Below, piece after piece: positions 1 through 45,928 of a stretch of 45,928 nt of DNA. The stretch covers positions 1 to 45,928 of the forward strand of contig JASHQI010000188.1 in NCBI GenBank assembly GCA_030037645.1, in the 5' to 3' direction. The stretch is from Xanthobacteraceae bacterium (GTDB lineage Bacteria; Pseudomonadota; Alphaproteobacteria; Rhizobiales; Xanthobacteraceae). The position numbers and the translations under genes were made by a program. Positions within the stretch are counted from its first letter, which is position 1; every line of letters starts with the position of its first letter. The notes beneath the pieces were generated by a model. It made no database searches. It worked only from the letters and a program-made list of their open reading frames with translations, and was not told the origin of the DNA.

Positions 1-1073
1 ATGGAACGATCCAGCGCGAGGAAATCGCCTGATTCGCACACCGGGCCGACCACGTCGGCGACGATCCGCGGAGCATCCTTCGCCGGTTCGCTGACCGGCA
101 CGATCTGGTGATGCGCCTCGTACAATGTCGGGCGGATCAGATCGTTCATGCCGGCATCGACGATGACGAAAGTCTTCGCTTCGCCCCGCTTCACGTAAAG
201 CACGCTGCTGACCAGGATGCCCGCATTGCCGACGATGAGGCGGCCCGGCTCGAAAATCAGCCGGCAGCCGAGCGCCTTCGTCGCGCGCTTGACGACGGCG
301 GCATAGGCTTGCGGATCGGGCGGCGGCTCGTTGTCGTCGCGGTAGGGAATGCCGAGACCGCCACCGAGATCGACATGACTGATGGTGTGGCGGTCGGCGC
401 GCAGCGTGCGCACGAAGTCTGCCAACAACGCAAACGCGTCGCCGAACGGAGTGAGTTCGGTAATCTGGCTGCCGATATGCATATCGACGCCGGTGACGCG
501 GATGCCTTTGAGCTTGGCGGCGCGGGCATAGACGTCGCGCGCCCGGCTGATCGGGATGCCGAATTTGTTTTCGGCCCTGCCGGTGGCGATCTTGGCGTGG
601 GTTTTCGGGTCGATATCGGGATTGACGCGGATCGCAATGTCGACCGAACGGCCCTTGCCGGCGGCGATTTCGGCCAGCAGTTCCAGCTCGGACTCGGATT
701 CGACGTTGACGCAGAGGATGCCCTCATCGACCGCCAGCGCGAGCTCGCGCGTCGTTTTGCCGACGCCGGAAAACATGATCTTTTGCGGCGCAATGCCGGC
801 TTGCCGCGCGCGCAACAGCTCGCCTTCGGAGACGACATCGGCGCCCGCGCCAAGCCGCGCCAGCGTTGCAATCACCGCCTGGTTGGAATTCGCCTTCATG
901 GCGTAGCAGACGAGCGCATCAACATCGGCGAAGGCGCCGGCAAACACCTGATAGTGTCGCTCCAGCGTCGCGCTCGAATAGCAATAGAACGGCGTGCCGA
1001 CGGCCTGCGCCAGCGCGGCCAAGTCAACCCACTCGGCGTGCAACACACCGCCGCGATAGGCAAAATGGTGCAT
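1..1073 (-). CDS. lysA: Diaminopimelate decarboxylase (3' end outside window)
   Basis: LysA catalyses the last step of lysine biosynthesis, PLP-dependent decarboxylation of meso-diaminopimelate to L-lysine. About 357 codons are present and the gene runs off the left edge, so roughly the last 60-70 residues are missing. The start MHHFAYRGGV is fixed by an in-frame TAA four codons upstream. The PLP-binding lysine is K60 in YAMKANSN. Further fold-type III marks are HIGSQ near residue 200, the glycine-rich DLGGGLG, FEPGR near 290, and CESGDF near 350, where the active-site Cys of the partner subunit is expected. It is the third gene of an argH-lptM-lysA series on this strand, with 123 bp between lptM and lysA. 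That leader carries half of a dispersed palindromic repeat. Confidence 0.95.
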   Translation of the reverse strand, partial: MHHFAYRGGVLHAEWVDLAALAQAVGTPFYCYSSATLERHYQVFAGAFADVDALVCYAMKANSNQAVIATLARLGAGADVVSEGELLRARQAGIAPQKIMFSGVGKTTRELALAVDEGILCVNVESESELELLAEIAAGKGRSVDIAIRVNPDIDPKTHAKIATGRAENKFGIPISRARDVYARAAKLKGIRVTGVDMHIGSQITELTPFGDAFALLADFVRTLRADRHTISHVDLGGGLGIPYRDDNEPPPDPQAYAAVVKRATKALGCRLIFEPGRLIVGNAGILVSSVLYVKRGEAKTFVIVDAGMNDLIRPTLYEAHHQIVPVSEPAKDAPRIVADVVGPVCESGDFLALDRS

Positions 1074-1085
1074 GGCGTGTGTTTA

Positions 1086-1120
1086 GAGCATGATCTTGAA
1101 AAGTGGAAACCGGATTTGCG
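1086..1120. repeat. Half copy of GAGCATGATC palindromic repeat in the lysA leader
   Basis: GAGCATGATCTTGAAAAGTG followed by GAAACCGGATTT matches the left half of the intergenic palindromes at 31175-31250 and 43629-43704, but no matching right arm (GATCATGCTC) follows. It lies 13 bp upstream of the lysA start codon, so it is transcribed as part of the lysA 5' leader. Confidence 0.6.
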
Positions 1121-1196
1121 AACGAGCCGCGCCGGAATAGTCTCGAACACGGCAATCTTCACCACGACGCGGCGTACGGCAGGCGCCGCGGCGGCG

Positions 1197-1517
1197 CTAT
1201 TTCAATAAAAAGTCGAGAATAAAGGTCTTTTGCTGGGCGGGCGGCGCCACCGGATTGCCCTGGCTATCGAAGCCGTTCTTCGTGGCGTTGGCCTGCGCCG
1301 CCGCGGCGGACTGCGCGGCGGACGAAGACTCGCCGGAAAAGAACGAGGTCGTCGGCATCAGCGTCGTGGACGGCGCCGTTGCCGTAGGCGCCGGCGGCGT
1401 CGCGGTATCGGACGGCGGCAGATCGAGACCGCCCTTTCGACCGCAGCCGGCGAGGCTGACGGCCGCAGCGAGCGTAATGGCGCCCGCAACAATGAGGCTC
1501 GGTCGACCGAAGGCCAA
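1197..1517 (-). CDS. lptM: LptM-like small lipoprotein
   Basis: This is a small outer-membrane lipoprotein of the LptM (YifL) family. Known LptM binds the LPS translocon LptD/LptE and helps LptD disulfide maturation. The family signature is the lipobox followed by GCGRKGGLDLPPSD. The chosen start is a TTG at 1517, six bases after a strong Shine-Dalgarno GGGGGAG. It gives a 106-residue precursor with a classic signal peptide and the lipidated Cys at position 25 (LAGC). A TTG at 1550 would add 11 residues with no visible ribosome site. The mature part is low-complexity (Pro, Thr, Ser, Ala), as usual in alphaproteobacteria. The position between argH and lysA matches the conserved neighbourhood of the family. 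Confidence 0.8.
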   Translation of the reverse strand: MAFGRPSLIVAGAITLAAAVSLAGCGRKGGLDLPPSDTATPPAPTATAPSTTLMPTTSFFSGESSSAAQSAAAAQANATKNGFDSQGNPVAPPAQQKTFILDFLLK

Positions 1518-1606
1518 AGCAAACTCCCCCCATGCACCTGGCGCAGTCAATCACACCGCCCCGGCGAGATTGTGTCTATATCGCCCAGGTCTTGCCAGGA
1601 CCTTTA

Positions 1607-2995
1607 TTACGCCTTGGCTTTCAACCGCTTGAGCCAGCGCCTCGCCTGCGCGCGCACGCCACTGGGCGCGGTGCCGCCATAGCTCCGGCGGCTCTTTACC
1701 GAACGATCGACCGCGAGCGCGCCGAACACCGCCTTGGTGATGCGCGGTTCGACCGACTGCATGACTTTGAGCGGCAACCGATCAAGGGCGACGCCCGCCT
1801 CGGCCGCCTTGGCGACGATCCGCCCGGTGGCGTGATGGGCATCGCGGAACGGCAGCTTGAGCGCGCGCGTGAGCCAGTCGGCGAGATCGGTCGCGGTCGA
1901 ATAGCCCTCGCCCGCCGCCTCCCGCATGCGCGCCACATCGGGCTCGAGATCGCGCACCATGCCGGTCATGGCGGTGATCGACAGCTCAAGCGCGCCGACT
2001 GCGTCCATGGCGCCTTCCTTGTCCTCCTGCAGGTCCTTCTGATAAGCCAGCGGCAATCCCTTGATCACCATCATCAGGCCGGCGAGCGCGCCGACGATGC
2101 GGCCGGTCTTGGCGCGCACAAGCTCGGCCGCATCGGGATTGCGCTTCTGCGGCATGATCGAGGAGCCGGTGGTGAACTTGTCGGACAGCCGGATCAGGCC
2201 AAGGAGCGGCGACGACCAGATCACGATCTCCTCGGCGAACCGCGACAGATGCACGGCGGCGATGGCGCAAGCCGCAAGCATCTCCAGCACGAAGTCGCGA
2301 TCGGCGACGGCGTCGAGCGAATTCGCCATCGGCCGGGCAAAGCCGAGCGACTTGGCCGTCATGTTGCGATCGATCGGAAACGACGTGCCGGCAAGGGCCA
2401 CGGCGCCGAGCGGGCTTTCGTTGAGCCGCGCCCGCGCATCGGCGAAGCGACCGCGGTCGCGTGCCGCCATCTCGACATAGGCGAGCAGATGATGACCGAA
2501 AGTCACCGGTTGCGCCGGTTGCAAATGGGTGAAGCCCGGCATCACCGTGCCGGCATGATGGAGCGCCTTCTCAGCCAGCGCGCGCTGATAACCGGCGAGC
2601 GCGGCGTCGAGCGCGTCGAACGCGTCGCGGACCCAGAGCCGGAAGTCAGTCGCGACCTGGTCGTTGCGCGAGCGCGCGGTATGAAGCCGTCCGGCAGCCG
2701 GCCCGATCAGCTCAGCGAGCCGGCTCTCGACGTTCATATGAATGTCCTCAAGCGCGCGCTGGAACGCGAATTTGCCGGACTCGATTTCTGACAGGATCGT
2801 GTCTAGACCGTGAGCGATCCGTTTTGCATCTTGCGCCGTGATGATGCCCTTTTTGGCGAGCATCGCCGCATGGGCCTTGCTGGCGGCAATATCTTGCCGG
2901 TAAAGCCGGCGGTCGAAATCGATCGAGGTGTTGATGTCCTCCATGATCGGATCGGGCTTGGATCCGAAGCGTCCGCCCCACATTTTGTTGCTCAT
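1607..2995 (-). CDS. argH: Argininosuccinate lyase
   Basis: ArgH cleaves argininosuccinate to arginine and fumarate, the final step of arginine biosynthesis, in the cytoplasm. The 462-residue length is normal. The N-terminus [10 protein letters not shown] is typical of the family. The fumarase/aspartase superfamily signature [12 protein letters not shown] is present near residue 275 and contains the catalytic serine loop. [16 protein letters not shown] and [11 protein letters not shown] supply the other two conserved active-site regions. The start lies only 27 bp from the divergent tlpA start, so the promoters must overlap the opposing coding sequence. The gene is followed on the same strand by lptM (89 bp gap) and lysA. 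Confidence 0.97.
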
Positions 2996-3022
2996 GATGC
3001 GTCCGCCGAGGTTTTGCCGCCG

Positions 3023-3688
3023 ATGACCGAGCCAACTGTCCCGCTACGTCCCAAGATCGGCCGTCTGCGTCTGATTTCCGTCGCAGCGACCATCGCCATC
3101 TTGGCCGTTCTGGGGGGGATATACGGGATTGGCCGTCTGCGAAGCAATCCGGCCGATGCGGCCTGCGCGCCGGCGGTCAGGACCGCGACGCGGATCGCGC
3201 CGCTGGTGCACGGCGAAGTCGCGGCGCTCGCCGTGGCCAGCACCCCGTTCCGCGTGCCCGATTTGTCGTTCAAGGACGCCCAAGGGCACGAGCGGACGCT
3301 CGCCGATTGGCGCGGCCGCACCGTGCTTCTCAATCTTTGGGCCACCTGGTGCGTGCCGTGCCGCAAGGAGATGCCGGCGCTCGACGCGCTGCAAGCCGAA
3401 CTCGGCGGCCCGCATTTTCAGGTCGTCGCTGTCAATATCGACACCCGCGATCCGCAGAAGCCGCTCGCCTTCCTCAAAGAGATCGGCGTGACCAAGCTGG
3501 CCTACTATTCCGACCAGAGCGCGCAGGTGTTCGAGACGCTGAAAGAAGCCGGCAAGGCCTTCGGCATGCCGACCACGCTCATTGTCGATCCGGCGGGCTG
3601 CGAGATCGGCGACATGGCGGGACCGGCCGAATGGGCGAGCGACGACGGCGTCAAGCTCGTCAGCGCGGCAATCGGCAACACGGATTAG
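3023..3688 (+). CDS. tlpA: Membrane-anchored thioredoxin-like protein TlpA
   Basis: TlpA is a periplasmic, membrane-anchored thiol:disulfide reductase. In Bradyrhizobium it is needed to assemble cytochrome aa3, by reducing ScoI and CoxB cysteines. The ATG at 3023 gives 221 residues, the same length as I recall for Bradyrhizobium TlpA. The reading frame is open for another 71 codons upstream, but those overlap argH. There is one N-terminal membrane segment at about residues 15-34. A thioredoxin fold follows with active site [13 protein letters not shown] and the cis-Pro loop [10 protein letters not shown] second Cys pair (C50 region DAACAP and the VDPAGCEIG loop) matches the extra disulfide known in TlpA. 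It converges with the metallo-hydrolase gene. Confidence 0.93.
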
Positions 3689-3730
3689 GCTTCGCGTCAT
3701 CCGCCCGACATTTCGGCCGACATGATCGAT

Positions 3731-4570
3731 TCAGCCGCCCGGCTTGAACGCGTAAGCGTTACCGCTTCGCACGATGGCGCCGATGCCGGGCGCGGGCAGA
3801 TGCGCGCCGGCGACCAGAATATTGTCGCGCGCGACCCAATCGAGGACGCGCCGCCGCGTCGCCTTCGCAACCGCCGGATCGAGATCGTATTCCATGGCGA
3901 TGTGCGGCGCCGGCAAATGGATTTGCGCGAGGTGGATGAGATCGCCCCAGGCCAGCATGGCTTGACCGCCCGAGCGAATGAGCCAGCAGGTGTGACCCGG
4001 GGTGTGGCCGGGCGCCGGATGGGCCGACACGCCGGCAATCGCCTCGCCGTCTTTCACCCGGCGCAGGCGGCCAGCATAAGACGACAGCGCCCGCTGCGTC
4101 ACGTCGTAGTGGCGACGAGCGCGCTGCGGCAGATCCTCACGCCCGGTGTCGAGCCAGAAGCCCGCTTCCTTTTCATGCAGTACGAGTTGCGCGTTCGGGA
4201 ATGCCGCCTTGCCCGCGCCGTCGATCAGGCCGCCAAAATGGTCGCGATGAACATGCGTCATGAAGATGGTGTCGATCCGTCCCGGCGCGATGCCCTGCGC
4301 GTTCAGTGCGGCGCCAAGGCGGCCTAGTTCGGCACTCATGAGCCGGCCCGCACCAGCGTCGATGAGCGCAAAGCGATCGCCGAGCCGCAGCAGGAAGCCG
4401 TAGACGTTCATCGTCAAAGCGTCCGGGCCGGCTTGCGCCAGCAGCTTCTCGGCCTCGGCGCGATGCAGCGGATCGGGAATCTTTTCCAGCGAGGACGGCA
4501 GCGGCCCGTCCCACAGCGGCGTCACTTCGATGGCGCCAATCATGCGACCGCCACTTTTCTGCACCTGCAT
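3731..4570 (-). CDS. MBL-fold metallo-hydrolase
   Basis: This is a metallo-beta-lactamase superfamily hydrolase of the quorum-quenching-lactonase-like group; the substrate is unknown. The zinc ligands are all visible: THVHRDHFGG (HxHxDH), the His in APGHTPGH, the Asp in AWGDLIH, and the terminal His in AGAHLP. It has no signal peptide, so it is probably cytoplasmic. The start at 4570 (MQVQKSGGR) follows an AGAGGA about ten bases upstream. The next ATG at 4543 (MIGAIEVTPLWDG) is also plausible, and the family often starts near this motif. The frame stays open up to 4750, but that would overlap the divergent tctC-like gene. Lactone, thioester or phosphate-ester substrates cannot be told apart from sequence alone. 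Confidence 0.85.
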   Translation of the reverse strand: MQVQKSGGRMIGAIEVTPLWDGPLPSSLEKIPDPLHRAEAEKLLAQAGPDALTMNVYGFLLRLGDRFALIDAGAGRLMSAELGRLGAALNAQGIAPGRIDTIFMTHVHRDHFGGLIDGAGKAAFPNAQLVLHEKEAGFWLDTGREDLPQRARRHYDVTQRALSSYAGRLRRVKDGEAIAGVSAHPAPGHTPGHTCWLIRSGGQAMLAWGDLIHLAQIHLPAPHIAMEYDLDPAVAKATRRRVLDWVARDNILVAGAHLPAPGIGAIVRSGNAYAFKPGG

Positions 4571-4650
4571 TTGTCCAGTGTCCTCTTGATTCCGAAGCAT
4601 TCTTCGGCATCGTGGTCGTGCTCGGCAAGGCAATTGATGGAGGCGCCGGA

Positions 4651-5646
4651 ATGAGATTTCTCCGTCGGCAATTCCTGCAACTGGCAGCGGCTGCCGTTGC
4701 CGCTCCTGTTCTTCCACGACACGCATCGGCGCTCGACGACTATCCGACACGGCCGATCCGTATCATCGTGCCCTCCACGCCGGGCGGGCCCTACGATTTG
4801 ATTCCACGGTTCGTCGCGGACTATACCGCCCGCAAATACGGCTGGACCGTCGCCGTGGAGAATCGCCCGGGCGCGAGCGGCATCGTCGGCGTGCTGGCGG
4901 CCAAGCAGGCGCCATCGGACGGCTATACGCTCGTCGTGACAACGTCGGCCACGCACGGCTCCGAGCCGGCGTTCAATCATCACCTGCCCTACGATCCATA
5001 CAACGACCTCGCGCCCGTCATCTTGCTGGCACAAGGAGCGCTGGTGTTGCTGGTTCGCCAGCAGACGCAGGTGGACTCGGTCAAGGAGTTGATCGCGCTG
5101 ATCCGCTCACGGCCCGGCGCGCTGAAGTTCTCCAGCGGCGGATATTTGTCGCAACAACATCTTGCCGTGGTCATGATGCTGTGGCGCGAAGGCCTGCCGC
5201 CGGACATCTGCATCCACGTGCCCTACCGGGGACTGCCGGAAGCGGTGACGGCGCTGCTCGCAGGCGAAGTCGATTTCATGATCGTCAGCACCGGATCGGT
5301 CAAGCCGTACATCGAGAAGGGCGATTTGCGCGCGCTCGCGATTACTTCGCCAAGCCGTTCGCCACGCCTGCCCAACGTGCCGACGTTCGCCGAAATCGGT
5401 TATCCGGGATATCAAATCATCGCCTGGTGCGCGTTGGCCGCTCCGGCGCATACGCCGCAACCGATCCTCGATCGCTGGAACGCCGTCGCCAACGAGGCGC
5501 TGGCCGATCCCGGCGTGCGCAAACGCGTCGAGGCGCTGGATTACGACGTGCGGGGCGGCACGGCGGCAAGCTTTGCGGCGTTTTTCGCCGGCGATATCGC
5601 GGCCTACAAGAAACTCGCCGCGGCGACCGGCCTGAAGGAAGAGTGA
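4651..5646 (+). CDS. TctC/Bug-family periplasmic substrate-binding protein
   Basis: This is a tripartite tricarboxylate transporter substrate-binding receptor (Bug family), which captures carboxylates, amides or similar small molecules in the periplasm. The start ATG at 4651 follows GGAGG. The N-terminus MRFLRRQFLQLAAAA resembles a twin-arginine signal, which is common in this family. Mature protein begins near DDYPTRPIRIIVP. Typical Bug motifs follow: PGGPYD, VENRPGASG, HVPYRG and ALAITSPSRSPRLPNVPT. Length (331 residues) is normal. No TctA or TctB membrane genes are nearby, which is usual because Bug receptors are often orphans. The ligand cannot be predicted from neighbours. Confidence 0.9.
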   Translation: MRFLRRQFLQLAAAAVAAPVLPRHASALDDYPTRPIRIIVPSTPGGPYDLIPRFVADYTARKYGWTVAVENRPGASGIVGVLAAKQAPSDGYTLVVTTSATHGSEPAFNHHLPYDPYNDLAPVILLAQGALVLLVRQQTQVDSVKELIALIRSRPGALKFSSGGYLSQQHLAVVMMLWREGLPPDICIHVPYRGLPEAVTALLAGEVDFMIVSTGSVKPYIEKGDLRALAITSPSRSPRLPNVPTFAEIGYPGYQIIAWCALAAPAHTPQPILDRWNAVANEALADPGVRKRVEALDYDVRGGTAASFAAFFAGDIAAYKKLAAATGLKEE

Positions 5647-5712
5647 ATGCCGCAAAAGCGATGAGCCCGTGGCGCAACCGCGCCGGTTGACATGGGCGCT
5701 GGCGGTACTACA

Positions 5713-5730
5713 CTTAACCAAATGGTTAAG
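5713..5730. promoter_or_regulatory. Inverted-repeat operator over the arsR-type start codon
   Basis: CTTAACCA-AA-TGGTTAAG is a perfect 8-bp inverted repeat with a 2-bp spacer. The ATG of the ArsR-family gene lies inside it (5722-5724). Palindromes of the AACCA-N2-TGGTT type are commonly found at promoters of ArsR regulators paired with AHSA1 genes, so autoregulation by the downstream regulator is the likely role. Confidence 0.7.
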
Positions 5731-6156
5731 GTTCAAAGTTCCGCGCTCGACCGCACCTTTGCCGCGCTCGCCGATTCGACGCGCCGGGCGCTGGTGATGC
5801 GGCTCGCGCAACAGCCCGACTTGTCGGTCAGCGCGCTGGCCGAGCCGTTTCCGGTTTCGCTGCCGGCGATCATGAAACATCTCGATGTGCTCGCCGATGC
5901 CGGCCTGGTCGCGCGCAGCAAAACCGGCCGCACAGTCGCCTGCCGGCTCAATGCCGCGCCGATGCAGCACGCAATGGAGTGGCTCAATCGTTACGAGAAA
6001 TTCTGGACCGAGCGGCTCGCCAACCTTGCCGCTTTCCTGGAGGAGGAAGAGTCATGGTCAGCCAAACAGCGACCAAGCCTAGCCTCACCATCAAGCGCCG
6101 GCTCAGCGCGCCGCCGGCCAAGGTCTTCGCGGCGTGGACCGATCCGGAAAAGGTGA
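5722..6156 (+). CDS. ArsR/SmtB-family winged-helix repressor (SdpR-like)
   Basis: This is a small DNA-binding regulator of the ArsR superfamily, metal-independent SdpR-like branch. The winged helix covers about residues 8-95: FAALADSTRRALVMRL, then SVSALAEPFPVSLPAIMKHL as recognition helix, and LVARSKTGRTVACRL as wing. No metal-binding ELCVCDL motif is present. The start ATG at 5722 lies within the operator palindrome, which implies autorepression. Proteins of this kind usually end near the RLANLAAFLEEEE region. Here the frame reads on for about 35 more residues, rich in Ser, Arg and Pro, and overlaps the next gene by 103 bp in another frame. It is paired with the AHSA1 gene, as is typical. 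Confidence 0.88.
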   Translation: MVKVQSSALDRTFAALADSTRRALVMRLAQQPDLSVSALAEPFPVSLPAIMKHLDVLADAGLVARSKTGRTVACRLNAAPMQHAMEWLNRYEKFWTERLANLAAFLEEEESWSAKQRPSLASPSSAGSARRRPRSSRRGPIRKR

Positions 6157-6494
6157 AGCGCTGGATGGGGCCCGGCGAGATCAAAGCGATCCACGCCGAA
6201 TGCGAACCGCGCGTCGGCGGCCGCTATCGTTGGTTGATGAAAACCCCGGCCGGCGAGGACCACGAGGTGAGCGGCGTCTATCGTGAGTTCGTTCCGAACG
6301 AGAAGCTGGTGTTCACCTGGGCCTGGAAGACGACGCCCGAGCGGCAGTCCGTGGTCACGGTGCTGCTCAAACCGGACGGCGACGGAACGTTGCTCACGCT
6401 CATGCACGAGCAATTCTTCGACGAAGAGGCCCGCGACCGCCATCAGGGCGGCTGGAATGGCGCGCTCGACAAGATGGAAAGGTTCGTCGCCTAA
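6054..6494 (+). CDS. SRPBCC (AHSA1-type) domain protein
   Basis: This is an activator-of-Hsp90-ATPase-1-like START/SRPBCC protein, a small cytoplasmic helix-grip fold with a hydrophobic ligand cavity. The 146-residue protein shows the family pattern: RRLSAPPAKVFAAWTDPEKV, RWMGPGE, VGGRYRW, GVYREFVPNEKLVFTW and a C-terminal HQGGWNGALDKMERF. The ATG at 6054 is preceded by GAGGAGGAAGAG. It overlaps the preceding ArsR-type regulator and is almost certainly co-transcribed with it. Such pairs are widespread, and the ligand is generally unknown. Confidence 0.92.
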   Translation: MVSQTATKPSLTIKRRLSAPPAKVFAAWTDPEKVKRWMGPGEIKAIHAECEPRVGGRYRWLMKTPAGEDHEVSGVYREFVPNEKLVFTWAWKTTPERQSVVTVLLKPDGDGTLLTLMHEQFFDEEARDRHQGGWNGALDKMERFVA

Positions 6495-6566
6495 AGCGTC
6501 CGGGACCGGTTCGGCCGGCTGGATGACTCCGGCAAACTGACATTACCAACAGCATGGGAGTTGATC

Positions 6567-7193
6567 ATGAAACTTTACGGCTTTCCCGCTTCGCCAAACA
6601 CTTGGAAGGTGCGTGCGGTTGCGTCCTATCTCAATGTGCCGCTCGACCTCGAGGTCGTCGATTTGTTGAAGCCGCGCACACCGGCCTATCTCGCGATCAA
6701 TCCAACCGGCCGGACGCCGACGCTGGTCGACGGCGACTTCAGGCTTTGGGAGTCGAATGCGATCATTCAGTACATCGCCGCCAAAAACGGCAGTGCCCTG
6801 TGGCCGAATGACCCGCAAAAGCGTGCCGATATCACACGGTGGCAATGCTGGCAGCTCGCGCATTGGGGCGCTGAAGCCTGCCAGCCGCTGACGTTCCAGC
6901 GTTTCGTCAAGAAGATGTTGAATCTCGGTCCACCAGACCAGACCGCCGTGGCCAAGGCCCGTGAGGCTTTCAACAAGGATGCCGCAGTGCTTGAAGCGCA
7001 TCTTACCCGGCAAAAATACCTCGTCGGTGATGCGCTAACCCTCGCCGATTTCGCGGTGGCCGCAGCGTTGCTGTATGCCAAGCAAGCCGAATTGCCGCTG
7101 GAGCCCCATGGCAACGTCCGCGCCTGGCTCGATCGCGTGTTGGCGCTGCCCTGCTGGGCGGAAACCGCGCCGCAAATGCCGGCTGCGGCTTGA
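6567..7193 (+). CDS. Glutathione S-transferase family protein
   Basis: This is a cytosolic glutathione transferase of 208 residues. The N-terminal thioredoxin-fold domain contains MKLYGFPASPNTWKV, the cis-Pro segment NPTGRTPTLVDGD and the glutathione-binding WESNAIIQYIA. The all-helical C-terminal domain has YLVGDALTLADFAVA, the N-capping box region. The ATG at 6567 follows GGGAG; an in-frame TTG six bases earlier is less likely. It lies 72 bp after the AHSA1 gene and 34 bp before the DUF899 gene on the same strand, so the four genes may form one stress or detoxification operon under ArsR control. That last step is inference. Confidence 0.92.
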   Translation: MKLYGFPASPNTWKVRAVASYLNVPLDLEVVDLLKPRTPAYLAINPTGRTPTLVDGDFRLWESNAIIQYIAAKNGSALWPNDPQKRADITRWQCWQLAHWGAEACQPLTFQRFVKKMLNLGPPDQTAVAKAREAFNKDAAVLEAHLTRQKYLVGDALTLADFAVAAALLYAKQAELPLEPHGNVRAWLDRVLALPCWAETAPQMPAAA

Positions 7194-7227
7194 GCCACCG
7201 TCCTTGCGCCGTCTGGAGGAGCACACC

Positions 7228-7998
7228 ATGCAATTGCACAAAATCGTTTCCCATGATGAGTGGATCGCTGCGCGCAAAGCCTATCTTGTCGATGAAAAGG
7301 CCTTCTCAAAAACGCGCGATGCGTTGGCCAAGAAGCGCCGCGAGCTACCGTGGGAGAAGGTCGACAAGACTTATACATTCGAAGGACCGGACGGCAAGGA
7401 AACGCTGGCCGAGCTGTTCGGCGGCAAAAGCCAGTTGATCATCTATCACTTCATGCTCGGCCCCGGCTGGGAAGCCGGCTGTCCGAGCTGTTCTTTGATC
7501 GCCGATCACTTCGACGGCGCCGTGATCCATCTCGCGCAACGCGACGTCGCGTTCGCGGTCGTCTCGCGCGCGCCGTCGCAGGAAATCGAGACGTTCAAGC
7601 GACGGATGGGCTGGCAATTCAAATGGGTATCGTCGCTCGGTAGCGATTTCAATTTCGACTATCAGGTGTCGCTAACGCCGCAGGAGAAGGCCAGCGGCAA
7701 GGTGTTGTACAATTATGAGATCATCGAGCAATTTCCGAGCGACGAGCGCCCCGGCGCCAGCGTGTTCTTCAAGGATGCGGCCGGCGAGGTCTTCCACACC
7801 TATTCGACATACGGGCGCGGGCTCGACATCCTCATCGGCGCCTACAACCTGCTCGACCTCGCTCCCAAAGGCCGCGACGAGGCGAGCCTCGCTTGGTCTA
7901 GGGCCTGGGTGCGCCACCACGACCGCTACGAGCGCGCCGCGGTCCATCCCAAGGCAACCTACGTCGAGCCGAAAAGATCGGATTCGTGCTGCGAATAG
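7228..7998 (+). CDS. DUF899 family thioredoxin-like protein
   Basis: This is a member of the DUF899 family (thioredoxin-like fold, function unassigned), 256 residues. Family features seen are the N-terminal HDEWIAARKAYLVDEKAF, the strand and loop LIIYHFMLGPGWEAGCPSCS with Cys85-x-x-Cys88 at the position of a thioredoxin active site, RAPSQEIETFKRRMGW, and STYGRGLDILIGAYNLLDL near the end. The start ATG at 7228 has GGAGGAG nine bases upstream. The C-terminus SDSCCE ends in a Cys pair. The CxxC suggests a redox role, but no reaction is known. It is the last gene of the co-directional group starting at the ArsR gene. Confidence 0.88.
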   Translation: MQLHKIVSHDEWIAARKAYLVDEKAFSKTRDALAKKRRELPWEKVDKTYTFEGPDGKETLAELFGGKSQLIIYHFMLGPGWEAGCPSCSLIADHFDGAVIHLAQRDVAFAVVSRAPSQEIETFKRRMGWQFKWVSSLGSDFNFDYQVSLTPQEKASGKVLYNYEIIEQFPSDERPGASVFFKDAAGEVFHTYSTYGRGLDILIGAYNLLDLAPKGRDEASLAWSRAWVRHHDRYERAAVHPKATYVEPKRSDSCCE

Positions 7999-8119
7999 CG
8001 CAAAACTCGAAACGACTGCGCTCTAAGCTTGCTCTTCACTCCTTCCCGGCGGGGAGAGGCAATGCGCTGCGCAAGCCCAATAACCCGCGCGGCGGCCGCG
8101 ACGTGAAAGGGCGGGCCGG

Positions 8120-8668
8120 CTATCCCGGCTGTGGCGGACGCGAAACGATCGAGCCGGTCGCGATCGGCATGGCTTCGCCATTCTTGACTTCCCGCCACAA
8201 GGAATCGCCGCACGTCAATTCGCTTAGTTGCTTGGCGGTCAGCGGCGCGACGACCGCGATCATCCGATCCAGAATGTCGGATTGCCCGTCAGTGAACGAT
8301 GAAACGTCCGGCCGGTCCAGACCGACCATTTCGCGGCGGTGAAAGTCGGCGACCTTGACGGTCGGTTCCGCCACCTTGCGCTCTTTGACAAGCAGACTGA
8401 CGGCTTTCGCAATCTCCTGCGACATCGGCCCTTGCGGCGTTCGCATGTAGTGCCGCAGCCCGGTAATCGATACGCCGTGCCAGCGATAATGCTCCAGATC
8501 CGAATACCAGAGTATTTTATTGAGCTTGACGTGCCCCAGCTTGCCGGGATCGGTCTTGGCGATGACGTAATGCACGACCGCAGCGACGCGCTCTATGTCG
8601 ATCGCGTCCGCTTCCAACACTGGTCCCGCAAAACCCGAGACTCGTGCGCCGATCTCCACCAACGCCAT
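8120..8668 (-). CDS. Panacea-domain (DUF4065, SocA-like) protein, no partner toxin seen
   Basis: The Panacea (DUF4065) domain covers about residues 25-150, with the hallmark HVKLNKILWYSDLEHYRWHG followed by SITGLRHYMRTPQGPM. Panacea proteins serve as antitoxins or proteolytic adaptors; Caulobacter SocA delivers the toxin SocB to ClpXP. The protein is 182 residues and has no second domain. Normally the toxin gene is adjacent, but 120 bp lie downstream and about 118 bp upstream before unrelated genes, with no reading frame of credible size. It may act on a toxin elsewhere or be a domesticated regulator. The upstream region contains two copies of TTGTCCACAG. Confidence 0.82.
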   Translation of the reverse strand: MALVEIGARVSGFAGPVLEADAIDIERVAAVVHYVIAKTDPGKLGHVKLNKILWYSDLEHYRWHGVSITGLRHYMRTPQGPMSQEIAKAVSLLVKERKVAEPTVKVADFHRREMVGLDRPDVSSFTDGQSDILDRMIAVVAPLTAKQLSELTCGDSLWREVKNGEAMPIATGSIVSRPPQPG

Positions 8669-8718
8669 GCGATTTGCAATAGCGCGAGCGTGACCCGGGC
8701 AGCAGTCAGCCAGCGAAC

Positions 8719-8759
8719 TTGTCCACAGGCTGTTTGCGAATGGACCTATTTGTCCACAG
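8719..8759. repeat. Two TTGTCCACAG direct repeats upstream of the Panacea gene
   Basis: The decamer TTGTCCACAG occurs at 8719-8728 and 8750-8759, both on the plus strand, 31 bp start to start. This is about three helical turns. TTGTCCACA differs from the E. coli DnaA box (TTATCCACA) by one base and equals the form preferred by Streptomyces DnaA. It lies between two minus-strand genes, upstream of the Panacea gene start. DnaA boxes or binding sites for the Panacea protein or another regulator are both possible. Confidence 0.5.
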
Positions 8760-8786
8760 CTTAATTTACGGAGACTCTTGGAGAAA

Positions 8787-9719
8787 TTATCGCGTCGGCA
8801 CCGGCTTTTCGCCGCGATAGTCGTAGAAGCCGCGCTGCGTCTTGCGGCCGAGCCAGCCGGCCTCGACGTATTTCACAAGCAGCGGGCACGGCCGGTATTT
8901 CGAATCCGCGAGCCCCTCGTGCAGCACCTGCATGACCGAAAGGCAGGTGTCGAGGCCGATGAAGTCGGCGAGTTCGAGCGGGCCCATCGGATGATGGGCG
9001 CCAAGCCGCATCGCGGTGTCGATCGCCTCGACATTGCCGACGCCCTCATAGAGCGTGTAGATCGCCTCGTTGATCATCGGCAGCAGGATGCGGTTGACGA
9101 TGAAGGCGGGAAAATCCTCCGCAACCGCGATGGTCTTGTTGAGCTTGCCGATGAATTCCTTGGTCGCTTCGAAAGTCGCGTCGTCGGTGGCGATGCCACG
9201 GATCACCTCGACCAGTTCCATCAGCGGCACCGGATTCATGAAGTGGATACCGATGAAGCGCTCCGGCCGGTCGGTGGAGGCGGCAAGCCGCGTAATCGAG
9301 ATCGAGGACGTGTTGGTGCCGACGATGGTCTCGGGCTTGAGCGACGGGCAAAGCGCGCCGAAGATCTTGCGTTTGACGTCTTCCGCCTCGGTCGCAGCTT
9401 CGATCACGAGATCGCAATCGGCCAAATCTTCCAGTGCCCTGGCGGGCGTGATGCGCTTGATCGCCGCTTGCCGCTGCTCGTCGCTGATGCGCTGGCGGCT
9501 GACCTGTCGCGCCAGGTTACCGCTGATGGTGGCCAGTCCTGCGGTGATGCGATCGGCCGCAACGTCGTTGAGCAACACGTGAAAGCCGGACAGCGCACAG
9601 ACATGGGCAATGCCGTTGCCCATCTGTCCCGCGCCGACCACGCCGATCTTGCGAATGGAATGCGGCATTGCTTCCGTCCGCTCGCTGTGTGTCCTCGGTC
9701 TTTCCTTGACCTCGACCAT
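8787..9719 (-). CDS. hbd: 3-hydroxybutyryl-CoA dehydrogenase
   Basis: This enzyme performs NAD(P)-dependent interconversion of acetoacetyl-CoA and 3-hydroxybutyryl-CoA. The Rossmann motif is GVVGAGQMGNGIAHV. The catalytic His lies in GIHFMNPVPLMELVEV, and the C-terminal domain has EDFPAFIVNRILLPMINEA. The nominal start at 9719 has AAGGTGAG just upstream and adds 17 residues before MPHSIRKIGVVG. An internal ATG at 9668 would give the usual family N-terminus. It is the last gene of etfB-etfA-hbd, 38 bp after etfA. In context it can feed crotonyl-CoA formation for Ccr or act in fatty acid oxidation. Stereospecificity (S expected for this family) is inferred from family membership. Confidence 0.93.
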   Translation of the reverse strand: MVEVKERPRTHSERTEAMPHSIRKIGVVGAGQMGNGIAHVCALSGFHVLLNDVAADRITAGLATISGNLARQVSRQRISDEQRQAAIKRITPARALEDLADCDLVIEAATEAEDVKRKIFGALCPSLKPETIVGTNTSSISITRLAASTDRPERFIGIHFMNPVPLMELVEVIRGIATDDATFEATKEFIGKLNKTIAVAEDFPAFIVNRILLPMINEAIYTLYEGVGNVEAIDTAMRLGAHHPMGPLELADFIGLDTCLSVMQVLHEGLADSKYRPCPLLVKYVEAGWLGRKTQRGFYDYRGEKPVPTR

Positions 9720-9757
9720 GTCAACTCACCTTATGATCCCGAGCCGCGCGTCGCCGG

Positions 9758-10702
9758 TCAACGCCTGACTTTTTCGAGTTCGCTCGCAAGCTCCGGCAAG
9801 GCCTGATAGAGGTCCGCCACCAGCCCGTAATCGGCGACCTGAAAGATCGGCGCTTCCTCATCCTTGTTGATCGCGACGATCACCTTCGAATCCTTCATGC
9901 CGGCGAGATGCTGGATGGCGCCCGAAATGCCGACGGCGATGTAGAGATCGGGGGCCACTACCTTGCCGGTCTGTCCGACCTGCCAATCGTTCGGGGCATA
10001 GCCGGCATCGACCGCGGCGCGCGAGGCGCCAACCGCGGCGCCAAGCTTATCTGCCACCGGCTCTATATATTTGGTGAAGTTCTCGCGACTTTGCATCGCC
10101 CGACCGCCGGAAATGATGATCTTGGCCGAGGTCAGCTCCGGCCGCGCCGACTTCGACAGCTCTTCGCCAACAAAGCCGGAAATGCCGGGATCGGCAGCGG
10201 CGGCGGCCGGCTCAATCGGCGCCGAGCCGCCGTCCCCGGTCGGTTGGAATGCGGCCGTGCGCACGGTGATGACTTTCTTCGGATCGCGCGAGCGCACGGT
10301 CTGAATGGCATTGCCGGCATAGATCGGCCGCTCGAACGTATCAGGCGCATCGATCTTGATGACATCGGAAATCTGCATGACGTCGAGCAATGCCGCGACG
10401 CGCGGCAGGATATTCTTTCCCGACGTGGTCGCAGCCGCCATGATCGTTTCGTATGGCGGCGCCAGCGCGACAATGAGCGCCGCGGTGGGCTCGGCCAACA
10501 TGTGCTCATAGGCAGGCGCGTCCGCCAGCAGCACTTGCTTCACGCCACTGAGCTTGGCCGCCGCGTCCGCCACCGCCTTGCAGCCGTGGCCCGCGACCAG
10601 GATGTGCACATCGGCGCCGAGCGCCGCCGCCGCGGTCAGCGCCTTGTTGGTCGCGTCCTTCAGTGTCTTGTTGTCGTGCTCGGCAATCAGCAATGTCGGC
10701 AT
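9758..10702 (-). CDS. etfA: Electron transfer flavoprotein, alpha subunit
   Basis: The FAD-carrying subunit of ETF accepts electrons from acyl-CoA dehydrogenases and passes them to ETF-ubiquinone oxidoreductase. The C-terminal FAD domain shows the family signature [20 protein letters not shown] with [14 protein letters not shown] after it. [12 protein letters not shown] and the [15 protein letters not shown] segment are also typical. The start [12 protein letters not shown] at 10702 fits the family; a GTG at 10729 would add nine residues. It lies 55 bp after etfB. Methylsuccinyl-CoA dehydrogenase, encoded 5 kb away, belongs to a family that uses ETF as acceptor. Confidence 0.97.
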
Positions 10703-10757
10703 TACGCGCCCCGCGTGTCCTGCACTCACACCTTATGGTGACTAAACAAACGACTCA

Positions 10758-11507
10758 TCAGATCGCCCCTGCCTCGTTCTTCAGCTTATCGATCAGCTCG
10801 GCGACGGTCTTGACCTTGACGCCGGCCTTGCGCACCGGCGGCTCCGCGGTCTTGACCACTTCGAGTCGCGGCTTGATGTCGACGCCGTAATCCGCGGCCG
10901 TCTTGTCGTCGATCGGCTTTTTTTTCGCTTTCATGATGTTGGGCAGCGACGCGTAGCGCGGCTCGTTGAGGCGGAGATCGGTCGTCACGATGGCCGGCAG
11001 CTTCAGCTTCACCGTCTGCAGCCCGCCGTCGACCTCGCGCGTGACCATCAGCGCGTCGCCGTCGATCGCCACCTTGGAGGCAAAGGTGCCTTGCGGCCAA
11101 CCGAGCAACGCCGCCAGCATCTGTCCGGTCTGATTGCAGTCGTCGTCGATCGCCTGCTTGCCCATGATGACGAGCCCGGGCTGTTCCGCGGCAACGATAC
11201 TTTTTAGAATTTTTGCAACCGCAAGCGGCTCGACATAGCCTTCGGTCTTTACCAGGATGCCGCGGTCGGCGCCCATGGCCAGCGCCGTGCGAATGGTCTC
11301 GGCCGCCTGCGCCGCGCCGATCGAGACGCATATGATCTCGGTCGCCTTGCCCGCTTCCTTGAGCCGCAGCGCCTCCTCGACCGCGATCTCGTCGAACGGA
11401 TTCATCGACATCTTGACGTTGGAAAGCTCGACGCCGCTGCCGTCGGCCTTGACCCGGATTTTTACATCCTTATCGATCGCCCGCTTCACGGGCACGAGGA
11501 TTTTCAT
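10758..11507 (-). CDS. etfB: Electron transfer flavoprotein, beta subunit
   Basis: The AMP-binding subunit of ETF forms the dimer with EtfA. The 249-residue length is usual. The N-terminus [19 protein letters not shown], the [16 protein letters not shown] segment, and the loop [19 protein letters not shown] ending in [20 protein letters not shown] are diagnostic. The last segment includes the recognition loop that docks acyl-CoA dehydrogenases. It is the first gene of etfB-etfA-hbd. The 99 bp upstream (11508-11606) separate it from the rhomboid gene and should hold its promoter; I see no clear motif. Confidence 0.97.
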
Positions 11508-11606
11508 GGTGCTGATCGGTTGTTGATGGCTGGCTTTTTGGCTGCTCTCGGCGTTCTCGTTCGCCGGATGCTGCGGTGCGAAACCTAACGGCCACGGCGC
11601 TATCGG

Positions 11607-12320
11607 TCAACGTGGCGGCGCATAGTGGCCATCCTTGAGCACCGGCTCCGAGTGCACACAATCGAACAACTTAATGCCCGGCGGCCGCATCAGTATGAAC
11701 AGGATGGCGCCGGCCGCCATGCCACCGACATGCCCCCAATAGGCAACGCCGTCCTGAACGTCGTTCGCGGCTTCTATAATTTGGTAAACCGCCCAACCAC
11801 CGATGATCCAGTAGGCCCGCAGCCGCAGCGGTATCAGGCCGAGAAGGACCGTGACCTTGGCGCATGGCCGGAACATCAGATAGGCGGCGATCACACCGGC
11901 AACCGCGCCGGATGCGCCAAACAGCTCGACCTTCGCACCCGGATCGCTGAGAACGAATGTGAGGCTGGCGGCGATGCCGCAGGCAAAATAGAAGCCGAGA
12001 AAGCGCCAATGTCCGAGTAGCTCCTCGATGTCGTCGCCGAATACGAACAGGAAAATCATGTTGCCGAACACGTGCATGAAATTAGCGTGCAAAAACATCG
12101 ACGTGATGAGCGTGAGCGGCGCCGGCAGCGCACCTGGAACTGGGCTCCCCATGAACGCTGCCGGAATCACGGAAGCCACGCGATCGATCATGTTCACCGC
12201 GCCGTGGGACGCCGTGGACTGCACCGCAAAGATGATGAAGTTGATCGCGATCAGGCCCCACATGACGTAAGGCGGCGTCGGCCACTTGAACGGGCTGTGA
12301 TCGTACAACGGCATGACCAT
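11607..12320 (-). CDS. Rhomboid-family intramembrane serine protease
   Basis: This is a polytopic inner-membrane protease of 237 residues with about six hydrophobic segments. The catalytic dyad is Ser138 in ELFGASGAVAG and His197 in YWGHVGGMAAG. The HxxxxHxxxN element HANFMHVFGN (H78, H83, N87) of the oxyanion region is present. The C-terminal tail after the last helix is short and cytoplasmic. It begins 18 bp after the adenosyltransferase stop codon, preceded by a purine-rich AAGGGGGCGG, so the two are probably co-transcribed. The substrate is unknown. Gene pairing with a cobalamin enzyme is seen in related genomes, as far as I recall, but there is no functional explanation. Confidence 0.92.
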   Translation of the reverse strand: MVMPLYDHSPFKWPTPPYVMWGLIAINFIIFAVQSTASHGAVNMIDRVASVIPAAFMGSPVPGALPAPLTLITSMFLHANFMHVFGNMIFLFVFGDDIEELLGHWRFLGFYFACGIAASLTFVLSDPGAKVELFGASGAVAGVIAAYLMFRPCAKVTVLLGLIPLRLRAYWIIGGWAVYQIIEAANDVQDGVAYWGHVGGMAAGAILFILMRPPGIKLFDCVHSEPVLKDGHYAPPR

Positions 12321-12338
12321 GGCCCGCCCCCTTCGCGA

Positions 12339-12917
12339 TCAGCGATTCTGCCCCGGCACCCAAAGCACGTCGCGTTCGCCTTTGCCGTTGCTGTAACGGC
12401 TGGCCACGAACAGGAAATCGGATAGCCGGTTGACGTATTTCAGAACTTCCGGAGTAACGCTCTCATCCGGCTTGTCCTTGAGTTCGGCGATGAGCCGCTC
12501 GGCGCGCCGGCACACGGTGCGGGCAAGATGCAGATAAGCCGCCGCGGCGCTGCCGCCCGGCAGGACGAACGATCTCAGCGGCGCAAGCTCGGCATTGAAG
12601 CGGTCGATTTCAGCTTCGAGCCAAGTCACCTGCGTTTCGGTGACCGTCAGGCGTGCGCCGCCGGGGCCCCTGCCTTTGCCGGGCGTCGTGAGATCGGCGC
12701 CGAGGTCGAACAGATCGTTCTGAATGCGAGCGAGCGCCGCATCCAGTGCCGGCTCGCCGGCGCTATGCAGGCGTGCGATGCCGATCGTGGCATTGAGCTC
12801 GTCGAGCGTGCCGTAGGCGGCGATGCGCAGGTCGTATTTTTTTCGCCGCCCGCCGCTACCGAGCGCCGTGCTGCCGTCGTCGCCGGTGCGGGTATAGATG
12901 CGATTGAGGAACACCAT
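12339..12917 (-). CDS. pduO: ATP:cob(I)alamin adenosyltransferase, PduO type
   Basis: This enzyme makes adenosylcobalamin from cob(I)alamin and ATP. The PduO-type ATP site is NRIYTRTGDDGSTALGSGGR followed by KKYD, and the C-terminal SFVLPGG and VCRRAERLI segments are conserved. LKYVNRLSDFLFVASRY is the family C-terminal signature, with the Phe that makes the corrinoid four-coordinate. Length of 192 residues is normal. Adenosylcobalamin is the cofactor of ethylmalonyl-CoA mutase (23321-25297), so the supply and user genes lie in the same 13-kb stretch. No cobalamin riboswitch is visible upstream. Confidence 0.95.
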   Translation of the reverse strand: MVFLNRIYTRTGDDGSTALGSGGRRKKYDLRIAAYGTLDELNATIGIARLHSAGEPALDAALARIQNDLFDLGADLTTPGKGRGPGGARLTVTETQVTWLEAEIDRFNAELAPLRSFVLPGGSAAAAYLHLARTVCRRAERLIAELKDKPDESVTPEVLKYVNRLSDFLFVASRYSNGKGERDVLWVPGQNR

Positions 12918-12949
12918 ATCGACCTCGCGCGGCTTGCCTGTGAGGCCGC

Positions 12950-13144
12950 TCAGCGACCCATCATCCAGATCGTCGTCATGATGATGATGATGGCAATGAA
13001 TTGCAGCAACACCCGCAGACGCATCAGCTTCTGCGAAGTGTTACCGGGGCCGCCCCGCATCATATTGATGAGGCCCAAGAGCAAGACTACCGCGACCGCA
13101 CCGATCGCGATCGGGACGACGACGTGCGACATGAAATCGGACAT
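12950..13144 (-). CDS. HIG1-domain two-helix membrane protein
   Basis: This 64-residue inner-membrane protein has two hydrophobic helices (about residues 7-26 and 42-60) joined by a short polar loop. The loop carries QKLMRLRVLLQ, which fits the QxxxRxRxxxQ motif of the HIG1 family. Mitochondrial HIG1 proteins (Rcf1/Rcf2) associate with cytochrome oxidase and respiratory supercomplexes; the bacterial role is not established. The start MSDFMSHVV at 13144 is preferred. Extending to 13180 would read into a dispersed repeat. It lies 32 bp upstream of the adenosyltransferase gene on the same strand. Confidence 0.75.
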   Translation of the reverse strand: MSDFMSHVVVPIAIGAVAVVLLLGLINMMRGGPGNTSQKLMRLRVLLQFIAIIIIMTTIWMMGR

Positions 13145-13175
13145 GGCGGCCAATGTAGCTCCGGTTGAGCGCACT

Positions 13176-13318
13176 GTCATTCCGGGGCGCGGGCTTTAGT
13201 CCGCGAGCCCGGATACCATAGTTCCGGTGCCGGGATTATGGATTCCGGACCAGCCGCGGAGCTTGTCATCGGGCCGGCCAGTTCGGGCCGGACCCGTTGG
13301 CGGCAATCCGCAATGACG
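13176..13318. repeat. Mosaic intergenic repeat (GTCATTCCGG left end, CAATGACG right end)
   Basis: The left end GTCATTCCGGGGCGCG belongs to the family seen at 25303-25403. The right third (TCATCGGGCC ... GGACCCGTTGGC ... GCAATGACG) is close to the right third of the element at 14462-14591. The element fills the gap between the HIG1 gene and the amidohydrolase and looks like a recombination product of two repeat families. Confidence 0.6.
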
Positions 13319-13371
13319 GCTGCGGCGACATGCGCTAAGAAGGCGGCCCCACCTCAGCAAAGGCCCGCGTA

Positions 13372-14349
13372 ATGATCGTCGATTTCCAGCACCATTTCAC
13401 GCCACGCGAGCTCATCAAGGACGACCCGGGCGACCGCCTGGTCCTCAATTACGACGCCTCGGGCGCACCAAGCTACACAGTGCATTCGCTGCTCTACGAT
13501 CTCGACGAGCATGTGCGCATGATGGATGTGGCCGGCATCGACGCTGCCTGGTTGACCAGCGCCGCCGGCATGTGCGCCGACCTCGACAGCTCACGCTTGG
13601 TCAACGACAAGGCAAAAAAAGCGGAACGCGATTACCCCGGCCGCTTCATCGGCGCCGCCCATGCGCATCCGCTCGGCGGCGTCCCGGCGTTCAGGGAACT
13701 CAACCGCTGCCGGCACGAGCTTGGCTTTCAGGGCGTCGTCGTGACCTCGGAGTTCGACGGCAAATGGATCGATGCGCCGGAGATCGAGCCGTTCTGGAAC
13801 GAAGTGTGCAAGCTCGGCCTGTTCGTATTCGTGCATCCCGCGCTGAAACTCAACCACGCACAGCAATTCGACGCCTACGATACCGCGCGCGGCGTCGGGC
13901 GCGAGTTCTCGCTGATCATGGCGGCAATCCGCCTAATCAATTCCGGCGTGTTCGATCGCCATCCCGAACTCACGGTGCATATGGCGCACCTCTCGGGCGG
14001 CATCGCCGGAATGCTCGCCCGCGTCCGCAGCTTTCAGGACAAGGTCTTTTGGGGCACCGCCGGCAACAAGCGGCACGGCGCCAAGGGCGAAAAGGACGTC
14101 GACCACTACATCGCGCACAATCTGGTCTTCGACACCGCGGGATTTGCCGGCGGCATCGGCGCGGTGAAGGCGGGCTTGAGCGAAATTCCCGCCTCGCGCA
14201 TCGTCTTCGCCACGGACTATCCGCAGGAAATCCGCAAGCGCGAGATCGTGCGCGACTTCGTGCGCGATATCCGCGCGCTTGGGGCCGACGGCGAGCGGAT
14301 TCTGTCCGGCAATGTCGGACTGCTGCTCAAGGAGTCGGTCACCTCGTAG
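13372..14349 (+). CDS. Amidohydrolase family protein (Amidohydro_2, ACMSD-like)
   Basis: This is a TIM-barrel metal-dependent hydrolase or decarboxylase of the Amidohydrolase-2 group, 325 residues. The N-terminal metal pair is in MIVDFQHHFTP (H7/H8). A further metal ligand is probably the His of FVFVHPALKL, and the catalytic Asp lies in RIVFATDYPQE. Relatives include 2-amino-3-carboxymuconate-6-semialdehyde decarboxylase, gamma-resorcylate decarboxylase and related carboxyvanillate enzymes. The exact substrate cannot be read from the sequence. It stands alone between two dispersed repeats (13176-13318 and 14462-14591), with no obvious partner genes. Confidence 0.88.
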   Translation: MIVDFQHHFTPRELIKDDPGDRLVLNYDASGAPSYTVHSLLYDLDEHVRMMDVAGIDAAWLTSAAGMCADLDSSRLVNDKAKKAERDYPGRFIGAAHAHPLGGVPAFRELNRCRHELGFQGVVVTSEFDGKWIDAPEIEPFWNEVCKLGLFVFVHPALKLNHAQQFDAYDTARGVGREFSLIMAAIRLINSGVFDRHPELTVHMAHLSGGIAGMLARVRSFQDKVFWGTAGNKRHGAKGEKDVDHYIAHNLVFDTAGFAGGIGAVKAGLSEIPASRIVFATDYPQEIRKREIVRDFVRDIRALGADGERILSGNVGLLLKESVTS

Positions 14350-14461
14350 CCGGCATCGAGTGTCGCGAAAGCCGGAAGCGGCGCTTGAGCGACCTGTTGA
14401 TTTCCGAATTTCGCTTCGTTCGATCTGTGCTGGGCATTTTCCGATCAAGGTGGATCAGCAT

Positions 14462-14591
14462 CGTCATTGCGAGGAGCCCCAAAGGGGCGACGAAGCAATC
14501 CAGAAATCGGATTTTTCGGCACTGGATTGCTTCGCGGGAGCCTGTCATCGGACCGCGCGACTGCGCGCGGGTCCGTTGGCTCGCAATGACG
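14462..14591. repeat. 130-bp nested palindromic repeat (CGTCATTGCGAG ends)
   Basis: The element has perfect 12-bp terminal inverted repeats, CGTCATTGCGAG (14462-14473) and CTCGCAATGACG (14580-14591). A second perfect 13-bp inverted repeat lies inside, CGAAGCAATCCAG (14491-14503) and CTGGATTGCTTCG (14522-14534) around an 18-nt loop. It sits between convergent genes, so it may fold into an RNA hairpin in both directions. It is of a type found in many copies in Hyphomicrobiales genomes. Confidence 0.8.
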
Positions 14592-14614
14592 ATTCAATTT
14601 GACTGCCATACGCT

Positions 14615-16270
14615 TTAGTTCGCCCCGCCCAGCAACCGCCGCGCGATGACCTGCGCCTGGATTTCGGCGGCGCCTTCAAAAATGTTGAGGATACGGGCGT
14701 CGCACAGAAGCCGCGAGACGGCAAACTCGACCGCAAAGCCGTTACCGCCGTGGATCTGCACCGCGTTGTCGGCCGCGGCCCAGGCGACGCGCGCGGCAAG
14801 CAATTTCGCCATGCCGGCCTCCAGGTCGCAGCGCCGCCCGGAATCCTTCTGTCGCGCGGCGTAATAGGTGAGCTGGCGCGTGATCATGATCTCCACCGCC
14901 ATCATGACGAGCTTGTCGAAGACGCGCGGAAAATTGACAATCGGTTCGCCGAACTGCACGCGCGTCGTGGCATAACGCAGCCCCTCCTCCATGGCGGCCT
15001 GCGCCACGCCGATGGCGCGCGCCGCGGTTTGGATGCGCGCCGACTCGAATGTCGCCATGAGCTGCTTGAAGCCGAGGCCCTCGATGCCGCCCAAAAGGTT
15101 TTCGGCCTTCACGACGAAGCCATCGAATGCGATCTCGTATTCCTTCATGCCGCGATAGCCGAGCACCGCGATCTCGGTGCCAGACATGCCGGCGGCCGGA
15201 AATGGCGTCTCGTCGGTGCCGCGCGGCTTTTCGGCCAGCAGCATGGAAAGTCCGCGATAGCCGGTTTCGGACGGATTTGTGCGCACCAAGAGCGTCATCA
15301 GGTCGGCGCGCACCGGATGTGTGATCCAGGTTTTGTTGCCGTAGACCTTGTAAGTATCGCCGTGGCGCACGGCGCGGGTCTTCAGCGAGGCGAGGTCGGA
15401 GCCGATATTGGGCTCGGTGAACACGGCCGTCGGCAACACCTCGCCGGAAGAGATCTTGGGCAGCCATTTGCGTTTTTGATTGACGGTGCCGCTGCCCAGG
15501 ATCAGTTCGGCGGCGATCTCGGAGCGGGTGCCGAGGGAGCCGACTCCGATGTAGCCGCGCGATAGCTCCTCGGAGACGACGCACATGGCTTCCTTGCCGA
15601 GGCCGATGCCGCCGTAGTCCTCAGGCGTCGTCAGGCTGAATACGCCGAGTTCCGACATTTGGCCGATGATGTCGAGCGGGATGTACTCGTTGCGCAGATG
15701 CCACTGTTGAGCATGCGGGGCGACTTGGCTGTCTGCGAACTTGCGCATCTCCTCGCGGATCGAATTGAGCGTATCGTCGAGCCCGCAGGTGCCGACCGTT
15801 TCATCCGTCCGCTCGCGCATCAATGCGATAAGCCGAGCGCGACGCTGCGCCGTATTCCCCGAGGCGATGAGGAATTGGACCGCCGGCGTCACGCGCGCGG
15901 CCACTGCCGCCGCGGATAAACCCAGGTCGACAAGCCGCACGATCTCGCCCTGGCTCATGGGAATGCCACCGAGCACCTGCGACAAAAACTCGCCGGCGCC
16001 GATACGCACGACGAGCTCTTCGATCTCCCCGAACGCGCCGTTCGCCATGAGCCGCTGCGCATAGGCTGCGAGCTGCCGTATGGCCTCGACGTAAGTGGCG
16101 AGCCAAGCTAGGCCGTGGGTGGCGCGCTGTTCGCGGTCGAACAGCCGCGAAACGGTGCGGCCGTCGACCGTCACCCGCTCGGCCACGGCACGGCGCGCGT
16201 CGGCGAACAGGGCTTCGACGCTCGCGACCGCCTCGGTCAGTGCAGGGATCAGTTCGCTTCCGGCTGGCAT
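14615..16270 (-). CDS. mcd: (2S)-methylsuccinyl-CoA dehydrogenase
   Basis: This flavoenzyme of the ethylmalonyl-CoA pathway oxidises (2S)-methylsuccinyl-CoA to mesaconyl-CoA. The call rests on architecture. An acyl-CoA dehydrogenase core covers about residues 165-551. It is preceded by a helical N-terminal extension of about 160 residues (GLAWLATYVEAIRQLAAYAQ), which is known for Mcd and absent from ordinary short-chain enzymes. Core motifs are FTEPNIGSDLASL and WITHPVRADL (FAD and substrate), VQIHGGNGF, and FEGAAEIQ, whose Glu532 occupies the usual catalytic-base position. Total length of 551 matches Mcd. ccr and ecm in the same window support it. A different acyl-CoA dehydrogenase with an extension remains a weak alternative. 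Confidence 0.88.
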   Translation of the reverse strand: MPAGSELIPALTEAVASVEALFADARRAVAERVTVDGRTVSRLFDREQRATHGLAWLATYVEAIRQLAAYAQRLMANGAFGEIEELVVRIGAGEFLSQVLGGIPMSQGEIVRLVDLGLSAAAVAARVTPAVQFLIASGNTAQRRARLIALMRERTDETVGTCGLDDTLNSIREEMRKFADSQVAPHAQQWHLRNEYIPLDIIGQMSELGVFSLTTPEDYGGIGLGKEAMCVVSEELSRGYIGVGSLGTRSEIAAELILGSGTVNQKRKWLPKISSGEVLPTAVFTEPNIGSDLASLKTRAVRHGDTYKVYGNKTWITHPVRADLMTLLVRTNPSETGYRGLSMLLAEKPRGTDETPFPAAGMSGTEIAVLGYRGMKEYEIAFDGFVVKAENLLGGIEGLGFKQLMATFESARIQTAARAIGVAQAAMEEGLRYATTRVQFGEPIVNFPRVFDKLVMMAVEIMITRQLTYYAARQKDSGRRCDLEAGMAKLLAARVAWAAADNAVQIHGGNGFAVEFAVSRLLCDARILNIFEGAAEIQAQVIARRLLGGAN

Positions 16271-16513
16271 GGGCGGGGTGGCAGCACAGGCATGAGCAGA
16301 GGCTCAATCACCAGATTGGGCCGGCCGCACGGTTCCGGAAGCTTACGCGTGCAGTGCACAAAAACAATCCTGCCGATCCGGGAAAAAGGCGATCACAACC
16401 ATTTGGCGAACCGAGCGCCCATTCCTTGCCAAATCTTAACCATTTTCAGTTTTGCTGCCTGGAATACCGCGAGGACGCACCGCGGCCGCCAGCATTCGCC
16501 GTTCGGTTGAACG

Positions 16514-18502
16514 ATGTCCATTGCCCAAGTTTTCTCAAGCTTATCGGTTCGCGCCCGCATCATCGTGCTCGGCGTCATTCCGCTGATCGGATTCATCGCC
16601 AACGGCATTGCATTCATGGCCGGCGACATCGAGGTCGGTCGCGCCTTTGACAGCGTCCACCGCGACGCCGAGATCGCCGATGCGAGCCGCGAGCTCAAGA
16701 ACGGACTGTTGTCAATGCGCAACGCGACGACCGAATTCGTCGCGCACCCGTCCGACACCGAGGTCAAGAATTTCGGCACCGCACAGGGGCTGGCGATGCG
16801 ATCGCTCGACCGCATCGCCGCATCGCTCGGCGACTCTGACCAGGACGTCATCACGCCGCTGCGCATCACCGTGCGCGATCTCAAAGCGAGCTTCGCCAGC
16901 CTGGTGGGCGAACAGAAATCGCTCGGCTTCGATGAGACCCAAGGGACGACCGCGGAGCTGATCGCAGCGAGCAAGACAATCGAGACGATCATCCATGACG
17001 ACTTGACCTGGGTCGCCGATGCCGATTCCGCAAAGCTCTTGATGTCGCTTCTGCGGATGCGCCGTTACGAGATCGAATACCGGCTGACTCACTCGCGTAC
17101 CGCCGAGCAAAACTTCCTCGACGAGGTCAAGACCTTCAACAATCTCTTCGACTCGGTCGATGGCGCCCCGGCGATGAAGCAGAAGCTCGATCGTCAGGTC
17201 CAGAACTACAGCCATATTTTCGCACAATGGGTCGCCAGCACCGACGATATCCAACCACTGCTGTCGCTGATCAACGTCGATACCGAAAGCGTGCTGCCGC
17301 AAGCCGACAAGATTCTTGCCTCGGTCCAAAATAGCGCCAATGACGCAGCAATCGCACTGGCCGCGTCGCGGTCGCGGACCCGCGATTTCATCCTGTGGAT
17401 CGGATGCCTGGTGGCGCTGCTCGGCCTGGCCTGCTGCTGGCGCATCGGACGCTCGATCACGCTGCCGCTGGGGGGACTCGCCGGCGTCATGAAGCGGCTC
17501 GCCGACGGCGACACCTCGGCACGGATTCCCGCGACCGATTCGCATGACGAGATCGGAGCCATGGCGCGCACGGTGATCGTGTTCCGCGACACCATGATCG
17601 AACGCGAGCAGCTTGCGGCGGTGCAGACCGAAACCAATGCGGCGCGCGAGCGGCGCAGCGAGACGATCGGCGTCATGATCGGACAATTTCGGGCATCGAT
17701 CGAACAGGCGCTCGCCCGCCTGCGTGGCGCCGCCGAGCGCCTGGAAAGCGCGTCGAGCGGCCTCAATGAGTCGGCCGACGCGGTCTCATCCGAAGCGCGC
17801 GACGCCGAGAACCGCGTCGGCACTGCCTCCGCCAATGTGACGACGGTGGCAAGCTCGATCGAGGAGCTGGCGGCTTCGATCGGCGAAATCGCCTCGCAGG
17901 CCACGCGTTCGACCGACGTTGCCAGCCGTGCCGTTGCCGAGTCCAAGCGCACGGTCAACACCATGACCGAGCTGGGTACTGCCGCCAACCGCATCGGCGA
18001 GGTCATCGGACTGATTCAGGCGATCGCCGGCCAGACCAATCTTCTGGCGCTCAACGCCACGATCGAGGCGGCGCGCGCAGGCGACGCCGGGCGCGGCTTC
18101 GCCGTTGTTGCTTCCGAGGTGAAATCGCTCGCTGCACAAACTGCGCGCGCGACCGAGGATATCGCAGCTCAGATCGGCTCCATCCAGACCGCGACGGCGG
18201 ACGCCGCGCAGGCGATCGAGCAGGTTTCTTCGATCATCGACGAGATGTCTGCCATCGCTGCCACGGTCGCTTCCACCGTCGAGGAACAGAACAACGCTGT
18301 TGCCTCGATCGCCGATGGGGTCAACTGCGCCTCCAATGAGGCCAAGACCGGCGCCGAGGCCATGAGTCGCGTCGCTGGCGCGACCATCGGGGCCCGCGCC
18401 ACGGCCGCCGATGTCAAGGCACTCGCCGACGCGCTTGCCGTCGAGGCCGAAAACCTGCAAGGAGAGGTGCGCCGCTTCCTCGTCAAGGTTGAGGCGGCAT
18501 AA
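16514..18502 (+). CDS. Methyl-accepting chemotaxis protein
   Basis: This is a membrane chemoreceptor of 662 residues. A first transmembrane helix lies at about residues 14-36 and a periplasmic, mainly helical sensor region runs to about 290. A second membrane segment (about 292-312, [17 protein letters not shown]) follows. The HAMP linker comes next with [20 protein letters not shown] and [15 protein letters not shown]. The signalling domain runs from about 390 to the end. The conserved kinase-contact hairpin is [20 protein letters not shown], followed by [16 protein letters not shown], near residues 500-535. No C-terminal CheR-tethering pentapeptide (NWETF-like) is seen. It is divergent from mcd across 243 bp. 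The ligand is unknown. Confidence 0.95.
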
Positions 18503-18533
18503 TCACGGACAATAGCTCGCGTTGAGCGCGGCG

Positions 18534-18902
18534 TCAGCAGGCGCCGAGCGAGCTCGTCGGTCCGAACACGCTGGTCAAGCCCGGCTCGGCCAATTGGCCT
18601 TGATCGGTCGGCTCGGTCGAACCCGGCGGCGCCGATTCGGTGTCGGCGAGCGCGCCGGCGCCGCTGGTGGCCAAGGCGCCCTCGCCCGAGCACGGCAATC
18701 CGGTCACTGGGTTTGTTCCCGTGGTCTCGTTGGTCAAGGCCCCGGGTCCGGTACCCGGCGTTGCCGGCGAGATCGGAGTTTCAGCTTGTTCCGGGATAAT
18801 CAGCGCGGAGCTGGAATTGAGGCTTTGCGCCGGCGACATGGTTTCGCTTGCCGTCAGCAGTAACGCAGAGAGGCAGATCAGCGCTAAGGTCTTTGCAGCC
18901 AT
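18534..18902 (-). CDS. Small exported protein of unknown function
   Basis: I do not recognise this gene. With the start at 18902 the product is 122 residues. It begins with a clear Sec signal peptide (MAAKTLALICLSALLLTASE), probably cleaved after about residue 25. The mature part is low in charge and rich in Gly, Thr, Pro, Ser and Ala, with a final Cys (SSLGAC). An upstream in-frame start at 19103 would add 67 basic residues in front of the signal peptide and is unlikely. It converges with the chemoreceptor gene 31 bp away. A periplasmic or secreted role is likely; nothing more can be said. Confidence 0.6.
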   Translation of the reverse strand: MAAKTLALICLSALLLTASETMSPAQSLNSSSALIIPEQAETPISPATPGTGPGALTNETTGTNPVTGLPCSGEGALATSGAGALADTESAPPGSTEPTDQGQLAEPGLTSVFGPTSSLGAC

Positions 18903-19268
18903 GGCTCTTGCCCTTGTCGTCGCTACCCCGTCGCCAACTCGCAAGCGGTCGCGGATGTTCCCGAACGTGCGGCGAGGTTTTGCGTCTCCTCTTGCGCCTG
19001 TGCGGCGGTCCGCGCGTGAAGCGAGCCGAAGGGGACTGTCCTTAGATACGCGCGCAAGCCTGTGCGCCGCAACCCCCTGCCCTTGCCCGGCGGTGATGAT
19101 CAAGCGGCGGGCTTCGCGTGCGGCGCCGAATGCCGTATTTTTTCAAGGGCAAGCATGTGCGGGTGGCGCTTGCAGCATCCGGAATCGGGGCGCCGCCGTT
19201 CTATCGACGCCGAGGTCTGCAAATCAGATTGGCCCTGCCCTTGTGTTTACGCCGCGGAGGCGACCGCG

Positions 19269-20111
19269 TTGAAACTCATCTACCGCTGCAGCCGAGTTGC
19301 CTTGGACGCCTTCTATCGCTTCAACGCCGACGACGGCTGGGCGATCGCGAGCCATATTGCATTGTCGGTCTTGATGGCGATGTTTCCGTTCCTGATCCTG
19401 GTCACGGCGATCGCCGGATTTATCGGTTCGGAGGATCTTGCCGACGAGGTGGCGCGGATGATCGTCGCCGCATGGCCGCGCGCGGTTTCCAGCCAAATCG
19501 CCGGCGAAATCCACCGCGTGCTGACAACCGCCCGCGGCGATGTTCTTACGATCGGCGCCGTGTTTGCAATCTATTTTGCCTCAAGCGGCGTCGAGAGTCT
19601 GCGCATCGGTCTCAACCGCGCTTATGGACTCGTCGAGCCGCGGCCCTGGTGGCTGTTACGGCTGGAGTCGATCGGCTATGTACTCGTCAGCGCGATAGGG
19701 GTTTTGGCGCTCGCCTTTTTGGTGGTGCCCGGCCAGTTAGTCTTCCGGGCGGCGCTCAGTCATGCGCCCTGGCTCAATTCGGTTGAAGCGCATTTCAACA
19801 TCGGACGCTTCCTTGTGGCCGGCATCCTGCTGACCACGTCGCTCCTCATCCTGCACATGTGGCTTCCGGCCGGCCGGCGTCGGGTCGGCGACATTTGGCC
19901 GGGTATCGCCGCGACGCTGGCCTTGTGGATGGCCTGCGGGTTCGGGTTCGGCCGCTATCTGGCGAGTTTCTCCTACACCTACGTCACCTATTATGCCGGC
20001 CTCGCCTCGGCGATGATGGCGCTCGTGTTCCTGTATTTCACCGCGCTGATTTTCATTTACGGCGGCGAGCTCAACGCCGCGATCGGGCGCGAGCGCAAGA
20101 ATACAAAATAA
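19269..20111 (+). CDS. YihY/BrkB-family membrane protein
   Basis: This is a polytopic inner-membrane protein of the YihY/virulence factor BrkB family (UPF0761), 280 residues with about six transmembrane helices. Family marks are DDGWAIASHIALSVLMAMFP near the N-terminus, ASSGVESLRIGLNRAYG in the middle, and YYAGLASAMMALVFLYFTAL then FIYGGELNAAI at the end. The start is taken as TTG at 19269, eight bases after GGAGG. The frame stays open upstream to 19062, but that stretch encodes Arg- and Cys-rich sequence unlike the family. The function of the family is unresolved; the old label ribonuclease BN is wrong for it. Confidence 0.87.
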   Translation: MKLIYRCSRVALDAFYRFNADDGWAIASHIALSVLMAMFPFLILVTAIAGFIGSEDLADEVARMIVAAWPRAVSSQIAGEIHRVLTTARGDVLTIGAVFAIYFASSGVESLRIGLNRAYGLVEPRPWWLLRLESIGYVLVSAIGVLALAFLVVPGQLVFRAALSHAPWLNSVEAHFNIGRFLVAGILLTTSLLILHMWLPAGRRRVGDIWPGIAATLALWMACGFGFGRYLASFSYTYVTYYAGLASAMMALVFLYFTALIFIYGGELNAAIGRERKNTK

Positions 20112-20161
20112 CAGCTTCCCGGATCGCCGCCGGCACGGGGCGCGCCAGGGTTCCGCGAAAT

Positions 20162-21439
20162 TCAGGCGTTGAGCGCTTCCAGCGCGTCGTCGAAATTGCG
20201 CAAGCCAAGGCGCGGGGTGTTGACAAGGACCGCCATGTTACCGGGCTTGTGCCGGTTCGTTCGCATCAGTTCATGCGCGTGCGGAATTTTCTGCCACGGG
20301 AAAACGTCGCTCATGCATGGATCGATACGCTGATCGAGCACGAATTGGTTGGCCGCGCTCGCCTGCTTGAGATGCGCGAAATGCGAGCCCTGAATGCGCT
20401 TCTGCCGCATCCACACATAGCGCGCATCGAACGTGATGTTGTAGCCGGATGTGCCGGCGCAGAACACCACCATGCCGCCACGCTTGACGACGAGGCAAGA
20501 CACCGGGAACGTCGCCTCGCCGGGATGCTCGAACACGATATCGATGTCGCGTTTGCCGGTGATCTCCCAAATCGCCTTGCCGAAGCGCCGCGCTTCTCTC
20601 ACCCAGGTGTCATAATCCGGCGTGCCGACTTTGGGCATCTGGCCCCAGCACCTGAATTCGCTGCGGTTGATCACGCCCTTGGCGCCGAGATTAAAGACGT
20701 ATTCGGATTTGGCTCTGTCGGAGACGATACCGATGGCGTTGCCCCCAGAGGCAGCGACGAGCTGCACGCCGAACACGCCGAGACCGCCGGAAGCGCCCCA
20801 GATCAGGACATTATCGCCGGGCTTAAGCGTGTGCGGCGGATGGCCGAACAGCATGCGATAGGCGGTCGCCAGCGTAAGCGTGTAGCAGGCCGACTCTTCC
20901 CAGGACAAATGCGGCGGCTTGCGCATGAGTTGGCGCGACTGCACGCGGCAGAATTGCGCGAACGAGCCGTCCGGCGTCTCGTAGCCCCAGATCCGCTGCG
21001 ACGACGACAACAGCGGGTCGCCGCCATTGCAATCCTCGTCGTCGCCGTCGTCCTGATTGCAGTGAACGATCACTTCGTCACCGACGTTCCAACGCTTCAC
21101 TTTCGAGCCGATGGCCCAGACCACACCGGACGCATCGGAGCCGGCGACGTGAAAGGGATTCTTGTGCACGTCGAGCGGAGAGATCGGCTGGCCGAGCCCG
21201 GCCCACACGCCGTTGTAATTGACGCCGCCGGCCATGACGTAGACCAGCGCCTCGTCGTCGGCGATCGGCCAGGTTGGCACCACTTCCATCTGCATCGATT
21301 TTTCGGGCGGCCCGTGGCGTTCCTTGCGGATCGCCCAGGCATGCATGCGCGCCGGCACATGACCAAGCGGCGGAATTTCGCCGATGTCATAAAGATCTTT
21401 GTGCGGCGCAGTGGAGGGTTTGTACTTGGCGACAGCCAT
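20162..21439 (-). CDS. ccr: Crotonyl-CoA carboxylase/reductase
   Basis: Ccr catalyses NADPH-dependent reductive carboxylation of crotonyl-CoA to (2S)-ethylmalonyl-CoA, the committed step of the ethylmalonyl-CoA pathway. The 425-residue MDR-type reductase starts at MAVAKYKPST, with GGGAGG upstream. Distinctive Ccr features are GVNYNGVWAGLGQPIS, the acidic insert CNQDDGDDEDCNGGDP, RIWGYETPDGSFAQF and FEHPGE. From memory, the CO2-holding residues of the Kitasatospora enzyme (Asn81, Phe170, Glu171, His365) correspond here to an Asn of NYN (74-76), Tyr153, Glu154 and His305. The NADPH loop is WGASGGLGVFG (214-224). A strong palindrome lies about 115 bp upstream. Only ecm and mcd share the pathway in this window. 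Confidence 0.96.
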   Translation of the reverse strand: MAVAKYKPSTAPHKDLYDIGEIPPLGHVPARMHAWAIRKERHGPPEKSMQMEVVPTWPIADDEALVYVMAGGVNYNGVWAGLGQPISPLDVHKNPFHVAGSDASGVVWAIGSKVKRWNVGDEVIVHCNQDDGDDEDCNGGDPLLSSSQRIWGYETPDGSFAQFCRVQSRQLMRKPPHLSWEESACYTLTLATAYRMLFGHPPHTLKPGDNVLIWGASGGLGVFGVQLVAASGGNAIGIVSDRAKSEYVFNLGAKGVINRSEFRCWGQMPKVGTPDYDTWVREARRFGKAIWEITGKRDIDIVFEHPGEATFPVSCLVVKRGGMVVFCAGTSGYNITFDARYVWMRQKRIQGSHFAHLKQASAANQFVLDQRIDPCMSDVFPWQKIPHAHELMRTNRHKPGNMAVLVNTPRLGLRNFDDALEALNA

Positions 21440-21553
21440 GACAGCCTCCCGGCGCGATCGGGCGTCGCGACTGACCTCGACCTCCCCGCCAGTCTGCCGC
21501 AGTTTATGCTGCACCGCAATATAGATTTATGATGGCAAAAGACCTTCGTGCAT

Positions 21554-21578
21554 AACTCGTTGGCGCGCCAACAGAGTT
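21554..21578. promoter_or_regulatory. Extended palindrome upstream of ccr
   Basis: A perfect 14-bp palindrome GTTGGCGCGCCAAC (21559-21572) is flanked by AACTC on the left and GAGTT on the right (offset by one A). It forms a near-perfect dyad of 25 bp in the region between ccr and the divergent glsB-type gene. This is the kind of site bound by a dimeric regulator. The Methylobacterium TetR-type regulator CcrR is reported to bind a palindrome upstream of its ccr, but I cannot compare the sequences here. Confidence 0.55.
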
Positions 21579-21681
21579 GCTGACAGGCCGCGTTCCAGGC
21601 CCTATGGTTGCCGCAGTGTCGTGCCGAGTTTGCGCGAACGTTCGCTGAGCGGCAATTTGCAGGGAATCTCAAGGGGGGACC

Positions 21682-21924
21682 ATGGGCATTATCGTCTGGC
21701 TCATCGTCGGTGCGATCGCCGGCTGGCTCGCCGGCATGGTGGTCAAAGGTGGCGGCTTCGGGCTCATTGGCGACATCATTGTCGGCATCGTCGGCGGCCT
21801 TATTGCCGGCTGGCTGTTGCCGACAATCGGATTTCCAATTGCGGCGGGCATTGTTGGTCAGATCATCGACTCTTTCATCGGCGCGGTTATCCTTCTGATC
21901 ATCATCAGACTGATCAAGCGATAA
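21682..21924 (+). CDS. GlsB/YeaQ/YmgE family stress membrane protein
   Basis: This is an 80-residue inner-membrane protein of the transglycosylase-associated (GlsB/YeaQ/YmgE) family. It has three hydrophobic segments rich in Gly and Ile. The N-terminus MGIIVWLIVGAIAGWLAGMV and the GDIIVGIVGGLIAGWLLP block are the family pattern. The start ATG follows AGGGGGGACC. Members are often induced by general stress or envelope stress; biochemical function is unknown. It is transcribed away from ccr. Confidence 0.92.
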   Translation: MGIIVWLIVGAIAGWLAGMVVKGGGFGLIGDIIVGIVGGLIAGWLLPTIGFPIAAGIVGQIIDSFIGAVILLIIIRLIKR

Positions 21925-22008
21925 CACGACGGAAAGGAATGCGCGGTAAGGAAAGGCGCGAAGGCTGCTTGAGCTTTCGCGCCGAACTGATTCTTTGAAC
22001 GCGCGTCC

Positions 22009-23235
22009 ATGGCCGTTTCCGAGGCGTCGCTCTCTCGCGTCACACCGCAATATTCCGCAGTGCGGACGATCAGACTGATCGGACTGACGCTGGCGCTTGG
22101 TTATCTGATCGTGCTCGCCGGCACTTGTCTGCAAGGTCATTTTTTGACCGACGCGCAGCGCCGGCCGATCGCCAATGACTTTGTCGCCGTCTGGGCGGCG
22201 GGACGAATGACGCTCGCCGGCGATCCGGCGACGGCCTACGACTGGCCGCTGCACAGGACCGCGGAAGTGCGCGCCGTCGGCCACGACTTTGACGGCTATT
22301 ATGGCTGGCACTATCCGCCGACATTTTTGTTTGTCGCCGCCGCGCTCGCGACATTGCCCTATCTGGTCGCAGCGATTGCCTGGCTGTTGGCGACGCTGAG
22401 CGCTTATATCGCGGCGATCGCCGGAATTTTCGGCGGGCGCACCGGAATTCTGTTCGCGCTCGGTTTCCCCGCCGCGCTTTGGAACGTGACCGCCGGACAA
22501 AACGGTTTTCTGACAGCGGCACTGATCGGCGGCACACTTGGATTGTTGGAACGGCGCCCGGCGCTTGCCGGCGTTTGCCTCGGACTATTGACCTACAAAC
22601 CGCAATTCGGATTGCTGTTTCCGTTCGTCCTGGTGGCGGATCGTCGCTGGTTGACGATCGCGAGCGCAGCGTTGACGGCAACCGCACTGGCGGCGCTGTC
22701 ATGGCTCGCATTCGGCAGCGCAAGCTGGCTCGCCTTCACGCATTGGATGCCGATCACCGGCCGGATCGTGCTCGGCGAAGGTCACGCCCAGTTCTACCGC
22801 CTGCAAAGCCTGTTCGGATTGATGCGCGCCCACGGCGGCAGCGAACCGCTGGCCTGGGGAATCCAGGCGGCGGCCTTCGCCGCGCTTGCCGTCGGGCTGG
22901 TCTGGCTGTGGCGAAGCCGGCTGCCGTTCGAGCTCAAGGCTGCGGCGCTCGCTGTCGGCGCGCTGCTCGCCACACCTTATGTCTATATGTACGATCTGGT
23001 CACGCTCGCGGTTGCGGTGGCTTTTCTGCTGCGGCTTGCGCTCGACCGCGGAATGAACGCGAGCGAAATCGTCGGCCTGTCGGGTGCCGGCGCGCTCATC
23101 CTGATCTTTCCGTTCGCGAAGACCCAAGTCGGCCTCATTGCGGCGTTGATCGTCATGGCGCTTGTCGTCCAGCGCGCATGGATTGAACGCGCGCGAAGTC
23201 TGGCTGGTGCTGCCGAATTCCCGCCGTCGCGGTGA
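22009..23235 (+). CDS. GT87-family polyprenyl-linked mannosyltransferase-like membrane protein
   Basis: This is an integral membrane protein of 408 residues with around ten hydrophobic segments, matching glycosyltransferase family 87 (DUF2029). The probable catalytic Asp lies in the first periplasmic loop, RRPIANDFVAVWAAGRM. The segment YGWHYPPTFLFVAAALATLP fits the GT87 pattern with its YPP motif, and NVTAGQNGFLTAALIGG and GLLTYKPQFGLLFP are also characteristic. GT-C enzymes of this type transfer sugars from polyprenyl phosphates in the periplasm. The acceptor is unknown. It ends 85 bp before the ecm start on the same strand and may be co-transcribed with it. Confidence 0.82.
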   Translation: MAVSEASLSRVTPQYSAVRTIRLIGLTLALGYLIVLAGTCLQGHFLTDAQRRPIANDFVAVWAAGRMTLAGDPATAYDWPLHRTAEVRAVGHDFDGYYGWHYPPTFLFVAAALATLPYLVAAIAWLLATLSAYIAAIAGIFGGRTGILFALGFPAALWNVTAGQNGFLTAALIGGTLGLLERRPALAGVCLGLLTYKPQFGLLFPFVLVADRRWLTIASAALTATALAALSWLAFGSASWLAFTHWMPITGRIVLGEGHAQFYRLQSLFGLMRAHGGSEPLAWGIQAAAFAALAVGLVWLWRSRLPFELKAAALAVGALLATPYVYMYDLVTLAVAVAFLLRLALDRGMNASEIVGLSGAGALILIFPFAKTQVGLIAALIVMALVVQRAWIERARSLAGAAEFPPSR

Positions 23236-23320
23236 GGAGCGCAGCGGAACTCCATCCGCTCGTGTTGCGTTGCAGCAAAATCCGCATCACAATGCCGACG
23301 CCGGAGTGCGTGCAACCGCA

Positions 23321-25297
23321 ATGCGCGACCAGCCGAAACGCGACAGGCCTTGGATTTTTCGCACCTATGCCGGGCACTCCACCGCCGCGGCCTCGAACGC
23401 GCTTTACCGCAAGAATCTGAGCAAGGGCCAGACCGGCCTATCGGTCGCATTCGATCTGCCGACGCAGACCGGCTACGACAGCGATCATCCTGTAGCCGCG
23501 GGCGAAGTCGGCAAGGTCGGCGTGCCGATCTGCCATCTCGGCGACATGCGCGCGTTGTTCGACGGCATCCCGCTCGACAAGATGAACACGTCGATGACGA
23601 TCAACGCCACTGCGGCGTGGCTCCTTGCGCTCTACATCGCGTTCGCCGACGAGCAAGGCATCGCACGAAAAGAGCTCACCGGCACGACGCAGAACGATAT
23701 CATCAAGGAGTACCTGTCGCGCGGCACCTACGTGTTTCCGCCGGCGCCGTCAATGCGGCTGACCAAGGACGTGATCCTGTTCACGACCAAGGAGATGCCG
23801 AAATGGAATCCGATCAATGTGTGTTCGTATCATTTACAGGAAGCCGGCGCGACGCCGGTGCAGGAGCTCGCGTTTGCGCTCGCCACCGCTATCGGCGTCC
23901 TTGACGCGGTCAGGGCGTCGGGTGAGTGCGCGGCCGACGAATTCGGCGAGGTGGTCGGCCGTATCTCGTTCTTCGTCAATGCCGGTCTGCGCTTCATCAC
24001 CGAAGTCTGCAAGATGCGCGCCTTCACCGAATTATGGGATGAGATCGCGCGCGAGCGCTTCGGCGTTGACGATCCCAAGCAGCGGCTGTTCCGCTACGGC
24101 ATGCAGGTCAACTCGCTGGGCCTGACCGAGCCGCAGCCGGAGAACAACGTCGCCCGCATCCTGATCGAGATGCTTGCGGTCACGCTGTCGAAGAACGCCC
24201 GCGCGCGCGCCGTGCAGCTTCCGGCCTGGAACGAAGCGCTCGGCTTGCCGCGGCCGTGGGACCAACAATGGTCGCTGCGCATGCAGCAGATTCTCGCTTA
24301 CGAGACCGATCTGCTGGAATACGGCGATATCTTCGCCGGCTCGCCGGAGATCGCCGCCAAGGTCGCCGCGCTGAAGGATGCCGCAAAAGAGGAGCTTCGC
24401 CACATCGAGCGGATGGGCGGCGCCGTCGCGGCCGTCGAGTCGGGGTATTTGAAACAGCAGCTCGTCGAGTCGAACGCGCGCCGCGTCGAAGCCATCGAAC
24501 GCGGCGAGCAAGTCGTGGTCGGGGTCAACCGCTTCGTCGAGACCGAACCGTCACCACTTTCAGGCGCGGCCGAGACCGTGGTCAAGGTGTCCGAGGAAGC
24601 TGAGACCGATCAGATCGCGCGACTTGCCGCCTGGCGCGACGTCCGCGATGCGACGGCCGTCGCCGAGGCGCTCAACGGCCTGCGCAAGGCCGCAAAGAGC
24701 GGCGGCAACATCATGCCGGCCTCGATCGCCTGCGCGAAGGCGGGCGTCACCACCGGCGAATGGAGCTTTGCCTTGCGCTCCGCCTTCGGCGAATACCGCG
24801 CCCCGACCGGCGTCGGTACCGCCATGCGCAACGACGCCGAAGGACTCGACGACATCCGCGCCGAAGTGGATCGGGTTTCGAAAAGCCTTGGGCGGCGGCT
24901 GAAATTCCTGGTCGGCAAACCCGGCCTCGACGGCCATTCCAATGGCGCCGAGCAGATTGCCGCCCGCGCCCGCGACGCCGGCATGGACGTGGTCTATGAC
25001 GGCATCCGGCTGAGCGCGGAGGCGATCGCCGCGACCGCGGCGGAAAAGAACGTGCACGTGGTCGGCTTGTCGATTCTGTCCGGCTCGCATTTGCCGTTGG
25101 TGCACGACGTCATCGCGCGCATGAAGGAAGCCGGCCTCGACAAAGTGCCGGTCGTGGTCGGCGGCATCATTCCGAAGGAGGATGCGACTGCCCTGAAGAA
25201 AGCCGGCGTCGCCGCGATCTATACGCCGAAGGATTTCGAACTGAACCGGATCATGTCCGACCTCGTGCGGATCGTGGAAGGCGCAGCGAAGGGATAA
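23321..25297 (+). CDS. ecm: Ethylmalonyl-CoA mutase (MeaA-type B12-dependent mutase)
   Basis: Ecm is an adenosylcobalamin-dependent mutase that converts (2R)-ethylmalonyl-CoA to (2S)-methylsuccinyl-CoA. The single-chain 658-residue protein has a TIM-barrel substrate domain (GQTGLSVAFDLPTQTGYDSD, then GTTQNDIIKEYLSRGTYVFP) and a C-terminal B12 domain. In the latter, GLDGHSNGAEQIA supplies the cobalt-ligating His539, with GLSILSGSH and VVVGGIIP after it. It resembles MeaA of Methylobacterium more than methylmalonyl-CoA mutase, being shorter and beginning RPWIFRTYAGHSTAAASN. The ATG at 23321 was chosen; the frame is open upstream with no better ribosome site. Methylmalonyl-CoA mutase is the alternative, made unlikely by ccr and mcd nearby. 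Confidence 0.92.
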   Translation: MRDQPKRDRPWIFRTYAGHSTAAASNALYRKNLSKGQTGLSVAFDLPTQTGYDSDHPVAAGEVGKVGVPICHLGDMRALFDGIPLDKMNTSMTINATAAWLLALYIAFADEQGIARKELTGTTQNDIIKEYLSRGTYVFPPAPSMRLTKDVILFTTKEMPKWNPINVCSYHLQEAGATPVQELAFALATAIGVLDAVRASGECAADEFGEVVGRISFFVNAGLRFITEVCKMRAFTELWDEIARERFGVDDPKQRLFRYGMQVNSLGLTEPQPENNVARILIEMLAVTLSKNARARAVQLPAWNEALGLPRPWDQQWSLRMQQILAYETDLLEYGDIFAGSPEIAAKVAALKDAAKEELRHIERMGGAVAAVESGYLKQQLVESNARRVEAIERGEQVVVGVNRFVETEPSPLSGAAETVVKVSEEAETDQIARLAAWRDVRDATAVAEALNGLRKAAKSGGNIMPASIACAKAGVTTGEWSFALRSAFGEYRAPTGVGTAMRNDAEGLDDIRAEVDRVSKSLGRRLKFLVGKPGLDGHSNGAEQIAARARDAGMDVVYDGIRLSAEAIAATAAEKNVHVVGLSILSGSHLPLVHDVIARMKEAGLDKVPVVVGGIIPKEDATALKKAGVAAIYTPKDFELNRIMSDLVRIVEGAAKG

Positions 25298-25302
25298 TGG
25301 CT

Positions 25303-25403
25303 CGTCATTCCGGATCGCCGCAAAGCGGCGAGTCAGGGATCCATCATCACGATTGGGGGTTATGGATTCCCGGCCCCTCGCTTCGCTCGGTCCCGGAATG
25401 ACG
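25303..25403. repeat. 101-bp palindromic repeat (CGTCATTCCGG ends) overlapping a kinase 3' end
   Basis: Perfect 11-bp terminal inverted repeats, CGTCATTCCGG (25303-25313) and CCGGAATGACG (25393-25403), bracket a 101-bp element. It begins 5 bp after the ecm stop codon. It also supplies the last 18 codons and stop of the convergent sensor kinase. It may serve as a terminator-like structure in both directions. Confidence 0.75.
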
Positions 25404-26582
25404 AACAACAGCCGCGATCGCCTCGCCGAGCGCGCTCGGGCTCAGCGGTTTATGGAGATAATAATTCATGCCGGCGGAGCGCACGGCTTGTTCGTCGCCA
25501 GGCCCGGCACGGCCGGATATGCCAACGATAGGGGTTGCATTGGCGGGGCCGGCGAGCGCGCGGATGCGCCGCGTTGCTTCGAGCCCGTCGATGCCGGGAA
25601 GCGTCAGGTCCATCAGCACCACGTCATAACCGCGCGGCAGCGCTGCGATGGCGTCCTCGCCCGAATTGACAAAATCGGTGTGATGACCGAGTTCGGTGAG
25701 GATGGTGTTGAGAATGACGCGGCCGTAGGGGTTGTCCTCCACGCACAGGATCGAGAGTCGGTGCACCGGCGTCAAAGCCCGGCGTGGCGCCGAACTTGCC
25801 GCCACCTCGGCCGCCGCGACCTGCAGCACCGCCGAGAATGAAAACGACGAACCGCGACCGGACGCGCTGGTAACTTTGAGGTCGCCACCCATCAGGTTGG
25901 CCAAGTGTTTGACAACGGCAAGCCCGAGCCCGGCGCCGCCATAGCGGCGCGCGATCTTGGCATTGGCTTGGGCGAACGGGCGAAAGAGCCGTTTGATCTC
26001 GGCGCGCGTGAGCCCGATGCCGCTGTCCGTGACGGCGAAGGCAAGCTTAACTTGCCCGCGGGCTGCGCGTGTTGTCCCCGCCTCGAGCCGAACGGTCCCT
26101 CGCTCGGTGAACTTCACAGCGTTGTCGATCAGGTTTTCCAGCGCGGCACGCAGGCGTACGGCGTCGCCAAGAAGCATCTCCGGCAAATCCTCGCGCACTT
26201 TTACCTCGGTGGCGAGGCCTTTGGTCTGCGCCCGCGCGGAAAGCGAATCCGCCAAAGCATCGATCAGGTCCCGCAGCCGAAACGCCTCGTGTTGAAGCGT
26301 CAGCGAGTCGGCATCGGCTTTGGCGGCGTCGATCACCAGCGTGGTGAGGGAAGCAAGATGCTGTGCGCCACTCTTGATGGCCGCAGCCCAGTGCCGCTCG
26401 CGCTCGCCGAGATTGGAACTCGCCAGCAATTCGCCGAGCGCCAGGATGCCGGTGAGGTCGGTTCGGATATCGTGAGCAAATGCGGCCAGCGCCACCGCGG
26501 GCGGGCCGGAACGCGACCGGCGTCGCGTCTGTCGTCGCGGCCGCGTGGCGGCCAATCGTTTGTTGGACTTCAATCGCGCCAT
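25347..26582 (-). CDS. Soluble hybrid sensor histidine kinase with C-terminal receiver
   Basis: This is a cytoplasmic hybrid histidine kinase of 411 residues. The first 30 residues are strongly basic (KRLAATRPRRQTRRRSRS), followed by the dimerisation helix with phospho-His37 in AFAHDIRTDLTGI. The ATPase domain has LIDNAVKF (N box), VTDSGIGL (G1), the Phe-containing RPFAQANAKIARRYGGAGLG and SGRGSSFSF. The receiver domain (about 285-395) has CVEDNPYG, phospho-Asp325 in VLMDLTLPG and Lys378 in YYLHKPLSP. No PAS or membrane segment is present, so input must come from partners. The last 18 residues are encoded by the palindromic repeat at 25303-25403. An alternative start at 26639 would add 19 residues. 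Confidence 0.9.
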   Translation of the reverse strand: MARLKSNKRLAATRPRRQTRRRSRSGPPAVALAAFAHDIRTDLTGILALGELLASSNLGERERHWAAAIKSGAQHLASLTTLVIDAAKADADSLTLQHEAFRLRDLIDALADSLSARAQTKGLATEVKVREDLPEMLLGDAVRLRAALENLIDNAVKFTERGTVRLEAGTTRAARGQVKLAFAVTDSGIGLTRAEIKRLFRPFAQANAKIARRYGGAGLGLAVVKHLANLMGGDLKVTSASGRGSSFSFSAVLQVAAAEVAASSAPRRALTPVHRLSILCVEDNPYGRVILNTILTELGHHTDFVNSGEDAIAALPRGYDVVLMDLTLPGIDGLEATRRIRALAGPANATPIVGISGRAGPGDEQAVRSAGMNYYLHKPLSPSALGEAIAAVVRHSGTERSEGPGIHNPQS

Positions 26583-26641
26583 TGCAATTCCCCGGGCGCC
26601 GGGCTGCAGCATGCCACGGCTGCCGGCAGAACAAAACAAGT

Positions 26642-27517
26642 TCAGCGCCCAAGCCCGACCATGCGCCTCACGTCCGCCGGGCTGCTGCCGGCAGCGCGCA
26701 ACTCGCGCAGGCTGGTTGCCTGCGTCGATTTGGAGAGTTTGCGACCATCAGCATCGAGAATGAGCTTGTGGTGATGGTACACCGGCTCCGGCAGACCGAG
26801 CAGCGCCTGCAGCAGCCGATGCAAGCTGCTCGACCAGAACAGGTCCTGTCCTCGCACAACGTCGGTCACGCCTTGCAGTGCGTCATCGACGGCGACGGCG
26901 AGGTGATAGCTCGTCGGGATCTCCTTGCGCGCGAGCACGACGTCGCCCCATATTTGCGGCGCTGCGGTTACGAGCCCGGTCTGGCCACCGGGTCCGGCGC
27001 CGCTTTCGGTCCAGTGCAGCACACCGGCGCGCGCCAGCGCCGCATCCATGGCAAGCCGCAGCGCAAACGGATCGCCGGCACGGCGGCGGCGTTCGCGTTC
27101 CGCCGGCGATAGCTTGCGGGCGCGTCCAGGATAAAGCGGGACGCCATCGGGATCGCGCGGCCAACGGCCCTGGCGATCGCGCTCGGCGACGAGCGCGTTG
27201 ATCTCACTGCGACTCTCAAAACTTGGATAGATCAGGTTGAGCGCATTGAGCTTGGAAATCGCCCGTTCGTAGTCGTTGAAATGCTCGCTTTGCCGCCGGA
27301 CCGGCTCCTGCCACGAAATCCCCAGCCAACTGAGATCGTCATAGATCGCCGCCTCATATTCGGGATGGCACCGCGTTGCGTCGATGTCCTCGATACGCAG
27401 CAGCAGCCTTCCGCCCAGCTCACGGGCCATATCGTGATTGAGCAATGCCGAATAGGCATGTCCCAGATGCAGATATCCGTTCGGACTGGGCGCAAAACGC
27501 AGGATACGGGTGTACAT
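26642..27517 (-). CDS. gluQ: Glutamyl-Q tRNA(Asp) synthetase
   Basis: GluQ-RS is a truncated glutamyl-tRNA synthetase that attaches glutamate to queuosine in the anticodon of tRNA(Asp). The catalytic Rossmann fold begins RILRFAPSPNGYLHLGHAYS with the HIGH box as HLGH (17-20). The KMSKS equivalent is KLSKS near residue 260, and the tRNA anticodon-binding domain of GluRS is absent. Length 291 is normal. In the E. coli enzyme a zinc site is formed by three Cys and one Tyr. Here the corresponding stretch reads YPSFESRSE and LYPGRAR without cysteines, so the zinc site is lost. The start at 27517 (MYTRILRFAP) fits the family. Confidence 0.92.
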   Translation of the reverse strand: MYTRILRFAPSPNGYLHLGHAYSALLNHDMARELGGRLLLRIEDIDATRCHPEYEAAIYDDLSWLGISWQEPVRRQSEHFNDYERAISKLNALNLIYPSFESRSEINALVAERDRQGRWPRDPDGVPLYPGRARKLSPAERERRRRAGDPFALRLAMDAALARAGVLHWTESGAGPGGQTGLVTAAPQIWGDVVLARKEIPTSYHLAVAVDDALQGVTDVVRGQDLFWSSSLHRLLQALLGLPEPVYHHHKLILDADGRKLSKSTQATSLRELRAAGSSPADVRRMVGLGR

Positions 27518-27741
27518 CGTTGATGCACTCTTCGACATCGAGGGGGCCGATTCCGAAGTGCGCGGGCGCCTGCCGACATGCGAACTTCGCAATCACAAGG
27601 GCACTTGCCAAACGACAGATCGGGTGCGGTTTCCAGATTTGAAACTCCTGATGACAGCAAGCCGCCGACTGCGGGAATTTCAAATGCGCCGCGCTTCAGA
27701 CCTTGACCCACGGTTTCCCGTCGATCAATCCAATAACACCG
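27518..27741. other. Intergenic region between gluQ and the glycosylase gene
   Basis: These 224 bp separate divergent genes and must contain both promoters. I see no repeat, RNA gene or convincing reading frame in them. Confidence 0.4.
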
Positions 27742-28425
27742 ATGACCAATACCCGCATCCATACCGAAGCCGATCTTGACGTTGGGCTGGCGGAACTGAC
27801 GCAGACCGATTCGCGGTTCGCCGCGCTGTTGGCGCGCGTCGGCCGGCCGCCGCTGCGGCGACGACCGGACGGCTATGCGGGACTTGCGGCGATTATTTGT
27901 GCACAACAGCTTTCGACCGCCAGCGCCGGTGCGATTTGGGGACGGTTGGCGGCAGCGTTCGATCCGCTCGAACCTGAGGCGATCATACGTGCGCGTCCGG
28001 CACGGCTGGCCCGTCTCGGTCTATCGGCGCCCAAAATCCGCGCACTCAAGGAAATCGCCCGCGCTGTTGTGCGTGGCGAGCTCGCGCTCACCGCACTGAG
28101 CCAGCTTGACGCCGAAGCCGCGCACGCGGCGTTGACCAGAGTCCACGGCATCGGCCCATGGACGGCGGACATCTACTTGCTCACCTGTCTCGGCCACGCC
28201 GACGCCTGGCCTGCGGGCGACCTTGCGCTCCAGGAGGGCGCCCGCCTAGCATTCGCACTTCCGGCGCGGCCAACCGTCAAACAGATGATCGCGCTCGCCG
28301 AACCGTGGCGGCCGCGGCGCGGGGTGGCGGCACGCATACTGTGGGCCTATTATCGCGCCGCCAAAGGGCGCGAAGGAGCGCCGATCCAGCCTGCTGAACC
28401 TGAACGAGGTGCGAATGGCCGCTGA
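27742..28425 (+). CDS. DNA-3-methyladenine glycosylase family protein (AlkA-like)
   Basis: This is a helix-hairpin-helix base-excision glycosylase of the AlkA/Nth superfamily, 227 residues. The HhH element is LTRVHGIGPWTADIY near residue 132. The catalytic Asp is in PAGDLALQEG, about 20 residues later. AIICAQQLSTASAGAIWGRL is the family's interdomain helix. It lacks the N-terminal AlkA beta-domain and has no iron-sulfur cysteines at the C-terminus. It should remove alkylated purines from DNA. Its last 11 bp overlap the start of the esterase gene, so the two are translated in sequence. Confidence 0.9.
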   Translation: MTNTRIHTEADLDVGLAELTQTDSRFAALLARVGRPPLRRRPDGYAGLAAIICAQQLSTASAGAIWGRLAAAFDPLEPEAIIRARPARLARLGLSAPKIRALKEIARAVVRGELALTALSQLDAEAAHAALTRVHGIGPWTADIYLLTCLGHADAWPAGDLALQEGARLAFALPARPTVKQMIALAEPWRPRRGVAARILWAYYRAAKGREGAPIQPAEPERGANGR

Positions 28426-29098
28426 ACTCGACGGTCCGCGGCTGGCTCCGCGTTCGGGACCGGCGCGGCAGCTCGTCGTATTTCTGCACGGCTATGGCGC
28501 CGACGGCAACGATCTCATCGAGATCAGCCGCGTCTGGCAGCAATATTTGCCGCAAGCGGCATTCGTGTCGCCGCATGGCCCGGAGCCGTGCGCGGAGGCC
28601 CCGGCCGGGCGCCAATGGTTTGCGCTGACGTTGCGCGATCCGAACGAACGCTGGCTCGGCGTCAACAAGGCGGCCCCGGTCCTCGAGCGATTTCTTGATG
28701 CAGAACTTGCGCGTCACAAGCTGCCGCCATCGGCACTCGCCCTGGTTGGCTTCAGCCAAGGAACTATGATGGCCTTGCATGTCGGCCTGCGCCGCGCGGT
28801 GCCGCCCGCGGCGATCGTGGGCTATTCCGGCGTCCTGGTCGCGCCGCCGGACGTTACCGCCGAAGCCTTTGCCGCCCAGATCAAATCGCGACCGCCGGTG
28901 CTGCTGGTTCACGGCGATCGCGACGAGCGCATTCCACCGCAGGCCCTGTTTCAAGGGGCGCAAGGCCTCGCTGCAATGGGCGTTCCGGTCGAATGGCATT
29001 TGTCCGCCGGCATAGGCCACGGCATCGATGCCGAAGGCCTCCGCCACGGCGGTGAATTTTTGGCCCGGCAAGGGTCCGGCTCGCGGTCCGAACTTTAA
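28415..29098 (+). CDS. Alpha/beta hydrolase (carboxylesterase/phospholipase family)
   Basis: This is a cytoplasmic serine esterase of the carboxylesterase 2 (YpfH/acyl-protein thioesterase-like) family, 227 residues. The oxyanion segment is VVFLHGYGADGNDLIEI. The nucleophile is the Ser in LVGFSQGTMMALH, the acid is the Asp in VHGDRDERIP, and the base is the His in GIGHGIDAEG. The ATG at 28415 lies 11 bp inside the preceding glycosylase gene; a GTG two codons earlier is also possible. The natural substrate is not known. Why it should be coupled to a DNA repair glycosylase is unclear. Confidence 0.93.
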   Translation: MAAELDGPRLAPRSGPARQLVVFLHGYGADGNDLIEISRVWQQYLPQAAFVSPHGPEPCAEAPAGRQWFALTLRDPNERWLGVNKAAPVLERFLDAELARHKLPPSALALVGFSQGTMMALHVGLRRAVPPAAIVGYSGVLVAPPDVTAEAFAAQIKSRPPVLLVHGDRDERIPPQALFQGAQGLAAMGVPVEWHLSAGIGHGIDAEGLRHGGEFLARQGSGSRSEL

Positions 29099-29172
29099 CC
29101 CCAAGCCTTTGTATTCAGTAACGATTTCCTAGCAATTTGATCCTAGAAGCGGCCTGTTGGAGCAGGTGCGCC

Positions 29173-30963
29173 ATGTTCACGACACTCGGCAAGACGCTTC
29201 GTTGCGACACTCAACTCGCAGCGCTGCGGGCACTCATCGTTAAATTTCGATTAAACAAGCGCGGCAACGTCGCAGTCATCTCTGCCCTGGCGGCGCTCCC
29301 GCTGATTGCTGCCGTCGGCTGCGTTATCGATTACACAGATGCGTCGATGATCAAGACCAAGCTGCAGGCGGCCGCCGATGCCGCGAGCCTGGCAACTGTC
29401 TCCCATAACTCGCCGGTCATCACCACGGCCCAGGGCATGTCCGGGAATGGCACCATCTCCGGCGGCTCAGCCGCCGGCGTCAATTATTTTGACGCAAATC
29501 TGGCGACCGCACCGGAGGACAGGGGCTACACCAACCTGACTCCGACAGCGACCGTATCCAAAACCGGGCAGGTGCTGACCGCGACGATCTCCTTTACGGC
29601 CAAGGTCCCCACGTACTTCATGGGGGTCATGGGATACTCAGATATCACGCTCTCGGGAACATCCACGGCGAGCTACACACTGCCGACCTTCATCAATTTC
29701 TATCTGATGCTCGATGTCTCCGGCTCCATGAGCTTCCCCTCGACAACGGCCGAGCAGCTTCGACTCATGTCCGTCAATCCCGACAACCTGCATGGATCGA
29801 ATGGCTATCCGCAAGGCTGTCAGTTCGCCTGCCATTTCGCTTCACAGGGAGCTTGCGCGCAAACCGAGTCCCAAAGCGGGTCAAACGGACCGTGGCAGGG
29901 GTCATGGCCCCCATCTGTTGAGCAGTACGGCGGCTCGGGCGAAGCGATTCCCAGTCAATGGCCAGGCGGATATCCCGGCGGCTATTGTTTGGGATTCATA
30001 ATCTCGCGCCTGGGCACGACGCCTGTCACGTCAACCGAATGCGGCGAGAGCGGCAGCACCGGCACCAACGACAGCAGCCCGCCCACGGAACCCTCGGGCA
30101 AAATCCCGGGTACGCACACCGCGTATCCGTCGGGGTGCGGCCAATATGTGAATTGGGGCAACAGCCAAGTCAGTTCGTGTCCCACTGCGGGAACGACGTC
30201 CTGCATCCAGTTGCGCGCCGATGCGGTGGGCTACGCCGTGAACGCGCTGTTGAACCAAGCGTCGAGCACTGAGACCAACGACGGGATAGCAAATCAATTC
30301 CAGGTGGGACTGTTCCCGTTTATCCAAAATCTCTGTACTGCCAGCGCCAATAGCAGCAATTCCTGCTCCGTCGGTCTGACCACCAGTCTCACCGGCAGCA
30401 CAATCACCGACTTTGCCGAGCAGCTGGCGAGCCTCCTGGATAACGGCCAGAATACAACGCTCGGGTCCGGCGGCACGCACTTCGAGAATGCTCTCTCGCA
30501 GATGAACACTTTTATCAGTTCGGTGGGCAGCGGATCGGGCACGTCCAGCGCTCTGCCTTATGTCTTCATCGTCACCGACGGCTCCCAGGACTACCAAACT
30601 CAATCGAGCGGAAACTGGGGCTCGCAAAATTGGACGGCGGACGCGGACGTTCCCTATCAAAATTCGGCGACTGTCATGCCTCCGAACAGCGAGGACACCA
30701 ATAATTACTGCCAAACGATGAAAAACCGCGGCATCACCGTTGCGGTCCTGTACATTCCTTACACGACAATATCCGATCCGAATTCCAACTTTGCCAATAA
30801 CGAAGACGGCTACGCCAACGCGAATATTCCGAATATCCCCACATCGCTCCAGAACTGCGCGTCGCCGAACTTCTTCTACACTGCGGACACGCCGGCAGAC
30901 ATTCAGAGCGCGCTGGTGACGATGTTCGAACAGGCGGTGAGCACCGCCCACATCACGGATTAG
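29173..30963 (+). CDS. TadG-like exported protein with von Willebrand A domain
   Basis: This is a 596-residue envelope or pilus-assembly protein of the TadE/TadG type. The N-terminal part (residues 30-65) is the usual Tad region: FRLNKRGNVAVISALAALPL then a membrane segment and DYTDASMIKTKLQAAADAAS. A TadG-like beta-domain follows. A VWA domain then begins with the MIDAS DVSGSM at 181-186. Between the MIDAS and the rest of the VWA fold is a long insertion (about 195-345) rich in Ser, Gly, Thr, Pro and Cys, with CQFACHFASQGAC. The second half contains VFIVTDGSQDYQ. No Tad ATPase, secretin or prepilin peptidase genes are nearby; two TadE-like genes converge with it. Confidence 0.85.
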   Translation: MFTTLGKTLRCDTQLAALRALIVKFRLNKRGNVAVISALAALPLIAAVGCVIDYTDASMIKTKLQAAADAASLATVSHNSPVITTAQGMSGNGTISGGSAAGVNYFDANLATAPEDRGYTNLTPTATVSKTGQVLTATISFTAKVPTYFMGVMGYSDITLSGTSTASYTLPTFINFYLMLDVSGSMSFPSTTAEQLRLMSVNPDNLHGSNGYPQGCQFACHFASQGACAQTESQSGSNGPWQGSWPPSVEQYGGSGEAIPSQWPGGYPGGYCLGFIISRLGTTPVTSTECGESGSTGTNDSSPPTEPSGKIPGTHTAYPSGCGQYVNWGNSQVSSCPTAGTTSCIQLRADAVGYAVNALLNQASSTETNDGIANQFQVGLFPFIQNLCTASANSSNSCSVGLTTSLTGSTITDFAEQLASLLDNGQNTTLGSGGTHFENALSQMNTFISSVGSGSGTSSALPYVFIVTDGSQDYQTQSSGNWGSQNWTADADVPYQNSATVMPPNSEDTNNYCQTMKNRGITVAVLYIPYTTISDPNSNFANNEDGYANANIPNIPTSLQNCASPNFFYTADTPADIQSALVTMFEQAVSTAHITD

Positions 30964-31387
30964 GTCCCGCCGCCTTCCGCGGATGCCGAAAGCGCCCGAA
31001 TAATCCCCTCGCGAAGCGATTGATTTGGGCCTTGAACCGCTGGGCGGCCTGAGCGGCCTGCACGCACTACAAAATGAAATCGGCAGGTGGCCGACCGGAG
31101 CTCACCACAGCCGGGAGCGACCTGGAGCCTTTTCGATTTTGATGAAATCAAATCCGGGCTCCAGCTTTTTGATTGAGCATGATCTTTTCCGAAAACCTGT
31201 TTCCACCCTCAAATCAAGTCCGAGGCCGGGCTTTTTCGGGATCATGCTCTGGCCTCTCCAGGGTCCGTCGCCATACTCGCGTCCCAGCCGCATGAGGCCC
31301 GCGCGGTCAAATTTCGGGCAGGCCAAGACAGACCGGCAATAGGAGTTCGTTCCGACGGGACAGGTCGTGGCAGAAGTTCGAGCCGCC
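30964..31387. other. 424-bp gene-free gap between convergent tad-like genes
   Basis: I see no credible gene here. The stretch holds the 76-bp palindromic repeat at 31175-31250. Just before it is an AATCCGGGCTCCAGCTTTTT run that resembles further repeat sequence. Confidence 0.5.
31175..31250. repeat. 76-bp palindromic repeat, copy 1
   Basis: The ends GAGCATGATC and GATCATGCTC form perfect 10-bp terminal inverted repeats. The interior matches the reverse complement of 43629-43704 at about 64 of 76 positions in an ungapped alignment made by eye, and both copies are 76 bp long. Confidence 0.8.
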
Positions 31388-31951
31388 TCACGTGCACGAT
31401 GTGCCGGTTTGCGGCACGTAGATGATGCAAGTGCTGTTTCGAGGAGTCACATAGAGATTGTCCGAAAAGGTGATCGAGCCGGGGGTGAAAAAGCCGAAAA
31501 CCGGCGTGAAGGTGTAAGTCACTTCGGCGAAAATCAAATACGTGTTGTCATTGTCCAGGGCGGTTGGCACGGTGATCGCAGATCCCTGGGCTCGCGCAGT
31601 TCCGTTGAGCGAGTAGCTCCAGGCGACCGTGGCGTTGCCTGTACCGCTGATGGCTATCTGCGAGATCGTGGCCACAATCGGCGCGCTCGAGTATGGCGCC
31701 ATAATGAGGGAAGTCGCCTGCATGATCGACGTCATATCGGTCGATTGGATCGTCGTATATTGATTGCTGACCGTATCCAACGCATATGTCGCCGCCCTGA
31801 CTTTCATGTAGATGGCGATCGCTCGTCCGCCATCAAATGATGCCAGGAACAAAATTGCGAGCACCGGCAAAACCATCGCGAATTCGATCGCGGCGACGGC
31901 ACGCGTCGATGCGACGAAACGGCGGAAAATATTTGCTGCTTCGCGCGCCAT
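31388..31951 (-). CDS. TadE-like pseudopilin-related protein
   Basis: This is a 187-residue bitopic membrane protein with the TadE signature: basic N-terminus, TRAVAAIEFAMVLPVLAILF (a conserved Glu in the hydrophobic helix), then an exported Ser/Thr-rich domain. It ends with two cysteines (STCIIYVPQTGTSCT) that may form a terminal disulfide. It starts two bases after the stop codon of the upstream TadE-like gene, so translation is probably coupled. It converges with the VWA-TadG gene. A pilus or surface-structure role is inferred from the family only. Confidence 0.85.
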   Translation of the reverse strand: MAREAANIFRRFVASTRAVAAIEFAMVLPVLAILFLASFDGGRAIAIYMKVRAATYALDTVSNQYTTIQSTDMTSIMQATSLIMAPYSSAPIVATISQIAISGTGNATVAWSYSLNGTARAQGSAITVPTALDNDNTYLIFAEVTYTFTPVFGFFTPGSITFSDNLYVTPRNSTCIIYVPQTGTSCT

Positions 31952-31953
31952 GA

Positions 31954-32511
31954 TCAGTAATAGGGCTCCACCCGAAAGGCGCTGACACCCATCATCTCCG
32001 TGGTGCCGTTACCGAGATTGGAGAGCACATAGCCTAAGGGGCCGGTGACAATCGGCCACTGATAGATGAGTTGCACGACCATGACTTCGCCTGGGGTGCC
32101 GGGTGAGTACGACCAGTTATTGCTGACCGTTCCGTTCGCGTTGTAGGTCAATGTTGGAGCTGCCGCGCTGGCGCTGCCGAAGCTCGCAGAGGACTGCACA
32201 TTCACCATTACGTTGTTGCAGGTGAACAGCGCCGACACCATCGGGCAGATTTCGGTTTTGAATTGACTTTGGGTTGTTCCGGCATTCTGCGCTTGACCGG
32301 TCATGAAGAGGCGACCCGCTTCGACCGCTGCATCCTGCAAATTTGCCTGCGCGAACAAAAAAAGCGTGCTTTCCAAAATTGCGATCAGCATCGCCAGAAA
32401 CACGGGCGCGATCAGGGCAAACTCGACGATAGTTGCACCGCGCCGCGCGGTGCAAAAGCGCAGGAAATTCCTGCTGTCATGGCGCAAACGGTTCGCAAAG
32501 CTTCGCAACAT
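31954..32511 (-). CDS. TadE/TadG-like protein
   Basis: This is a 185-residue membrane protein. RRGATIVEFALIAPVFLAML is the TadE motif with the membrane helix, followed by ILESTLFLFAQANLQDAAVEA and GRLFMTGQAQ, which is common to tight-adherence minor pilins. The periplasmic region contains a cysteine pair (EICPMVSALFTCNN). The start MLRSFANRL at 32511 was preferred because the extra 60 upstream codons encode sequence unlike the family. It is the first gene of a two-gene unit with the next TadE-like gene. Confidence 0.83.
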   Translation of the reverse strand: MLRSFANRLRHDSRNFLRFCTARRGATIVEFALIAPVFLAMLIAILESTLFLFAQANLQDAAVEAGRLFMTGQAQNAGTTQSQFKTEICPMVSALFTCNNVMVNVQSSASFGSASAAAPTLTYNANGTVSNNWSYSPGTPGEVMVVQLIYQWPIVTGPLGYVLSNLGNGTTEMMGVSAFRVEPYY

Positions 32512-32950
32512 ACCTGCGCGTCCTGTGTCACGGCCCGCGGTCGCGGGATCCGAACCGTACCCTCCGTTAATAGTTGGAACCCATTGATTTTTGGTTGCTG
32601 GATAAGAAGAAAGTCGCGCCTGCCGCCGGATGACGAGAAGCGGAGTTAACCACATTGGAGTCGCCGCGGGCGCGAAAATTGCAGCGCCCACCTTGCATGC
32701 AGCGGCGTTTGAATAAAATTTGAGACAATTGATGCACGGTCGTTTGACCGAACGACAAGAAACGCCGAAGCCATTCGCAGTCGTGTCGGCGCGCCGGCAG
32801 CGATGACCGTCGATTGGGCCGCCGTCGATCTCGTCTCATCGATCGCCGGCCCCGGCCGATCCGCAGCGACCGAAAATGCGCCACATTCTGCGATAGACAG
32901 CTTGCTGCCGGCCCGGTTAAAGCAAAACAGCCGATGCCGCGGGTGACAGT
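32512..32950. other. 439-bp gene-free divergent region
   Basis: This region lies between the tadE-like unit (minus strand) and the GMC oxidoreductase (plus strand). It contains a small inverted repeat CCCGCG-GT-CGCGGG (32534-32547) and a locally AT-rich stretch near 32708-32735 that could hold a promoter. No reading frame in it looks like a gene. Confidence 0.4.
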
Positions 32951-34615
32951 ATGCCGACCCAACAAAACTACGACATTATCATCATCGGAGCCGGTTCGGC
33001 CGGTTGCACGCTGGCCGGCCGCCTGACCGAGGACAACGCCATTCGGGTGCTGCTGCTCGAGGCTGGCGGCTGGGACCGCGATCCTTGGATCAAGATCCCG
33101 CTCGGCTGGCCGCGCTTGTTGCTAAACCGCAAGCACGATTGGATGTATTTCGCCGAGCCCGAGCAGACGACCGGCGGACGCGGTCTCGAATGCGCGCGCG
33201 GTCGGATTATCGGCGGTTCGTCCTCCATCAACGCCATGGCCTATGTGCGCGGCCATCGCGGCGATTATGACCGCTGGGCCGCTTCCGGACTCGCATCATG
33301 GTCCTATGCCCACGTGCTTCCCTATTTTCGCCGCCAGGAAGCCTGGAACGGCGGCGCGAGCTTTTACCGCGGCGGCGATGGTCCGCTGACGACGCAGATG
33401 ACCCGCTTTAGCGATCCTTTGGTCGATGCCTTTGTCGCCGCCGGGCAAGCCGCCGGTTACCGGACGACACCCGATTACAACGGCGCCCAGCAGCAGGGCT
33501 TTGCCGTCTGGCAAATGACGGTGCGGGACGGCCGCCGCTGTAGCGCGGCTGACGCTTACTTGCGGCCGGCTCTCAGCCGCAAGAACCTGACGGTTGGCGT
33601 TCACGCGCTGGCAACGCGGCTGATCTTCGCCGGCCGGCGTGCCGTCGGCGTTGAATATTCCCAATATGGCCGGACGCTGACGGCCCGCGCCGAGCGCGAA
33701 GTGATCCTCTGCGGCGGCGTCATCAACTCGCCCCAACTTCTCATGTTGTCGGGGATCGGCGATCCGGATGAACTCGGCGCACACGGCATCGCCGTGAAAG
33801 TGGCTCTCCCGGGTGTCGGCAAGAATCTTCAGGACCACATCTCGGCGAGCATCGCGTATCAGCGCAAAGAGCCAGGCCCGTTCCATCGGGCGATGCGGCT
33901 CGACAGGATCGTACCGGCGCTGGCATCGGCCTATCTGCACGGCGAAGGCATCGCAACCGAGCTGCCAGCCGGCCGAATGGCGTTCTTGAAGAGCCGACCG
34001 GATGTGACCTTGCCGGACGTGCAGTTCATCTTCAACTCCGCGCCGATGACAGCGGCGCCGTATTTGCGGCCGTTCCGTCGGCCCTACGCCGACGGCTATG
34101 CGTGCCGGGCCGTGGTGTTGCGGCCGGAAAGCCGCGGCCGACTCGAGCTGACTTCGGCCGATCCGACAAAGCCTGTGCGTATTCGGCAGAACTTCTTGGC
34201 GACCGATAACGACTGGAAGACCTTGCGCGCCGGACTCCGCATGGCCCGCGACGTGTGCCGCCAAGCGCCGATGCAGCCATTCATGGAACGCGAGATTGCG
34301 CCGGGCGATCGCGCCGTCGCCGATGTCGATCTCGACGCCCATATTCGAATGAACTCGATTACCGTCCACCATCCGCTGGGGACCTGCAAGATGGGCCCAG
34401 CCTCCGATCGTGCCGCGGTGGTCGATCCCGAACTGCGCGTATACGGCGCCGAGGGCCTTCGCGTGGTTGACGGCTCGGTGATGCCGGATCTCGTCGGCGG
34501 CAATATCAACGCGCCGATCATTATGATCGCCGAGAAGGCGGCCGACCTCGTTCGCGGGCGGCCGCCGCTCGAAGCGGCTCGTCTTGCCGGAGCATCGGCA
34601 TTCTCCGGCCACTAG
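32951..34615 (+). CDS. GMC-family FAD-dependent oxidoreductase
   Basis: This is a choline/alcohol dehydrogenase-like flavoprotein of the GMC family, 554 residues and cytoplasmic. The FAD motif is [19 protein letters not shown], and LLLEAGG follows. The GMC signature 1 region is [20 protein letters not shown]. Signature 2 is [18 protein letters not shown]. The catalytic pair is His in [11 protein letters not shown] and Asn in [18 protein letters not shown]. Choline dehydrogenase, PEG dehydrogenase and aliphatic alcohol dehydrogenases all fall in this group. No choline or betaine genes are nearby, so the substrate stays open. It appears monocistronic. Confidence 0.93.
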
Positions 34616-34716
34616 AGGATGAAGCCGAACAGGTTTTCCCGCACTTCTTCCGCTCGTCTTGAATATGGGCGGAATTCCGGCTGCGCCGCGGACGCCTCCT
34701 AAGCCCCGTCGCGGGC

Positions 34717-34745
34717 TTCACAATCCTGTCACGGCTGCCTATAAA
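34717..34745 (+). promoter_or_regulatory. Sigma-70-like promoter for the HNH nuclease gene
   Basis: TTCACA (34717-34722) and TATAAA (34740-34745) are separated by 17 bp and lie 53 bp before the TTG start of the HNH gene. Each box has one mismatch to the consensus. Just upstream, AAGCCC-N6-GGGCTT (34701-34718) is a short hairpin that could end the GMC transcript. Confidence 0.5.
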
Positions 34746-34797
34746 CTAGCGTCAACGCCGCGCTGCGGCATTTTGAGTCCAAGTAGGAGCGTCGGAC

Positions 34798-35355
34798 TTG
34801 AACGCTCATGTATCGCCATCCGGCTGGCCGGCGCTTGTGCTCAATGCGGACTTTCGCCCGCTGAGCTATTACCCGCTGTCGCTGTGGTCGTGGCAGGACG
34901 CCATCAAGGCGGTGTTCCTTGAGCGGGTCAATATCGTCGCCAATTACGATCGCGCCGTGCGCAGCCCGAGCTTGGAGATGAAGCTGCCGAGCGTGGTGTC
35001 GCTGAAGACTTTTGTGAAGCCCTCGACGCATCCGGCATTCACGCGGTTCAACGTGTTCCTGCGCGACCGGTTCTCCTGCCAATACTGCGGCTCCCGCGAC
35101 GATCTCACATTCGACCATCTGGTGCCGCGCTCCCGAGGCGGACACACCACCTGGGTCAACGTCGTCGCCGCCTGCTCGCCGTGCAATCTGAAGAAGGGCA
35201 ATCTGACGCCGGACGAGTCCGACATGTTTCCGTCGCAGATGCCGTTTCAGCCGTCGGTGCAACATTTACACCGCAATGGACGACTGTTTCCGCCTAATTA
35301 CCTACACGAGAGCTGGCTCGACTATCTCTATTGGGATACCGAACTCGATCCATAG
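34798..35355 (+). CDS. HNH endonuclease domain protein
   Basis: This is a 185-residue HNH nuclease of a group common and single-copy in alphaproteobacteria. The beta-beta-alpha metal site is framed by a zinc knuckle: C94QYC97 and C126SPC129. The general-base region is FDHLVPRSRGG (Asp106, His107), with Asn121 and the final Asn130-Leu-Lys-Lys. The N-terminal 80 residues (VLNADFRPLSYYPLSLWSWQ) are a conserved extension of this group and are not found in restriction HNH enzymes. The start is TTG at 34798, eight bases after AGGAG. A housekeeping DNA repair or RNA role is possible; the target is not known. Confidence 0.88.
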   Translation: MNAHVSPSGWPALVLNADFRPLSYYPLSLWSWQDAIKAVFLERVNIVANYDRAVRSPSLEMKLPSVVSLKTFVKPSTHPAFTRFNVFLRDRFSCQYCGSRDDLTFDHLVPRSRGGHTTWVNVVAACSPCNLKKGNLTPDESDMFPSQMPFQPSVQHLHRNGRLFPPNYLHESWLDYLYWDTELDP

Positions 35356-35365
35356 GTTCTTGTAG

Positions 35366-35392
35366 CCCGGATGAAGGGAACGGAAATCCGGG
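35366..35392. repeat. CCCGGAT/ATCCGGG hairpin after the HNH gene
   Basis: CCCGGAT (35366-35372) and ATCCGGG (35386-35392) form a 7-bp stem around a 13-nt loop, ten bases after the HNH stop codon. TAGCCCGGATG...ATCCGGG is a known style of dispersed repeat in this order, and it may act as a weak terminator. The remaining 140 bp to the next gene show nothing further. Confidence 0.5.
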
Positions 35393-35531
35393 AGCAGCAT
35401 TCAAGTCGTTTGATTGTTCCCCCCGGAGCGCGCGTCGCTCTGGCAGGGCTGCGCGTTTGCTGCGTCGCGGTCGCGAAACCAATCGGCAGTGATTTGCTTT
35501 TAGGGTTGTGCGCGTCGGAGCATAGGCCTAC

Positions 35532-37247
35532 ATGCGCCCGATAGGAGCTTTTGGCACGATGGCATCGATCGTCCTGCTCGATCTGATGGGTGGCGTGGCG
35601 CTGCTGCTGTGGGGCCTGCACATGGTGCACAGCGGCGTGCTGCGCGCCTTCGGCCCCGATCTGCGCCGCTATCTGGGCAAGGCGCTGCGCAATCGCTTCA
35701 CCGCGTTCGGCGCGGGGCTCGGCCTGACCGCTCTGATGCAGAGCAGCACCGCGACAGGCCTCATGACCACTTCGCTGGCTGCCGATGGCTTGGTCAGCCT
35801 GGTGCCCGCGCTCGCCATTATGCTGGGCGCCAATGTCGGTACGACATTGATCGTGCAGGTGCTCTCGTTCGATATCTCGGCGGTCGCACCGGTGCTGTTC
35901 ATCGTCGGGTTCATCACCTTCCGCAGCGGCGGCCGCAGCCTCACCCGCGCGCTCGGCCGTATCGCCATCGGCCTCGGCTTGATGCTGCTGGCTTTGCACA
36001 TCCTGCTCGACACGCTGGCGCCGGCCGAGCAAGCGCCGGCGGTACGCGTCGTGCTCGCCGCCGTCACCAACGATCCGATCCTGTGCATCGTGATCGCGGC
36101 GACATTGACCTGGGCCGCGCATTCGAGCGTTGCCGTCGTTCTTCTGGTCATGTCGCTTGCTTTTTCGCAATTCGTCACCGAACCGGCCGCGCTTGCGCTT
36201 GTGCTCGGCGCCAATCTCGGCAGTGCCATCAACCCGCTGATCGAAGCCGGCATCCGCGGCGATCCGGCAAGCCGGCGCGTGCCGTTGGGCAACCTGCTCA
36301 ATCGTTGCGTCGGCGTCCTCTTCGTGCTGCCGTTCTTGCAGCCGATCGCGCGGGAGCTTGGGACGCTGCAACCCGACGCGGCGAAAATGACGGCCGAATT
36401 TCATCTGTTGTTCAATGTCGCGCTCGCCGCAATTTTCATCGGTCCGCTCGACGCCGTGGCGTGGCTGCTTATCCGTATATTGCCGGAGCGCAAGCAACCC
36501 GACGATCCCTCGGTGCCCCGTTACCTTGACGATGCGGCATTGGAAACCCCGCCGCTGGCGCTGGCCAACGCCGCGCGGGAGACGCTTCGCATCGGCGATA
36601 CGATCGAGGCCATGCTGCGCGAGATCATGACCGCGTTGATGAGCAACGACCGCAAGCTCACAAGCGATGTGTCGCGGATGGACAATGTCGTCGACCGGCT
36701 GAACGAAGCGATAAAGCTCTATATCACCAAGCTTACGCGCGGCAGCCTTGACGAGCGCGAAGGTCGCCGCGCCATGGAGATCGTGTCGTTCACGATCAAT
36801 CTCGAGCACATCGGCGACATCATCGATAAGAATCTGTGCGAGCTGGCGGCAAAGAAAATCAAGCGGCGCAACCAGTTCTCCGCCGAAGGCGCGGCCGAGC
36901 TCACCGCCTTCCACAAACGGGTCCTTGAAAGCCTGCAGGCTGCATTCGGCATCTTCATGAGCGGCGACGTCGAGGCCGCCCGCCGCCTCATTCGTGAAAA
37001 GGCCGAACTTCGCAACGCCGAACTCGAAGCGGCGGATCGCCATTTGGAGCGTTTGCGCGAAGGCCGCCCCGAGAGCCTGGAGACCACCTCACTGCACCTC
37101 GACATTCTCAGCGATCTCAAGCGCATCCACTCGCATATCTGTTCCGTCGCCTATCCGGTTTTGGAAGCTGCGGGCGAATTACCGGCGCGCGAGAGCGCCA
37201 AAAACGATCTGTTGACGAATACTTTGGCGAGTCCAAAGACGCCGTGA
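35532..37247 (+). CDS. Na/Pi-cotransporter II-related protein with PhoU-like domain
   Basis: This is an integral membrane protein of 571 residues. The N-terminal half has two inverted Na/Pi-cotransporter repeats. One contains ALMQSSTATGLM followed by LGANVGTT, the other AAHSSVAVVLLVM followed by LGANLGSAINP; the QSS and GAN motifs mark phosphate and sodium sites. The C-terminal part (about 350-560) is helical and PhoU-like (RMDNVVDRLNEAIKLYITKL, NLEHIGDIIDKN). Bacterial members export or import phosphate or have signalling roles. An ATG at 35559 (MASIVLLDLMGG) is an alternative start. It lies near no pst genes. Confidence 0.92.
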   Translation: MRPIGAFGTMASIVLLDLMGGVALLLWGLHMVHSGVLRAFGPDLRRYLGKALRNRFTAFGAGLGLTALMQSSTATGLMTTSLAADGLVSLVPALAIMLGANVGTTLIVQVLSFDISAVAPVLFIVGFITFRSGGRSLTRALGRIAIGLGLMLLALHILLDTLAPAEQAPAVRVVLAAVTNDPILCIVIAATLTWAAHSSVAVVLLVMSLAFSQFVTEPAALALVLGANLGSAINPLIEAGIRGDPASRRVPLGNLLNRCVGVLFVLPFLQPIARELGTLQPDAAKMTAEFHLLFNVALAAIFIGPLDAVAWLLIRILPERKQPDDPSVPRYLDDAALETPPLALANAARETLRIGDTIEAMLREIMTALMSNDRKLTSDVSRMDNVVDRLNEAIKLYITKLTRGSLDEREGRRAMEIVSFTINLEHIGDIIDKNLCELAAKKIKRRNQFSAEGAAELTAFHKRVLESLQAAFGIFMSGDVEAARRLIREKAELRNAELEAADRHLERLREGRPESLETTSLHLDILSDLKRIHSHICSVAYPVLEAAGELPARESAKNDLLTNTLASPKTP

Positions 37248-37300
37248 GCGTCTTGAGACGGGACGGACGCCTCCAGTTCGACGGCCGCGGCGCGGTTCGT

Positions 37301-37840
37301 TCATTCAGCGGCTTGAATCGTTTTGTCGTCGTGCTCAGCGCGAACGTGCCCATTGCCTTGAGCGAGGCCGCCCTGAGGCTGGGGAACGGGCTGCGCAGCA
37401 CTCGGCGATTTGTCAGCAAGATTCTCGCTTCGCCGCGATGTCCCCTCGAACTGCGCACTCTCGTCGATCATGAGCGAGCGATGGGAAATCTCGCCGTCGA
37501 CGACAGCGGTGCCCTGCAGCGTGACGCGAATGCCGCGAATTGTGCCTTTGACATGACCAGCGATCGTCACCTCTTGCGCGGTAAGATCGCCCACAACTTG
37601 CGCGCCCTCATAAACCGTGACGCTCGATCCCCGCAATTCGCCCTCGACGCTGCCAAAAATTTTCAGGACGCCGTCGCCGACCAGCTTGCCGACAAGCGTC
37701 ATGCCTGAACTGATGCAGGAGATGACTTCGTCCAATTCCGCCGTTGCCTCCGCTTGCTGCGGCGGTGCCACTTTGCCTGAGGGCGATGGCGCCGCAGTTT
37801 GATCATGGCCGACCGGGCCATCTTTGCTTTTGCCGAACAT
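37301..37840 (-). CDS. Bactofilin (polymer-forming cytoskeletal protein)
   Basis: This is a 179-residue bactofilin. Residues 35-135 form the right-handed beta-helix (SGMTLVGKLVGDGVLKIFGS, VEGELRGS, AQVVGDLTAQEVTIAGHVKG), flanked by disordered Pro/Ala/Gln-rich tails. Bactofilins polymerise without nucleotide, attach to the membrane and often position cell-wall enzymes. The start ATG is preceded by AAGGAG. It lies 46 bp downstream of the beta-helix/alanine-racemase fusion on the same strand, and the two probably form an operon, which suggests copolymerisation or shared localisation. That is inference. Confidence 0.93.
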   Translation of the reverse strand: MFGKSKDGPVGHDQTAAPSPSGKVAPPQQAEATAELDEVISCISSGMTLVGKLVGDGVLKIFGSVEGELRGSSVTVYEGAQVVGDLTAQEVTIAGHVKGTIRGIRVTLQGTAVVDGEISHRSLMIDESAQFEGTSRRSENLADKSPSAAQPVPQPQGGLAQGNGHVRAEHDDKTIQAAE

Positions 37841-37886
37841 GATCGTTCTCCTTGTGCTGCAGTGTCTCTGGAAGCCTTGAGCTCAT

Positions 37887-39242
37887 TTAATTCGCATGAT
37901 GGATGCGATGGAATCGGCGGCCGAGATTGCAAAGCAGTTCCGCCCCGTTCAACTTGGCGGCGGCGGCGAGATCGTCGACGCCGAATTTGCCGCCGATCAG
38001 GGTCACCATCTCGCCGCGACGCGCCGCATTGGAGGTGGTCAGGTCGGTGACATCGACCGCAAGCAAATCCATCGACGGACGACCGGCAATTGGACACAAC
38101 TGTTCGCCGACGAGCGCCTGCGCCGCAGCGTCGCCGCCTAATCGGGGATAGCCATCCGCGTAGCCGACCGAAACCATCGCCACACGGGTGGGCCGCTTTG
38201 CCGTCCAGTCCCCAATGTTGCAGGCAATCGTCTCTCCGGGCTTGAGGTTGTGAAGCTGCACGATACGTGCCCGCAGTTCGATGACCGGCAGCATGGGATT
38301 GGGAGCGTCTGGAGTCGGGTTGATGCCGTACAGCGCGGCACCGGGCCGCACCATATCACAATGGGCTTTCGGCTCGGCAAAGATGCCGAATGAATTGGCC
38401 AGCGATGCAGGAATGCCGGCATACAGGCGACGCAGCCCCTGGAAGGCATCGGTTTGGCGGTTGTTCAGCGTATGATCCGGTCGTTCGGCATTATCGAGAT
38501 GGCTCATAAGGAGCGTGATGCCGTGCCCGGGCGAGCGGCTTCGAGGCGCCAAGGCGGATGCGTCTTCCAGTGACAGGCCCTCCCGCGTCGTGCCGGTATC
38601 TACGTTCAGCGCGCATCCGCCTGTCCAATGACTCGAGGCGACGAAAGCGTCCCATTCCGCCAACTCGACAAGGCTATTGATGACTGGCCGAGCATTGGTG
38701 GCCGCGAAGGTCGGCGCATTCCCAAACAGCCCATTGAAGACGTAAATAATTGACTCCGGAGCGGCCGCCCGAACGCGTTTGGCCTCTGCAAGATCGGAGA
38801 CAAAAAACGTTTTGCAGCCGGCTTCGGCCAGCGCGGCTGCGACCGGATTAATGCCGCAACCGTAGGCGTCGGCCCTGACGACCGCGGCACACTCGCCCTC
38901 GACGCGTTTGGCCAGGGCGTCCCAGTTGAGCGCGATCGCCGTCAAATTGACTTTTAGAACGCCGCCAGTCTCGGCCTCCGGAGGGCCCTCGACCCTGAGG
39001 AATTCCGCGATGCCTCTGTTATGAACGACGAGGCTGCCGCCCCTATTCGTGACTTTGCCACCGACCGAGCCATCAACGACGACCTTCGCACCCCGCTCGA
39101 TGGTCAGGTTGCCCTTGAGGTTGCCGCGAATATGCAAGTAACTGTTGGCGTGAACGATCGCGTCGTTGAGGACCGACCCGTTGATATAGGAGGATCCATC
39201 GACCCGCAGTGGGCCTTCCGCAATCTTTTGCGCTGAAAGCAT
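37887..39242 (-). CDS. Bactofilin-like beta-helix fused to alanine racemase, PLP lysine replaced
   Basis: This 451-residue protein has two parts. Residues about 8-90 are a bactofilin-like repeat region (GSVLNDAIVHANSYLHIRGN, LKGNLTIERGAKVVVDGSVG). Residues 95-451 are a full-length fold-type III alanine racemase: VNLTAIALNWDAL, LANSFGIF, MVRPGAALYGINP, the catalytic Tyr361 in VGYADGYPR, and RPSMDLLAVDV. The motif that normally holds the PLP lysine, VVKADAYG, reads VVRADAYG; codon 123 is AGG (38874-38876). Racemase activity is therefore doubtful. VDTGTTREG also departs from the usual VDTGMxRLG. The start MLSAQKIAEG at 39242 is preferred; the frame is open 46 codons further. It is followed by a bactofilin gene. 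Confidence 0.85.
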   Translation of the reverse strand: MLSAQKIAEGPLRVDGSSYINGSVLNDAIVHANSYLHIRGNLKGNLTIERGAKVVVDGSVGGKVTNRGGSLVVHNRGIAEFLRVEGPPEAETGGVLKVNLTAIALNWDALAKRVEGECAAVVRADAYGCGINPVAAALAEAGCKTFFVSDLAEAKRVRAAAPESIIYVFNGLFGNAPTFAATNARPVINSLVELAEWDAFVASSHWTGGCALNVDTGTTREGLSLEDASALAPRSRSPGHGITLLMSHLDNAERPDHTLNNRQTDAFQGLRRLYAGIPASLANSFGIFAEPKAHCDMVRPGAALYGINPTPDAPNPMLPVIELRARIVQLHNLKPGETIACNIGDWTAKRPTRVAMVSVGYADGYPRLGGDAAAQALVGEQLCPIAGRPSMDLLAVDVTDLTTSNAARRGEMVTLIGGKFGVDDLAAAAKLNGAELLCNLGRRFHRIHHAN

Positions 39243-39434
39243 TGCAACACGAAACAGGGTTCCCCGCGGTCCCCACGACCCGGACTGACACGAATTCTCG
39301 CGCTTTTCCGGCCATCCCGCAAGACAAACGGGAAAACGCCGATGCGACGATCGCAGGGCCGCTGGTTCACGCACACACACCTTGCGCCGACGATGGCGCG
39401 TCGGTCGATCGGGCCATGATGGCGGGTCCTGCGA

Positions 39435-40508
39435 TCAGGCCGCGTGCTCCTTACGCGCGCCGGCGAACAAAGGCGCGACCTCGGCCATGAAGCGCGCCAT
39501 TTCATCCTTCACCTGATGGTGCGGTTTAAGGCCCACATTGACGTACAGAATGACTTCGGCGATGCCGGCCGCCTCGACCTTCTTCAAGGTGTCGACGATG
39601 CGGGCGGGCGAGCCGAGCAGCACCGAGTTTTCCGTCAGATCCTCCGGGCGCACCTTATGCAGGCGCTCGACGATGTCGATGAAATAGCGATAGCTCGGCG
39701 GCGCCGATTTCGGATCGCCGGGGAAGGCCGGGATGACGCATTCCTTGTAATATCGGACCTGTCGCGCGCGCGCAGCGTCCTCCTGCGTTTTGCTGTCGGC
39801 GAAATGGCAAAAATAGCTGCACATGAGCCGCTGCGGTTTCTGTCCATGCTTGGCGCAGGTCTCGTGATAGAGGTCGGCGACCTGCTTCAATCCGCCGAAG
39901 CTCATGGCGGCGGCGAACGGCGCCACGATCAACCCGCAGCCCAACCGGGCGGCCAGCTCGATCGAGGGCTTGGAGAACGAGCCGACATAGGCCGGCAACG
40001 GCTGCTGGATCGGCTTCGGCGTGATGCGTACGTCGTCAAACGAGTAATGTTTGCCGTGGTGCGAAATGCGGCCTTCGGCGCTCCACAGCTTGCGAACCAG
40101 TTCCAGGCCCTCTTCGAAGATTCCCTGATTGTCCTCGAACGAGACGTGAAACGGCAGGTATTCGCGCTTGTCGTAGCCGCGCCCGCAGGCGAAATCGACG
40201 CGGCCGCCGGAGAGCAGATCGAGCGTTGCCCATTGCTCGGCGACGCGGATCGGATGGTGCAGCGGCAGCACGCTCACCGCCGGGGCGAGCCGGATGCGTG
40301 TGGTGTTGGCGGCCACATAGGCGAGCACCATGTCCGGGCAAGACAGCACGCCGAGCGAGTTGAAATGATGCTCGCCGATCCAGGCCGAATGCATGCCGAG
40401 CTTCTCGGCATACACCGCCTCAGCGGCGATGTCGGCAACGAACTGGTTCGAGGAGCGGGCGTTGTTCTCGTAGTGGTTATCGCTCAGCGTGAAGTAGCCG
40501 AAATCCAT
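39435..40508 (-). CDS. LLM-class flavin-dependent monooxygenase
   Basis: This is a bacterial-luciferase-like monooxygenase of 357 residues that uses FMNH2 from a separate reductase. It shows GMHSAWIGEHHFNSLGVLSC near the N-terminus, then VSVLPLHHPIRVAEQWATLD and LSGGRVDFACGRGYDKREY, all typical of LuxA-like enzymes acting on long-chain or aromatic substrates. The start MDFGYFTLSD at 40508 fits the family. It is divergent from a MarR regulator gene across about 100 bp containing a perfect inverted repeat, so control by that regulator is likely. The substrate is unknown; nearby UbiD and molybdenum hydroxylase genes hint at aromatic compounds. Confidence 0.9.
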   Translation of the reverse strand: MDFGYFTLSDNHYENNARSSNQFVADIAAEAVYAEKLGMHSAWIGEHHFNSLGVLSCPDMVLAYVAANTTRIRLAPAVSVLPLHHPIRVAEQWATLDLLSGGRVDFACGRGYDKREYLPFHVSFEDNQGIFEEGLELVRKLWSAEGRISHHGKHYSFDDVRITPKPIQQPLPAYVGSFSKPSIELAARLGCGLIVAPFAAAMSFGGLKQVADLYHETCAKHGQKPQRLMCSYFCHFADSKTQEDAARARQVRYYKECVIPAFPGDPKSAPPSYRYFIDIVERLHKVRPEDLTENSVLLGSPARIVDTLKKVEAAGIAEVILYVNVGLKPHHQVKDEMARFMAEVAPLFAGARKEHAA

Positions 40509-40560
40509 GGCGTCCTCCCTGACGACGATATTGTCTGTTGCGCGGGCGCAAAATAGTTGA

Positions 40561-40585
40561 TATTGCATCTGTTGTAAATGCAATA
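40561..40585. promoter_or_regulatory. MarR-type operator between the LLM and marR genes
   Basis: TATTGCAT (40561-40568) and ATGCAATA (40578-40585) are a perfect 8-bp inverted repeat with a 9-bp spacer, centre to centre 17 bp. It lies 27 bp before the MarR-family start and about 50 bp before the divergent LLM start. The size and position fit an operator that represses both genes. Confidence 0.65.
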
Positions 40586-40612
40586 GTTTGGCATCATCCC
40601 CGAGAGCCAGCA

Positions 40613-41098
40613 ATGCCCGTCAGGCGATCGCTCACTCTCAGCGACTATCTGCCCTACCTCGTGAACCGGGTGGGCACCATCCTGGCCGACCAGTTCGGCG
40701 CCGAAACGCTGGCGCCGCACGGGTTGAGTATCGCCATGTGGCGGGTGCTGGCGGTCTTGGCTGCGAAGGGCCGCCAGCGTCAGATCGACCTTGCCGATCT
40801 CACCAGCATCGACACGTCGACATTGTCGCGCATCGTCACCAGACTGGTGCGTCTCGGTGTAGCGACGCGCTCGCGATCGGCGAGCAGCAATCGCGAAGTG
40901 GTCGTGGCGCTTTCGCCGAACGGCAGCGCGATGGTCGCGCGTCTCATTCCGCTTGCTTACGATATCGAAGCTGATGCCAGCGCCGGGCTTTCGTCCGAAG
41001 AACTGGCGGTCGTGAAACGCTGTCTGCGCCGCATGTACAGCAATATGAGAAGTCGGAACGCCGCAGCAGGCGCACGGCCGAAGCGAATCGCCGTCTGA
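40613..41098 (+). CDS. MarR-family transcriptional regulator
   Basis: This is a winged-helix regulator of 161 residues. The N-terminal helices contain LSDYLPYLVNRVGTILADQF. The DNA-binding part is RQIDLADLTSIDTSTLSRIV followed by TRLVRLGVATRSRSASSNRE, the wing. The C-terminal helices complete the dimer interface. The start at 40613 (MPVRRSLTLSD) is 27 bp after the inverted repeat. Divergent arrangement with the flavin monooxygenase suggests it represses that gene and itself and responds to the monooxygenase substrate, as is usual in this family. Confidence 0.9.
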   Translation: MPVRRSLTLSDYLPYLVNRVGTILADQFGAETLAPHGLSIAMWRVLAVLAAKGRQRQIDLADLTSIDTSTLSRIVTRLVRLGVATRSRSASSNREVVVALSPNGSAMVARLIPLAYDIEADASAGLSSEELAVVKRCLRRMYSNMRSRNAAAGARPKRIAV

Positions 41099-41162
41099 GC
41101 TTCCAAAACACTCACCACCACAGCTTTTGGCCGCGGCAGCTTGCAGTGGCTTGAGCTCGGCA

Positions 41163-41909
41163 TCATGCGCTTTGCTCCAAAACGCACTGCAAGGGGTGCT
41201 GTTGCTCGCGTGCAAGGTCGAGCACCTCGCTGACCTTGGTGCTTGCGACATCGCAGGAATAGAGTCCACACGTCCCAATGCCATTATTGTGGATCTCAAG
41301 CATGATCCTCTCGGCAGTCTCGTGATCCTTCTCGAATACGCGCTCCAACACGTGAACCACGAACTCCATGGGCGTGTAGTCATCGTTCAACAGCAGCACT
41401 TTGACCTGCACCGCGGCCATTTTCGAGGGATCACGTAGCGCGGTCTCTGCTCGCCGAGACGAAAGCCGATCCGCGTTGCTAATGCCATGACAGATGTAAA
41501 GCGTTGCGTCGTAACGTGTCATCCCCTGTTCTTCCAGGGCCGCCGAAGCCGGGCTGTCTCGCTCTCTCAAAATGGCTACGAGCACATTCGCGACTGTGAC
41601 CTCTCGCCGCGTGGTGGACTGCGCATGGGTCACGGCCCGTTGCACGACGCGCTGAAAGGCGGCCGATGGCTTGGAATTTTCCGACCTCCCGGTCTCGAAC
41701 GTTGTTCGCTCTGAATCGACAAGCGAGACGAGGCTGCGCCGCAACTTTTCGAGATCAACGTGGCAAGCGCGGAGGACCGCTGCGGCTTCCGGATCATCTA
41801 TGAACGCGAGCAACAAATGTTCAAGCGTCGCATATTCATGGTGGCCCGCACCGGCAATGGCAATTGCTCGCTGCAATGACAGCTCAAGGTTTTGGGAAAA
41901 CTTCGGCAT
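41163..41909 (-). CDS. ClpA N-terminal domain fused to ClpS adaptor
   Basis: The 248-residue protein joins two partners that normally meet non-covalently. Residues 1-145 are the double Clp N-domain of ClpA ([34 protein letters not shown], then the second repeat [20 protein letters not shown] and [17 protein letters not shown]). After a linker (146-166), residues 167-248 are a complete Clp[21 protein letters not shown] with NDD at 175-177 and gatekeeper Met181, then ML-IHNNG with His207 and HPLQCVLEQ. These are the residues that bind N-degron amino groups. No AAA+ module or ClpP-docking loop is present. It could be a self-capped or competing adaptor for the N-end rule. A genuine separate clpS-clpA pair would be expected elsewhere. 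Confidence 0.9.
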
Positions 41910-42045
41910 CTCAACTGACCAGGCCGATCATGTCTCGACATTCAGCTCCGTTGCACGTTTGCGCAGCAGCGCGGCCGGATTGTGGACGGCGCAATCCGGG
42001 AAAAGCCTACGAGATACACCCCGGATTTCGCGAACCGCAATCCGG

Positions 42046-43611
42046 CTATTCCACGCTCGTCCCCGCCTTACTGTCCTCGAACACCGAAACCGCCGGCGGC
42101 TTGCCGACAAAACCCAGTTCGCTCCAGCGCGCCACGACTTGATCGTACATCGGTTTGGACAGTTTGGTCCGCTTGGAAAAATCTTTGATGTAGCGAAAAT
42201 CCATGCAGGCGTTGATCAGAGCCTTGGAGCCCCAGGGGCGGATTTCCGGCGGGTTGAGGCTCGGATCGAGGAACGTGCTCCACGTCTCGCGCAGAATGTC
42301 GATCGACTGCGCCGGCCGCGAGCGGGTCGCCATCGCCCACAACACCTGATGCACGTTGGTCGGATCGATGTCGTCGTCAACCACGATGATGTATTTGCCG
42401 AAATAGGCGCCGCCGGTGCATTGCGCGGCGAGCGCCATGACCTGCGGCGCGTGCCCCGGATACATCTGTTTGATCGAAACCACGGTGATGCCCCAGCCGG
42501 CGGCTTCCGGGATCGACCAGACGCCCTGGATGCCCGGCACACCGAGCTTTTGCAGGTCGGCCCAGATCGCCGCCGAACGCAAGGCGGCCCAGAACAGGCC
42601 GGCCTCGTTGGCCGGACCGTCGGCCATCAGCGCGCAGGTCAGCGTCGGATTGTTGCGGAAGCGGACTTTCTCGACGCGCATATACGGCGTCGCGCCGCTC
42701 GGCCGGCCGTAATAGCCGGTGAACTCACCGAATGGGCCCTCGGCGAAAGTCTCATCGGGATAGACAAAACCCTCGAGGATGATTTCGGCGCGCGCCGGCA
42801 GCGGCAGGCCGGTGACATCGCTCTTGAACAGTTCGATCGGCGCGCCATTGATGCCGCCGTAATATTCGTATTCGCTCTCGGTCTTCGGAAAGCTGGTCGC
42901 CGCAACGAGGAACAGCAGCGGATCAATACCGTAAGCCGCCGCGATCGGCATCGGCTTGCCCATCTTCCACCACTTCTCGCGGTCGAGCGTGGCGTCCTTG
43001 CCGGGCGAGGTATAGACGCCGATCTCGCGCGGTCCTTTGATCATCATGCGATAGGTGCCGACATTGATGCGGCCGGTCTCCGGGCATTGCGTCACCACCG
43101 CGTCGCCGGTGCCGAGATAGAGCCCGCCGTCGAGCGGCCACATGCGCTGCGCCGGAAACTTGCGAATGTCGATTGCCTCGCCCACCTCGATGTTCTGGTT
43201 GCAGATCGCCATCTCCGCCGGCACCTCCTTGGGCTTCATCGTCCGCCCCATCCTGCGCTGCAAGGCCTGCACCGCCTTGAGCGGATGATCGACGGGCTGC
43301 TCGCCGATCATCAAGCAGAAGCGCGACAGGTTGCATCCGATCATGTTGTAGAGCGCGCGATGGCCCGGATGCCCCTTGATGTTCTCGAACAGCAAAGCCG
43401 GGCTCGGCTCGCTGCCGGCCAGATAGGTGATGGTGGCGGCTTCGAGATCGGGATCGACCTCGGCGCTGATGCGTTTGAGCTCGCCCATCGCCTCGACCTT
43501 GGCGAGCCATTCGTCGAGGTCGCTCGAATTGGGTCTGCTTCTGGCGGCGGCGGCCTTGGCTTCGTCGCGCGCCGGTTGCTTTTCCGGCGCAACTGATACG
43601 CTCATATCCAT
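42046..43611 (-). CDS. UbiD-family prenylated-FMN decarboxylase
   Basis: This is a 521-residue decarboxylase or carboxylase of the UbiD family, which uses prenylated FMN made by UbiX. Features include SEPSPALLFENIKGHPGHRA, CNQNIEVGEAIDIRKFP, TGRINVGTYRMMIKGPREIG, then EIILEGFVYPDETFAEGPFG and EFTGYYG, the last carrying the catalytic Glu region. Arg and Glu residues of the E-R-E/D network lie in these blocks. The start at 43611 (MDMSVSVAPE) was preferred because the open frame beyond it lies in a dispersed repeat. No ubiX is in the window. Substrates of such non-ubiquinone UbiDs include aromatic and unsaturated acids. Confidence 0.92.
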   Translation of the reverse strand: MDMSVSVAPEKQPARDEAKAAAARSRPNSSDLDEWLAKVEAMGELKRISAEVDPDLEAATITYLAGSEPSPALLFENIKGHPGHRALYNMIGCNLSRFCLMIGEQPVDHPLKAVQALQRRMGRTMKPKEVPAEMAICNQNIEVGEAIDIRKFPAQRMWPLDGGLYLGTGDAVVTQCPETGRINVGTYRMMIKGPREIGVYTSPGKDATLDREKWWKMGKPMPIAAAYGIDPLLFLVAATSFPKTESEYEYYGGINGAPIELFKSDVTGLPLPARAEIILEGFVYPDETFAEGPFGEFTGYYGRPSGATPYMRVEKVRFRNNPTLTCALMADGPANEAGLFWAALRSAAIWADLQKLGVPGIQGVWSIPEAAGWGITVVSIKQMYPGHAPQVMALAAQCTGGAYFGKYIIVVDDDIDPTNVHQVLWAMATRSRPAQSIDILRETWSTFLDPSLNPPEIRPWGSKALINACMDFRYIKDFSKRTKLSKPMYDQVVARWSELGFVGKPPAVSVFEDSKAGTSVE

Positions 43612-43628
43612 GACCCATTCCCCACTTG

Positions 43629-43704
43629 GAGCATGATCCGGAAAAAGCCTGCCCTCGGACTTGATTCGAGGGTGGACGCCGGTTTTCCGAAGAAGATCAT
43701 GCTC
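43629..43704. repeat. 76-bp palindromic repeat, copy 2 (inverted relative to copy 1)
   Basis: GAGCATGATC (43629-43638) and GATCATGCTC (43695-43704) are 10-bp terminal inverted repeats. The interior, read on the other strand, resembles 31175-31250 throughout. It lies 17 bp upstream of the UbiD start and 78 bp from the end of the GH15 fragment. Confidence 0.8.
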
Positions 43705-43781
43705 CATCAAGCTGCTAGAGCGTCAAATCGATTCAACCTGAAAGGATCTCGCCCTAGCGCGGCGGCCCCCGACATTATTGG

Positions 43782-43971
43782 TTATTGCGCGGTTGGAAAA
43801 GCGTCGGCGGTCTCGATCTCGAGGATCAAAGTCCGGTCGCGGTAGCGCGGCGAAACAGGCGGCACTGTCGAAACGCGGCCAGCACAACCAGTCGATCGAC
43901 CCATTACGGCCGACCAATGCGGCCGTTTCGCAATCCCCGATGATGGCGTAATCTTCGATCTGGCAAGCCAT
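43782..43971 (-). pseudogene. Remnant of a GH15 glucoamylase/trehalase-like gene
   Basis: The first 43 codons (from 43971) read [20 protein letters not shown], then [20 protein letters not shown] and AA. This is the characteristic N-terminus of GH15 family glucoamylase-like proteins. The frame then becomes Arg/Asp-rich nonsense. In the next frame the sequence [17 protein letters not shown] appears, which also matches this family a few dozen residues further on, before a TAA (43782-43784). So a short internal deletion shifted the frame and the remaining roughly 500 codons are gone. It is not expected to be functional. Confidence 0.75.
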
Positions 43972-44048
43972 CGCGCGACAGTCGCAGCCCGCAGTTCAAC
44001 GCCTCGTTGGGCGGGTCGTTCCGCCGACCCAAGGGAGGAAAAGTATTG

Positions 44049-45928
44049 ATGTCAGTGCATCCAATCGGGGGCGGACAGATCGGCCGCTCGGTGCCGCGGC
44101 TCGAATCGCGCGAAAAAATCACCGGACGAGCGGAATATACGCATCTGATGCGGCTTCCCGGCATGCTGCACGGCAAGGTGTTCCGCAGCACGGTGGCGCA
44201 TGGCCGGATCAAGTCGATCGACGTGAGCGCAGCGCAAAAGCTGCCGGGCGTTTTTCGCGTCATCACCGCCGCAGACGTGCTGAAGGTGATCCCCGACCCC
44301 TATTACGGTCCGGCATTCCACGATCAGCCGATTCTGGCGATCGACAAGGTCCGTTTCGTCGGCGAGCCGGTGGCGGTAGTGCTCGCGGCCGATCCGCATG
44401 TGGCGGATGCTGCGACGCAGGCGATCGTCGCCGAATACGAGGAGATGGCGCCCGTGTTCGACGAGGTCGAGGCGATGACCACTTCGGCCTATGTGCACGA
44501 GGAACTCAAGCCCGCCGGCACCTTCGCCGACCTCAAGCATCTCAAGGGCCAGAAGAACACCAACCTTGCGCTCAACGCAAAATTACGGCGGGGCGACGTG
44601 GACAAGGCCTTTGCCGGCGCGGCGCACGTGTTCGAGCACGAATTTCGCACCCAGAAGTGCCTGCACATTGCGCTCGAGCCTTATGCATCGATTGCCGACG
44701 CGAAGGAGACGAGCATCACGATCTATTCCGGCGCGCAAGGACCCTCATTCGTGCGCTCGGAAATCGCGCGCCTGCTCAACTGGCCCGAAAACCGTGTGCG
44801 CATCAAGGTGCCGTATCTGGGCGGCGGCTACGGCGGCAAGCTCTATATCAAGCTCGAAGCCTTGGTGACGGCGTGTTCGCTCATTGCCCGCCGGCCGGTC
44901 AAGATTGCACTCACTATGGAGGAGCAGTTCTATCAGATCACCAAGCACCCCAGCACGGTGCGCATCAAGACCGGCGTCGACAGAACCGGCCGCATCACCG
45001 CGCGCAAATGCGAGGTGTTCTGGAACGGCGGGGCCTATGCCGACATCGGCCCCCGGGTGACGCACAAATCCGGCTTCGTCGCCGCCGGCCCCTACGACAT
45101 CGACAATGTGTGGATCGACTCCTACGCGATGTATACCAATCTGACTCCCGCCGGCGCGCTGCGCGGCTTCGGCATGCCGCAGCTCACCTTCGCCTATGAG
45201 AGCGACACCGACATGGTGGCTCGCGCGCTGAAGATGGATCCGGTCGAGTTCCGCCGCCGCAACGTGCTGCGCGACGGCCGCCCGCAGGCGACCGGCACGA
45301 TTCTAAAAGACGCGCCGCTTGAAGCCATCCTCGAACACGTTGCCGACCGGCTGCACTGGAAGGACGCCTCGTTCGACCGCGGCAGCGGCACGCTCAAGCG
45401 CGGCCGCGGCCTTGCCATCGCACTTAAGGCCTGCGTGTCTCCGACCGCATCCGTCGCCATCATCAATGTCGGCGCCGACGGCAGCCCCACGCTCTACATT
45501 TCGACCGTGGACATGGGGCAAGGCTCCGACACCGGCATGGCGCAAATTGTCGGCGAAGTGCTCAACGTGCCGGCGGAGTCGGTGAAAATCGTCGCCCGCG
45601 ATACCGACGTGACGCCCTATGACATGGGCACGCTCGGTTCGCGCTCGCTGTTCCACATGGGCCACGCCGTGCGGCTCGCGGCCGAGGACGCGCGCAACAA
45701 GATCGAGGCGCTGCGGCGCGAGGTCGGCGAGCCGGAGGGGAGCAACACGCCGGTGTCCGGCCTGTTCATCAAAAAATACGGCATGAAGGCCGGCAACATC
45801 GTCGGCACCGGCAGCTACCGGCCCGAACATGTCGCCCCCGATCACGACACCGGCCTGTCGCCGCAGATCACGCCGTTCTGGATGGTCGGCGGTGCCGGCG
45901 TCGAGGTCGAGGTCGACACCGAGACCGG
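44049..45928 (+). CDS. Xanthine-dehydrogenase-family molybdopterin-binding subunit (3' end outside window)
   Basis: This is the large, molybdenum-cofactor subunit of a molybdenum hydroxylase (xanthine dehydrogenase/CO dehydrogenase family). About 626 codons are present of the usual 750-800, and the gene runs off the right edge. The start ATG follows GGGAGG. The N-terminal domain has RLESREKITGRAEYT and LPGVFRVITAADV, and the Moco-binding domains show YLGGGYGGKLY, ALRGFGMPQLTFA and VDMGQGSDTGMAQI. The group includes 4-hydroxybenzoyl-CoA reductase and nicotinate or isoquinoline dehydrogenases; substrate is open. FAD and 2Fe-2S subunits, if any, lie beyond the window. Proximity to UbiD, LLM and MarR genes fits an aromatic or heterocyclic catabolic locus. 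Confidence 0.9.
   Translation, partial: MSVHPIGGGQIGRSVPRLESREKITGRAEYTHLMRLPGMLHGKVFRSTVAHGRIKSIDVSAAQKLPGVFRVITAADVLKVIPDPYYGPAFHDQPILAIDKVRFVGEPVAVVLAADPHVADAATQAIVAEYEEMAPVFDEVEAMTTSAYVHEELKPAGTFADLKHLKGQKNTNLALNAKLRRGDVDKAFAGAAHVFEHEFRTQKCLHIALEPYASIADAKETSITIYSGAQGPSFVRSEIARLLNWPENRVRIKVPYLGGGYGGKLYIKLEALVTACSLIARRPVKIALTMEEQFYQITKHPSTVRIKTGVDRTGRITARKCEVFWNGGAYADIGPRVTHKSGFVAAGPYDIDNVWIDSYAMYTNLTPAGALRGFGMPQLTFAYESDTDMVARALKMDPVEFRRRNVLRDGRPQATGTILKDAPLEAILEHVADRLHWKDASFDRGSGTLKRGRGLAIALKACVSPTASVAIINVGADGSPTLYISTVDMGQGSDTGMAQIVGEVLNVPAESVKIVARDTDVTPYDMGTLGSRSLFHMGHAVRLAAEDARNKIEALRREVGEPEGSNTPVSGLFIKKYGMKAGNIVGTGSYRPEHVAPDHDTGLSPQITPFWMVGGAGVEVEVDTET

Follow-up and report, generated by a model that had tools for sequence, protein, structure and literature searches.

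A gene in a Xanthobacteraceae genome encodes a 248-residue protein in which a ClpA-type N-domain is joined to a ClpS core, and from which the AAA+ motor is absent. The gene lies at positions 41163-41909 (minus strand) of the window, the whole 45,928-nt stretch of DNA analyzed, which corresponds to the entire contig C279 of a 336-contig genome (90.19% complete, 2.79% contaminated). This architecture is confirmed and lies far beyond chance. The fusion is known from one genome only, with no further example in the other genomes sampled or among the matches in phage, plasmid and viral collections. From its sequence features, we propose with a probability of about 0.36 that the protein may be an accessory paralogue that works as a non-delivering sink in the ClpS/ClpAP N-degron pathway.

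Architecture and predicted fold of the fusion

The fusion ORF begins with ATG and is contained in a stop-free frame of 254 codons. The protein starts with MPKFS, and the ClpA of the same genome with MPTFS, i.e., at the same start. Residues 1-145 (41475-41909, minus strand) make up the ClpA-type N-domain, with two Clp_N repeats and eight predicted helices. Residues 146-166 (41412-41474, minus strand) form a flexible linker that occupies the place of the free ClpS N-terminal extension, and residues 167-246 (41172-41411, minus strand) form the ClpS core. Pfam scored Clp_N at 55.3 bits (cut-off 20.7), in two stretches, and ClpS at 104 bits (cut-off 23) over residues 168-242. The closest solved sequences in the PDB were the E. 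coli ClpA N-domain (aa 5-143) and Caulobacter ClpS (aa 170-246).

No AAA family was among the four Pfam families matched at E≤1, and the match of the NCBIfam ClpA models was limited to model positions 2-156. The rest of clpA was not found in the window, where the next match had an E value of 1.1. The protein has the N-domain of a ClpA unfoldase, at its whole length, and the core of a ClpS adaptor, but the two AAA+ modules (D1 and D2) of the unfoldase were found neither among the Pfam matches listed nor in the window search; lacking them, it has no hexamer motor.

The AlphaFold2 model, computed on an alignment (A4) that included 50 repeated copies of the fusion protein, predicts eight helices, the linker and then the ClpS core (mean pLDDT 82.4, pTM 0.66), with pLDDT below 50 for residues 145-161. 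The top Foldseek matches were ClpA N-domain and ClpS chains, among them the two partners in 1r6o, a solved complex of ClpS with ClpA-N, and the ClpC and ClpB N-domains ranked after them. In the viral fold search, ClpS-like viral proteins came on top and none matched both domains. In the fusion a folded ClpA N-domain precedes the ClpS core, the linker holds one proline (residue 161), and the free N-terminal extension with a proline junction, as in ClpS adaptors, is absent. The ORF, the Pfam, NCBIfam and PDB matches and the predicted fold bear out the domain order and the missing motor described in an earlier note on this DNA.

That note had also held that such an order cannot come from a simple deletion. 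This stands for a single deletion in a clpS-clpA operon, which fails to give it, but a tandem duplication followed by an internal deletion would yield the observed order. In a Mesorhizobium bin (L035, 5872-6579, plus strand) a tandem clpS-clpS precedes clpA, and adaptor genes of the operon can be duplicated.

Distribution and genomic setting

ClpS was found in 19 of 20 genomes of the genus, with a third copy in the window's own genome only. A second frame holding both domains was not found among these 20 genomes, many of which are incomplete bins and for which a subset of the ClpS matches was fetched. In protein searches, a full-length match was obtained in one of 296 genomes of the family sample (E≤1e-60), one of 397 of the order sample (1e-57) and one of 385 of the class sample (1e-56), in each case the own genome; these samples and the phylum sample overlap, so that their counts are not additive, and about 4-10 candidates were scored per genome. 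A fusion whose halves both lie near 45-50% identity could escape the stricter limits. In the phylum sample 70 of 398 genomes matched (1e-42), and the matches listed, the fusion aside, were all to ClpA-N, ending by residue 169 and lying in frames of at least 768 codons. One large genus of the same family gave no match in 265 genomes (1e-57), in a set without a positive control.

Candidate fusions outside these samples resolved into separate genes. Among at least 80 loci of the genome_contigs collection, most matched query residues 1-246, yet clpS and ClpA-N lay in separate frames in all 80 listed. Thirty-five plasmid records matched; 27 covered at least 80% of the query, each in two pieces and, where annotated, with separate clpA and clpS (by annotation rather than frame by frame). 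Of 23 matching phage records, the two that covered at least 80% among the matches listed were annotated with separate clpA and clpS. None of 70 viral_contigs loci carried a fusion frame, and the locus there that matched residues 85-246 (L159) is a plain ClpS in a 144-codon frame.

ClpS-like genes that lack a ClpA-N match in their frame are frequent on viral contigs (L130-L194), and large phages of Erwinia, Serratia and Pseudomonas (matches H39-H55) carry them as well. Through such genes phages might control the ClpAP of their hosts. Short "viral" contigs (L125-L129) with an enterobacterial clpS-clpA operon are probably host DNA.

The genome encodes three ClpS: one on contig C119, beside an 810-codon clpA frame, a ClpS2-like one on C311, and the fusion, located away from clpA. 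It also encodes Aat, of the Leu/Phe-tRNA-protein transferase family. With clpS1-clpA, clpS2 and Aat elsewhere in the genome, the fusion is an addition to the N-degron pathway. The check for separate clpS and clpA genes proposed earlier was thus answered in the affirmative, and the locus is neither the only clpS of the genome nor the remnant of a frameshifted clpA, since no further part of clpA was found in the window.

At least one further AAA-less ClpA-N protein is present in this genome. A 236-residue protein encoded on C60 (L224, G000:C60, 258-965, plus strand) consists of a Glyoxalase_8 segment followed by a ClpA N-domain. A copy on C281 (L088, 1246-1827, plus strand), cut by the contig end, is 92% identical to it, and the two share 801 bp at 93%, upstream sequence included; by this similarity they may be a recent duplicate or a strain variant. 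Both N-domains retain 4 of 4 ClpS-contact residues. Among the matches listed for 119 family genomes (1e-40), matches of the extent of the C60 protein occurred in the own genome and in G075 only, where the relative (L228) shows 55% identity over residues 1-232 and, by the length of its 229-codon frame, is AAA-less too. The remaining listed matches begin at residue 43 or later, mostly in long ClpA-sized frames.

The fusion lies beside ubiD, whose orthologues in seven sister genomes of the genus show 88-94% protein identity. On the other side, marR was matched in five of seven sister loci (63-71%, one match spanning just 28 residues); in G202 it is missing, with a luciferase-like gene directly after ubiD, and in G246 the contig ends before it. 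At E≤1e-5, none of the seven loci (L217-L222, L196) matched the fusion protein. The ubiD and marR matches of G226 are about 13 bases apart, with almost nothing between them, and other sister loci carry unrelated ORFs beside ubiD towards marR. By reading of their translations, these would include a Rieske-type oxygenase, a MetE-like protein and short-chain dehydrogenases. DNA similarity to the sisters ends at 41038-41101 and picks up again at 42046-42074. Because the site varies among the sisters and similarity breaks around the gene, the stretch beside ubiD (41099-42046) is a variable cargo site, and the fusion is its cargo in this genome.

A search for direct repeat pairs of at least 14 nt flanking the gene was negative. 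The interval from the ubiD stop to the fusion start contains a 27-nt inverted repeat pair (41974-42046, unstranded), seen as two imperfect palindromes of ~25 nt (CGGATT...CAATCCG), which may be the ubiD terminator. The palindrome pattern gave 4 matches (two places, both strands) versus 0.08 expected, and its exact form was confined to own-contig loci among 271 loci. A terminator-like hairpin directly 3′ of the fusion stop (41114-41140, minus strand) is not significant (1 found versus 1.4 expected), and no sigma-70-like promoter was found in 41000-42200.

Pocket, interface and constraint

The predicted N-degron pocket comprises Leu173, Leu174, Asn175, Asp176, Asp177, Thr179, Met181, Val184, Met203, Ile206, His207 and Leu240. 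Of the 11 specificity-pocket positions of Caulobacter ClpS listed in the excerpted text of PMC12493166, 9 are identical and 2 conservatively changed (Leu173 and Ile206). The substrate-binding residues that had been called intact (Asn175-Asp176-Asp177, Met181 and His207) are all present.

According to the same text (PMC12493166, citing Zeth 2002), ClpS Glu82 contacts ClpA Arg86, Lys84 contacts Glu23, and Glu79 contacts Glu28 and Thr81; a Kd of 0.33 μM is reported there for E. coli ClpA/ClpS. The corresponding residues of the fusion N-half are Glu25 (E. coli Glu23), Glu30 (Glu28), Ser82 (Thr81) and Arg87 (Arg86), and the site of Ser82 is Thr in 100 of 100 canonical ClpA N-domain rows. The ClpA-docking segment of the ClpS half (residues 220-225; 41235-41252, minus strand) is changed at two of three contacts: Lys225 keeps E. 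coli Lys84, whereas Asp220 stands at Glu79 (a site that is Glu in all 102 ClpS1 rows and Asp in 15 of the 16 other ClpS rows, in which own ClpS2 is counted twice and one ClpS is viral) and Ser223 at Glu82 (Glu in all 118 rows, 102 ClpS1 and 16 other). The face of the N-half predicted to receive ClpS is almost intact, whereas the face of the ClpS half predicted to dock on ClpA is down one salt bridge.

The N-half shares 62-64% identity with own ClpA and 45% with the own C60 protein; the ClpS half is 66-68% identical to own ClpS1 and 46% to own ClpS2. By these values the ClpS half is ClpS1-like, and with 67% against 46% the fusion is not a standard ClpS2 form. Canonical ClpA N-domains are far more alike (96% between the own copy and L004), which points to fast evolution of the fusion. 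Differences from the own genes at codon positions one, two and three were 0.247, 0.193 and 0.593 in the N-half, and 0.286, 0.078 and 0.597 in the ClpS half. Third positions carry most of the change in both halves, the pattern of constrained coding sequence, although this signal is an average and is compatible with recent relaxation.

Positions conserved in at least 90% of rows were retained in 37 of 44 cases in the ClpS half (102 ClpS1 rows) and in 61 of 83 in the N-half (100 canonical ClpA N-domain rows; 22 lost), counted on unthinned rows, among which are near-identical members of the genus and five enterobacterial rows taken from viral_contigs. Three of the seven near-invariant ClpS positions lost (218, 220 and 223) fall in the docking segment. 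In the tree, the N-half stands among rows of its own genus and of Xanthobacteraceae/Nitrobacteraceae (fork 80/89, drawn open), but its branch is very long (4.39), hence its placement is unsure; a donor from a far lineage is unsupported. The GC3 of the fusion (0.667) is at the low end of the range of its neighbours (0.659-0.831).

Possible roles of the fusion

In the non-delivering sink that we propose, the N-domain half would capture free host ClpS1 and keep it off ClpA, and the ClpS half would hold N-degron proteins without handing them over. The ClpS extension must be pulled by ClpA for delivery, and blocking its entry inhibits delivery, in the excerpt of PMC9663308. The ClpS half would be unable to deliver, as it offers the ClpA pore no free extension to pull and presents a weakened face for docking on ClpA. 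Overall, N-degron turnover would slow down and ClpAP would have more capacity left for other substrates; inhibition by ClpS of the degradation of ssrA substrates is reported in the same excerpt (PMC9663308). The contact residues of the N-half, the pocket positions (nine identical, two conservative), the host pathway genes and the third-position bias speak for the sink, as do the precedent of ClpC2 and the four contact residues retained by the N-domains on C60 and C281. Against it, occurrence in one genome offers no cross-species conservation in support of function, and retention of the N-half contact residues is not statistically remarkable when compared with the 73% kept overall. The 22 conserved positions lost from the N-half, the averaged nature of the codon signal and the lack of a sigma-70-like promoter in 41000-42200 count against it too. 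The sink would also require fusion levels comparable to those of ClpS1. Among the three mechanisms suggested in the earlier note, a substrate-sequestering protein appears to fit best, and the Glu82 to Ser change on the docking face speaks against bridging of ClpA hexamers. Neither the missing extension needed for delivery nor the further AAA-less ClpA-N protein had been mentioned there.

The main mechanical rival is a self-capped adaptor. Its N-domain would bind the ClpS half of the same chain (in cis) or of another chain arranged head-to-tail (in trans), and the autoinhibited or oligomeric form so produced would open only on displacement by ClpA. Both partners are in one chain, joined by a ~21-residue low-confidence linker; of the contact pairs, Glu23-Lys84 is kept and Glu79/Thr81 shows conservative changes on both sides (Asp220/Ser82). 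The Glu82-Arg86 salt bridge would, however, be lost in cis (Ser223 opposite Arg87), which is mildly against it, and a pTM of 0.66 gives no confident docking, though it is compatible with docking too. The autoinhibited adaptor suggested earlier was therefore not confirmed and is less likely given the lost salt-bridge partner; we regard self-capping as a doubtful reading. A decaying or selectively neutral paralogue, i.e., a role-less chance product of operon duplication and deletion at a variable site, is likewise possible, as there is one example only, but we do not favour it. The single genome, the branch of 4.39, the near-invariant residues lost from both halves (7 of 44 and 22 of 83) and the low GC3 are consistent with decay. 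A frame that stays stop-free over 254 codons despite 32-37% protein difference from the own genes, far less change at second than at third codon positions in both halves, and pocket residues that are intact or conservative argue against it.

That the fusion is an alternative working adaptor, with its ClpS half docking on ClpA and its N-half widening or changing substrate choice, for instance through a second ClpS brought to the same hexamer, is unlikely. The N-degron pocket and Lys84 are kept, and the Glu79 to Asp change may be harmless given its occurrence in most of the other ClpS rows, but Glu82 is lost and the free extension that must enter the pore, as stated in the excerpt of PMC9663308, is missing. 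It is improbable that the N-half serves as a ligand sponge, binding a natural product aimed at the ClpA N-domain and so protecting ClpA, with the ClpS half as regulator or passenger. Such a protein would share the AAA-less Clp_N logic of ClpC2 (excerpt of PMC10030653), and another AAA-less ClpA-N protein exists in the genome; yet no compound is known here, the fusion has no DNA-binding part, and the retained N-degron pocket would be left unexplained. An assembly chimera in a metagenome bin is very improbable. The gene is on a single contig of a draft genome, and the seven sister loci lack any DNA equivalent of ~41.05-42.05 kb, but neither half exceeds 68% identity to any other sequence of the own genome, the flanks are syntenic with the sisters (ubiD in 7 of 7, marR in 5 of 7), and breakpoints would have to coincide with gene ends while the frame remained open.

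Plant ClpT1 and ClpT2, which are also Clp accessory proteins, resemble a stand-alone Clp N-domain; they attach to the plastid protease core and are not known to have a ClpS part. By analogy, the logic of the sink is best read as resembling that of mycobacterial ClpC2, described in the excerpt of PMC10030653 as an AAA-less Clp N-domain protein with an extra N-terminal part that sequesters a ClpC1 ligand. Like ClpC2, the fusion is an AAA-less Clp N-domain paralogue that coexists with a full unfoldase encoded elsewhere in the genome (excerpt of PMC10030653). The two differ in that ClpC2 carries a dimerising part at its N-terminus and binds a drug as well as its own operator, whereas the fusion starts directly with the N-domain, without a dimerising part, and its second part is ClpS. 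The layout of the C60-type proteins resembles that of ClpC2, but their partner is Glyoxalase_8 and they have no ClpS.

No described ClpA-N/ClpS fusion was found in the literature searched, mostly without subscription papers and with InterPro architectures outside its scope, and no anti-adaptor of ClpS is named in the titles and abstract openings listed on ClpS, ClpA and N-degrons. Both domains and the idea of an AAA-less decoy are already known; the joined architecture is the new element. We suggest, tentatively, that the fusion may be a natural anti-adaptor of the bacterial N-degron pathway, a motor-less chain of receptor and adaptor that would soak up ClpS1 and N-degron substrates and tune ClpAP, and that it may be one case of a wider tactic of this lineage, the copying of the ClpA N-domain into AAA-less proteins. 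The regulation of ClpS supply is, to our knowledge, little understood. With the adaptor-binding domain of ClpA joined to ClpS and the interface changed on one side, the fusion makes adaptor sequestration directly testable, and it offers a scaffold for asking whether delivery needs a free ClpS extension.
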